A stretch of 45,875 nt of DNA from an uncultured Spirochaetia bacterium (GCA_947040495.1 CAMRBQ010000013.1:1-45875), one strand, 5' to 3'; positions 1-45,875 are shown, counted from the first letter of the stretch. Numbers and translations are program-made. The notes: generated from the sequence alone by a model not told the origin.

Positions 1-65
1 GAGCATTAATTGTGGACGAATATTTTTTGTGCTAAAAAGCCTTGCCATTCCAGATTTCTAATATG

Positions 66-1817
66 CTACTTAAGCGTGTGCAGTATCGCAGTATTTAGTT
101 CTGAAAATAATTTTTTCTTTGTGTCTGAAAGATATTCTACTATTTTATCTATTTCTATATTTTGTACTTCGCTATCAGTTCTAAGCTTAAACTCGACACA
201 ATTATTTTCTATACTCTTTTTACCAATAACAATCCTCATTGGAATACCGATAAGGTCGCAATCATTAAGCTTTACACCAAGCCGAACATCTCTATCATCA
301 AGCATAACTTCGATACCATTATTATTCATCTCATTATATAAACTGCTTGCGACTTCAAACGACTTACTACCCTCTTTTTCAACTGCAACTATTATAAGTT
401 CATATGGTGCAACAGATATTGGAAAAATTATACCCTTATCATCATGATGTTGTTCTATGACAGCAGCAACAGCCCTATTGACACCAATGCCATAACAACC
501 CATAGTAGGATTTATCGGATTATTGGCTTCGTCAAGCACAGTAACATTAAAATTTTCTGTATACTTCTTACCAAGCTTAAATATATGACCTAGTTCAAGA
601 CCATATTTGATATTGAGAGTAGCCTTACAACTAGGACATCTATCACCCTCTTTGGCATTACGTACATCAGCATATTCTACATTTTTTATATCACGCTCTA
701 TATTGACATGCTTTATATGACAATCATCTTCATTTGCCCCAACTATAGCATCTTCAATTGACTGTATCGAATAGTCAGCTATCTTTCTTACATTCTCAGA
801 TATCCCAACAGGCCCAGCAAATCCAACCCTAGCACCAGTAATATTTTTTATTTCACTTTCATTAGCCAATTCAATATCAAGCCCTCCAATATAGTTTGAC
901 AATTTTGTTTCATTGACTTCGATATCACCTCTTATGAGTAAAATTATAAAATCTTCTTTTTCTGTTTTATATATCAAAGTTTTTATAAAATTGTTCGCCT
1001 TGGTTTTGAAGAACACTTCTAAATCATCAATTGTTTTTATATTTGGTGTATGTACTTTTTCACAAGAATTATCTGTATAGATAGATGGTTTATCATCTTT
1101 AAAAACTTCAGCCTTTTCAATATTAGCTCTATAATCGCAATCAGAACAAAACACAATACTCTCTTCACCAACTTCAGAAAGCACCATAAACTCTTCGCTA
1201 CCACTGCCGCCCATAGCACCACTATCAGCCTTAACAGAAACAGTATCAAGAGCCATCCTAGAAAATATTTTTGAATAGGCTCTACCCATGTCATTATATG
1301 TTTTATCAAGGCATTCATCCGTTATATGATAAGAATAGGCATCTTTCATTATAAACTCTCTACTTCTTATTACACCAAAACGAGGGCGTATCTCATCACG
1401 AAATTTTGTATGTATTTGATAAAGCGAAATTGGAAATTGTTTATATGACTGTGTATCATTTTTTATAACATCTGTAAATGCCTCTTCATGTGTAGGTCCT
1501 AATGCATGCTCTACATCATGCCTATCTTTAAGCCTGAATAATTCTTTTTTAAATATATCCCATCGACCCGATGGTATTAATAGTTCCTTTGGCAATAAAA
1601 GTGGCATAAGACATTCTTGGCTATCTATATTATTCATCTCTTCACGCACAATTTGCTCTACCTTTTTTAAAACCCTAGTGCCAAGCGGTAGATATGAATA
1701 TAGCCCGCTTGCAAGTTTTCTAATCATAGAGCTTCTTATCATCAAAGCACTTGAAGATATTTGAGCATCACTTGGGGCTTCTTTTAATGTGGGCATAAAC
1801 AGTTTACTAAGTAGCAT
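66..1817 (-). CDS. proS: Prolyl-tRNA synthetase
   Basis: Charges tRNA-Pro with proline in the cytoplasm. The 583 residues match the usual bacterial ProS length of about 570. Class II motif 2 is visible as TKFRDEIRPRFG (Arg140, Glu142), and motif 3 as CYGIGVNR (Cys441 to Arg448). Between them (about residues 225-400) lies the YbaK-like editing insertion typical of bacterial ProS. The C-terminal anticodon-binding domain follows, with DDRDVRLGVK near residue 508. The ATG is preceded by AGGA at about 10 nt spacing and by a consensus promoter. The last few codons (AILHTLK) and the stop lie inside a copy of an interspersed repeat, so the C-terminal tip may be repeat-derived. It diverges from argD. 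Identity is secure. Confidence 0.97.
   Translation of the reverse strand: MLLSKLFMPTLKEAPSDAQISSSALMIRSSMIRKLASGLYSYLPLGTRVLKKVEQIVREEMNNIDSQECLMPLLLPKELLIPSGRWDIFKKELFRLKDRHDVEHALGPTHEEAFTDVIKNDTQSYKQFPISLYQIHTKFRDEIRPRFGVIRSREFIMKDAYSYHITDECLDKTYNDMGRAYSKIFSRMALDTVSVKADSGAMGGSGSEEFMVLSEVGEESIVFCSDCDYRANIEKAEVFKDDKPSIYTDNSCEKVHTPNIKTIDDLEVFFKTKANNFIKTLIYKTEKEDFIILLIRGDIEVNETKLSNYIGGLDIELANESEIKNITGARVGFAGPVGISENVRKIADYSIQSIEDAIVGANEDDCHIKHVNIERDIKNVEYADVRNAKEGDRCPSCKATLNIKYGLELGHIFKLGKKYTENFNVTVLDEANNPINPTMGCYGIGVNRAVAAVIEQHHDDKGIIFPISVAPYELIIVAVEKEGSKSFEVASSLYNEMNNNGIEVMLDDRDVRLGVKLNDCDLIGIPMRIVIGKKSIENNCVEFKLRTDSEVQNIEIDKIVEYLSDTKKKLFSELNTAILHTLK
68..85. repeat. Interspersed repeat core, copy R1
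   Basis: Eighteen-nt core ACTTAAGCGTGTGCAGTA, overlapping the stop codon and last codons of proS. The same core occurs at 19547-19564, 40698-40715 and 40775-40792 with few changes, and position 9 differs in all four copies. Its G+C content is clearly above the surrounding sequence. Confidence 0.6.
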
Positions 1818-1851
1818 AGATAGTATTTCCTAAATAATTTTTTCGTATATG

Positions 1852-1879
1852 ATTATATTTGATATTTGATATTTGTCAA
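1852..1879 (-). promoter_or_regulatory. proS promoter
   Basis: On the minus strand TTGACA (1879-1874), a 16-bp spacer, then TATAAT (1857-1852): a perfect sigma-70 type match. It predicts a leader of about 28 nt before the proS ATG. Confidence 0.75.
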
Positions 1880-2087
1880 AAAAATAAATAAAAATCACTC
1901 ATAAATAAATATTTTATTATGTCAAAACAGACAAAATATGGTATTATTAATAATATTTTTAATATTATATTTCTATAAATACATATCATTTAACCCAATA
2001 TATCGCTATATATTTACATAAAAACTTAGAATATCCATTTTTAATGCAAAAAATATTATAAATACTCATTTCAAAATAAGTTATATC

Positions 2088-2116
2088 TTGCAAATCATTG
2101 AAATAAATAATATAAT
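2088..2116 (+). promoter_or_regulatory. argD promoter
   Basis: TTGCAA (2088-2093), 17-bp spacer, TATAAT (2111-2116). It predicts a start near 2123 and a leader of about 36 nt to the GTG of argD. Likely drives argD-plsY-gpsA. Confidence 0.7.
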
Positions 2117-2158
2117 CACTTGAATAACTAACGTTCTAAAAAAATCAGGAGTTAAATT

Positions 2159-3346
2159 GTGTTATCAAAAAGTAAAGTAAATATTCAAAATGTTATAAAT
2201 GATACTTCAGAATATGTAATGGATACATACAATCGTGAAAGTATATCATTCATCGATGGAGATGGAGCAACACTTGTAGATAGTGCTGGTAAAGAGTATA
2301 TAGATTTTGTATCTGGCATAGCGGTTAATATACTTGGGTATAAAAATAAAAAACTTGTAAGTGCATTAAAAAAGGCTTCAAATAGTATATGGCATACATC
2401 AAATTTATATCATATAGCCGACCAAGCAAATCTTGCAAAGATTATACATAAAAATGCCCTCAAAGGAAAAACTTTTTTCTGTAATTCTGGAACAGAGGCT
2501 AATGAGGCTGCTTTAAAACTTGCTTTCAAATATAGTTCTAGTATATCAAGTGAAAAAACTGAATTAGTTGCATTAACAAATTCTTTTCATGGACGTACAC
2601 TCGGCTCATTATCTGTAACAGGACAAGAAAAATATCGTGCATCTTTTCCTTCTATATCGAATGTTACATTTGTAGATTTAAATGATTTAGAAGGCATAAA
2701 AAATGCTATAAATAAAAACACCGCAGCTTTAATAGTAGAGCTTATACAAGGCGAAGCGGGTGTTCATGTTATGGATGAAGAGTTTTATAAACTATGCCGT
2801 AAACTAACTAAAAAACATCAGGCTCTATTCATTGTTGATGAAGTACAAACAGGGCTTTATAGAACTGGGCTTCCATTTGCTTTCAAGCATTATGTAAAAG
2901 GTGGTTCTCCTGATATTATTACTATGGCAAAAGGATTGGGCGGCGGTATGGCTATAGGGGCAATGCATGCATCTAAAGCATTTTCAGATATACTAGGAAA
3001 AGGCGACCATGCATCAACATTTGGTGGCAATGCTCTTGCAACAGCTGTAGCATTGACTGTACTAAAACTTATAACAAAAAAATCTTTTGTAGAAGAATTA
3101 AATAAAAAATCAGAACTATTAAAAAAGAAATTAGAATCTCTAAATAATGTCAAAGAAGTACGAGGCATGGGATTAATGCTTGCTATTGATACAAAAAAGA
3201 GTGCTAAAGATGTAGTTAAATCATGTTTAAATGATGGGCTACTACTCAATGCTACAGGCGATAATACTATAAGATTAATACCACCACTTGTTATAACAGA
3301 AAGTGACATAGAAAAATCTATCAGTATTTTGTCTAAACATTTATAA
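2159..3346 (+). CDS. argD: Acetylornithine aminotransferase (class III PLP transaminase)
   Basis: Transfers an amino group between N-acetylornithine and 2-oxoglutarate in arginine synthesis. Class III aminotransferase signatures are present: FCNSGTEANEAALKLA (107-122), the PLP-contacting Asp227 in IVDEVQTG, and the Schiff-base Lys258 in ITMAKGLGGG. The length of 395 is normal. The start is GTG with AGGAG (2147-2151) 7 nt upstream. It begins a run with plsY (33-bp gap) and gpsA. No other arginine genes are in the window, so ornithine or succinyl-DAP aminotransferase activity is also possible. A DAP dehydrogenase elsewhere in the window makes a DapC role less necessary. Confidence 0.88.
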   Translation: MLSKSKVNIQNVINDTSEYVMDTYNRESISFIDGDGATLVDSAGKEYIDFVSGIAVNILGYKNKKLVSALKKASNSIWHTSNLYHIADQANLAKIIHKNALKGKTFFCNSGTEANEAALKLAFKYSSSISSEKTELVALTNSFHGRTLGSLSVTGQEKYRASFPSISNVTFVDLNDLEGIKNAINKNTAALIVELIQGEAGVHVMDEEFYKLCRKLTKKHQALFIVDEVQTGLYRTGLPFAFKHYVKGGSPDIITMAKGLGGGMAIGAMHASKAFSDILGKGDHASTFGGNALATAVALTVLKLITKKSFVEELNKKSELLKKKLESLNNVKEVRGMGLMLAIDTKKSAKDVVKSCLNDGLLLNATGDNTIRLIPPLVITESDIEKSISILSKHL

Positions 3347-3379
3347 TTTAAAAATATGCATATCTAAGGTAATAAAATA

Positions 3380-4036
3380 GTGATAAATTCTACAGTTGCT
3401 CTCATTATAGCATCGCTACTGTCTTCGTATATTATAGGCTCTATTCCGTTTTCATTTATAATAGCAAAGAGCAATGGCGTTGATATATTTAATGTTGGAA
3501 GTGGCAACCCCGGAGCAAGTAATGTTCTGAGAAGTGTTGGCAAAAAATTTGGTATATTAGCTTATATTTGTGATATTGGTAAGGGCATGATAGCAATTAC
3601 CATATCATATAATATTATGAAACATAGCCCATATATGTCTTTAATACTTGTTATTTGCTCTGCTATGGCAGTTATAGGTCATATGTGCTCTATATTTTTA
3701 AAATTTAGAGGTGGCAAAGGTGTTGCTGTTGGATCTGGTGTTATGTTTATGCTTTCACCAATACCATTATTGACAGCATTAATATTTTTCTTTATTGGGC
3801 TTATTTTATCAAAAAAAATTATTGCTGTGGGTAGTACAGTTGGCTCAATAGCATTGCCAATATTTCTCACAATATATCATTTTTTTATACCATCACTATA
3901 TAAATATTTTTTTAATATAGATTATAAATATTTAATGCCTATGACTGTGATTTTGATGATATTTATAATTATCAAACATATACCAAATTATAAAAGAATG
4001 ATTAAAGGCAAGGAGAATTCATTTGAAAAGAAATAA
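3380..4036 (+). CDS. plsY: Acyl-phosphate:glycerol-3-phosphate acyltransferase PlsY
   Basis: Integral membrane enzyme that acylates sn-1 of glycerol-3-phosphate using acyl-phosphate, the first step of phospholipid synthesis. The three PlsY motifs are visible: GSIPFSFIIAK (about 21-31), VGSGNPGASNVLRSVG (glycerol phosphate site) and FRGGKGVAVGSG. Five or so hydrophobic segments span the 218 residues, as expected. The start is GTG with AAGG 10 nt upstream. It overlaps gpsA by 14 bp. GpsA makes the glycerol-3-phosphate that PlsY consumes, so the two are probably translated together. Confidence 0.95.
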   Translation: MINSTVALIIASLLSSYIIGSIPFSFIIAKSNGVDIFNVGSGNPGASNVLRSVGKKFGILAYICDIGKGMIAITISYNIMKHSPYMSLILVICSAMAVIGHMCSIFLKFRGGKGVAVGSGVMFMLSPIPLLTALIFFFIGLILSKKIIAVGSTVGSIALPIFLTIYHFFIPSLYKYFFNIDYKYLMPMTVILMIFIIIKHIPNYKRMIKGKENSFEKK

Positions 4037-5033
4037 AATTGCAATAATAGGTGCAGGCGGATGGGGCTTAGCATTGGCAAATGTATTCTCTATAGAACAT
4101 GATGTATCTGTATGGGTATACGAAGAAGATGAGTATGAAAGTCTTGTTAAAAATCATGAAAGTAGCATTTTTTTAAAAGACATAAAACTCAATGAGAAAA
4201 TAGTGTTTACATTAGATATTGAAGAGGCTATAAATGGCAAGGACATCGTTATACTAGCGACACCTTCATTTGCATTAAAAAATATAGCCGAAACAGTTTC
4301 AAAGTTTATAACAAATCAAAGTTCTATTGTTATAGTAACAAAAGGGCTTGATATAGAAAAAATGGACACAATGAGTACCATAGCAAGAAAATACATAAAA
4401 AATATACCCATACTTACATTATCAGGTCCTTCACATGCCGAAGAGGTTGCTCGCTTAGTACCTACAGCTATAGTTATAGCGGGAAAATCAAGGGATAAAA
4501 ACATAGTAACACAAACTCGTGATACCCTTATGATTAGCCCATATCTACGCATATATAGTAGTCGTGACCAAAAGGGTGTAGAAATGGCTGGAGCATTAAA
4601 AAACATCTATGCTATTGCTAGTGGTGTCATCCATGGATTAAATCTTGGTGACAATACAAAAGCAGCCCTTATAACTCGCTCACTCAAAGAAATGGTTAGA
4701 TTTGCTAAGCATAAACAAGCGAAGGAATCTACCTTATATGGTTTATCTGGCATAGGAGACCTTATCGTTACATGTATGAGCCCATTGAGTAGAAATTTCA
4801 GCCTTGGAACGAGACTTGCAAAGGGTGAAAAGTATGACGATATTAAAAAAAATATGAAGACTGTTGCCGAGGGCGTGTATGCTGCTGAGGCTGTATATAA
4901 ATATTCAAAACAATATGGTATAAATATGCCTATCGCAAAAAGTGTATATAATATAATATTTAATAATGAAGATTGTAAAGAAGTGCTTTATAAGCTTATG
5001 GCACGCAAGGCGAAAAATGAAGATGAAAACTAG
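4023..5033 (+). CDS. gpsA: Glycerol-3-phosphate dehydrogenase [NAD(P)+]
   Basis: Reduces dihydroxyacetone phosphate to sn-glycerol-3-phosphate for lipid synthesis. The N-terminus has the Rossmann GAGGWGLALA (10-19). GPSHAEEVARLVPTA and the catalytic GALKNIYAIASG followed by LGDNTKAALITRSLKEM are family hallmarks. The length of 336 is standard. The start is TTG with AAGGAG (4010-4015) exactly 7 nt upstream, inside the plsY 3' end. Last gene of the argD-plsY-gpsA run. It converges on purN with only 11 bp between stops; that gap holds an A/T-only inverted repeat of doubtful terminator value. Confidence 0.96.
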   Translation: MKRNKIAIIGAGGWGLALANVFSIEHDVSVWVYEEDEYESLVKNHESSIFLKDIKLNEKIVFTLDIEEAINGKDIVILATPSFALKNIAETVSKFITNQSSIVIVTKGLDIEKMDTMSTIARKYIKNIPILTLSGPSHAEEVARLVPTAIVIAGKSRDKNIVTQTRDTLMISPYLRIYSSRDQKGVEMAGALKNIYAIASGVIHGLNLGDNTKAALITRSLKEMVRFAKHKQAKESTLYGLSGIGDLIVTCMSPLSRNFSLGTRLAKGEKYDDIKKNMKTVAEGVYAAEAVYKYSKQYGINMPIAKSVYNIIFNNEDCKEVLYKLMARKAKNEDEN

Positions 5034-5044
5034 ATATATATAAT

Positions 5045-5668
5045 TTATATATTTGGTATCTTCACTTTTCCATTTGCTATGTCTTGTAAAACTTTGCTGT
5101 ACAAAATATACTCTTGTTTTATGATTTTTTTAGATAGCGATTTTTCATCGTCATCTTTTTTTATTTTCACCTTTCTTTGGGCAATAATACGACCAGTATC
5201 CATACCTAAGTCTACAAAATGAACCGTGCATCCCGATTCTTTTGCATTTGCTTCAATAGCCTGCTTTTGAGCTTTAATCCCTTTAAAATTTGGAAGGATA
5301 GATGGATGAATATTTATAATCCTACCTTCATATGCTTTGACAAAATTTTGTTTTACCATTCGCATAAAACCCGCAAGGCAAACCAGCTCTATATTCTCTT
5401 CTTGCAACATCTTTATAACTTTATCTTCAGCAAGCCCCTCTAACTTTGTTTTGAATGGTGCGGGGTCAATATATTCACTACGCACATTATATTTTCTTGC
5501 AATACTCAATCCCTTGGCGTCCTCATTATCAGATATAACAAGCCGAACATTAATACCTTTTAATTTAGAAGTCTCTATATTTTTTAATATAACTTCCATA
5601 TTTGAACCACGAGATGATATAAATATAGCCACATTAATATTTTTAGCTAATTTAGAAAACAAACCCAT
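5045..5668 (-). CDS. purN: Phosphoribosylglycinamide formyltransferase PurN
   Basis: Third step of purine synthesis: transfers formyl from 10-formyl-THF to GAR. The catalytic triad is Asn119, His121 and Asp157, in INIHPSILPNFKG and DLGMDTGRII. The His-to-Asp spacing of 36 is the same as in E. coli PurN (108 to 144). The N-terminal SSRGSNMEVI is the phosphate loop. The 207 residues are normal. Upstream GGT precedes the ATG weakly. It follows pta by 25 bp on the same strand, so it is probably cotranscribed with pta although the pathways differ. Its cofactor is supplied by fhs in this window. Confidence 0.95.
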   Translation of the reverse strand: MGLFSKLAKNINVAIFISSRGSNMEVILKNIETSKLKGINVRLVISDNEDAKGLSIARKYNVRSEYIDPAPFKTKLEGLAEDKVIKMLQEENIELVCLAGFMRMVKQNFVKAYEGRIINIHPSILPNFKGIKAQKQAIEANAKESGCTVHFVDLGMDTGRIIAQRKVKIKKDDDEKSLSKKIIKQEYILYSKVLQDIANGKVKIPNI

Positions 5669-5693
5669 TATGTTATTACCTAATTAAAAATTA

Positions 5694-6704
5694 CTATTGA
5701 CTTTGCAAAGCGGTTATAATAGCTGTTGCCATAATATCAGACGAAGAACAACCACGAGAAAGGTCATTTACAGGTTTTAATGCACCTTGTAATATAGGAC
5801 CAATAGCTTTACATCCACCTAGCCTCTCAGCAATTTTATATCCAATATTACCTGCATTCAAATCTGGGAAAATAAATATATTCGCATTACCAGCAACTTT
5901 AGAATCAGGTGCTTTTTTCTCCGCAATAGCAGGCAATAAAGCAGCATCAAATTGCATCTCTCCATCAAAATCGAAATCAACATTACGATGATCTAAAATA
6001 TTTTTTGCTTCGATTACTTTATCTATTAGAGCATCTTTAGCACTACCCCTTGTAGAAAATGACAATAAAGCCACCTTAGGATTGTCCGATATAAAAGATT
6101 TATATGAAGAGACAGCACTTGTAGCAATATCGGCTAGCTGCTCTGCTGTTGGATTTGGCACAACGCCACAATCTGAAAATATACAACATCCATTTTCAAA
6201 TAGTTCTTTATTTGGATGCTCCATCAAAAAGAAACTAGACAATGTTTTTAATCCGGGCTTCACACCAATTAAAAATAAAGTAGCTCTAATCATTTCAGCT
6301 GTCGAATATACCGCACCGCCAACCATTCCATCTGCTTCATCCAATGCGACCATTGCAGCAGCTGTATATATACTTTCATTTTCAATTATTTCTTTGGCTT
6401 TTTCTACAGTCATGCCTTTATGTTTACGTCTCTCAAATAAAAGAGTAATATATGCATCTTTATTAGGAGATTTTTTAGGATCTACAATAGTTATACCATT
6501 ATCGAGTGATATTTTTTTTTCTTTCGCAAGCGACAATACTTTATCTTCATCCCCTATAAGTACAACTTCTTTCATGATATTTTCTTTTTGAAGCATACCG
6601 GCTGCCTCTACATGACGAATATCATAACCTTCCGCAAGAATTATCTTTTTCTTTAGTACTTTTGCTTTATTTTTAAATGTATCTAATATAGACTTACCTG
6701 GCAT
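5694..6704 (-). CDS. pta: Phosphate acetyltransferase
   Basis: Interconverts acetyl-CoA and acetyl phosphate, a fermentative energy step. The 336-residue protein is the compact single-domain form. Pta/phosphotransbutyrylase signatures are present: ILAEGYDIRHVEAA near the start, MVGGAVYSTAEMIRATL mid-protein, CGVVPNPTAEQLADIA, and the conserved C-terminal IGPILQGALKPVNDLSRG followed by SSDI. Butyryl transfer is unlikely given this ending. GGAG sits about 9 nt before the ATG, and a promoter lies at 6736-6763. No acetate kinase gene is adjacent in this window. Confidence 0.94.
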   Translation of the reverse strand: MPGKSILDTFKNKAKVLKKKIILAEGYDIRHVEAAGMLQKENIMKEVVLIGDEDKVLSLAKEKKISLDNGITIVDPKKSPNKDAYITLLFERRKHKGMTVEKAKEIIENESIYTAAAMVALDEADGMVGGAVYSTAEMIRATLFLIGVKPGLKTLSSFFLMEHPNKELFENGCCIFSDCGVVPNPTAEQLADIATSAVSSYKSFISDNPKVALLSFSTRGSAKDALIDKVIEAKNILDHRNVDFDFDGEMQFDAALLPAIAEKKAPDSKVAGNANIFIFPDLNAGNIGYKIAERLGGCKAIGPILQGALKPVNDLSRGCSSSDIMATAIITALQSQ

Positions 6705-6735
6705 TGTAAAACTCCTGTCCTATTTTAATATAAAC

Positions 6736-6763
6736 AGTATACACTATAATATGAAATTGTAAA
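6736..6763 (-). promoter_or_regulatory. pta-purN promoter
   Basis: Minus strand TTTACA (6763-6758), 16-bp spacer, TATACT (6741-6736), predicting a leader of about 25 nt. Confidence 0.6.
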
Positions 6764-6853
6764 TTATTTTTTTAATATGACATATTATTTGACTATTACT
6801 ATAATCAATATGTTTTATTCTATGTAAAAACAGCGTATAAGGATATCAAAAAT

Positions 6854-7375
6854 ATGAAAAAAATCCTAAATATAATATTATTTACTTTTTTGTTTATACT
6901 TTTATTTTCTTGCTCTACAAAATCTAACAACAAGGGAAATGAAAAAATGAGTAAAAATGAAAAACCAAAAATTGATAAAAACATACAATGCAATAGCCTC
7001 ACCGAAAATGAAGAATATATTATGCTAGAAGCGGGGACTGAAAAGCCCTTTACAGGCGAACTGCTTTATAATAAAGAAGAAGGGCTTTACTTATGCAAAA
7101 GATGTAATAATGTATTATTTTTATCCGACACAAAATTTGATTCAAAATCGGGCTGGCCTAGCTTTGACGAAGCAGTAGATGGTTCTATAAAATATGTCAA
7201 AGATGGTTCAAGGACAGAGGTTTTATGTGCAAAATGTGGTGGGCATTTAGGGCATGTATTTTATGGCGAAGGCTTTAATAGTAAGAATACTAGATACTGT
7301 GTAAATTCATTATCATTAAATTTTGAGCCTAATAAAAATGATAATGAAAAACCAACAGAACAATTAAGCGAATAG
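6854..7375 (+). CDS. msrB: Exported lipoprotein peptide-methionine (R)-S-oxide reductase MsrB
   Basis: Reduces methionine-R-sulfoxide in proteins. Residues 1-20 are a lipoprotein signal ending in LLFSC, so Cys20 should be lipidated and the enzyme held in the envelope rather than the cytoplasm. A linker of about 25 residues is followed by the SelR domain. The zinc-binding CxxC pairs are Cys81/Cys84 and Cys125/Cys128, SGWPSF lies at 99-104, and the catalytic Cys149 is in RYCVNSLSL. AAGGA lies about 11 nt upstream of the ATG. msrA follows after 11 bp with the same lipoprotein design, so the two repair both sulfoxide stereoisomers in the same compartment. Confidence 0.95.
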   Translation: MKKILNIILFTFLFILLFSCSTKSNNKGNEKMSKNEKPKIDKNIQCNSLTENEEYIMLEAGTEKPFTGELLYNKEEGLYLCKRCNNVLFLSDTKFDSKSGWPSFDEAVDGSIKYVKDGSRTEVLCAKCGGHLGHVFYGEGFNSKNTRYCVNSLSLNFEPNKNDNEKPTEQLSE

Positions 7376-7386
7376 GATAAAGCTAT

Positions 7387-8010
7387 ATGACAAAAAATAT
7401 ATTAAAAATATTTATATCTATTATATTATTTGTCTTGTATTCTTGTGCTGAAACAGAAAGCAAGACTCATGAAAAGGAAATTAAAAAAATGGAAGGAAGT
7501 AATACAAAAAGTAACATTGATAATTCAAATTTAAAATATGCCTATTTTGCGTCGGGATGCTTTTGGGGAACAGAATATTGGTTTGAAAAGTCTGATGGAA
7601 TAAAATCAGTCGTATCTGGATATGCTGGCGGAAATAAAGATAATCCAACTTATCAAGAAGTATCCACAGGTCGCACAGGTCATTTAGAAACTGTCAAAGT
7701 AGAATATGACCCATATATAATTAGCTATGATGAACTTGTAAAATTATTTTTTGAAACACATAACTATTCTCAAAGCAATGGGCAAGGTCCAGACATAGGC
7801 TCTCAATATTTATCTGCTATATTTTATTTGACAGATGACGAAAAGTCTATTGCAAATAAATATATAACTATATTAAAATCTATGAACAAAAAAGTCGCAA
7901 CAACAGTTATGCCATTCATAAATTTTTGGGAGGCAGAAGAGTATCATCAAGACTATTATAAAAAAAATAATTCCACACCATACTGCCATTTTTATAAAAA
8001 AATATTTTAA
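7387..8010 (+). CDS. msrA: Exported lipoprotein peptide-methionine (S)-S-oxide reductase MsrA
   Basis: Reduces methionine-S-sulfoxide. It begins with a lipoprotein signal ending in LYSC (Cys20), then a polar linker to about residue 48. The MsrA domain opens with the catalytic motif GCFWGTEYWF (Cys58). Further hallmarks are SGYAGG, TGRTGHLETVKVEYDP, DIGSQYLSAIFY and the HQDYY motif near the end. One C-terminal Cys (Cys200) is available as resolving residue. It is the partner of the upstream msrB and probably in one transcript with it. The following gene starts 60 bp downstream. Confidence 0.95.
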   Translation: MTKNILKIFISIILFVLYSCAETESKTHEKEIKKMEGSNTKSNIDNSNLKYAYFASGCFWGTEYWFEKSDGIKSVVSGYAGGNKDNPTYQEVSTGRTGHLETVKVEYDPYIISYDELVKLFFETHNYSQSNGQGPDIGSQYLSAIFYLTDDEKSIANKYITILKSMNKKVATTVMPFINFWEAEEYHQDYYKKNNSTPYCHFYKKIF

Positions 8011-8070
8011 ACATACAATATTGAAAATATTATAGTATTTGTTATACTATCCAAAAAATATAGGTTATAA

Positions 8071-8589
8071 ATGGAAAAATATATTATACTCGTAAGCCTG
8101 ATAGAAACAATTAAAGATAGAAAAACTAAATCTAAAGAGAGTTCTTATGTGGCGAGCCTTATGTATAAAGGTGAAAATAAGATTAAAGAAAAGATAAAAG
8201 AAGAGAGCCTTGAGGTAATAGAGGCTTCAAAAGAAGAGCCAAGCGATCATCTTTTATACGAACTCGCAGACTTGTTTTTTCATACCCTAGTCTTAATTGT
8301 ATACAAAAACATAGAACTTCAAACAATATTAAATTTTGATATTAATAATATAAAAAAAGATGAATACAAAAATGACATTTCAATTATAGATAATAAACTT
8401 ACAAACGAAGTCGATAAATTATTTTCTAAACAAGTGGAAGCCATAGACATAATCATAAAAAATATAATTTTGTATACAACCGTTATAGCAAATTATTATA
8501 ATATATCTATTAATGATATTGAAAATGAACTAGCGAGAAGAGAAGGAACTAGTGGGCTTGTCGAAAAAGCCTCTAGGGATAAAAAATAG
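8071..8589 (+). CDS. hisE: HisE-like phosphoribosyl-ATP pyrophosphatase with an internal insertion
   Basis: HisE hydrolyses phosphoribosyl-ATP in histidine synthesis. N-terminal HisE features are clear: SYVASLMYKG, the metal-binding KEESLEV (Glu44, Glu45, Glu48) and YELADLFFH (Glu64, Asp67). The family's C-terminal signature ELARREGTSGLVEKASR is also intact (153-169). Canonical HisE is about 100 residues, but this protein has 172 because about 60 residues (88-148) are inserted between these parts. The insert carries a second helix of MazG-like pattern (Glu123, Asp126), possibly a decayed internal duplication. No other histidine genes are nearby, so a different nucleotide pyrophosphatase role cannot be excluded. 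The stop codon lies in a terminator stem. Confidence 0.8.
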   Translation: MEKYIILVSLIETIKDRKTKSKESSYVASLMYKGENKIKEKIKEESLEVIEASKEEPSDHLLYELADLFFHTLVLIVYKNIELQTILNFDINNIKKDEYKNDISIIDNKLTNEVDKLFSKQVEAIDIIIKNIILYTTVIANYYNISINDIENELARREGTSGLVEKASRDKK

Positions 8590-8634
8590 CATCCCCTTAT
8601 ATTCTAAGCTAGAATAATAAGAACATGCTATTTT
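8583..8634. terminator. Bidirectional hairpin terminator between hisE and ddh
   Basis: A 10-bp perfect outer stem, AAAATAGCAT (8583-8592) with ATGCTATTTT (8625-8634), encloses an inner stem of about 11 bp with one bulge (8596-8606 with 8610-8621). A and T runs at both ends let it work in either direction between convergent genes. It includes the hisE stop codon. Confidence 0.8.
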
Positions 8635-8645
8635 AATAAATAAAC

Positions 8646-9569
8646 TTATACAAGTCTAGCGATATTATCAAGCCTTTCACCCTCTAGGAAATAAACAGGT
8701 GGTATATCTATCAAAGTATAACATCCCGCTTGCATGCGTAAAGCAGCCCTTGCAGAAGATAGCATTACTTGAGATGTGAGAGCGGGGTTATTAATTCTCA
8801 TATCAAACTTTAATATTTGATTAGAAGTCAATCCACTTGCCCCAGTCCTTTCCATCAAAACTCCATGAGAAGAATCTACCAATCTTGATAATTCAGTTGA
8901 ATTTTTTACCTCTCGAACATCGAGCGAGTCATGCGCAAAATAATCATCTTTCTTAATTCTCTTACATACATCATCAAAATTAGCATTACTTTCAAGAACA
9001 ACATATACAAGCCTAGAATGTTTGCCACCGCCCAATGGTATTGTAATAGAAAATGCATCGCTTACACCTTCGATAGAACGAGCGACAACAGAATGTCCCA
9101 TTGAAAGCCCACGACCAAAATTTGTAAATGTAGTCCCCATTGGTATCATAGCCTCAAATAATGTTCTTAATATAGAATCTGTACCCGGGTCCCATCCACT
9201 TGAAGTAATGGCCACAACATTATTTTTTTTAGCAATCGGGTCAAGACTCTCAACCATAGATGCTATCTCGCCATGTACATCAAAGGAATCAACGGTATTA
9301 ATCCCTTTTTCCAAATAAAAAATATTATCTTCTTTGGCATTACGTGATGGTGTCCCTTGTAGACATACATCAACTTTACCATGTTTATTTATAATATCAG
9401 AGATATCTGTATATTCATCGATACCTCTAAGGTCATTTTTATTCTTTCCAATGGACTGCTTTCTACGAATAACACCAACACATTCAAAATCACCGCTGAC
9501 TTCTATTGCTGCTATTGCCTCTCTACCAATATTGCCTAGCCCATTAACAACTGCTTTGTATTTTTTCAT
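8646..9569 (-). CDS. ddh: meso-Diaminopimelate D-dehydrogenase
   Basis: NADPH-dependent one-step conversion of tetrahydrodipicolinate to meso-DAP for lysine and peptidoglycan. The N-terminus is a Rossmann fold, VNGLGNIGREA (8-18). Ddh-specific motifs follow: CLQGTPSRNAKED, SFDVHGEIA, TSSGWDPGTDS, and GLSMGHSVVARSIEGVSDA. The 307 residues are close to family length (about 325). AAGGAG lies about 12 nt upstream of the ATG. The enzyme implies that meso-DAP is made by the short dehydrogenase route. It converges on hisE through the shared terminator. I see no strong promoter in its 138-bp upstream gap, which holds repeat copy 9642-9685. Confidence 0.94.
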   Translation of the reverse strand: MKKYKAVVNGLGNIGREAIAAIEVSGDFECVGVIRRKQSIGKNKNDLRGIDEYTDISDIINKHGKVDVCLQGTPSRNAKEDNIFYLEKGINTVDSFDVHGEIASMVESLDPIAKKNNVVAITSSGWDPGTDSILRTLFEAMIPMGTTFTNFGRGLSMGHSVVARSIEGVSDAFSITIPLGGGKHSRLVYVVLESNANFDDVCKRIKKDDYFAHDSLDVREVKNSTELSRLVDSSHGVLMERTGASGLTSNQILKFDMRINNPALTSQVMLSSARAALRMQAGCYTLIDIPPVYFLEGERLDNIARLV

Positions 9570-9641
9570 TATATTTTTTAACTCCTTGATATAATAATTA
9601 GAATTGTTTTAATACATATAATTTATACATGTTTTTTAAAT

Positions 9642-9685
9642 TTATTTCTACTATGAAAAAAATTAGATGTTTTTTAAGATTAATA
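9642..9685 (+). repeat. Direct repeat D, copy 1
   Basis: About 44 bp beginning TTATTTCTACTATG and ending TTTTTTAAGATTAATA. It matches 10197-10240 with a few substitutions and a small length change. The two copies bracket the small membrane-protein gene. Confidence 0.55.
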
Positions 9686-9707
9686 TTCAAACTCTAATGA
9701 ATACCCC

Positions 9708-10124
9708 CTATTTTTCACCTTGTCCTTTTTTAAAAACATAGAGTATACCAATAAAAATAATCACGTTTATAACTAACATTATTAAAACATAAGTCGACCA
9801 AGGCTGTATACTATCATATTTAATGTAATCTCTTAACATTAATAGAGGTATGGATATAATATTAAATGGTATTATAAAAGCACAAATATGTCGTCCATTA
9901 TTTTTGTCTATTGTAAAAAACTTAGTCAATATCAAATATATTAGCATAAAAAGCAAAATCAAAACACAAACAACTAAAACAAATGAGACAACAGATACTA
10001 TTAAAAATAGAAAAATTTCTAAAATAAAAAATTGTGTTTCATTCATACTTGTAGAAAATTGTGTTTCAATATTATCAGAAATAATTTTAGAAATATATGA
10101 GACAATTGAGTTTATAAACTCCAT
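9708..10124 (-). CDS. Small integral membrane protein, unknown function
   Basis: I do not recognise this 138-residue protein. It has a short amphipathic N-terminus (1-30), a very long hydrophobic stretch at 32-70 that could be two membrane spans, and further spans near 79-97 and 109-131, so about four. The C-terminus is short and basic (KKGQGEK). Translation is well supported: AAGGAGG lies 4-5 nt upstream of the ATG. It stands alone between divergent or unrelated neighbours, with copies of one repeat on each side, which suggests later insertion. No catalytic motif is visible. Confidence 0.7.
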   Translation of the reverse strand: MEFINSIVSYISKIISDNIETQFSTSMNETQFFILEIFLFLIVSVVSFVLVVCVLILLFMLIYLILTKFFTIDKNNGRHICAFIIPFNIISIPLLMLRDYIKYDSIQPWSTYVLIMLVINVIIFIGILYVFKKGQGEK

Positions 10125-10196
10125 AGATCCTCCTTAAAAAACACAACAAATAAAAAAGTATACTTTACCAGTATTAATTATAACCCTAATAAAAAA

Positions 10197-10240
10197 TTAT
10201 TTCTACTGTGAAAAATTAGAAGCATGTTTTTAAATTAATA
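10197..10240 (+). repeat. Direct repeat D, copy 2
   Basis: Matches 9642-9685 in the same orientation: TTATTTCTACTGTGAAAAA, then a block ending TAAATTAATA. It lies in the divergent gap upstream of both the membrane-protein gene and the glycosyltransferase gene. Confidence 0.55.
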
Positions 10241-10271
10241 GATATATGGGTCAATAAATAATTGAAGCCTG

Positions 10272-10299
10272 TTGTAAAAAATAGAAAATAAAATACAAT
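10272..10299 (+). promoter_or_regulatory. Glycosyltransferase gene promoter
   Basis: TTGTAA (10272-10277), 16-bp spacer, TACAAT (10294-10299), predicting a leader of about 31 nt to the ATG at 10337. Confidence 0.5.
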
Positions 10300-10336
10300 T
10301 CTAATAGTAGAGTTTATACTTTTAGGATTTTTCAAA

Positions 10337-11437
10337 ATGGGAATCGGTAATAAAATACTCCATACAAAAATAAGAAATATTATTGGCAAAATAGTATCAA
10401 ATAATTTACAGAAAAGATTAACCAATGTCTGTGATTTAAAAAATATAAAAAATATAGAATATCTAAAATATGAAAGTGATAATAAAACTGAGTTTGTTTT
10501 TGAAATAGAAGATGGCTCTGTTTTTTCAAGTTGGGGATTCGCCTACACAAAAGATAAAAAAGTTATCGATGGAGTACTACCATACTCAACAATTATACCC
10601 TATTATACGGAGATCGGCGGGAGATATGTTTCATATCTTATGAGAAGCAAAAAATATATTCATGGTGTATCTTTTTCCTTGCAATCTATTTGGAATGTTT
10701 GCTTTGGACATTGGGTACATGAAGCACTACCTAAATTATTCCTATTAAAAGATTCTGGGATGCTTGACAAAGTAGAGACTATAATAATTGGAGATGGTTG
10801 TAATAAAGCATTTCATAAAGATAGTATAAAATTAATTGTCGGCAAAGATAAAAATATAGAATATATATCAGATGAAAAACAATTGATATGTGAAAACTTA
10901 ATATTATCATCATTTCCCGGTACACATACACATAGCCCAGCAAAATGGGTTTGCAATAAATTCTTAGAATTAGTGAAAGAAATTAATATTAAAAATAAAA
11001 GTGAAAAATTTCATGAAAAAATATACATAAGCAGAAATAAAGCAAAAACTAGAATAACAATAAATGAAGACGCTATAATGAAAATACTTGAGCCACTTGG
11101 CTATAAGCTACTATACTTAGAAGACCATACATTTGAAAAACAAATACTTATATGTCATAATGCTAAAAAAATAATATCACCACATGGAAGTGGATTAACC
11201 AATATGGTATTTTGTGAAAAAGGTAAAACCGCTTTGCTAGATATAATCCCTTCAATAAGATATGAGAGTGTATACAAAGATATAGCAAATACAATTGGAT
11301 TAAAATATTTTGAATATGTAGAAAGTGATCATAATGCTTTTTCATATTATGGACTTACAAACCATGAAAATAATTTTGATATGAAAATTAATATAGATAA
11401 ACTAATGCCTTACATTGAAAAAATTGAAAGTTTATAA
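10337..11437 (+). CDS. Glycosyltransferase family 61 (DUF563) protein
   Basis: Probable sugar transferase for surface polysaccharide or another glycan. The 366-residue protein shows the GT61 (DUF563) pattern: an N-terminal half ending in FGHWVHEALPKLFLL (about 123-137), then YISRNKAKTRITINE (about 230-244), and the nucleotide-sugar-site motif SPHGSGLTNMVFCEKG (about 279-294). No membrane segment or signal peptide is present, so it acts in the cytoplasm. AGGA (10324-10327) precedes the ATG. fhs follows after 55 bp but is functionally unrelated. The acceptor and donor cannot be read from sequence. No other polysaccharide genes are adjacent. Confidence 0.85.
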   Translation: MGIGNKILHTKIRNIIGKIVSNNLQKRLTNVCDLKNIKNIEYLKYESDNKTEFVFEIEDGSVFSSWGFAYTKDKKVIDGVLPYSTIIPYYTEIGGRYVSYLMRSKKYIHGVSFSLQSIWNVCFGHWVHEALPKLFLLKDSGMLDKVETIIIGDGCNKAFHKDSIKLIVGKDKNIEYISDEKQLICENLILSSFPGTHTHSPAKWVCNKFLELVKEINIKNKSEKFHEKIYISRNKAKTRITINEDAIMKILEPLGYKLLYLEDHTFEKQILICHNAKKIISPHGSGLTNMVFCEKGKTALLDIIPSIRYESVYKDIANTIGLKYFEYVESDHNAFSYYGLTNHENNFDMKINIDKLMPYIEKIESL

Positions 11438-11492
11438 TTACAATTTTTTATAGCAATTTATATATAATTTTACTACTATATTAAGGATACTC

Positions 11493-13163
11493 ATGAAAAC
11501 AGATATAGAAATAGCCCAAAAATGTAACATGTTAAAAATAGATAAAATAGCTGCCAATATTAATCTTGATGAAAATGATATTGATGTATATGGAAAATAT
11601 AAAGCAAAAATAGACCTTAGTGTATTTGATAAAATAAAAGATAATAAAGATGGGCATCTTGTTTTGGTTACAGCTATCACCCCTACTCCTGCAGGCGAAG
11701 GCAAATCTACTGTAACAATAGGGCTTACTCAAGCATTAAATAAACTTGGCAAAAAGTCTATAGCGGCTTTAAGAGAGCCATCACTTGGCCCTGTTTTTGG
11801 TATGAAAGGCGGAGCAACGGGTGGTGGATATTCTCAAATTGTCCCTATGGAAGATATAAATCTACATTTTAATGGCGACTTCCATGCAATAGGGGCAGCT
11901 CACAATCTAATATCAGCATGCATTGATAATCACATAAAGCAAGGCAACACACTAAATATTGATATCAATAATATTACTTGGAAAAGAGTTGTTGATATGA
12001 ATGATAGGGCATTGAGGGATATTGTTATAGGGCTTGGTGGTAATATTAATGGTGTTGTTAGAGAATCATCTTTTCAAATAACTGTATCATCTGAAATTAT
12101 GGCAATACTATGCCTAGCCAATTCTATCAAAGATTTAAAAAACAAAATAGCAAATATTATATTTGGCTATGATACAAAAGGCAATGCATTAAAAGTTCTC
12201 GATTTAAAAATACAAGGTGCTACTACAGCTTTATTAAAAGAAGCTATAAAACCAAATCTCGTTCAAACATTAGAAAATACAGCGGTCTTTGTTCATGGTG
12301 GGCCTTTCGCAAATATTGCTCATGGGTGTAATTCAATACTTGCCACAAATCTAGCGATAAAACTTTCAGACTATGCCATAACAGAGGCAGGTTTTGCCGC
12401 AGACTTGGGGGCAGAAAAGTTTTTGAATATCAAATGTAGGCAGGCAAATCTAAAACCAAGTTGTATTGTAATTGTAGCAACTATTAGAGCATTAAAATAT
12501 CATGGTGGCATGAATATCAAAGATTTAGACAAAGAAAATATAGAAGCATTAAAAAGTGGTATAGCAAATCTCGAAAAGCATATTGAAAATATGAACGAAT
12601 TTAATATACCAGTTGTTGTTGCTATCAATAAATTTATAACAGACACTGATAAAGAAATTGAATACATAAAAAAGCATTGTGAATCTATAAATATCAAAGT
12701 GAGTCTTTGTGAAATATGGGCAAATGGAGGCAGCGGTGGAATAGAACTTGCAAATACTGTTGTCGATGTCATCGAAAAAAACAAAGCAGATTATAAACCT
12801 TTATACCCGCTCGATATACCAATTGAAGAAAAAATTAAAACTATATGCAAAAAAATATATGGGGCTCGCGATGTCAGTTTTTCTAATAGTGCAAAAAAAA
12901 TGATAAAAAAGATAGATGAATTAGGTTATAGCAATCTTCCAATATGTATGTCAAAAACGCAAAAGTCTATTTCAGATAATCCAACTCTACTAGGTCGTCC
13001 ATCAGGTTTCATTGTAAATATCGATGAGATTAGGCTTGCTTCGGGTGCTGGTTTTATCATTGCATTAGCAGGTAGTATTATTGATATGCCAGGCCTTCCA
13101 AAAACACCTGCTGCCGAAAAAATTGACATCGATGATAATGGGAAAATATCGGGCTTATTCTAA
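11493..13163 (+). CDS. fhs: Formate-tetrahydrofolate ligase
   Basis: ATP-dependent synthesis of 10-formyl-THF from formate. The P-loop-like [11 protein letters not shown] is at 63-73. The Fhs signatures [20 protein letters not shown] and [17 protein letters not shown] follow. [16 protein letters not shown], the C-terminal [11 protein letters not shown] and [12 protein letters not shown] are all conserved, and the 556 residues are full length. AAGGA precedes the ATG by about 8 nt. It supplies formyl groups to PurN and PurH, both encoded in this window, and suits an anaerobe using formate as one-carbon donor. The downstream purF has its own promoter. Confidence 0.97.
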
Positions 13164-13221
13164 CTAAAACCAAATAGTTTATCCAAATATTTTTTTAAAA
13201 TTAAATATCTAATATAGACAC

Positions 13222-13250
13222 TTGACTAGAAAACAAAAAATACATATTAT
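13222..13250 (+). promoter_or_regulatory. purF promoter
   Basis: TTGACT (13222-13227), 17-bp spacer, TATTAT (13245-13250). The predicted leader is about 58 nt and contains a 7-bp hairpin, ATTTTAC/GTAAAAT, at 13262-13281. Confidence 0.7.
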
Positions 13251-13314
13251 CCTAATACAATATTTTACTTTTATGTAAAATTATAATTAATATATTTAGA
13301 AGGTATAACTCACA

Positions 13315-14697
13315 ATGATTTACTCTGACAAATTCAATGATGAATGTGGTGTGTTTGGTATATACGGTAAAAATGTAAAGAATATAGCTTCCACAGTATA
13401 TTATGGGCTTTATAACCTACAGCATCGAGGCCAAGAAAGTGCTGGTATTAGTATTATGAATGGCAAAGAGATTGAAACATATAAAGGAATGGGCTTAATA
13501 CCCAATGCTTTACATGATAAAGGAATAGAAAATCTTACAGGCAATGCTGCAATAGGCCATGTTAGATATACAACACAAGGCAATCGCTTATTAGAAAGTG
13601 CCCAACCATTTCAGCAACATTTGAAGCTAGGCTCAATAGCTGTGGCCCATAATGGCAATCTTGTAAATGCCCATGTAATAAGAGAGCTTATGGAAGAGGC
13701 AGGAAGCACATTTGCAACTGACTCTGATACAGAAGTTATTATAAAAATGATAGGGCGTAAAGCCACAGAAGATGGTATAATAAATGCCATAAGGTCTACT
13801 GTGAATGCTATAAAAGGCTCATATGCCCTTGTTATACTCGCTGATGGAAAACTTATTGGTGTGCGTGATGGTTTTGGTATTCGCCCTTTGGTTTTGGGTC
13901 AAAATAAAAATGGTGATTATTGCCTAGCCTCCGAATCATGTGCGCTAGACTCTATAGAAGCCACATTGATAAGGGATGTAAACCCTGGTGAGATTGTTGT
14001 AATAGATGAAAACGGTATAAAATCAATATCTTTTGAAAACAATAACAAAAAGATGCCTTGCTCTTTTGAATATATATACTTTGCAAGACCCGATTCTATT
14101 ATGGATGGTATATCTGTATATAATTCTAGGGTTAAAGCAGGAATGTACCTAGCAAAACAAAAACATGTTGAAGCCGATATTGTTGTCGGTGTGCCCGATT
14201 CTGGAGTACAGGCTGCTATAGGGTATGCCAAAGAAAGCGGTATTGAATTCGTTCATGGTCTTGTCAAAAATAAATATGTAGGTAGAACATTTATAAAGCC
14301 ATCTCAAGAACTTAGAGAGCAGGCTGTTCGAGTAAAGCTTAATCCATTAAAATCGGCTATTGACGGCAAACGTATTATACTTGTTGATGATTCACTTGTT
14401 CGTGGTACTACTTGTAAGATTATTATAAAAATGATGAGGAGAGCTGGGGCTAAAGAAGTGCATTTCAGGCTTTCTTCCCCTATTGTCAAATATCCATGCC
14501 ACTTTGGTATAGATACACCTAATAGTGATGAACTCATCGGGGCTATAAAAACTGTAGACCAAATATGTTCTGAAATAGGTGCTGATTCACTTGATTATCT
14601 TAGCGAAGAAAATCTCTTGAAATCACTTGACAACTCTAGTTATTGTATGGGATGCTTTACAGGAGAATATCCTATATCGCCGACTATACATAAATAA
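13315..14697 (+). CDS. purF: Amidophosphoribosyltransferase PurF (4Fe-4S type)
   Basis: First committed step of purine synthesis: PRPP plus glutamine to phosphoribosylamine. The N-terminal nucleophile is Cys11, exposed after removal of a 10-residue propeptide, as in the Bacillus-type enzyme. The PRPP site IILVDDSLVRGTT begins at about residue 354. Four cysteines match the B. subtilis cluster ligands: Cys249, Cys395 and the pair Cys444/Cys447. The 146-residue spacing of the first two equals that of B. subtilis Cys236/Cys382. An oxygen-sensitive cluster enzyme fits an anaerobe. AAGG precedes the ATG. def follows after 20 bp. Confidence 0.97.
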   Translation: MIYSDKFNDECGVFGIYGKNVKNIASTVYYGLYNLQHRGQESAGISIMNGKEIETYKGMGLIPNALHDKGIENLTGNAAIGHVRYTTQGNRLLESAQPFQQHLKLGSIAVAHNGNLVNAHVIRELMEEAGSTFATDSDTEVIIKMIGRKATEDGIINAIRSTVNAIKGSYALVILADGKLIGVRDGFGIRPLVLGQNKNGDYCLASESCALDSIEATLIRDVNPGEIVVIDENGIKSISFENNNKKMPCSFEYIYFARPDSIMDGISVYNSRVKAGMYLAKQKHVEADIVVGVPDSGVQAAIGYAKESGIEFVHGLVKNKYVGRTFIKPSQELREQAVRVKLNPLKSAIDGKRIILVDDSLVRGTTCKIIIKMMRRAGAKEVHFRLSSPIVKYPCHFGIDTPNSDELIGAIKTVDQICSEIGADSLDYLSEENLLKSLDNSSYCMGCFTGEYPISPTIHK

Positions 14698-14717
14698 AAA
14701 TTATAAAGGTTATTTTT

Positions 14718-15254
14718 ATGAAAAGAAGGCTAATATGGTATGGTGAGGATATACTAAGGGCTATTTCTGAAGATATTAAAGAGATAGATGACGATATTAA
14801 AATACTTATAGATGATATGTTTGAAACCATGAGAGAAGTCCATGGTATAGGGCTTGCTGCAATACAGGTTGGCATCGCTAAAAGATTAATAATTGTTGAA
14901 GTTACATCCGACTATAGTGATGATAATAAAGGCTATAAATTTGCTATGATAAATCCAAAAATCATAGAAAAATCCCCCGATATGATGATTGGTGAAGAGG
15001 GATGTTTATCTCTACCAGAAATAAGGGAAGATGTTTCGAGAAGTCAATATATAAAAATATCCTACACAGATATTGATGGCAAAGAAAATATCATTGAAGC
15101 ATATGATTTAATAGCTAGAATAATACAACATGAAATGGATCACCTTGATGGCATTGTATTTGTAGACAGGGTGGAAGAGCATCATAGAAGAAGGATGAAA
15201 AAAGATTTACGTGATTTAAAGAGAGAGAGCAAAAAAAGGGCTGCTAGACATTAA
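14718..15254 (+). CDS. def: Peptide deformylase
   Basis: Metalloenzyme removing the N-formyl group from nascent proteins. All three motifs are present: GIGLAAIQ (43-50), EGCLS (94-98, metal ligand Cys96) and QHEMDH (137-142, ligands His138 and His142, catalytic Glu139). The 178 residues have a basic C-terminal tail after 150 (HHRRRMKKDLRDLKRESKKR) that might contact the ribosome. AAGG lies upstream of the ATG. It is probably cotranscribed with purF and the following HAD gene (30-bp gap). The usual partner fmt is not in the window. Confidence 0.96.
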   Translation: MKRRLIWYGEDILRAISEDIKEIDDDIKILIDDMFETMREVHGIGLAAIQVGIAKRLIIVEVTSDYSDDNKGYKFAMINPKIIEKSPDMMIGEEGCLSLPEIREDVSRSQYIKISYTDIDGKENIIEAYDLIARIIQHEMDHLDGIVFVDRVEEHHRRRMKKDLRDLKRESKKRAARH

Positions 15255-15284
15255 TTTTTTTTCAAGTAAAATAATATATAAGAC

Positions 15285-15992
15285 ATGGAAACAAAAATAA
15301 TGCATGATAAAAAAATAAAAAATATAATTTTTGATTTGGACGGTACTCTACTCGATTCTGCATCTGATATTTATGTTTGTGTGAATCATATATTAAAAAA
15401 ATATAATCTCAAAACTGTAGATATAGAAATTATAAAAAATAATATTGGACATGGGGCAAAATATTTAATTGAAAATATACTCGCCTACTCCTTTGAGTTG
15501 TCAAATAAAAAAGACAATATTTCTAGTCTTTATGATAGTTTTTTTAAAGATTATTTAGAATATTATGCATATTATTCTGCCAATAATTCTAAATTATATG
15601 AGGGCATATTAGATGGCATAAAAGAATTACATAATAAAAAATATAATATGTTCATACTAACAAATAAGCCACATAATGTAACAATAGCAACAATAGATTG
15701 TGTTGGTATTGCACCATATTTTGTAGAGATAATAGGTGCCGGCAAATATGAACATTATAAGCCTAGTATTGAATTATGGAATCTACTATCAAAAAAACAT
15801 AATCTAGGTCAAACAGATACTATAATGGTAGGCGATGGTATTCCAGATTATCAATTTGCTTATACCTCTGGTTGCCATTTATGCATGGTTTTATATGGTA
15901 TTACCAAAAAAGAAGATTTACTCGCACTTAATGCAAAAAAATATGCCGACACTTTTGATGAAGTATTGCATCATATATATCACCTTGCATAA
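15285..15992 (+). CDS. HAD-superfamily hydrolase, phosphoglycolate phosphatase-like
   Basis: Phosphatase of HAD subfamily IA. Motif I is IIFDLDGTLLDS (nucleophile Asp17, acid/base Asp19), motif II is ILTNKPHN, motif III is the Lys of HYKPS, and motif IV is MVGDGIPDYQFA. The cap domain occupies about residues 30-105. Overall it resembles Gph or PpaX, but the substrate cannot be assigned. No clear ribosome site precedes the ATG. A second in-frame ATG at 15300 is a possible start that would still keep the catalytic core. It is the last gene of the purF-def run. Confidence 0.85.
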   Translation: METKIMHDKKIKNIIFDLDGTLLDSASDIYVCVNHILKKYNLKTVDIEIIKNNIGHGAKYLIENILAYSFELSNKKDNISSLYDSFFKDYLEYYAYYSANNSKLYEGILDGIKELHNKKYNMFILTNKPHNVTIATIDCVGIAPYFVEIIGAGKYEHYKPSIELWNLLSKKHNLGQTDTIMVGDGIPDYQFAYTSGCHLCMVLYGITKKEDLLALNAKKYADTFDEVLHHIYHLA

Positions 15993-16030
15993 CTAAATTT
16001 TATCATAATTCAATTAATTACTGCTATTAA

Positions 16031-16165
16031 TCTCAAAAAATCATAATAAATGTTGTATATGTAGCACAAGAACATCAATTTGAGGGTATTGATACAGTTT
16101 TTATACCCCTTGCAAAATATTTTAATAGCTATAAAATCGTACCTCTTAATGTGGAGGAATATATT
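16031..16165 (+). other. In-frame open stretch upstream of nrdJ, no recognised start
   Basis: A TAA at 16028-16030 is followed by 45 codons open in the nrdJ reading frame before the nrdJ ATG. They read as protein-like sequence (VVYVAQEH, then DTVFIPLAKYF) but contain no ATG or TTG, and only one GTG at 16151, which sits inside the nrdJ ribosome-binding site. It may be a gene remnant or chance. I could not match it to a family, and I see no cobalamin riboswitch in it. Confidence 0.35.
16153..16157 (+). promoter_or_regulatory. nrdJ ribosome-binding site
   Basis: GGAGG, 8 nt before the ATG at 16166. It decides the start: the in-frame GTG at 16151 overlaps this site and has no site of its own. 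Confidence 0.75.
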
Positions 16166-18418
16166 ATGTCAAATTTATTTTCAAAAAATGCCTTAACAGT
16201 ACTTACAAAAAGATATTTAAAAAATGATAAAGACAATGGGAAAATAGAGAGCGTTGAAGATTTATTTCATCGTGTTGCATCTAATATAGCTGAGGGTGAT
16301 AAGGTTTATGATAAAGAGACGGATATAAAAAAGACAGAAAAAATATTTTATGATTTAATGATGAGTAGAAAATTCATGCCAAATTCACCAACACTGATGA
16401 ATGCAGGGCGTGATTTACAACAACTTTCAGCATGCTTTGTTTTGCCTGTCGGTGATTCTATCGATGAAATATTTGAAAGCATAAAACATGCAGCATTAAT
16501 ACATAAATCTGGCGGAGGGACTGGCTTTTCATTCAGCAGCCTTCGACCAAAAAATGATGTTGTAAAAACTACAAGCGGCATTTCAAGTGGTCCTGTATCT
16601 TTTATGAAAGCATTTAATGTAGCTACCGAGGTTATAAAACAAGGTGGCACAAGACGTGGTGCTAATATGGGGATACTGCGTGTTGACCATCCGGATATCA
16701 TGGAATTTATAACAAGCAAAGTAGACCATAATGAACTTAATAATTTTAATATATCTGTTGCCATTACAAATGAATTTATGACCGCCCTTAGAGAAGAAAA
16801 AGAATATAAACTTTATAATCCAAGGTCAAAAGAAGAACAGGGCAAATTAAATGCCAAAGATGTATTTGACCTCATTGTAAATTGTGCTTGGAAAAATGGA
16901 GAGCCCGGTATTGTATTTATTGATGTTATAGATAAATATAATCCCACCCCTGCTATTGGTCGCCTAGAAAGTACAAATCCATGTGGTGAACAGCCACTAC
17001 TACCCTATGAGGCATGTAATCTAGGTTCTATAAATCTTTCACTCTTTGTTGCAAACAATAAAATCGATTATGATGATTTAAAAGATACTATACATAAAAG
17101 CGTTCATTTTTTGGATAATGTTATCGAAATGAATAATTACCCATTGCCTCAAATAGAAAAACTCGCAAGAGAGAATAGAAAAATAGGTCTTGGTGTTATG
17201 GGATTTGCGGATTTATTATTTATGCTAGGAGTTCCATATAATAGTAAAGAAGCAGAAAGTATTGCTTCAGAAATTATGGCATTCATAGACAAAGAGGCAA
17301 AAGAAGCAAGTATAAATATTGCCAAAAAAAGAGGCACATTTGCAAATTATGAACAAAGCATATTCAAAAATAAAAATATAGCATTAAGAAATGCAACTGT
17401 TACAACTATAGCACCAACTGGCACTATAAGTATTATAGCTGATTGTTCAAGCGGTATCGAGCCCATATTTGCCCTAGCCTTCACTCGTAATGTTATGGAC
17501 AATGATAGTTTACCTGAAGTAAATTCAACATTTGAAACTATAGCAAAAAGAGAAGGGTTTTATTCTGAAGAGATTGTCAAAACTGTTGCAAAACAAGGTA
17601 GCGTAAAAGGAATAAAAAGTATTCCAGAAAAATGGCAAAAAGTATTTTGTGTTTCCCATGATATAGAACCTGAGTGGCATATAAGAATACAAGCAGCATT
17701 TCAAAAATATACAGATAATGCAGTATCAAAAACAATTAATTTTTCAAATAGTGCCACAAAAGAAAATATCAAAGAAGCATATCTATTAGCATATACACTT
17801 GGCTGTAAAGGTGTTACTGTCTATCGTGATGGTAGTAGAGACCTTCAAGTTCTTACAATTGGTAGCGAAAACAATAGTACTACTATGCAAGAAACAATTG
17901 TTGATCCACATAATGTAAAGCCACGTGAAAGACCAAAAATAACAGTTGGGCAAACTATAAAAACAAGAACAGCCTGTGGTACACTTTATGTCACAATTAA
18001 TGAAGATGAACATGGACTTTGCGAGGTATTTGCTACAATTGGTAAATCGGGTGGATGTGCTTATAGTCAGGCAGAGGGGCTTAGCAGGCTTATATCATTA
18101 TCGCTACGTTCAGGTATTGATGTCAATTCAATTATAAAGCAACTTAGGGGCATTCGCTGTACTTCACCTATATGGGAAGATGGGGAATTAATACTCTCTT
18201 GTGCTGACGCTATTGGTAGAGTATTAGACATATTTGTACAAAATAGAGATGAAGAGGATAGCCTAAAAAATATCAATGTAAACTTTAATGCAAAGTCATC
18301 AGCAAATAGAACAAATTTCAAAGTCACAGGAGAAACATGCCCAGAATGTTCATCCCCTCTTGAAATGGGAGAAGGATGCATGACTTGCAGAAGTTGTGGT
18401 TATTCTAAATGCTCTTAA
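16166..18418 (+). CDS. nrdJ: Adenosylcobalamin-dependent ribonucleotide reductase (class II)
   Basis: Makes deoxyribonucleotides without oxygen, using a B12-generated thiyl radical. From the ATG it has 750 residues. Family signatures include FMPNSPTLMNAG, HKSGGGTGFSFSSLRP and QGGTRRGANMGIL. The radical Cys273 is in NPCGEQPL, followed by EACNLGSINLS and APTGTISIIADCSSGIEP. A C-terminal TSCPD-type domain starts at TACGTLYVTIN, and the tail has a zinc-ribbon or redox-relay cysteine cluster (CPEC, then CMTCRSC, then KCS). The start was moved from the upstream GTG because GGAGG precedes this ATG. The P-loop ATPase gene follows after 41 bp. Confidence 0.96.
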   Translation: MSNLFSKNALTVLTKRYLKNDKDNGKIESVEDLFHRVASNIAEGDKVYDKETDIKKTEKIFYDLMMSRKFMPNSPTLMNAGRDLQQLSACFVLPVGDSIDEIFESIKHAALIHKSGGGTGFSFSSLRPKNDVVKTTSGISSGPVSFMKAFNVATEVIKQGGTRRGANMGILRVDHPDIMEFITSKVDHNELNNFNISVAITNEFMTALREEKEYKLYNPRSKEEQGKLNAKDVFDLIVNCAWKNGEPGIVFIDVIDKYNPTPAIGRLESTNPCGEQPLLPYEACNLGSINLSLFVANNKIDYDDLKDTIHKSVHFLDNVIEMNNYPLPQIEKLARENRKIGLGVMGFADLLFMLGVPYNSKEAESIASEIMAFIDKEAKEASINIAKKRGTFANYEQSIFKNKNIALRNATVTTIAPTGTISIIADCSSGIEPIFALAFTRNVMDNDSLPEVNSTFETIAKREGFYSEEIVKTVAKQGSVKGIKSIPEKWQKVFCVSHDIEPEWHIRIQAAFQKYTDNAVSKTINFSNSATKENIKEAYLLAYTLGCKGVTVYRDGSRDLQVLTIGSENNSTTMQETIVDPHNVKPRERPKITVGQTIKTRTACGTLYVTINEDEHGLCEVFATIGKSGGCAYSQAEGLSRLISLSLRSGIDVNSIIKQLRGIRCTSPIWEDGELILSCADAIGRVLDIFVQNRDEEDSLKNINVNFNAKSSANRTNFKVTGETCPECSSPLEMGEGCMTCRSCGYSKCS

Positions 18419-18459
18419 GTTGTATATCATTTTTTTTATAAATATATTAATATTATAAA

Positions 18460-19173
18460 ATGCTAAAAAAAATAAATGAAAATATTATAGATGACAAAAG
18501 AGTTCGGATAATAGCAGGGCATTATGGTAGTGGGAAGACTACTTTTGCCCTCAACTATGCCCTGCAACTTTCTGAGCTTGGTACAAAAAATATATCTGTA
18601 TCCGACTTGGATGTTGTAAATCCATATTTTAGGCTAAGAGAACATAGGTCTTTATTTGATACAAAAAATATAAGGCTACTAGGCTCGCTTATAAAAGAAA
18701 CGGCTAGTGATTTGCCTGCTGTATCATCTGATGTACTAACTTCTATATATGATAAAACTGTAAATGCTATAATTGATTTGGGAGGTGATGAAACGGGAAG
18801 CCGTGCATTTGCTACATTCAAAGAACATATAGATAAAAATGAAACCGATTTATTTATAGTCGTAAATACAAATCGTGAGGCAACACAAAATATTGATGAT
18901 ATAATATTTTATATGGAAAGTATTGAAAGAACAATCGAAGTGAAAACAACAGCAATTATTTCAAATAGCCATTTAATGAATTATACTACAGCCAGTGATG
19001 TAATAAATGGATTTAATATTTCAGAGCAAGTGGCTAAAATAAAAAATATAGATACTCGATATGTTCTGATTGACCAGCCAATGACTAGCTACATTGATGA
19101 AATATCGAATCATATTGACAAAGAAAAAATATTTATACTTGATTATAGTGTTCGAGAAGATTATCTTAGGTAG
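18460..19173 (+). CDS. P-loop ATPase of the MinD/ParA-CobB type, unknown role
   Basis: Predicted cytoplasmic nucleotide-binding protein of 237 residues. The P-loop GHYGSGKTTFALNYA is at 20-34. SVSDLDVVNPYFRLRE (about 46-61) resembles the switch region of SIMIBI-class ATPases, and AIIDLGGDETGSRAFA is the Walker B region. No DNA-binding, membrane or cofactor domain is visible. Similar stand-alone ATPases occur in other anaerobes, but I cannot name a function. There is no clear ribosome site and the gap to nrdJ is 41 bp, so cotranscription with nrdJ is likely. The sequence after its stop is decayed. Confidence 0.75.
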   Translation: MLKKINENIIDDKRVRIIAGHYGSGKTTFALNYALQLSELGTKNISVSDLDVVNPYFRLREHRSLFDTKNIRLLGSLIKETASDLPAVSSDVLTSIYDKTVNAIIDLGGDETGSRAFATFKEHIDKNETDLFIVVNTNREATQNIDDIIFYMESIERTIEVKTTAIISNSHLMNYTTASDVINGFNISEQVAKIKNIDTRYVLIDQPMTSYIDEISNHIDKEKIFILDYSVREDYLR

Positions 19174-19182
19174 GGTAAATAA

Positions 19183-19422
19183 ATATTAAGCAGAAAGCTA
19201 AATTTTATAGAATTTAAAAAAGAAAATACACTATGGATTTTTGAACCAAAACAATACTCTATATCAGAAGAAGAAACAACGATAACAACAGAACCAAAAA
19301 CAGATTTTTGGCAACGTACTTATTATGAATTTAGAAATGATAATGCTCCTGCTCTTTTGACAAATATAGAAGAGCAGTATTTCTTATTTACCGTAAAAAC
19401 AAATTTCAAGGCTTATAAGTAA
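19183..19422 (+). pseudogene. Remnant of a DUF1349 family gene
   Basis: An open stretch of 79 codons with no ATG, ending at TAA (19420-19422). Its translation contains NTLWIFEPKQYSI, TTEPKTDFWQRTYYEFRND and YFLFTVKTNFKAYK, which match my memory of the N-terminal part of DUF1349 proteins (concanavalin-like fold, about 180-200 residues). The start codon is missing and the frame ends where the family would continue with the DQCG region, so both ends are lost. It sits immediately before a patch of degenerate repeats. The family call is from memory of the conserved pattern. Confidence 0.65.
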
Positions 19423-19436
19423 TAGCCCGCTCTAAT

Positions 19437-19580
19437 GCAATCTAAAATACAAATATAAATGTATGTTAGATAAACTCTATAATGTCCAACCTAAGTGGCA
19501 GCCAACCTAAGTATATTTAAATTCTAGATAAACTGCACAACGCCCTACTTAAGCCTACGCAGTATCTAGTGCTTGAAATG
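19437..19580. repeat. Degenerate tandem repeat patch with core copy R2
   Basis: Two related units: one at about 19470-19503, opening GTTAGATAAACT and containing CCAACCTAAG, and one at about 19522-19564, opening CTAGATAAACT and containing CCCTACTTAAG. CCAACCTAAGT occurs twice (19486-19496, 19502-19512). The 18-nt core is 19547-19564. The left part resembles 40724-40770 over about 45 bp. The right end overlaps the last codons of purH. Confidence 0.6.
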
Positions 19581-21080
19581 CCTGATATTTGTAAATACCA
19601 TACTAATTCCATATTTATCGCAAGCATCGATAGACTCTTTATCTTTCAAAGAACCACCCGGTTGAATAATCGCACTAACATTATTTTTATAGCATTCATC
19701 TACTACGTCGCTAAATGGAAAGAACGCATCACTAGCCATAACAAAATCTTCCCCACTTCCTGCTCGCTCTATAGCCTCTTTCGCCGCCCATATTCTATTG
19801 GTTTGACCGCCGCCAATCCCAGTAGCCTTTTTATCTTTGGCAATAACAATGGCATTTGATTTTACATATTTACAAACTTTCATAGCAAATATTAAATCTT
19901 CTAATTCTTTATCAGTTGGTCTTAATTTTGTAACAACTTTTATATCTTTAGCAAATTGTGCATCAACATCTTGAACAAGCATACCACCGTCAACTTTGAT
20001 ATATTCAATTTTATCATTTGGTTTTTGTTTACATTCGATAATACGAAGATTTTTTTTCTCTCTCAAAACATTAAGAGCAGTCTCTGTAAATGATGGAGCG
20101 ATGACTATTTCCAAAAATATTTTTATTAATTCTTTTGCAGTTTTTTCATTGACCTCGCTATTTATCGCAACAATGCCACCAAATATAGACATACTGTCGC
20201 ATTCATAACATTTTGTATATGCCTCAAAAACACTATTGCCAATAGCAACACCACATGGGGTCGAATGCTTTACAGCAACAGAGCATATATCATGGTCAAA
20301 ATCATTTGCAATCTTCCAAGCCAAATCCATATCACGTATATTATTAAAAGATAGATCTTTGCCACCAAGCTGTTTAAAATCTCTCATAGCCCCCTTCTCT
20401 GTTGTACTAACATAGAAACTAGCATTTTGATGTGGATTTTCCCCATACCTCATTGTGCCTTGCTTTTTATATGAAGCATTTATATATTCGGGCATGGCTT
20501 TACTATCATCAAAAAGAAAATTAGAGATAGCCGCATCATAAGCAGCCGTATTATTAAATACTTTGGCAGAAAGATGTTTTCTTGTTTCAAATGATACATC
20601 ATTATTTTCTTCTAATTCTTTGATTATTATTTCATAGTCATTTGGGTCAATCAGAGGCACTACGTCTTTAAATGATTTGCCCGCACTTCTAAGCATTGAA
20701 GGACCGCCTATATCTATAAACTCTATTTTTTCTTCAAATGAAATATCACGCTGCACCTCATTATAAAATGGATAGAGATTTACAATGACCATGTCTATTT
20801 CATTTATACCAAATTTTTCTATTGTTTCCATATGAGCCTTATTATCACGAACAGCCAAAATTCCACCATGTATATTTGGATGTAGAGTTTTCACCCTGCC
20901 GTCCAACATCTCTGGAAACTTTGTTATCTCAGATATTTCTATTGCATCAACACCATTGTCGGCTAGATATTTAAATGTACCGCCTGTAGAAATTATTTGT
21001 GTATTATTTTTCACAAGAAAGTTTGCCAATACAAGTAAATTTGATTTGTCATATACAGATATCAAAGCCCTTTTTATCAT
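19566..21080 (-). CDS. purH: Bifunctional AICAR formyltransferase / IMP cyclohydrolase PurH
   Basis: Last two steps of IMP synthesis. The N-terminal IMP cyclohydrolase (about 1-195) has [33 protein letters not shown] and [12 protein letters not shown]. The C-terminal AICAR transformylase has [22 protein letters not shown], the catalytic-type [11 protein letters not shown] and GGGQTNR, ending in the family-typical NIRHFKH. The 504 residues are full length. AAGGA lies about 10 nt upstream of the ATG, and a promoter lies at 21116-21144. It appears to be transcribed alone. The stop is 2 bp from repeat core R2. Confidence 0.97.
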
Positions 21081-21115
21081 ATTTTTATGTCCTTTATGGG
21101 TATTTAGATATTTAT

Positions 21116-21144
21116 AATATAATTTATATCAGATAAAATTACAA
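21116..21144 (-). promoter_or_regulatory. purH promoter
   Basis: Minus strand TTGTAA (21144-21139), 17-bp spacer, TATATT (21121-21116), leader about 29 nt. Confidence 0.6.
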
Positions 21145-21232
21145 TAAAAGTATTTTTATATACCATTATATTTTAATGTTTTAGCCTGTCGCTTAAATAC
21201 GAAAACTAAAAATATTATAAAAAAATTAAATA

Positions 21233-21260
21233 TTGTTTATTTTTTAAACTAGTATAAAAT
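21233..21260 (+). promoter_or_regulatory. Possible cca promoter
   Basis: TTGTTT (21233-21238), 16-bp spacer, TAAAAT (21255-21260). It implies an unusually long leader of about 90 nt, so a closer unrecognised promoter is possible. Confidence 0.4.
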
Positions 21261-21358
21261 GCTTCGGACATGGAATTGGCTTATTTCAAGATTAAATTAA
21301 TATAAAATTTAAATAGAAAATATAGATGCTTCCATTATAATAGTCGGAGCTTGTTAAA

Positions 21359-22741
21359 TTGATAGAATTAAATTATAAAGATATAATACCTAATGCTGTA
21401 AAAAAAATATCAGAAATTTTAGATAAACATAACTTTCAATGTTATTTAGTTGGTGGTGCAGTAAGAGATTATAAACGTGGCTGTATTCCAAAAGAATTTG
21501 ATATTGCAACAAATGCCCTACCCGAAAATGTTATTTCTATATTTAAACATACTGTACCCACAGGTATAAAGCATGGGACAATACTTGTCATAATTGATGG
21601 GATGCATGTAGAGATTACAACATTTAGGGCTGATGGTGAATATTCGGATGGCAGAAGACCTGATACTGTTTCATATTCAAAGACAATAGAAGAAGATTTA
21701 AGCAGAAGAGATTTTACTATAAATGCTATGGCATTAAATTTACAAGATTATTCTTTCGTAGATTTATTCAATGGGCAAAATGATTTAAATAATAAAATAA
21801 TAAAAACTGTTGGAAATCCATACGAAAGATTCAAAGAAGATGGGCTTCGTATTATGAGGGCCATCCGATTTTCAAGTAGATTTGATTTTAATATCGAAGA
21901 AGAAACGTATAATGCTATGTTAGATTCTATTAATATGATTGAGCGTATTGCAAATGAAAGGATACGTGAAGAGTTTAATGGTATTTTATTATCTAACAAT
22001 ACATTTAGAGGAATAGAGATACTTAGAGAAACTGGTATCCTTGATATTATTATGCCTGAGCTTATGGAAGGCTATGGTGTAGACCAAAATAAATATCATA
22101 AGTATGACATATACTATCATAATTTACGCACTCTCGAAGCTGTTGAAGAAGAAAGTGACGAACATCTTACCCTACTCATAAAAATTGCCGCCCTTTTTCA
22201 TGATGTAGCAAAGCCATTTGTAAAAAAGAAAATAGAAAAACATAATGAAGATGTATATTATAATCATGAAATAGTGGGTGCTGCTATAACAAAAAAAATA
22301 ATGCGAAGATTGAAATATTCAAATAGCGATATCGATTTCGTTACATTACTTATACGACATCATATGTTTTATTATCAAAGCGACTGGACTGACGGTGCTG
22401 TTAGAAGATTTATGAACAATGTTGGAATACCAAATATTAGAGCATTATTAAAATTACGTGAAGCTGATAGAATTGGAAGTGGCAAAAAACAAAATCGTAA
22501 AAGCGATGCTATAGATAGATTGCTTGAACGTATAGAAATTATCATTGAACAAGAGAATGCTATCACAGTGAGAGACCTTAACATTAAGGGTGGTGATTTG
22601 ATACGTGAGTTTAACCTCAAAGAAGGTATTATTATTGGGCGTGTTTTGAATTATTTACTTGAAACTATCCTTGATGAGCCAGAAGCGAATAGTTATGAAA
22701 CATTATTAAGCAAAGCAAGTGAATATATTAAAAATAGTTAA
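21359..22741 (+). CDS. cca: CCA tRNA nucleotidyltransferase / polyA polymerase family, with HD domain
   Basis: Adds or repairs the 3' CCA of tRNAs. The N-terminal class II nucleotidyltransferase head has LVGGAVRDYKRG (30-41) and KEFDIATNALP (45-55), where the metal-binding pair reads Glu46-x-Asp48 rather than Asp-x-Asp. Further motifs are TFRADGEY, EDLSRRDFTINAMA and RFKEDGLRIMRAIRF. A downstream HD domain carries FHDVAKP (about 276), consistent with the long 460-residue form. The start is TTG with GGAG about 10 nt upstream. Poly(A) polymerase activity cannot be ruled out by sequence. An A/T-only 9-bp hairpin (22743-22765) follows the stop. Confidence 0.9.
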   Translation: MIELNYKDIIPNAVKKISEILDKHNFQCYLVGGAVRDYKRGCIPKEFDIATNALPENVISIFKHTVPTGIKHGTILVIIDGMHVEITTFRADGEYSDGRRPDTVSYSKTIEEDLSRRDFTINAMALNLQDYSFVDLFNGQNDLNNKIIKTVGNPYERFKEDGLRIMRAIRFSSRFDFNIEEETYNAMLDSINMIERIANERIREEFNGILLSNNTFRGIEILRETGILDIIMPELMEGYGVDQNKYHKYDIYYHNLRTLEAVEEESDEHLTLLIKIAALFHDVAKPFVKKKIEKHNEDVYYNHEIVGAAITKKIMRRLKYSNSDIDFVTLLIRHHMFYYQSDWTDGAVRRFMNNVGIPNIRALLKLREADRIGSGKKQNRKSDAIDRLLERIEIIIEQENAITVRDLNIKGGDLIREFNLKEGIIIGRVLNYLLETILDEPEANSYETLLSKASEYIKNS

Positions 22742-22742
22742 A

Positions 22743-22765
22743 TATAATATTAAATAAATATTATA
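22743..22765 (+). terminator. Possible A/T-only hairpin after cca
   Basis: Perfect 9-bp stem TATAATATT (22743-22751) and AATATTATA (22757-22765) with a 5-nt loop, 2 nt after the stop. No T-run follows, so it is a weak terminator candidate. Confidence 0.3.
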
Positions 22766-22815
22766 CTACCAAGCAATTTATCTTAGAAAAAATTATTTAG
22801 AACACTTTTATAATT

Positions 22816-23967
22816 ATGATATATTTAGACAATGCAGCAACTACTAGTACAAAGCCAGACGATGTTATAATCGCTATAAATAATTATCTAAAAAATGGCA
22901 CAGCTAATGCAAGCCGTAGCACGCATGAAAAATCTATTGAAGCCTCGAGAACTGTCTATGATACAAGGCTATTACTTGCAAATATGTTTGGTATTAATGA
23001 TGAGCAAAGAATTATATTTACCTCTAATGCAACACATTCTATAAACATTGCATTGAAAGGTATATTAAAAAATGGTGATAATGTTTTAATTACAGGTATA
23101 TCTCATAATGCTATAGTGAGGCCGCTTGAAAAATTAAAAGAAAGTGGAATAAATATTATAACCGCTGATTGTAATAACGATGGTAATATTGATATATCAA
23201 AATATAAAAAGATACTAACTAAAAATAAAATTAGGCTCACAGTTCTAACGCATGCAAGCAATGTAAATGGTATCATTCATCCAATAGAAGAGTTGTCGAG
23301 TATAGCAAAAAATAGTAACAGCCTAATACTTCTTGACGCGGCACAAACAGCAGCACTTATAAAAATTGATATAAATAAATTAAATATAGATTTACTTTCT
23401 ATCACAGGACATAAATCTCTTTATGCGACTCAGGGTATAGGGGCATTAATATTAAATGATAATTTCGATTATAATATATTAAATACATTAATTGAGGGAG
23501 GCACTGGTAGTAAAAGTGAAGAGACAATTCAGCCAAATATAATCCCTGATAAATATGAGGCGGGGACATTAAATGGTATAGGGATTGCTTCATTAAATGC
23601 TTCAATAAAATGGATAAATAACTATGGTATAGATAATCTTTTAAGCCATGAAAAACACCTTAGAGCAAAACTATATGAAGGCATTGTTGGATTAAAAAAT
23701 ATATCAATACAATCAACAAATAATCATGATGATTATGTTGGCATTCTTAGTATGACTATGGACAATAAAGAAATCGATGATGTTGGCTATATATTAGAAA
23801 GTAAATATAAAATACTCACGAGGATTGGGCTACATTGTGCCCCGCTCACACATTCCTATCTAGGTACTTTTCCAAAAGGCTCAATAAGATTTTCTTTTTC
23901 TATATTTAATACGCTAGAAGAAGTATGCTTCGTTATAAATGCAATAAAAGAAATAGCTCAGCCATAA
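22816..23967 (+). CDS. Cysteine desulfurase family aminotransferase (class V)
   Basis: PLP enzyme of the NifS/SufS-like class V group. DNAATT (5-10) opens the protein. His146 (THASNVNG) stacks on PLP, Asp174 is in LLDAAQT, and the Schiff-base Lys200 is in ITGHKSLYATQG. EGGTGSKS (about 232-239) marks the subfamily usually called cysteine desulfurase family protein. The cysteine in GLHCAPL near 340 is in the persulfide loop position. The C-terminal RFSFSIFNT is typical. The length of 383 is normal. No Fe-S scaffold gene is adjacent, so its sulfur acceptor is unknown. It converges on the glycosyltransferase gene with only 4 bp between stops. Confidence 0.85.
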   Translation: MIYLDNAATTSTKPDDVIIAINNYLKNGTANASRSTHEKSIEASRTVYDTRLLLANMFGINDEQRIIFTSNATHSINIALKGILKNGDNVLITGISHNAIVRPLEKLKESGINIITADCNNDGNIDISKYKKILTKNKIRLTVLTHASNVNGIIHPIEELSSIAKNSNSLILLDAAQTAALIKIDINKLNIDLLSITGHKSLYATQGIGALILNDNFDYNILNTLIEGGTGSKSEETIQPNIIPDKYEAGTLNGIGIASLNASIKWINNYGIDNLLSHEKHLRAKLYEGIVGLKNISIQSTNNHDDYVGILSMTMDNKEIDDVGYILESKYKILTRIGLHCAPLTHSYLGTFPKGSIRFSFSIFNTLEEVCFVINAIKEIAQP

Positions 23968-23971
23968 ATAA

Positions 23972-25099
23972 TTATTTTATTAGAGATAGTAGAGAATCCA
24001 CATGAGACTCTATTGTAAAGTCTTCTTCGAGTAGATTCTTGCCATTAGCAGCAAGTGTGTATATATCATCATCGACACATTTAATCATCGCATTTGTTAA
24101 TAACAATGGATTAGATGTATCTATAATAATAGCATTAACATCATCTGTAGCAATTTCACTAACACTACTTTTTCTATCAATTATAGGCACAGAGTTATAA
24201 GCCCAAGAAGCAAATAAAGTCATATCAAAACTTTCATTTTTATGCGTATTTATTATAAAACTTGAAGATGCTATGAGTGGTAATTGATTATCTAATGAAG
24301 ATTCTATAAATTCAACATTGTCCTTTATCCCCAAAATAGATACTTGGTTTTGTATATCTAAGTAATTATTTGAATGCATCAAAATTACAAGATTGATATC
24401 TGTTCTCTTTGTAATATTCAAAAAATTATAAAATGATATTATAGTATTTTCTATATCATATTTTTTATAATTTTCATTAGTAAGAAGTAAAAATACTTTC
24501 CTTTTTTCTACAAAGTTTATATTTTTAAGAAATGATTTCGATACACATGGATATAATACATTAAAATTTTTATTACACATATAAGAAGCAAGAGTTGCAT
24601 TAAGTTTTGATGAGCTGATATTTATATCTATAAAGTCGCTATAATAGATATATGAATTATAATTTTTAATCCCAAATATTTTTGCTTTACTTATTTTCAA
24701 ACCACTTAAAATGAAACTCTCTTCCAAAGAATATCCCTTTATAATATGTGGGTCATCATACATATATTTTATAGTTTTTGGACAAAATAATTTTTTTCTT
24801 TCTCTCCCTTCTTTTATCATAGCAAGCACAAATGAAGCGGGATAATCATATGCTATAATGGCATTATATTTATTTATATTTTTAATAATTTTAGAGGTAG
24901 CCATTTTTGATATAAAAAAATTATCTTTTATGGATGTTTTTTTTTTAATTATGCAAGATGAAAAATTTGATGCAAATGAATTAGAATATGCTGTAACTTT
25001 AATCTGCCTTTTATATAACTCATCCATAACAGAAAATATAAAATCCCTCTTGAAAGAAGTTTTATTTAAATCATTTACAATTATAGCAATTTCTTTCAA
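23972..25099 (-). CDS. Probable GT-B (family 4-like) glycosyltransferase
   Basis: A 375-residue cytoplasmic protein with two Rossmann-like halves. The C-terminal half (about 200-375) has the layout of GT4 enzymes: VFLLLTNENYKKYD, an INLVILMHS strand, LGIKDNVEFIES, and a donor-site-like INTHKNESFDMTLFASWAYNSVPI where the usual EGFG-type glutamate is Glu in NESF. The N-terminal half is divergent. The start is TTG with AAAGGAGG 7 nt upstream. It follows the M20 peptidase gene by 21 bp and is probably cotranscribed. Substrates are unknown. The family call rests on fold pattern rather than strong motifs. Confidence 0.65.
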   Translation of the reverse strand: MKEIAIIVNDLNKTSFKRDFIFSVMDELYKRQIKVTAYSNSFASNFSSCIIKKKTSIKDNFFISKMATSKIIKNINKYNAIIAYDYPASFVLAMIKEGRERKKLFCPKTIKYMYDDPHIIKGYSLEESFILSGLKISKAKIFGIKNYNSYIYYSDFIDINISSSKLNATLASYMCNKNFNVLYPCVSKSFLKNINFVEKRKVFLLLTNENYKKYDIENTIISFYNFLNITKRTDINLVILMHSNNYLDIQNQVSILGIKDNVEFIESSLDNQLPLIASSSFIINTHKNESFDMTLFASWAYNSVPIIDRKSSVSEIATDDVNAIIIDTSNPLLLTNAMIKCVDDDIYTLAANGKNLLEEDFTIESHVDSLLSLIK

Positions 25100-25120
25100 T
25101 ATCTAGCCTCCTTTTATATT

Positions 25121-26374
25121 TTATAAATGATTATAAGAATCTAAAACATAAGCAAATAGCTTTATACTTTTTATAAGGCTCGATATTTCTATATATTCAT
25201 TCGGTTGATGAGCAACATCATCTGCCCCAACACCACATACGATAGCATCAATACCAATTTTCCTAACAGCATAGGCACAAGTCCCGCCACCAACAGCAGT
25301 AACAATAGTATCCAAATTAAAAGCATTTTTCAATGCCCGCTCCATAAGCCGATAAGTTAAACTATCTCTACTAACAGCAGAAACTGCCTGATTACTTTGG
25401 GCAATATTAAAATCAATATTAACCTTATACTCAGCCTCTATTTTATCTTTCACATTTTCAAACATCGAGATAATATCTTTAATTTTATAACAAGGCAATA
25501 CTCGGCAATCATAACTTATAAAATGCTCCCCCGGTATAGTATTCACATTTTGTATAGCATTACTACCCATAGTAGGCTCAAAGCTAGAATATGGATAATC
25601 AAATATTTCATCTTTTTTATCAAATTTTTGCTTTACAATTTTCTCAACCTCTGAAATAAAAATAGCACTTGCCTTATGTGCATTAATTGTATGGTCTGGT
25701 CTTGAGCCATGCCCTTGCTTGCCCTTAAAATTAATTTTAAGCCATAGTATAGACTTTTCAGCAATTTCTAAAACATTGCCCTCTTCTGTAGGCATGTCAG
25801 AAACATATACAATATCATCCTTAGAAAAAACACTATCGCCATATTTTTCGACAACAGCATTTATCCCATAATCGCTACCATTCTCTTCATCCGAAAAAAA
25901 TATTATGCCAAAATTACATGGCGGTGTAATATTAAATTTATCTAACAAACCATATAATATTATAGCAGGGACAATACTACCATGATTATCATTTACCCCT
26001 CTACCAATTAATTTATCATCTTGAACCAACAATTTAAATGGATCACTTTCCCACATATCAATATTACCCTCAGGCACAACATCGATATGAGATACTAGCC
26101 ATATAGTTTTTGATTTATCCATACCCTCTTTGAGATAACTCATGTTAGGTCTGTAACCTTCAGTAATCCTTTTGTCTTCAATTGGATATTCTTTCATTAT
26201 ACCAATATACTGACTAATATATTTTTTTATTGCCTCCATTTTTGCTATCTCACCTACTCCACCATTGTCTGGCGACATCGCTTTATTTGAAACGAGAAAC
26301 TCCGATATTTCTATTATTTGTTTTTTTATAGAATGCTCTTCCTTTTCTATGCATTTAAATATATCATTAAACAT
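25121..26374 (-). CDS. M20-family metallopeptidase / deacylase (ArgE-DapE-Sapep type)
   Basis: Two-zinc aminoacyl hydrolase of 417 residues. Metal ligands are readable: His96 and catalytic Asp98 in SHIDVVPEG, bridging Asp129 in GRGVNDNHGS, general base Glu163 and ligand Glu164 in SDEENGSDYG, Asp193 in VSDMP, and His389 in VAHQPNEYIE. The lid or dimer domain contains KGKQGHGSRPDHTINAH. The motifs are closest to dipeptidase- or desuccinylase-type M20 members, so the substrate could be a dipeptide or an N-acyl amino acid. GAGGGG precedes the ATG. A palindrome lies upstream at 26398-26412. Confidence 0.85.
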   Translation of the reverse strand: MFNDIFKCIEKEEHSIKKQIIEISEFLVSNKAMSPDNGGVGEIAKMEAIKKYISQYIGIMKEYPIEDKRITEGYRPNMSYLKEGMDKSKTIWLVSHIDVVPEGNIDMWESDPFKLLVQDDKLIGRGVNDNHGSIVPAIILYGLLDKFNITPPCNFGIIFFSDEENGSDYGINAVVEKYGDSVFSKDDIVYVSDMPTEEGNVLEIAEKSILWLKINFKGKQGHGSRPDHTINAHKASAIFISEVEKIVKQKFDKKDEIFDYPYSSFEPTMGSNAIQNVNTIPGEHFISYDCRVLPCYKIKDIISMFENVKDKIEAEYKVNIDFNIAQSNQAVSAVSRDSLTYRLMERALKNAFNLDTIVTAVGGGTCAYAVRKIGIDAIVCGVGADDVAHQPNEYIEISSLIKSIKLFAYVLDSYNHL

Positions 26375-26397
26375 AGTAGCCCCTCGTAGATAATTTT

Positions 26398-26412
26398 ATG
26401 TTATTATAACAT
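26398..26412. promoter_or_regulatory. Palindrome between divergent M20 and birA genes
   Basis: ATGTTAT-T-ATAACAT, a perfect 7-bp inverted repeat about one base. On the minus strand it contains TATAAT about 28 nt upstream of the M20 ATG, so a bound protein would block that promoter. Candidate operator with unknown regulator. Confidence 0.4.
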
Positions 26413-26450
26413 GAAACTGGCTAGATTAAAATATAGGATAATTAAATAAA

Positions 26451-27215
26451 TTGAATATTAAAGATATTAAAAGTGGTATAAAAACAAAAGTATTTGGGAA
26501 AAATATATTCTACTTTGAAGAAATAGAAAGCACAAATAAGCTTGCCATGGATGAGCTCGGGAAGAAAAATATAGAAGAAGGTAGTATCTATATATGTCAA
26601 AGACAAACAAATGGTCAAGGCTCATATGGCAATAAATGGCAATCAAAAAATAATTTTGGTCTTTGGATGAGCATTATAGTACATAGCCCTTATCAACATG
26701 ACCCAGCGACATTTGTACCCGCCATTGCATTATCAGATTTATTAAAAGAATATAATATAGAAAGCAATTTGAAGTGGCCTAACGATATACTCATTGGTAA
26801 TAAAAAAATAGCGGGCATTCTCTGTCAAGCAAAACAAATGCCCAATAATAATTATGGCTGTGTTATAGGGATTGGCTTAAATGTAAATCATAGCATACAA
26901 GATTTTTTTATCGATATAAAAGACAAAGCAACATCCATGAAAATTATAACAAAGAAAGAATATGATATAATAGAAATATTTCAAAAATATATAGAGCATT
27001 TTGAAAATATTTATTATGGCAATAGTGATATAATAGAGCTATGGAAAGAACGCTCCAATATGATAGGAAAAATTATCACAGGCAAAAAAAACAATGAAAC
27101 ATTCAAAGTCAAAGTCATAGATATTACAAAAGAAGGTTATTTAAAAATAGAGAATGAGAATAAAATTGAAACATGGATGTCAAGAAATTATTTAGATATA
27201 AGTACAGACTTTTGA
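26451..27215 (+). CDS. birA: Biotin-protein ligase (class I, no DNA-binding domain)
   Basis: Activates biotin with ATP and attaches it to acceptor lysines of carboxylases. The 254 residues start directly with the catalytic domain (FYFEEIESTNKLA, 21-33), without the winged helix of E. coli BirA, so it should not act as repressor. The biotinyl-AMP loop reads TNGQGSYGNKWQS. NLKWPNDILIGNKKIAGIL is the biotin/ATP site, and CVIGIGLNVNH is conserved. A small C-terminal SH3-like domain follows. The start is TTG with AGGA upstream. The last 28 bp overlap, antisense, the 3' end of fau. Confidence 0.93.
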   Translation: MNIKDIKSGIKTKVFGKNIFYFEEIESTNKLAMDELGKKNIEEGSIYICQRQTNGQGSYGNKWQSKNNFGLWMSIIVHSPYQHDPATFVPAIALSDLLKEYNIESNLKWPNDILIGNKKIAGILCQAKQMPNNNYGCVIGIGLNVNHSIQDFFIDIKDKATSMKIITKKEYDIIEIFQKYIEHFENIYYGNSDIIELWKERSNMIGKIITGKKNNETFKVKVIDITKEGYLKIENENKIETWMSRNYLDISTDF

Positions 27216-27832
27216 GAAGAATCAAGTGGAGCAAGGCTATTGGAAGGAATAATTATTTTATGTTCTGTTATAATAATATCTACAATTTCATCAAATTCAT
27301 TTGTCAGCAAAAATGGCAAAACCTGAAAATTATAACATAGCCCTATTCTTAAAGCCTCTTTATTTTGTTTAAATACCCTATCATAATAGCCTTTGCCATA
27401 GCCAAGCCTAGCACCCTTTTCATCAAATGCTAAAGCAGGTATTATAAATATATCAATATCTTTTATATCACAATCAGCAGCACTATCATCTGGCTCGAGT
27501 ATACCATATTTATTTTCAATTAAGTTTTCAGATATATTACTAATATACTTAAATTTTATATCATCAGCATATATTTTAGGGACTACTATATTCACTTTAT
27601 TTTCAAGACAATAAAGCACAAATAAACCGGTATTTATTTCATTATTAAAGTCGAGATAGCAGGATATAGTTTCTATTTTCTTTATATCAACAATATCTTT
27701 CAATGTTTTGTATGCAGAATAACCACGTAGAAATGCGTCATCTTTATTTATATTTGAGCGTATTTGCTTTATATACTCTCTAATATTTTTTTTAAAATAG
27801 GTTATATCATTAATATCCTGTTTTGAAGTCAA
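27188..27832 (-). CDS. fau: 5-Formyltetrahydrofolate cyclo-ligase
   Basis: Converts 5-formyl-THF to 5,10-methenyl-THF with ATP, recycling a dead-end folate. The signature PALAFDEKGARLGYGKGYYDR occupies about 141-161, with the ATP site in the Gly-rich part. The N-terminal basic helix KKNIREYIKQIRSN and VVPKIYADD are also family-like. The 214 residues include about 15 extra C-terminal residues encoded opposite the birA 3' end. The start is TTG with AGAGGG 6 nt upstream, 23 bp inside the preceding PilZ gene, so translation is probably coupled. It complements fhs in folate one-carbon metabolism. Confidence 0.92.
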   Translation of the reverse strand: MTSKQDINDITYFKKNIREYIKQIRSNINKDDAFLRGYSAYKTLKDIVDIKKIETISCYLDFNNEINTGLFVLYCLENKVNIVVPKIYADDIKFKYISNISENLIENKYGILEPDDSAADCDIKDIDIFIIPALAFDEKGARLGYGKGYYDRVFKQNKEALRIGLCYNFQVLPFLLTNEFDEIVDIIITEHKIIIPSNSLAPLDSSQKSVLISK

Positions 27833-28562
27833 ATAGAACCCTCTTTATTATTTTATCTTTAATTATGTCGTCAATAACTTTTTGAGATGCCATCCCTATG
27901 TCAATAAATGTTACAGCAAATCCTTCAGGTAAATCTGGTTTTTGCTTATCATTATTAAGCCAAACAACCTCAGCATCTGTAAATAATTTAAAATCTTTAA
28001 ATGATATTGTCAAAGTCATTTTATCATTTTGTCTGGGCATGAAATTTTCAGAACTGATATATGCCCCATTACCACTGATTGAAAGTACATTTCTAGTCAT
28101 CGCTTCTTTAGAGCTTCCATCAAGTGAAATTTTAACATTCAAAGGCCAATCAACCCTAGAAAAACGCCTTCTAATTGTTTTTTCATCATTATAAACATTA
28201 TCTTTTATCAACTTAGAGATTTTATCAACATTTGTATCAACAGGCAAAGTTATTAAACTATATTTTTCTATTAACTCGGCTCTCTCTTCTATCCAATCCA
28301 AAGGGCAATCGAGTACAATTTTGATTATAAAAGGATTAATCTCATTTGTTTTATCGATAAAGGATACAAGCCTTTCTTCAAAGGACATACTATATCTAGT
28401 CAAACAAAATAATATTTTTATATTATTTTCTGCGATACAAGTTAGACCATCTACAAAGTTATCGATAACTTTTATAGGGTACAAATCACTCAGTTTTGAA
28501 ATTAGCCCCTCTATTACAGTACTATCATTTTCAATAACTATACCATCATAAATTTTATCCAT
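27810..28562 (-). CDS. Pseudo-receiver plus PilZ domain protein
   Basis: Predicted c-di-GMP effector. Residues 1-122 have the alternating strand/helix pattern of a response-regulator receiver (GIVIENDSTVIEGL start), but I see no phospho-acceptor Asp in the third strand (ILFCLTRYS) and no Lys in LITLPVD, so it is probably not phosphorylated. Residues 130-235 form a PilZ domain. The c-di-GMP-binding RxxxR is Arg132 to Arg136 in RRRFSR, and the second motif reads SISGNG (161-166) with Ser in place of Asp/Asn. AGGGG precedes the ATG. It overlaps fau by 23 bp. Motility or envelope control is possible but unproven. Confidence 0.8.
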   Translation of the reverse strand: MDKIYDGIVIENDSTVIEGLISKLSDLYPIKVIDNFVDGLTCIAENNIKILFCLTRYSMSFEERLVSFIDKTNEINPFIIKIVLDCPLDWIEERAELIEKYSLITLPVDTNVDKISKLIKDNVYNDEKTIRRRFSRVDWPLNVKISLDGSSKEAMTRNVLSISGNGAYISSENFMPRQNDKMTLTISFKDFKLFTDAEVVWLNNDKQKPDLPEGFAVTFIDIGMASQKVIDDIIKDKIIKRVLFDFKTGY

Positions 28563-28597
28563 AATATTTCACCCCTAAGTATAAGCTACAAAATTAC

Positions 28598-28625
28598 ATT
28601 ATATACACTTACTATATTTTTTCAA
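28598..28625 (-). promoter_or_regulatory. PilZ-fau promoter
   Basis: Minus strand TTGAAA (28625-28620), 16-bp spacer, TATAAT (28603-28598), leader about 29 nt. It separates this pair from lysS upstream. Confidence 0.65.
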
Positions 28626-28638
28626 GTAAATTCCAATT

Positions 28639-30147
28639 CTATTTAATGCTTTTCATATGAGGAAATAATAAAGTATCTCTAATACTTTTTGTATTTAGAA
28701 ACAACATGACCATTCTATCTATGCCAAGACCAAATCCACCAGTAGGGGGCAAACCATATTCTAATGCATTAATATAGTCATTATCCATTTGCATAGCCTC
28801 ATTATCGCCTTTCTTACCGGCTTCAACTTGTATCTCAAATTTATTCTTTTGGTCTATTGGATCATTTAACTCACTAAATCCATTAGATATTTCCATCGAT
28901 GCTATAAATAATTCATAACGCTCTGCGATATCGGGATTATCCGCATACGGTTTTGAAAGTGGTGATATAACTGAAGGATAATTTGTTACAAATGTAGGTT
29001 GCAAGAGATGCTCCTCAACTTTTTCTTCAAAGACCAAGACCATAGTCTCCCATTTGCTTGGTTTACCCAATTTTGTATCGACATGAACGCCAATAGACTT
29101 TGCCATTTCAATAGCCTCATCATCTGTTTCTATAGTATTAAAATTTAACTTTGTATGTTCCGCTACAATATCAACCATAGATATTCTTCTAAATGGCTTT
29201 TGAAAACTTAATGTATCGCCTTGGTATTCAATACTATCTTTACCAAAAATTTTCATAGATGTTTGATAAAACATATCCTCAACAAGTTCCATTACAGAAT
29301 CAAAGTTTTTATAAGCCATATATGCTTCAAGCATTGTAAACTCAGGATTATGCTTTGAGGATACTCCCTCATTTCTAAAATTTCTATTAAGTTCAAATAC
29401 TTTATCAAAACCACCAATTATAAGCCTTTTCAAATATAACTCTGGTGCTATCCTTAAATACAAAGGCATATCAAGCGTATTATGATGTGTTGTAAATGGA
29501 CGAGCCTTCGCCCCCCCAAGTATAGGATGCATCATAGGTGTTTCTACTTCAATAAAAGCATGATCCTCCATAATATTACGTACAGTTGTAATAATCTTTG
29601 AACGCATCAAAAAATCTTCTTTCACATTGTCATTTATAATAAGGTCGAGATACCTCTGTCTATAACGAGCCTCAATATCTGTAAGCCCATGAAACTTTTC
29701 GGGCAATGGATTCAACGCCTTTGAAAGCAAAGTAAATGAACTCACATGAACTGATACTTCGCCTGTTTTAGTTTTAAATATTTTACCCTTAGCACCAACT
29801 ATATCGCCAGTATCTATAAGCCTCTTTACAACATCATTATAAAAATCATCGCCAAGCATGTCCTTTTGCAAATAAAGTTGTATTGTTGAAGTTGTATCTT
29901 TTATCGTAAGAAATGTAGATTTGCCCATCACCCTAAATAACATTATTCTACCAGCAACCGATATAATAGTACCATCTTCTATATATTTATCAGCACACTC
30001 TTGTATATCAATGGCTTTGTCTGTTACATCATAAGAATTTGGATATGGATTAATACCCTTCTCTCGTAGAATATTGAGTTTTTCTTTTCGTTGTTCTTTT
30101 TCTGTTACTTTTTTACTTTCTTCGTTATGTATTGTATTCTCTTCCAT
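28639..30147 (-). CDS. lysS: Lysyl-tRNA synthetase (class II)
   Basis: Charges tRNA-Lys. It has a charged N-terminal extension (1-30), an OB-fold anticodon domain (about 60-170, VAGRIMLFRVMGKSTFLTI), then the class II core. Motif 2 contains ELNRNFRNEGVSSKHNPEF and EAYMAYKNF. Motif 3 is PTGGFGLGIDRMVMLFL, followed by SIRDTLLFPHMK, which nearly ends the protein at 502 residues. All LysRS signatures are intact, so it is not a PoxA/EpmA-type paralogue, which lacks the anticodon domain. AAAGG precedes the ATG. It follows lnt by 70 bp on the same strand and may share its transcript. Confidence 0.97.
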   Translation of the reverse strand: MEENTIHNEESKKVTEKEQRKEKLNILREKGINPYPNSYDVTDKAIDIQECADKYIEDGTIISVAGRIMLFRVMGKSTFLTIKDTTSTIQLYLQKDMLGDDFYNDVVKRLIDTGDIVGAKGKIFKTKTGEVSVHVSSFTLLSKALNPLPEKFHGLTDIEARYRQRYLDLIINDNVKEDFLMRSKIITTVRNIMEDHAFIEVETPMMHPILGGAKARPFTTHHNTLDMPLYLRIAPELYLKRLIIGGFDKVFELNRNFRNEGVSSKHNPEFTMLEAYMAYKNFDSVMELVEDMFYQTSMKIFGKDSIEYQGDTLSFQKPFRRISMVDIVAEHTKLNFNTIETDDEAIEMAKSIGVHVDTKLGKPSKWETMVLVFEEKVEEHLLQPTFVTNYPSVISPLSKPYADNPDIAERYELFIASMEISNGFSELNDPIDQKNKFEIQVEAGKKGDNEAMQMDNDYINALEYGLPPTGGFGLGIDRMVMLFLNTKSIRDTLLFPHMKSIK

Positions 30148-30217
30148 ATCTACCTTTTTTAGAAATTATTTTTTATTATTTAATAAAATTGAATATAACA
30201 TATTTGAAATAAAAACG

Positions 30218-32674
30218 CTATAAATTATCTCTTTTTTCATTGTCTCTTTCTTCCATTTTTATTTGTTTATTTATCTCTTCATTTACAATATCTTCCAAAT
30301 CAATATCAGTATTTTCAATTTCATCAAGTTCTTCAATTTCATCTTCAATCTCATCTTGTATTTCAACATCCATATCATCTGTATCTAATTCTAAAACATC
30401 TTCTTCTATAATATCTTTATCGCCAGCTAATAATTTTTCATCTATATCTAAAGAAACATTATCTATATTAAAATCATCACTTTGTTTTTCGATATTATTT
30501 TTTTTTATCTCTTTGCTAGTAATATTATCATTCTCTACAATATCATCTATATCTAAATCGTCTTTTTCTAATGTACTTAATTCACTATTATCAACTATAT
30601 TTTCTACTACTTGACGACTATCAGCAGTATCCAAAACTATAGCGTCATCAATATTTTCTTCTTCAACATCTAAAATATTTGCATCTATTTCTTTCTCTTT
30701 TTTTTCATCATTTATATTAGAATCAATTTTCTCTTCTTGATTTTCTCTATCTTTTTTATTATTTTCTTCTTGCTCAAGTTTATTTTTTATTTTTTGTTCT
30801 TTATTTTTTATTCTATTTTCTTTGACACTACTCAATCGTTGTTTTATATATAATAAAAATTGTTTGATTTTACCTGTAATAAATAAAATGATAATTATCA
30901 TAAATAATACTACTATAAATATAGCAAGCACCCCAACAAACCATTCACCAAACCTTGTATATATGCTGGTAACCTCATTTATTCTTACATCAGCAATAGA
31001 ATAACCGGGTTTCCATGCCTCCATAGTAGATACAACATGCCCATAAGCATCAATATGACCTGTTATACCAGAATTACCATTCTGTAAAACATCCTTTCTA
31101 TTTTCAACGGCACGAAAAACAGCCATCGAAAAATGCTCCCACAAGGCAATATCTTTATATGACCAAGCATCATCTGTTATAACAATTATAATATCAGCGC
31201 CTTTTTTAACAAATCGCCTTGTAAAATCACCAAAGCCACTCTCATAACAGATAGAAATAGCAAATTTGTATCCATCTCTAGGATGCTCAAATACAGTAGT
31301 TTCATCCCACTTACCCCAACCGCCAACACTAGCCTCATCAAGATGTTTATATATAAAATTCACCAAATAACTGAATGGAGGAACTGTCCTAAAGAATTTA
31401 CTATCTTCAAAAGGATATGCCTCTCCAAATGGCACCAATTTTATTTTTCCATATTGTCCTATTACAGCACCATTTGTATTTATAAATGTTGCCCCATTAA
31501 AGTATTCATACTTAGCTTTGGAGTTTGTATTAGTATTAGGGTGAATAAGTGAAGCACCTAGCAAATAGTAGCTCTCTGTAGCAACTACAGATTGATAAAC
31601 TAAATATGCATTATATATACCTGAATCAGTATATTTAAAATCATTCATATTAGAAAAATTTTGTTTTATAAAAGGCTCATAATATTGATATGAATTATTA
31701 ATAGCAGATTCAGAAAACACTATGAGAGAAGGTTTATGCAAAGCAGCCTCTCTTGCAAGCCTAGTTATCCGAGCCGCTACGATAGTGCCATTTTTAGATA
31801 TACCGTCAGGGGGCTCTTCATTTGTAAATATACTTGGGTTAAGTATTAGAGATTCTACAAATGCCCTTATTCCCTTAGCACCCTGAAGGGCAGGTTCTCC
31901 TGTATATATAGCTTTACTTCTATGATTTGGGTCAAATGATTTTTGAACCATACCTATCTTTACTTTTTCCATAGCGACATTATATTCATAATATCTACCA
32001 TTGATTTGATATACACCATAGGCAAATATAAGCATGAAAACCACTATCATTATAATAAAGTTATTTGTAAAGCAATTTGGAAACTTTAAATATATATCAT
32101 TAAACGATAGCCTATCATATTTATATTTAACTATCATATCAGCGATAATAGCATTAACAAAATAGATAACAAAACCGACACCAATAACCCCAACGATATC
32201 AGCTATTTGAATAAAATATATAAACTTCCATTGAGAATAGCCAATAAGCCCCCATGGGAATCCTAAGAAACCAACCGTTCTCATATATTCAAGTATAGAA
32301 AAACATGCTGGGATAATAAGCCATCTCATAGCAGGGAATTTTTTAATTAAAAACTTGGAAACGATGGCGGCTATTGCATAAAAAGTACTCTCAGCAACTA
32401 ATATAAAAAGTAAGCTTATCACCGCCACATAAACAGGCGTAGCTTTAAGCATGAATGCTGCAATCCAAAAAAGCAATACACCAAAAAATATAAATACAAA
32501 TACAGAAAATGAAAGGAAGAATCTTTTAATAGTAATATCACTATATATGATTATACACATCGGCACAAATGCGACAAAAGCCGATAAGTAAAAATTAAAC
32601 ATTGGGAATGCCAGTATCATTAAAATAGCTGATAATGCTGAAAGTATAAAAAGTGTCTTCTTGTTAAAAATCAA
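30218..32674 (-). CDS. lnt: Apolipoprotein N-acyltransferase with long acidic C-terminal tail
   Basis: Inner-membrane enzyme that N-acylates lipoproteins, the last maturation step in diderms. Residues 1-225 hold the membrane spans. The nitrilase-like domain (about 235-560) has Glu322 (VFSESAI), Lys410 (YGKIKLVPFGEAYPFE) and Cys476 (SICYESGFGDF), matching the Glu-Lys-Cys triad. A final span lies at about 578-600. Beyond it is a 218-residue tail (601-818): a basic Lys/Glu-rich start, then extremely Asp/Glu-rich low-complexity sequence, predicted cytoplasmic and disordered. Normal Lnt is about 510 residues. The start is TTG with AGGAT upstream. It lies in the pgpH-ybeY-corC-lnt order. Confidence 0.92.
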   Translation of the reverse strand: MIFNKKTLFILSALSAILMILAFPMFNFYLSAFVAFVPMCIIIYSDITIKRFFLSFSVFVFIFFGVLLFWIAAFMLKATPVYVAVISLLFILVAESTFYAIAAIVSKFLIKKFPAMRWLIIPACFSILEYMRTVGFLGFPWGLIGYSQWKFIYFIQIADIVGVIGVGFVIYFVNAIIADMIVKYKYDRLSFNDIYLKFPNCFTNNFIIMIVVFMLIFAYGVYQINGRYYEYNVAMEKVKIGMVQKSFDPNHRSKAIYTGEPALQGAKGIRAFVESLILNPSIFTNEEPPDGISKNGTIVAARITRLAREAALHKPSLIVFSESAINNSYQYYEPFIKQNFSNMNDFKYTDSGIYNAYLVYQSVVATESYYLLGASLIHPNTNTNSKAKYEYFNGATFINTNGAVIGQYGKIKLVPFGEAYPFEDSKFFRTVPPFSYLVNFIYKHLDEASVGGWGKWDETTVFEHPRDGYKFAISICYESGFGDFTRRFVKKGADIIIVITDDAWSYKDIALWEHFSMAVFRAVENRKDVLQNGNSGITGHIDAYGHVVSTMEAWKPGYSIADVRINEVTSIYTRFGEWFVGVLAIFIVVLFMIIIILFITGKIKQFLLYIKQRLSSVKENRIKNKEQKIKNKLEQEENNKKDRENQEEKIDSNINDEKKEKEIDANILDVEEENIDDAIVLDTADSRQVVENIVDNSELSTLEKDDLDIDDIVENDNITSKEIKKNNIEKQSDDFNIDNVSLDIDEKLLAGDKDIIEEDVLELDTDDMDVEIQDEIEDEIEELDEIENTDIDLEDIVNEEINKQIKMEERDNEKRDNL

Positions 32675-32805
32675 TTATCATATCCTATTTATTTAGAGTA
32701 CATACATAAAGTATAACATATTTTTTCATTTTATTGTAGCTATAAAAGTACTACATTATATAAATAAAGGCATTGTAAATATTAAATAAAAAAGCTTATT
32801 TTGGG

Positions 32806-33639
32806 CTATATAGGCTCTTTTTCTTCTTTTTTTTGTTTTTCTTCTTTGTTATGTTTGTTATCTTTACGTTCTATCTTTATAGTAGTTACTATATTTCCTC
32901 TTTTACCAACAATAGTAAATACATAACTTTTATATTCTATAGTTTCATGTCTTTTGGGCAATCTCCCCAAATATGAAAAGAGAAATCCTCCTATAGTATC
33001 AGCCCCATCTGTTGGCAAACTTGGCAGCTTAGCTTTAGTATTAAAATCTTCTATTTTCATTCTAGCATCGAGCAAATAACCACCATCTCCACTATCCCTT
33101 ATAATAGCCTCTGGCTCATCAAACTCATCATTAATTTCGCCCACTATCTCTTCAAGGATATCTTCCATACTAACAATACCAGAGAATCCACCATACTCAT
33201 CAACTATCATTGCTATATGTACCCTTTTTTCCAAAAATTCATAGAGTAATTTCATCGGAGAGATTGATATTGGGACAAAATATGGCTTATGCAAAATTCG
33301 TTTCAATGAAAATTTTTTCTCATTTATTCCAACTAAATCTTTTATATACAATATTCCCACGATATCATCTATACCATCTTTATAAATAGGTATTCTAGAA
33401 TTTTGAAATTTATTAAAAACTTTTAAAAGAGCAGTATAAGTAATATCAATATGTACCATAAACACATCAACACGTGGTATCATTATATCCTTTATATTTT
33501 TATCTTTTATAGACACAGTATTTAATACAATATTACGCAATTCTTTTGATAAACTATTTAAATCAATTGTATTGCTTGGTTTGTTACCCTTGTTACTCGG
33601 CCCTTCTTTTACACTTTGTTTTTTACTTTTCCGTCTCAT
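32806..33639 (-). CDS. corC: CorC/HlyC-type CBS-pair protein
   Basis: Cytoplasmic protein of the hemolysin C/CorC family, linked in E. coli to cation handling. From the chosen ATG it has 277 residues: a basic N-terminus, the IMIPRVDV motif (about 52-59), two CBS domains (about 60-175, including DIVGILYIKDLVG and IVDEYGGFSGIVSMEDILEEIVGEI), then a CorC_HlyC domain ending near TTIKIERK, and a Lys/Glu-rich tail. It lacks the DUF21 membrane domain. I start it at 33639, which overlaps ybeY by 17 bp, rather than at an upstream ATG (33732) that would overlap ybeY by 110 bp and add an atypical N-terminus. Same order as E. coli ybeY-corC-lnt. Confidence 0.87.
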   Translation of the reverse strand: MRRKSKKQSVKEGPSNKGNKPSNTIDLNSLSKELRNIVLNTVSIKDKNIKDIMIPRVDVFMVHIDITYTALLKVFNKFQNSRIPIYKDGIDDIVGILYIKDLVGINEKKFSLKRILHKPYFVPISISPMKLLYEFLEKRVHIAMIVDEYGGFSGIVSMEDILEEIVGEINDEFDEPEAIIRDSGDGGYLLDARMKIEDFNTKAKLPSLPTDGADTIGGFLFSYLGRLPKRHETIEYKSYVFTIVGKRGNIVTTIKIERKDNKHNKEEKQKKEEKEPI

Positions 33640-34066
33640 AATTTTTCTTTTTTTTAAGAATCTCCTTATATATTTTTTCCATCTTACCCCAATTCTCTTG
33701 AAGAGAACTAGGACTATATGTATGATGCACACCCTTCAGATGCAAAACACCATGTAAAATCAACATCGACAAAGATTCTTTAATCTTTTCTTTCTTATAT
33801 TCTTTTATTACCCATTCATACGATATAATTACATCGCCCGCATAATAATCATAATTATCGTCATCGTCATATGTAAAAGTAAGTATATCTGTAGATTTAT
33901 CTTTTTTTCGATACTCTTTATTATACTTTTTTATACTTTTATTATCAACAAATATTAATGATGCGTTCATCGGCAAGCCAACTTCTTTTAACCCCATTCT
34001 AAAAATATATCTATAATATTTCTGCGGTATAACGTATTTTGTATTATTTATAACAAGCGTACTCAT
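33623..34066 (-). CDS. ybeY: Endoribonuclease YbeY
   Basis: Metal-dependent RNase acting in rRNA maturation and ribosome quality control. The zinc site H-x3-H-x5-H is His105, His109 and His115 in HGVLHLKGVHH. The residue before the last histidine is His114 where most YbeY proteins have Asp (GYDH). The second signature YRKKDKSTDILTF (52-64) and AGDVIIS (76-82) are present, with an acidic loop DDDDNYDYY between them. The 147 residues are normal. The start ATG overlaps the pgpH stop as ATGA, so translation is coupled, and corC overlaps its end by 17 bp. Confidence 0.93.
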   Translation of the reverse strand: MSTLVINNTKYVIPQKYYRYIFRMGLKEVGLPMNASLIFVDNKSIKKYNKEYRKKDKSTDILTFTYDDDDNYDYYAGDVIISYEWVIKEYKKEKIKESLSMLILHGVLHLKGVHHTYSPSSLQENWGKMEKIYKEILKKKKNYETEK

Positions 34067-36294
34067 CCTTTTTTTGAGCCCTCCTCTTCAATTATTTTAG
34101 GGTAAGCTATTCTTTCATGAAATGCTACCATAATTAACTGAAAAGCCCTTTTTTGTATAAGGTCAATATCATGAAGCGTAAAACCACTATCATTAAGCTC
34201 ACCTTCTAATATTTTAGCATTTATAATTTCTTTTATAAGTTGCCTTATATTTTCTTTGGTATGCTCGCCTAATGCTCTACTTGCAGCCTCTATAGAATCT
34301 ATCAACATTATAATTGCAGTAATCTTAGACTTTGGTTTTGGTCCAGCATATTGGAATAAATTTTTATCCACTTCTACATTTTCCTTCAATGCTAAAGCAT
34401 AAAAATACCTTATAATACTTGTACCATGATGTTCCTTTATTGCATCAATTATTTTTTCCGGCAATCCATATTCTCTTGCAATCTCAACACCAAATTTTAC
34501 ATGGTTTTTTAATATCGAAGCTGAAAGAGTAGGTTTTAAATTTTTATGCCTACTATCTAGTATAGTCGTATTTTCTATAAAATAAAGGGGGTTTTCCATT
34601 TTTCCTATATCATGATAATATCCAGAAACCTTTGCTAAAAGTGGATTCTCACCTATATCTCTTGCAATAACCTCCACTAAATTGCCCATGCTTATCGAAT
34701 GATTATATGTTCCCGGGGCTTTTTTTTGCAAATTTCTTAGTATAGGATTATTTAAATCAGCAAGCTCTTGTAGCTTAAACACAGTTGCTGTATCTAAAGC
34801 ATATTCAAATAAAGGCAAAAATAATGATATCAATACAACCTGTATTATAGAACTAAAAAATGCCAAAATCGTAGCAATTAAAAATGATGATAATGATATG
34901 TCTGATATAATTAAAAGTATTACATTGCCTAGCAAATATATCAAAAATATCAGCAATCCAAGTAAATATATTTGACTGCGTTTATTTATTTTTTCAGATA
35001 TTAAAAGAGAGGCCATACTTGCTGTAAATAGAATTAATGTACTTATTAAATTTGGTTGTACAATAATAATCGTAGTCAAAAATGTTACAGTATAGATTAT
35101 AAAATATGAAAAAGCCTTGCCGCTTATCATTGTATTTATGACAACTACAAATGGCAAAAATGTATATAAATAAAATGGTATGCTATACTCACTAATTATA
35201 TCATTTGTAAGAAAATATGTTTTGGTTAGATGTATGATTAAAAATATAAACAGCATTTCAAATATTAAAAGTGTATATTTTTTTGTATCTATAAAAAAAT
35301 CATTTTTATAATATATAGACGTAAAGGCAACTATAGCAAAGATTAAAAATAAAAATAAAGCCATACCTACAAGCACTCTAATATTATATGTAAATGCATT
35401 GGAATATATCGACTGTATGATTAAGAGTTTATCCTCTGTAACCTTTTCACCTGTATTCACTATTGTGTAGCCTTTTTTAACAATATCATATACAGGTTTT
35501 ATTTCATTCAGAAGTTCATTCATCGATTTTTCTGTTTCTTTATCGCTATACATCAAATTGGGCGACAAAAATGTTGTAACCAATACCTCTAATGTATCTA
35601 TTTTATCTGCTCTTAAAAACTGAAATTCTTTTTCTATTATTCCACTAATATTTTCATTTATATCTTCCCAAAAATAGACAGTATCTGCATCAATAGTTTT
35701 TTCTTGTACGATAAATTCATCCGAACGATATACCCTTATTCCATTGCTCTCGATACTTGTTATAATACCACTTGTAAGTATAGATTTTTCGATAACCCCA
35801 CTGCTATACAGTTTATCTAATATAAATAAAACCTTTTGTTCATATGTATTTTCAGTCTCATAACGAATGATTTCATTAAACATAAAAACATCAAAAATAT
35901 ATGGGAAGTCATTTTGGAAACTCTCATACATCATTTTTGTCGATATATTCATCTGTTGCGACTTTTCTATAAAATCGAAAAAGCCCACAACCTCATTTTT
36001 TGAAACAGCGGCTATTGATTTTTTTTCTTCAAAGACAGGCTTAAATGTTTTTACAATTTTATCTTTAAGTTTTTGTGTTTCTATTTTATTTTCATATCTC
36101 AACGTTTTACTAGCTACAATAGGGGCAGAAACAGTATCACCCAATTTTAGGATACTCGCAGTAGATACATATATTTTGGAAAATAAAAAAATCAAAAAAA
36201 GATAAAGAATCAAGGCTAAAAACACTTTATATATAAAGTTAAAATTTAACCTGCGAATACTATTTTCAAAAAAGTCTTTTAATGTCTCTCTCAT
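34063..36294 (-). CDS. pgpH: PgpH-type membrane HD phosphodiesterase (c-di-AMP)
   Basis: Degrades c-di-AMP in characterised relatives such as Listeria PgpH. The 743 residues contain an N-terminal span (about 25-45), an extracytoplasmic 7TMR-HDED domain (about 46-300), seven hydrophobic spans (about 305-500), and a cytoplasmic HD domain. HD residues are visible in TYNHSISMGNLVEVIARD, SGYYHDIGKMENPLYFIEN, LKNHVKFGVEIAREYG and IKEHHGT. The domain order and length match the family. A promoter lies at 36313-36341, giving a leader of only about 12 nt and no strong ribosome site. It heads the pgpH-ybeY-corC-lnt run. Confidence 0.92.
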   Translation of the reverse strand: MRETLKDFFENSIRRLNFNFIYKVFLALILYLFLIFLFSKIYVSTASILKLGDTVSAPIVASKTLRYENKIETQKLKDKIVKTFKPVFEEKKSIAAVSKNEVVGFFDFIEKSQQMNISTKMMYESFQNDFPYIFDVFMFNEIIRYETENTYEQKVLFILDKLYSSGVIEKSILTSGIITSIESNGIRVYRSDEFIVQEKTIDADTVYFWEDINENISGIIEKEFQFLRADKIDTLEVLVTTFLSPNLMYSDKETEKSMNELLNEIKPVYDIVKKGYTIVNTGEKVTEDKLLIIQSIYSNAFTYNIRVLVGMALFLFLIFAIVAFTSIYYKNDFFIDTKKYTLLIFEMLFIFLIIHLTKTYFLTNDIISEYSIPFYLYTFLPFVVVINTMISGKAFSYFIIYTVTFLTTIIIVQPNLISTLILFTASMASLLISEKINKRSQIYLLGLLIFLIYLLGNVILLIISDISLSSFLIATILAFFSSIIQVVLISLFLPLFEYALDTATVFKLQELADLNNPILRNLQKKAPGTYNHSISMGNLVEVIARDIGENPLLAKVSGYYHDIGKMENPLYFIENTTILDSRHKNLKPTLSASILKNHVKFGVEIAREYGLPEKIIDAIKEHHGTSIIRYFYALALKENVEVDKNLFQYAGPKPKSKITAIIMLIDSIEAASRALGEHTKENIRQLIKEIINAKILEGELNDSGFTLHDIDLIQKRAFQLIMVAFHERIAYPKIIEEEGSKKG

Positions 36295-36456
36295 AACTTA
36301 CACACCATCACTATTATAACAATCGAGCATTTTACTAACAAAACTATAATTAACTATACCTTTTTTACAATGTTTCTGAAAAAATATATTATGAATTATA
36401 ACAGCCTTTATATTTCTACTTATTGTGCTTAAATGCATCTTCAATAATATAATTTT
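36295..36456. other. Intergenic region upstream of pgpH
   Basis: This 162-bp gap contains the pgpH promoter near its left end. The remainder is A/T-rich with no gene or clear hairpin terminator that I can support. Confidence 0.45.
36313..36341 (-). promoter_or_regulatory. pgpH operon promoter
   Basis: Minus strand TTGTTA (36341-36336), 17-bp spacer, TATAAT (36318-36313). Confidence 0.65.
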
Positions 36457-36747
36457 TTATTCTCCTATAAAATCTTTAAATCTACTATCCTTAAACTCTA
36501 TATTCGGTTTTGCACTAAGCATATGTATAGCACTTATAATGGAATAACTTTTCCATGCAATATTAGCCTTATCACTATCATCTTTAACATTGCATTTTTC
36601 ATTTTCCACAAGCATTTCATTTAATACAGCAATAATATCATCAATATGCTCTTCAAAATAATCTTCACAATTATCACATGTGTCCATAGTTGCAACATTC
36701 TCTAACTCTTCTATTTCTTTTCCGCACCAAACACATTGTATTGCCAT
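36457..36747 (-). CDS. Small protein with two CxxC pairs, unknown function
   Basis: I do not recognise this 96-residue protein. Cys5-x2-Cys8 (CVWC) and Cys24-x2-Cys27 (CDNC) could bind one zinc ion as a small ribbon, followed by an acidic helix EDYFEEHIDDIIAVLNEML (28-46) and a C-terminal half with WKSYSIISAIHML. It is soluble and acidic. GAGAG lies about 9 nt before the ATG. It follows the beta-propeller gene by 45 bp on the same strand and precedes the pgpH promoter, so it may end the S55/propeller transcript. An adaptor or RNA-associated role is conceivable but not supported by any motif. Confidence 0.65.
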   Translation of the reverse strand: MAIQCVWCGKEIEELENVATMDTCDNCEDYFEEHIDDIIAVLNEMLVENEKCNVKDDSDKANIAWKSYSIISAIHMLSAKPNIEFKDSRFKDFIGE

Positions 36748-36792
36748 AGTATATACTCTCTGTATTTTAATTTTTTAAAAAACTGACATACT

Positions 36793-38874
36793 TTATTTTA
36801 TTACATATGAATTATAAGATACATTACCTTCCACATCTATAACCTCAATAGTTACAGAGTTTATATTAGTACCTTCAATCAATATAGAAAAATTTTCTTT
36901 CTTATTATCTAAAAGTCCATCTTCAGGTGTAAGATATCTCCATCGACCATCAAAAGAAGCGAAACGAACAGATGATAAAACAGAATATTCATCCGTAACA
37001 GTAAAGCTTATCATTCTCTTTTTCGCATCCACAACAAAAGATACATTACTTATTACAGGGGCATCTTTATCATGCTTTACATTAGAAATTTCAATATAAT
37101 TAGTTTTAGTTTCAGCTGTTCCATTATTAAGATAATCACTTGCGACTACCTTAAAATCATAAATTCCTGAAGGCAACCTATTAGCATCAAATATAAAATA
37201 ATTTGTCTGTGTATCTTTTAACAAAGACGCATAATTTGTATCTCCAATTAATTTATAATATAATGAATATGTAAGTTTATCTTTATTTGGATCATTGCCA
37301 CTCCATATAAGCATCGCCTGACCATCTTTCAAAGCAGGTTTTTTATATAATTCCATTTCCAAATTCTTTTGCTGATACGATGTTACAAGCATCGGTTTAT
37401 AAATATCTGGCCTTAGGTTTTCAGGCAAATATGAAAATGACAATGAAGTTATAACAGGAGTGAGCGTTGTATCTTTTGTAGTTAGAGTAATTTTATATTG
37501 TAAAAAACGCGATTTTGGGCTTTGTATTTTGCCATCGCTTGATATAGTTTCAAAATCACTCCAAGTAGAATCAACTGTAAATGTATTTCCTGTTCTTGTC
37601 TGTATTTCAAAGCCTGTGCCATTTGGAAGTGTCGCATAATAATCTGCAATACCAAATCTACTTAAATGCCCCGTATCAAGAGAGCTACTTATAAGAGTAC
37701 CAGTTTTGGCATACTCTTTTGTAAGTTTATATACTTTGCCTGTCTTTGATGCTAAATATATATAGTTATCTGTAGAAGATATACTAGTTATGCTCTGCCC
37801 ATCAAAACTCATAACATAATTAAGTATACCATTACTACTTATCTGATATAGTTTGCCTTCATCACCAGTAACAAAATATATATTATCCATATTATCATTT
37901 ACCAAACCAAATACCAAAGTCTGGCTAAGATTAAATATTTTTTGTACTACATTTCCACCATTTGCTTTATACAAAGAATTTTTAAATAACTTGTTGGCAC
38001 CATTTTGAGAATTATTATCACCACCTGATATTTTAGAAAGTATTTCATTTTTCTCTCTATCAGCTGTGCCAAAAAATACATCTCCATCACTATTCATCGC
38101 AATCGAATGCACTTCGCCCTCTGCTGTATCATAAACAACATTATAACTATAGTCATCATTTATGCTTAAAAGTAGCCCTCTACCCGCTGTACCAACATAC
38201 ATAGTATTACTATTTTTATCAAAAGATAAATCCATAGCATGCATTTCATTTAACAACATGATTTCTTTAAAAGAAGGTTTATCATTTAATATATTACTAT
38301 TTTCATCAAATGATAAATCAATTAATTTACTAATATCTTCTAATACCAAAATCCTAGCATTTTTTCCGCCCACTGCTATATAGAGTGCACCATTTTCATC
38401 AAATTCCATATCCCAAACATAAATATCATCAAGCTGTACTCTATTTTTCATATCACCATTTTTATCATAAACATATAGCTTAGAATTAGGCGAACTTGCA
38501 GCAAATATAGTACCATCATCTGCAACAACAATAGATGTTAGATTCTCTTCTTCTACTTCTGTAAACAATGAAAATGTTTTTTCTTTTGCATTAAATTTAT
38601 ATATTTTGCCTTTAGTGCCCCCCGTAACAACATATATAGTATCATCATTCAAAGCATATATTTTCCAAACAAGAGGCTCAACAATGCCATCAATAGTTAT
38701 AGTGGCTGGGGCAAGTTTTAAGGTATTATTTTCGCTAATCATAGTCCCATCATGGGTCGCATTTGCAAAAAAATCAGTATTTTGTGTGGAAAAAAACTTT
38801 GTTACTACTGAATATGAAGGCAAAGTAAATATAAAAATCGATAGTATTATAAAAATATATTTATTAAATTTCAT
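36793..38874 (-). CDS. Exported beta-propeller protein with C-terminal beta-sandwich domains
   Basis: Predicted periplasmic or surface protein of 693 residues. Residues 1-22 form a signal peptide ending in SYS. About residues 45-395 contain repeated propeller-like blades (for example VADDGTIFAASSPNSKLYVYD, cut here as VADDGTIFAASS, and FDENGALYIAVGG, MNSDGDVFFGTAD, NMDNIYFVTGDEGKLYQI). The C-terminal part (about 420-693) looks like two or three fibronectin/Ig-type domains, including SLYYKLIGD and SGIYDFKVVASDYLNNG. No catalytic motif is seen, so a binding or sensing role is likely. Its ATG overlaps the stop of the upstream S55 peptidase gene as TAATG, indicating coupled translation and probable joint function. 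Confidence 0.75.
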   Translation of the reverse strand: MKFNKYIFIILSIFIFTLPSYSVVTKFFSTQNTDFFANATHDGTMISENNTLKLAPATITIDGIVEPLVWKIYALNDDTIYVVTGGTKGKIYKFNAKEKTFSLFTEVEEENLTSIVVADDGTIFAASSPNSKLYVYDKNGDMKNRVQLDDIYVWDMEFDENGALYIAVGGKNARILVLEDISKLIDLSFDENSNILNDKPSFKEIMLLNEMHAMDLSFDKNSNTMYVGTAGRGLLLSINDDYSYNVVYDTAEGEVHSIAMNSDGDVFFGTADREKNEILSKISGGDNNSQNGANKLFKNSLYKANGGNVVQKIFNLSQTLVFGLVNDNMDNIYFVTGDEGKLYQISSNGILNYVMSFDGQSITSISSTDNYIYLASKTGKVYKLTKEYAKTGTLISSSLDTGHLSRFGIADYYATLPNGTGFEIQTRTGNTFTVDSTWSDFETISSDGKIQSPKSRFLQYKITLTTKDTTLTPVITSLSFSYLPENLRPDIYKPMLVTSYQQKNLEMELYKKPALKDGQAMLIWSGNDPNKDKLTYSLYYKLIGDTNYASLLKDTQTNYFIFDANRLPSGIYDFKVVASDYLNNGTAETKTNYIEISNVKHDKDAPVISNVSFVVDAKKRMISFTVTDEYSVLSSVRFASFDGRWRYLTPEDGLLDNKKENFSILIEGTNINSVTIEVIDVEGNVSYNSYVIK

Positions 38875-40613
38875 TATTTTCTAGCTCCCTTTACATGTAT
38901 TATAAGCGATTTTGCTCCCAACACGGGAAAGCCTAAATCTAGGCTACTATCTATTGCAGTAAGAAGTGCCGCTTTATCTGTAGTAGACTCACTTCTAAGC
39001 ATACCATAATAAGAAGGTGGTAAATGTAGAAATGATACCCCCTCTATAATCAAAGCATCGGCTGAAGAATACATCCATGTTTTTAATGTACTCTCACTAT
39101 ATGATTTACTATATATACTCATAAGGTCATCTAATTTCCTAATCTGATATTTTGAAGGCATATAAGCCCTTTCTACACCTTCATATGTATATTCATTACC
39201 AACATATATTGTATATAATCCTTCATCTACTGTACTTGGTATATCTAAAGGCATAATATAATATTCTTTATCTTCTTGCTGATACCTTCTAACACCAACT
39301 TTCAAATGAACTTTTTCACCCGCATAGGCGCTCTCTTCAATAAGAGACATCTCTTCGATGAAAGCAAAATCTATTGGATTATGATTTAGTTTTATTCGTA
39401 TTTCTTTTATATTTATAGGCTGAAATTGATTAAATAACATAAACTCTATTGGCGATAGTATACTTTTGATTAAAGAAGCATAAGAATCAGCAGATTTAAA
39501 ACTTACAACCCTGCTTGTTACAGAATAAGGCTTTTCAAAATAATCAGTATATATTTCATATGATATAGAAAAAGTACCCGCCTCATTGCCGCCCCTAGAT
39601 GTTATAGAACTAAGTATCGACATGGAAAGTAGGCTAGAAAAATACTCACTATTATTTAATATACGAAAATTTAATTCTTCGCCAACTCCATTAACTAAGC
39701 TATTCTCTATCTTTAATTGAACGGGTATCATTAGATGATCAGGCATCTGCCCATAAACACCAGCCACCCCATAAGTATCATCATAAGTCGTATAACCCAC
39801 ATATGAAGTAGGACCACCTAGCTTAAATGATATCGACCTTGAAGGTATAATCGAATTAATATAAGCTTTGGCAACAGGTGCTTTTAATAATCCCGTCCCA
39901 TACATAGCATGCCCAAATAAAAGATATTTGTTATCATCAGTAGTCGTGACAGTACCAACACCCGCCATGCTTAAATCGCCATCGACAAGCACAATAGCAG
40001 CAGCATCACCATTAAAAAATTTTTCACCACTATATTTTATATCGCCACTACCCCCACCAGATGCGGGGAAAAATCCTTTACTCTCATAAAATTTAGAGTA
40101 ATAATTGAATGCTATATCGCTGAAACCAGAGAAAAACATAGGTATTGGCAATGAAGTAGCTGAGCTCATATTCATAGTGCTACTTTGAGATAATTTATTT
40201 AATGAAGCAATATTAACATTATCATTTTGCTCCATATCATAAATATCCATCATATACTCAATAGGCGTGACACCAATTAAAGGGTCCTTTGAAAAAGACC
40301 AACCAAATGCCAATGCCCCTGCTAGTTTATCTTCTATATATATAGGAGAACCGCTCATCCCAGAGGCGACCCCTGTATGTTCAAAATATTCTCCTTCTAT
40401 ACGTATAAGTATTGCATCTTTACCAAAACGATATTTTTTCAATACAGAAACAACAGTAACATCAAATTTTGATATATTTGTCCCCTGTATTATCGTATAC
40501 CCATAACCTTTCATGCCTTCTTTAACATCTTTTACAAACATTATATTTTCTTGTGAAAACAATTGAAAAAGTGAAATATTTATAAAAATTAATAGTAATA
40601 TGATTTTTTTCAT
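38874..40613 (-). CDS. Exported S55 (SpoIVB-like) serine peptidase domain protein, permuted motif order
   Basis: Predicted periplasmic protein of 579 residues with a signal peptide at about 1-20. The serine motif is GVASGMSGSPIYIEDKLAGA (81-100, nucleophile Ser87) followed by GVTPIEYM. The histidine motif VGTVTTTDDNKYLLFGHAM (219-237, His235) lies after it and is followed by SISFKLGGP. In SpoIVB the GH motif comes first and GMSGSP near the end, so the order here is permuted. The rest (about 290-579) is beta-rich and unassigned, with no PDZ recognised. The start has no ribosome site, and the promoter -10 is only 7 nt upstream. Coupled to the propeller gene downstream. Protease activity is inferred. 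Confidence 0.8.
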   Translation of the reverse strand: MKKIILLLIFINISLFQLFSQENIMFVKDVKEGMKGYGYTIIQGTNISKFDVTVVSVLKKYRFGKDAILIRIEGEYFEHTGVASGMSGSPIYIEDKLAGALAFGWSFSKDPLIGVTPIEYMMDIYDMEQNDNVNIASLNKLSQSSTMNMSSATSLPIPMFFSGFSDIAFNYYSKFYESKGFFPASGGGSGDIKYSGEKFFNGDAAAIVLVDGDLSMAGVGTVTTTDDNKYLLFGHAMYGTGLLKAPVAKAYINSIIPSRSISFKLGGPTSYVGYTTYDDTYGVAGVYGQMPDHLMIPVQLKIENSLVNGVGEELNFRILNNSEYFSSLLSMSILSSITSRGGNEAGTFSISYEIYTDYFEKPYSVTSRVVSFKSADSYASLIKSILSPIEFMLFNQFQPINIKEIRIKLNHNPIDFAFIEEMSLIEESAYAGEKVHLKVGVRRYQQEDKEYYIMPLDIPSTVDEGLYTIYVGNEYTYEGVERAYMPSKYQIRKLDDLMSIYSKSYSESTLKTWMYSSADALIIEGVSFLHLPPSYYGMLRSESTTDKAALLTAIDSSLDLGFPVLGAKSLIIHVKGARK

Positions 40614-40620
40614 GCTTGCT

Positions 40621-40648
40621 AGTATAATAATTATAATATTATTTGCAA
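40621..40648 (-). promoter_or_regulatory. S55-propeller promoter
   Basis: Minus strand TTGCAA (40648-40643), 16-bp spacer, TATACT (40626-40621). Transcription would begin at or 1-2 nt before the ATG at 40613, suggesting a leaderless message. Confidence 0.55.
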
Positions 40649-40671
40649 GTAGTTTTTATATATTTTAAGGT

Positions 40672-40732
40672 TACTTTAAATTACACTGAATAGTGTAACT
40701 TAAGCTTACGTAGTACTTTAAATTGCATTGAA
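40672..40732. repeat. Repeat cluster with core copy R3a
   Basis: A 19-bp direct repeat, TACTTTAAATTACACTGAA (40672-40690) and TACTTTAAATTGCATTGAA (40714-40732), flanks the 18-nt core ACTTAAGCTTACGTAGTA (40698-40715). A hairpin TTACACT/AGTGTAA with a 4-nt loop occupies 40681-40698. Confidence 0.6.
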
Positions 40733-40774
40733 ATATAAAAATATTTGCATGTTAGAAAAATATTGTAATATACA

Positions 40775-40792
40775 ACTAAAGCATACACCGTA
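40775..40792. repeat. Interspersed repeat core, copy R3b
   Basis: ACTAAAGCATACACCGTA, the most diverged of the four cores. The sequence after it (ACTTGTGAAACTGAATGAA) resembles the 19-bp repeat at 40714-40732 and supplies the -35 box of the next gene. Confidence 0.45.
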
Positions 40793-40793
40793 C

Positions 40794-40822
40794 TTGTGAA
40801 ACTGAATGAAAAAACATATACT
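40794..40822 (+). promoter_or_regulatory. HD hydrolase gene promoter
   Basis: TTGTGA (40794-40799), 17-bp spacer, TATACT (40817-40822), leader about 27 nt. Confidence 0.6.
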
Positions 40823-40855
40823 TACATCTTATAAAATATATTTTGAGAGAATAAT

Positions 40856-41419
40856 ATGCCAAACTTTACAAGAGATAATGCTATTGAAATATGGAAAAAA
40901 TACAACACAGATAATGCACTATTAAAACATGCTATAGCTGTTGGGGCGGCTATGAAATATTTTGCCAAAAAGTATAACGGTGATGAAAATGAATGGGAAT
41001 ATGTTGGGATATTGCATGATTTAGATTATGGACAATTCCCCAATGAGCATTGCATCAAGGTAAAAGAATTACTTGAAAAAGAGAATGTCGATGATTATAT
41101 CATAAGGGCAATACAAAGTCATGGGTATGGTCAATGTACAGATATAAAACCAGAAACAGATATGGAACGTATTTTATTTGCTGTAGATGAGCTTACAGGA
41201 TTAATTGTTGCCTGTGCTTTAGTACGCCCATCAAAAAGCCTAGACGACCTTGAATATAAATCTGTCAAAAAAAAGTATAAAGACAAGGCCTTTGCATCTG
41301 GTGTCGATAGAAGCATTATAGAAAATGGTTGCAAAATGCTTAATATAGAATTAGAAGAATTTACTAAAGAAACTATATTGGCATTAAAACCATTTGGCAA
41401 AGAGATAGGGCTTTTATAA
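40856..41419 (+). CDS. HD-domain hydrolase, unknown substrate
   Basis: Predicted metal-dependent phosphohydrolase of 187 residues. HD-superfamily ligands are His25 (LLKHAIAVG), His54-Asp55 (GILHDLDYGQFPNEH) and a later Asp in FAVDELTGLIVA. SHGYG after the HD resembles the sixth-helix histidine seen in HD proteins of the YfbR/predicted-hydrolase kind. It is soluble, with no signal or partner domain. GAGAG is 5-6 nt upstream of the ATG. It is transcribed alone from a promoter whose -35 lies in a repeat copy, and it converges on murB with a 43-bp gap. A nucleotide substrate is plausible but unproven. Confidence 0.8.
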   Translation: MPNFTRDNAIEIWKKYNTDNALLKHAIAVGAAMKYFAKKYNGDENEWEYVGILHDLDYGQFPNEHCIKVKELLEKENVDDYIIRAIQSHGYGQCTDIKPETDMERILFAVDELTGLIVACALVRPSKSLDDLEYKSVKKKYKDKAFASGVDRSIIENGCKMLNIELEEFTKETILALKPFGKEIGLL

Positions 41420-41462
41420 TTAATATAAAACAATTGATAAAAGAAAACAATTTAATATAGAA

Positions 41463-42377
41463 TTATTCTATTATATGAACCTCATTTTTTAGCCTAATAG
41501 AAGTAGTATCGAATACTTTTTTTTCTATTTTTTTGATGAGATTATATACATCGCTTCCATTTGCATTTTTATAATTCACAATAAAATTGGCATGAGTAGG
41601 CAACACCATCGCCCCACCAAGTTTTATCCCACGCATATGGGATGCATCAATTACTTTGCCTGCAATCATATTTGTATTATAATCATTTAAAAATATTGAG
41701 CCCGCTGAGGGATAAGAAAATTGCTTTTTTTTAATTCTATCATTTTTATAAGAAATCATCTTTTCTTTTATGATAGCCTTTGCATTTTTGATATTGGACA
41801 TGTCTCTTTTTTTTAGATTAAAAGTAGCATTTACTATTATATATTTATTATTTTGAAAAACACTTTTTTTATATTCAAAAAGGCAGCCCTTATTATCTAT
41901 CTCTGTATAATTATTATACTCATCGATAATACCCACACTTTGGATAATATTAGACATCTCACTGCCATAACATCTTGCATTCATATATACAGCACCGCCA
42001 ATACTCGCAGGCAAATAAGATAAAAACTCAATACCCGTTAGAGAATTTTGATATGCCGCTTCTACCAATTTATTAATATGAGCACCCGACTGGGCGACAA
42101 TAGTATTTCCGCTAATTTTTATACTATCAAGCAAGCCCATATATATTATATTTTTATTTATATATTTATTAACAAATAAAATATTACTACCACAACCAAG
42201 AACAATATATTCTATACCATTATCATCAAAATATTTTTTTAATATAGCCAAGGCATTTATAGTATTGACTATATAAAAATGCCTCGCTATAGATTTTATA
42301 AGAAATGTATTATACTTTTTTAAGGCAACATTTTGCCTATAAAAAATATCTTTATTTTGAAGTATGTCTAGTCGCAT
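41463..42377 (-). CDS. murB: UDP-N-acetylenolpyruvoylglucosamine reductase MurB
   Basis: Reduces UDP-GlcNAc-enolpyruvate to UDP-MurNAc in peptidoglycan synthesis, with FAD. FAD-binding signatures are VLGCGSNILFV (about 59-69) and ASIGGAVYMNARCYGSEM. The catalytic serine lies in YPSAGSIFLND. GIKLGGAMVLPTHANFIVN and the final LKNEVHIIE (catalytic Glu) complete the family pattern. The 304 residues fit type II MurB, which lacks the tyrosine loop of the E. coli enzyme. It begins 2 bp after the pgi stop and is certainly cotranscribed with pgi. It gives UDP-MurNAc for a cell wall whose meso-DAP is made by Ddh. Confidence 0.93.
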   Translation of the reverse strand: MRLDILQNKDIFYRQNVALKKYNTFLIKSIARHFYIVNTINALAILKKYFDDNGIEYIVLGCGSNILFVNKYINKNIIYMGLLDSIKISGNTIVAQSGAHINKLVEAAYQNSLTGIEFLSYLPASIGGAVYMNARCYGSEMSNIIQSVGIIDEYNNYTEIDNKGCLFEYKKSVFQNNKYIIVNATFNLKKRDMSNIKNAKAIIKEKMISYKNDRIKKKQFSYPSAGSIFLNDYNTNMIAGKVIDASHMRGIKLGGAMVLPTHANFIVNYKNANGSDVYNLIKKIEKKVFDTTSIRLKNEVHIIE

Positions 42378-42379
42378 TA

Positions 42380-43714
42380 CTAATTGTTTATTCTATCCTT
42401 TAATATTTTGTTCTGCTCTTCAAATCCCTTTTTGCCAAGCAAAGCAAACATATTTTTCTTATATGCCTCGACACCGGGTTGGTCAAATGGATTTACCCCA
42501 AGTATATAACCCGAAATAGCACATCCCTTTTCAAAGAAATATATAAGGCTACCTATAGTATAGGCACTAATCTCATCAATATCTATTATAATATTAGGGA
42601 CATTGCCATCGACATGAGCCATGACTGTAGCAAGCAAGGCATTGGTATTAATTTCATGCATAGATTTACCATCAAGATAATTTAATCCATCAAGGTCGCT
42701 CTCTTGCTTTTTAATAATTATATCATTATTTTCTTTGGCAACTCGAATAACTGTTTCAAAAATATTTCTACGCCCATCTTGAATATACTGACCAAGCGAA
42801 TGCAAATCTGTAGAAAAATTAGCGGAGGCAGGAAATATTCCTTTTTGGTCTTTACCCTCGCTCTCGCCATAAAGCTGCTTCCACCATTCAGAAATATATG
42901 AAAGCCTTGGTATATAATTTACTAACACTTCAGTCGTAAGCCCTTTGTTATAAAGGCAATTTCTTAGACATGCATAAAGTATAGCTGGATTTTTTGTTAT
43001 ATCATTTTCTTCTATGATAGAACACATAGCATTCGCACCCTCAAGCATAGCTTTAATATCGATACCCGCAACAGCTATTGGGATAAGCCCTACAGGTGAA
43101 AACACAGAAAATCTACCGCCAACATCATCTGCGATTACATAAGTACGATATGAATTCTCTTTTGAAAGTGTTATAAGTGCCCCTCTCTTTTCATCAGTGG
43201 TTGCAATTATTCTTTTTGAAGCACCGTCTGCTCCATATCTTTTTTCAGCATATTCTTTTAATAATCGAAAAGCCATGGCAGGTTCTGTTGTTGTGCCACT
43301 TTTTGAAATGACATTTATATAAAAATCTTTGCCTTCCAAAAACTCTAGTAATTGTTTATGATAATGCCCACTTATATTATGCCCAGCATATACAATTGTC
43401 GGGCTACCCTTCTTTGATATGTCAAATGGATTTATAAAACTTTCGATAACAGCACGAGAGCCCAAATAAGAGCCGCCTATTCCTATAACAACGAGCACCT
43501 CACTATTCTCTCTTATTTCTTTGGCTAATACATTTATATTATCTGTTAATTTAAGCATCTCTTGAGGAAGTCCCATCCAACCTAAAAAATCATTGCCCGC
43601 ACCATTTTTATTTTTTAATTTATCATTAGAAGAATATGCTAATTCCTTCATATAATCTAATTCATACTCATTCAAAAAATTTAATGTATTTTTATAATTA
43701 ATAGATAAAGACAT
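42380..43714 (-). CDS. pgi: Glucose-6-phosphate isomerase
   Basis: Interconverts glucose-6-phosphate and fructose-6-phosphate. The 444-residue form is the shorter Firmicute/Thermotoga-type Pgi. Signatures are VVIGIGGSYLGSRAVIE (about 76-92), NVISKSGTTTEPAMAFRLL, DDVGGRFSVFSPVGLIP, the catalytic YGESEGKDQKGIFPA, FSTDLHSLGQYIQDG, and the C-terminal GVNPFDQPGVEAYKKN with the active-site Lys. AAGGAGA lies 8 nt before the ATG, and a promoter lies at 43751-43778. murB follows 2 bp after the stop. The link is metabolic: fructose-6-phosphate feeds amino-sugar and peptidoglycan precursors. Confidence 0.97.
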   Translation of the reverse strand: MSLSINYKNTLNFLNEYELDYMKELAYSSNDKLKNKNGAGNDFLGWMGLPQEMLKLTDNINVLAKEIRENSEVLVVIGIGGSYLGSRAVIESFINPFDISKKGSPTIVYAGHNISGHYHKQLLEFLEGKDFYINVISKSGTTTEPAMAFRLLKEYAEKRYGADGASKRIIATTDEKRGALITLSKENSYRTYVIADDVGGRFSVFSPVGLIPIAVAGIDIKAMLEGANAMCSIIEENDITKNPAILYACLRNCLYNKGLTTEVLVNYIPRLSYISEWWKQLYGESEGKDQKGIFPASANFSTDLHSLGQYIQDGRRNIFETVIRVAKENNDIIIKKQESDLDGLNYLDGKSMHEINTNALLATVMAHVDGNVPNIIIDIDEISAYTIGSLIYFFEKGCAISGYILGVNPFDQPGVEAYKKNMFALLGKKGFEEQNKILKDRINN

Positions 43715-43750
43715 ACTATAACTCTCCTTAAAATCTGTCTGATTAAAACC

Positions 43751-43778
43751 AGTGTAGCATAAAAAATAAAAAAAACAA
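43751..43778 (-). promoter_or_regulatory. pgi-murB promoter
   Basis: Minus strand TTGTTT (43778-43773), 16-bp spacer, TACACT (43756-43751), leader about 30 nt. Confidence 0.55.
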
Positions 43779-43811
43779 TTTATATTATAATTAAAAATAT
43801 TTATTTAGAAT

Positions 43812-44762
43812 CTATCGTCTTAAAGACATTCTTCTATATGTATGTACCTCGCCTCTTATAACCAATGAAATAGCCATGGCATTCATCGGGTAAGACATCC
43901 CACCTAAGCCCGCATCACCTATATGCATAATATCTGCTCCAGCCATTTTAGACATAAGAGCAATTTGTTTAATTGTATCAATTGGGGCATTTTCTTGTGC
44001 CGTACCAATGGCAGTTTTCGTTAGAAGTTTTAATTTCTTTGCTTCATCAATTAAAACTTTCACAGCCTCCATAGTATAGCCGGGCAAAGTACCGGGTGCT
44101 CCAAACATAATAACATCAGCACCAGCATTTGCTATTTTTCTAACATTATATAAAGAATCAGTATTCCCACTACCCGCTCCATGCATTTTTCCTGACACTA
44201 TCATCATTTTACCTTTTGCAATTTGAGCTAATTCTTCAGTAGATTTTGCAATTGTATCGATTGATACTTTTGTATGTGGATTGCCTGTAAGAACAATATA
44301 GTCAAATCCCAAATCTAATGCATGTTTAAAATTTTCTTTTGTAGCCTTAAAACCTTCGGGATAGTCTACCCCATCGGCTACAGGTTCTAAGTTAGTTCCA
44401 ATAAAACGCCCCGTATATTCTTTTATGCGATGTACACAATCTTTTTTTTGTTTTGATTTTTCATATAAATCTAATTGGCTTTTCAAAATACTTTCTATAC
44501 GAGGCATAGTATCATCTATTTCAGCTTCATCTAGTCCATAAATAAAAGGGTTGATAACATCAAAAGTATTTAGTGTTATCATATCAACTCCAAAAGAAGC
44601 AAGAAGTTCAGGGTCAGACACAAGTTCAACCAGTGGACGCTTACTGATTAAAGCCTCCGCCATAACAGAACGCCCTTCTGAGCCTGCTATGGTTTTAATT
44701 AAAGTTTTTGTATCCATTTTTAAAGTTTCAGTTTTATTTAATTCAAAAATTCTTTTAGGCAT
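43812..44762 (-). CDS. Predicted TIM-barrel protein (DUF7916-like), unknown function
   Basis: Cytoplasmic protein of 316 residues with the strand pattern of a TIM barrel: GVDMITLNTFDV, FDYIVLTGNP, KMMIVSGKMHGAGSGNT, GADVIMFGAPGTLPGYT, LLTKTAIGTAQE and GADIMHIGDAGLGGMSYP. The N-terminal SEGRSVMAEALISKRPLVELVS (about 28-49) is, from memory, typical of a family often mislabelled as haloacid dehalogenase and now DUF7916. No HAD motif is present. It follows the ABC ATPase gene by 12 bp, so it belongs to that transporter operon and may act on the imported compound. The family number should be treated as recalled, not checked. Confidence 0.6.
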   Translation of the reverse strand: MPKRIFELNKTETLKMDTKTLIKTIAGSEGRSVMAEALISKRPLVELVSDPELLASFGVDMITLNTFDVINPFIYGLDEAEIDDTMPRIESILKSQLDLYEKSKQKKDCVHRIKEYTGRFIGTNLEPVADGVDYPEGFKATKENFKHALDLGFDYIVLTGNPHTKVSIDTIAKSTEELAQIAKGKMMIVSGKMHGAGSGNTDSLYNVRKIANAGADVIMFGAPGTLPGYTMEAVKVLIDEAKKLKLLTKTAIGTAQENAPIDTIKQIALMSKMAGADIMHIGDAGLGGMSYPMNAMAISLVIRGEVHTYRRMSLRR

Positions 44763-44774
44763 CTCTTATATCCG

Positions 44775-45551
44775 TTATTTTTTTTCTGCTAAATACTCTT
44801 TATACACTTCTTTCCAAATTTCATTTTTGATATCATTAAACTCTTGTGTAAATTTAACTTCGGTAGTGCGTGGATAAGAGATAGGTATGTCAACAATACT
44901 TTTAATACGACCGGGACGTGGACTCATAATAACCACCCTTTGTGATAAAAATACAGCCTCATCAACATCATGAGTAATAAAAAAACATGTCTTTTTTTCT
45001 TCTTGCCAAGTAGCAAGCAATTCAGATTGTAGTTGTGTTCTAGTCTGAGCATCTAATGCCCCAAAAGGTTCATCCATTAAAAGCACTCTAGGATTAACAG
45101 CATAAGCACGAGCGATAGCAACACGCTGCTTCATACCACCTGAAAGCTCTTTTGGAAAAGCATTCTTAAAATCTAACAGACCAACAGATTTAAGATAATG
45201 ATCCACTTTTTCATCGACCACTGCCTTAGGTAGTTTTTGTATTTTAAGCCCGAAGGCAACATTTTTAGCCACAGTAAGCCATGGAAATAAAGCATATTGT
45301 TGGAAAACAACTCCTCTATCTGAACCTGTTCCAAAAATTGGATTTCCATCAATTTCTATAGTACCAGAAGTTGGAGTATCAAGCCCTGCTAAAATATTTA
45401 ATAAAGTGCTTTTTCCACAACCAGAAGAACCAATAACACATACAAACTCTTTTTCTTTTATATCTAAGTTTACATTGTTTAATGCATGCACATCTTGAGT
45501 GGTTCCTTTATAAATTTTACTGACATTTGAAATATGTACTTTTATGCTCAT
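44775..45551 (-). CDS. ABC transporter ATPase, nitrate/sulfonate/taurine type
   Basis: Energises uptake through the adjacent permease. The 258-residue protein has Walker A GSSGCGKST (41-49), the Q-loop region GVVFQQYALFPWLTVAKNV, signature LSGGMKQRVAIARA, Walker B RVLLMDEPFGALD and the H-loop FFITHDVDEAVFL. The overall sequence is of the SsuB/TauB/NrtD group, which also includes thiamine-precursor (ThiZ) importers. The ATG overlaps the permease stop as ATGA, and the TIM-barrel gene follows 12 bp downstream. No binding-protein gene is inside the window; it may lie beyond the right edge. The substrate cannot be assigned. Confidence 0.93.
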   Translation of the reverse strand: MSIKVHISNVSKIYKGTTQDVHALNNVNLDIKEKEFVCVIGSSGCGKSTLLNILAGLDTPTSGTIEIDGNPIFGTGSDRGVVFQQYALFPWLTVAKNVAFGLKIQKLPKAVVDEKVDHYLKSVGLLDFKNAFPKELSGGMKQRVAIARAYAVNPRVLLMDEPFGALDAQTRTQLQSELLATWQEEKKTCFFITHDVDEAVFLSQRVVIMSPRPGRIKSIVDIPISYPRTTEVKFTQEFNDIKNEIWKEVYKEYLAEKK

Positions 45552-45875
45552 TTTTTCACCTTATCCTGCCACATAGTTAGTTTATTTTCAATCAAGCTTA
45601 CTACAATATTAAGACCCACCCCAACAATACCAATAATAATAATACCCAACATAACTATATTCATTCTAAAATATAAACTTGCCTCTTGTATCATTTGTCC
45701 AAGTCCAGCATTAGAGCCTGTAAGTTCTGCTGCAATTAATGTAGTAAGAGATGCCCCTAAGCCAAGCCTTGCCCCAATAAGTATATATGGAATCGATGCA
45801 GGTATTACAACTCTGAAAAATATATCTTTATCAGTTGCACCAAGAACCCTTGCCGCTTTAATTAAAGAGATCGGA
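45548..45875 (-). CDS. ABC transporter permease, SsuC/TauC type (partial, cut by window edge)
   Basis: The C-terminal 108 residues of a binding-protein-dependent permease; its start lies beyond the right edge. The EAA-loop pattern that contacts the ATPase is visible as KAARVLGATDKDIFFRVVIPASIPYI, given here only by its key parts KAARVLGA and VVIPASIP. Next come the membrane segment GARLGLGASLTTLIAAEL, the motif SNAGLGQMIQEA, and a last hydrophobic span MLGIIIIGIVGVGLNIVV before a short basic tail. This matches the SsuC/TauC/NrtB family. The stop overlaps the ATPase start (ATGA), so the two are translationally coupled. Confidence 0.9.
   Translation of the reverse strand, partial: PISLIKAARVLGATDKDIFFRVVIPASIPYILIGARLGLGASLTTLIAAELTGSNAGLGQMIQEASLYFRMNIVMLGIIIIGIVGVGLNIVVSLIENKLTMWQDKVKK

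Follow-up and report, generated by a model that had tools for sequence, protein, structure and literature searches.

An uncultured Spirochaetia bacterium (GCA_947040495.1) encodes, in the 45,875-nucleotide stretch CAMRBQ010000013.1:1-45875 that was analysed as a whole (the window), an exported 579-aa protein whose two barrels are circularly permuted relative to those of SpoIVB, the S55 peptidase (MEROPS S55, Pfam PF05580) of Bacillus subtilis. We read it, with a probability of about 0.7, as an S55-type two-barrel peptidase that would have one active site and a housekeeping role in the cell envelope, partnered by a beta-propeller protein or encoded in an outer-membrane gene cluster. The gene, its parts and its neighbour are as follows.

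38874..40613, minus strand: permuted S55-type serine peptidase gene, 579 aa, ATG start (open reading frame and Pfam)
40551..40613, minus strand: predicted signal peptide, residues 1-21, no lipobox Cys (sequence inspection; AlphaFold2 helix 3-16)
40239..40544, minus strand: Ser half, residues 24-125, six-stranded barrel and trailing helix (profile comparison, AlphaFold2)
40344..40361, minus strand: GMSGSP, residues 85-90, with the presumed nucleophile Ser87 (codon 40353-40355; Ser in 320/322)
39705..40004, minus strand: His half, residues 204-303, barrel (AlphaFold2, profile comparison)
39909..39911, minus strand: His235 codon, proposed catalytic base (His in 320/322)
39780..39782, minus strand: Asp278 codon, candidate acid of the triad, at the turn from strand 5 to strand 6 of the His barrel (Asp in 315/322; DSSP)
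38877..39686, minus strand: C-terminal region, residues 310-579, beta-rich, no SpoIVB counterpart (AlphaFold2)
36793..38874, minus strand: partner gene, exported beta-propeller protein, 693 aa (fold prediction, gene position)

Swapped order of the SpoIVB-type halves

The preliminary description of this locus placed the GMSGSP motif with Ser87 ahead of His235, took both blocks to be homologous to SpoIVB and proposed a permuted core. Both positions are as it gave them, and His235 lies in the GH of GTVTTTDDNKYLLFGHA, within a GTVT...GH block. Pfam PF05580 (Peptidase_S55) matches the protein with 38.1 bits (curated cut-off 25 bits), far more than chance would give, aligning residues 23-112 with profile columns 111-199 of 210; the serine and histidine blocks of this family are both present, but not in its linear order of His, then Ser. 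The SpoIVB equivalog model TIGR02860 scores 37.5 bits against a cut-off of 305.25 bits, with the match restricted to columns 297-395 of 402. The PDZ domain that in TIGR02860 lies N-terminal to the protease is missing, and a Pfam scan at E<=1 found no PDZ anywhere in the 579 residues, as first described. SpoIVB (9lnf) is the sole PDB relative by sequence: phmmer aligns residues 24-122 with chain positions 218-316, and a second, sub-threshold piece (215-242 with 118-147) crosses the first.

Profile comparison gives the same picture for the family. Using hhalign, we compared a 77-sequence family alignment (A3) with 20 canonical SpoIVB domains from Bacillota genomes; the Ser half fell on SpoIVB columns 126-194 (Prob 99.3, E 3.5e-20) and the His half on columns 12-112 (Prob 87.1, E 4e-6), so that with the whole core the two alignments cross. 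A collinear alignment with SpoIVB had been named beforehand as the outcome that would speak against permutation; the alignments came out crossed instead. A plain HMM detected the Ser half in 76 of the 77 proteins and a His-side piece as well in 29, nearly always beginning just ahead of the GH motif. Homology of the His half is significant at the profile-profile level only, each of the single-sequence matches being weak (iE 0.03-0.8). At the level of profiles, then, both halves are homologous to SpoIVB and stand in swapped order, the Ser half being the equivalent of the C-terminal barrel of SpoIVB and chymotrypsin and the His half that of the N-terminal one.

Ser precedes His in every homologue in which both motifs were located, and 322 core-complete unique homologues are collinear with the Ser-first profile; the swapped order is thus not an assembly artefact. 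Six of the 17 genomes tested, among them Sporomusa, Propionispora and Pelosinus, even hold both a canonical and a permuted copy; a match to columns 2-210, or nearly so, was counted as canonical and a match to about 105-209 in an open reading frame of 600-800 aa as permuted. In the open-access literature searched, most subscription papers lying outside that coverage, we found no described permutation in SpoIVB-type proteins.

The homologous regions shared with SpoIVB are thus the GMSGSP nucleophile and GTxT...GH base regions, to which a common GxxxxD/NxxxG[IV]xG segment can be added. The permuted protein differs from SpoIVB in its swapped barrels, the missing PDZ, Asp278 in place of Asn, an extra C-terminal half, its pairing with a propeller gene and its occurrence outside sporulation. 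This last point and export had also been part of the preliminary description, and both stand: no sporulation genes were found among the neighbours examined, and residues 1-21 form a hydrophobic signal peptide.

Predicted fold and catalytic residues

The AlphaFold2 model of the protein, built on A3 (mean pLDDT 87.8, pTM 0.86), shows the same exchange of halves. The first half comprises strands 35-41, 47-62, 65-73, 90-93, 96-104 and 112-117, followed by a helix (118-125), with Ser87 between strands 3 and 4; the second comprises strands 204-212, 215-225, 229-232, 246-256, 263-279 and 282-287. In this second half His235 follows strand 3, and Asp278 occupies the turn joining strands 5 and 6. By DSSP strand counts alone, each half is a six-stranded barrel, and Ser, His and Asp fall in the canonical loops, those of Ser195, His57 and Asp102 in chymotrypsin. 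The barrels are separated by a linker of 78 residues (126-203) in which model confidence is partly low.

Foldseek matched the model to SpoIVB 9lnf (prob 1.00, 28% identity, 110 columns), covering about one half in sequence order, and to MucD (0.99) and Deg8 (0.95), each over about 110 columns. No match reliably spanned both halves, as expected if the order of the halves differs. HtrA, DegQ and MucD resemble the protein in their chymotrypsin-like barrels and in the periplasmic location and Ser-His-Asp triad proposed for it, the MucD match again covering about one half; unlike it they have the canonical His-Asp-Ser order and a PDZ, and the permuted protein has no Pfam-level match to them.

A mean-field coupling analysis of the 322 sequences (Neff about 237) yielded many strong pairs within the barrels. 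Across the halves there was a single strong pair, I124-G282 (z 9.7, rank 9), and this covariation would bring the helix that follows the Ser barrel up against the second barrel. The remaining cross-half couplings are modest and may reflect phylogenetic noise.

Ser87 and His235 are each conserved in 320 of the 322 homologues, in agreement with their proposed catalytic role, and Asp278 in 315; in the 77-sequence set the flanking G85 and G88 are invariant. Ser and His are lost only jointly, both cases being the third copy of a Brachyspira tandem array, which carries GMNGSP, YIDNE and an Arg in place of the Asp. The second copy of that array keeps Ser and His and has Asn for Asp in four loci. The triad is likely to be Ser87-His235-Asp278 in permuted order, judging from conservation and the model.

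In SpoIVB, Asn (in B. subtilis that of a GxIxxNTxFGI motif) occupies the place of Asp278 in 18 of 18 readable motifs, an equivalence that rests on a gapless 13-residue local motif, G....D/N...G[VI].G, in a loop that hhalign itself gapped. Conversely, Asp363 and Thr393 of SpoIVB, kept in 20 of 20 SpoIVB sampled, are not retained in the permuted family, whose 322 members have S, E, T, H, D or G at the equivalent position 73 and A, S or G at 102. In the crystal structure of SpoIVB, Asp363 lies about 24 angstrom from His236, and its catalytic role has been doubted (PMC12502668). The permuted family bears on this open point, as it suggests that the canonical acid lies elsewhere, where SpoIVB has Asn. 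Read most simply, the canonical acid has been retained in the permuted family and replaced in SpoIVB.

Gene partners and envelope context

The ATG of the partner gene overlaps the stop codon of the S55-type gene by one base. Its product is predicted to be exported and is modelled with confidence (pLDDT 89.9) as a beta-propeller to which C-terminal beta-sandwiches are added; the propeller resembles the folds of virginiamycin B lyase and YncE (TM-score by target length up to 0.82), from which the partner differs in its additional C-terminal beta-sandwich region. Immediately downstream, in the same orientation, a propeller homologue is present at 27 of 28 Brachyspira-like, 28 of 30 Planctomycetota, 27 of 30 Myxococcota and 20 of 30 Acidobacteriota loci, and at 51 of 78 in a mixed named set. 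Four-base overlaps or close spacing are common among these pairs, which suggests co-translation of protease and propeller. Unlike the Brachyspira-type protein, the Bacillota members lack an adjacent propeller gene, with none directly downstream at 29 loci.

Homologues were found in 43 of the 61 spirochaete-phylum genomes searched, that of the present bacterium included, and not in the other 18. A scan of named genomes found the family in Acidobacteriota, Planctomycetota, Myxococcota, Gemmatimonadota, Latescibacterota, Aminicenantes, Spirochaetota, Synergistota, Negativicutes, Halanaerobiales and others, and phylum samples gave 102/109 (94%) for Acidobacteriota, 38/149 for Planctomycetota, 32/104 for Myxococcota and 37/150 for Bacillota. 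The permuted protein, in most cases with a propeller gene beside its own, is thus widespread in mostly two-membraned bacteria, the majority of which do not form spores, and the family is abundant and usually single-copy. Many diderms lack it, and control genomes including E. coli, Bacteroides and Caulobacter gave no match over the cut-off. An Acidimicrobiia metagenome-assembled genome (L061) first appeared to supply an actinobacterial member; its protein clusters inside Acidobacteriota in the tree and its flanking gene families are shared with Acidobacteria, so its taxon is probably misassigned. A second S55 match in the present genome (C81:98-382, E 0.026) was set aside, the open reading frame looking like an exodeoxyribonuclease III-type nuclease.

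Bacillota are a useful test of the envelope connection because they comprise both one- and two-membraned lineages. Among 150 genomes, 37 have the protease, 37 have Omp85 and 35 have both (Fisher p 2e-29, uncorrected for relatedness). Two with Omp85 lack the protease, and two without Omp85 or TamB have short divergent protease forms. In 29 of the 35 with both, an Omp85 gene follows the protease gene in the same orientation at a distance of 1-12 kb, and mlaE or tamB/DUF748-type genes occur at 21 of 30 Bacillota loci (flanks of about 1.5 kb). In the named set, the protease gene directly precedes mlaE in Negativicutes and Synergistales loci and tamB in Halanaerobiales loci. In diderm Firmicutes the protease gene is found near tamB, mlaEFD and Omp85. 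The window itself offers no such Mla context: the gene that comes after an ABC ATPase gene (44775-45551) is of the DUF7916 kind and is not mlaD.

A paper on the Mla system of Veillonella describes an mlaEFD-tolC-tamB arrangement; we found no SpoIVB-type gene in its text. The outer-membrane proteome of V. parvula includes Vpar_0521, described as a protein of unknown role that is conserved in diderm Firmicutes and has an N-terminal SpoIVB domain and a C-terminal DUF1090, with no permutation noted (PMC5491611). This description and the Negativicutes gene context make it very probable that Vpar_0521 belongs to the permuted family. Our tree unites the Bacillota, Synergistota and Bipolaricaulota proteins in a single group (SH-aLRT 99) that contains none of the propeller-linked proteins.

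Two other contexts were considered and discarded. A phage origin found no tblastn match among phage records, and for anti-phage defence there was a marginal LmuA profile match only (E 0.0033 over 64 residues), which we took as chance.

Function, alternatives and origin

We infer the following mode of action. The exported chain would fold as a two-barrel serine protease, entering at the Ser barrel, and, judging from the model and the I124-G282 coupling, its barrels most likely pack into one ordinary Ser87-His235-Asp278 active site. As a housekeeping protease it would cleave envelope proteins beyond the cytoplasmic membrane, either in the periplasm or at the outer membrane; given the genomic associations, an envelope function is the most likely one. 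In spirochaetes, Acidobacteria, Planctomycetota, Myxococcota and others it would form a two-gene unit with the secreted propeller, probably a partner that binds or presents substrates or regulates the protease, and in diderm Firmicutes the gene lies instead in an outer-membrane and lipid-transport cluster.

The preliminary description left the function between an envelope protease and a fold reused for another purpose, and the former is now far better supported. That the S55-derived fold serves as an envelope binding or scaffolding module rather than as a working protease draws on the degenerate Brachyspira tandem paralogue, which lacks Ser, His and Asp and is still an intact open reading frame, so the fold may sometimes be used without catalysis. 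Across more than ten phyla, however, Ser and His are near-invariant and change jointly, not singly, and G85 and G88 around Ser87 do not vary in the 77-sequence set; as an account of the family, we consider this unlikely. A different question is whether the active site forms within one chain. In a domain swap, the Ser barrel of one chain and the His barrel of another would form the site, for which the long and partly low-confidence linker leaves room and which would give the same coevolution signal, yet the linker is also long enough for closure within the chain and the monomer model is confident overall (pTM 0.86), which makes a swap quite improbable.

The homology of the catalytic domain and its export could also point to a signalling protease of the SpoIVB kind, one that would switch on an intramembrane protease or a sigma factor, as SpoIVB does with pro-sigma-K. 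This is the least probable of these readings: the protein has neither a PDZ nor, among the neighbours examined, a sporulation context, spore-formers with a permuted copy have a canonical SpoIVB too, and the setting in diderm Firmicutes is one of outer-membrane biogenesis. A housekeeping envelope protease with one intrachain active site accordingly remains our preferred reading. The propeller partner, the link to outer-membrane genes and Asp278 as a triad candidate were absent from the preliminary description.

To our knowledge, it is unusual for a chymotrypsin-like protease to be circularly permuted in nature. In the other chymotrypsin-like proteases that we know of the His barrel comes first, and the permuted order is therefore presumably derived from a canonical ancestor. 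Since the permuted family keeps the Asp that SpoIVB lacks, descent from a SpoIVB of the modern type is unlikely, and the two would more likely share an older ancestor. More tentatively, and with less than even probability, the proteins may represent a previously undescribed, ancient family of outer-membrane-maintenance proteases in which a permuted chymotrypsin fold predates the main diderm split, with a propeller-coupled and a TamB/Mla/Omp85 branch and a canonical Ser-His-Asp triad whose acid was replaced in SpoIVB. The permuted family is in any case not a curiosity of a single genome, and domain libraries would name it after a sporulation peptidase; for bacteria that do not lend themselves to study, it supplies a specific candidate for a protease that maintains the outer membrane, along with a matching partner gene.

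As for the C-terminal region, hhalign gave no match to the SpoIVB domains (Prob 0.6). It perhaps contains an Ig-like sandwich at about residues 402-473, and one homologue (L063) has a weak Pfam match to the Ig-like ASH domain (E 0.0068).

Tandem copies and a cysteine pair

The protease gene is triplicated in tandem in some Brachyspira, as at two of the loci that carry homologues:

L036:2562-7863, tandem protease triplication, Brachyspira
L071:5896-11197, tandem protease triplication, Brachyspira

The second copy has Asn in place of Asp278 of the proposed catalytic triad. The third lacks the Ser, His and Asp of the triad altogether, its open reading frame is still intact, and we regard it as a candidate pseudoprotease.

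Two cysteines adjoin the proposed catalytic histidine in 30 of the 322 unique, core-complete homologues; they are both present or both absent, with no exceptions:

Positions equivalent to residues 220 and 233, Cys pair, in L058, L067, L068 and further homologues, mainly of Acidobacteriota

The pair is likely to form a disulfide spanning a beta-hairpin.

Short forms in Bacillota and the label of L061

Three Bacillota homologues (L367, L368 and L369) are short permuted forms, with a matched stretch of 334-429 residues. The serine motif of L368 and L369 is GASGSP/GTSGSP, and their source genomes gave no Omp85 or TamB match.

Another homologue is carried by L061 (VFZL01000001.1), a record titled Acidimicrobiia. 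Since this homologue groups inside Acidobacteriota, with which L061 also has flanking gene families in common, the genome is probably misassigned.

Other genes in the window

30218-32674, apolipoprotein N-acyltransferase gene
32806-36294, gene for a 7TM-HD family phosphohydrolase; ybeY comes immediately after it, and a CBS/CorC gene after ybeY
41463-45551, ABC ATPase gene, after it a DUF7916 gene, then phosphoglucose isomerase and MurB-type genes

The acyltransferase (818 aa in total) has a long C-terminal extension, the Lnt and nitrilase domain matches stopping near residue 570.
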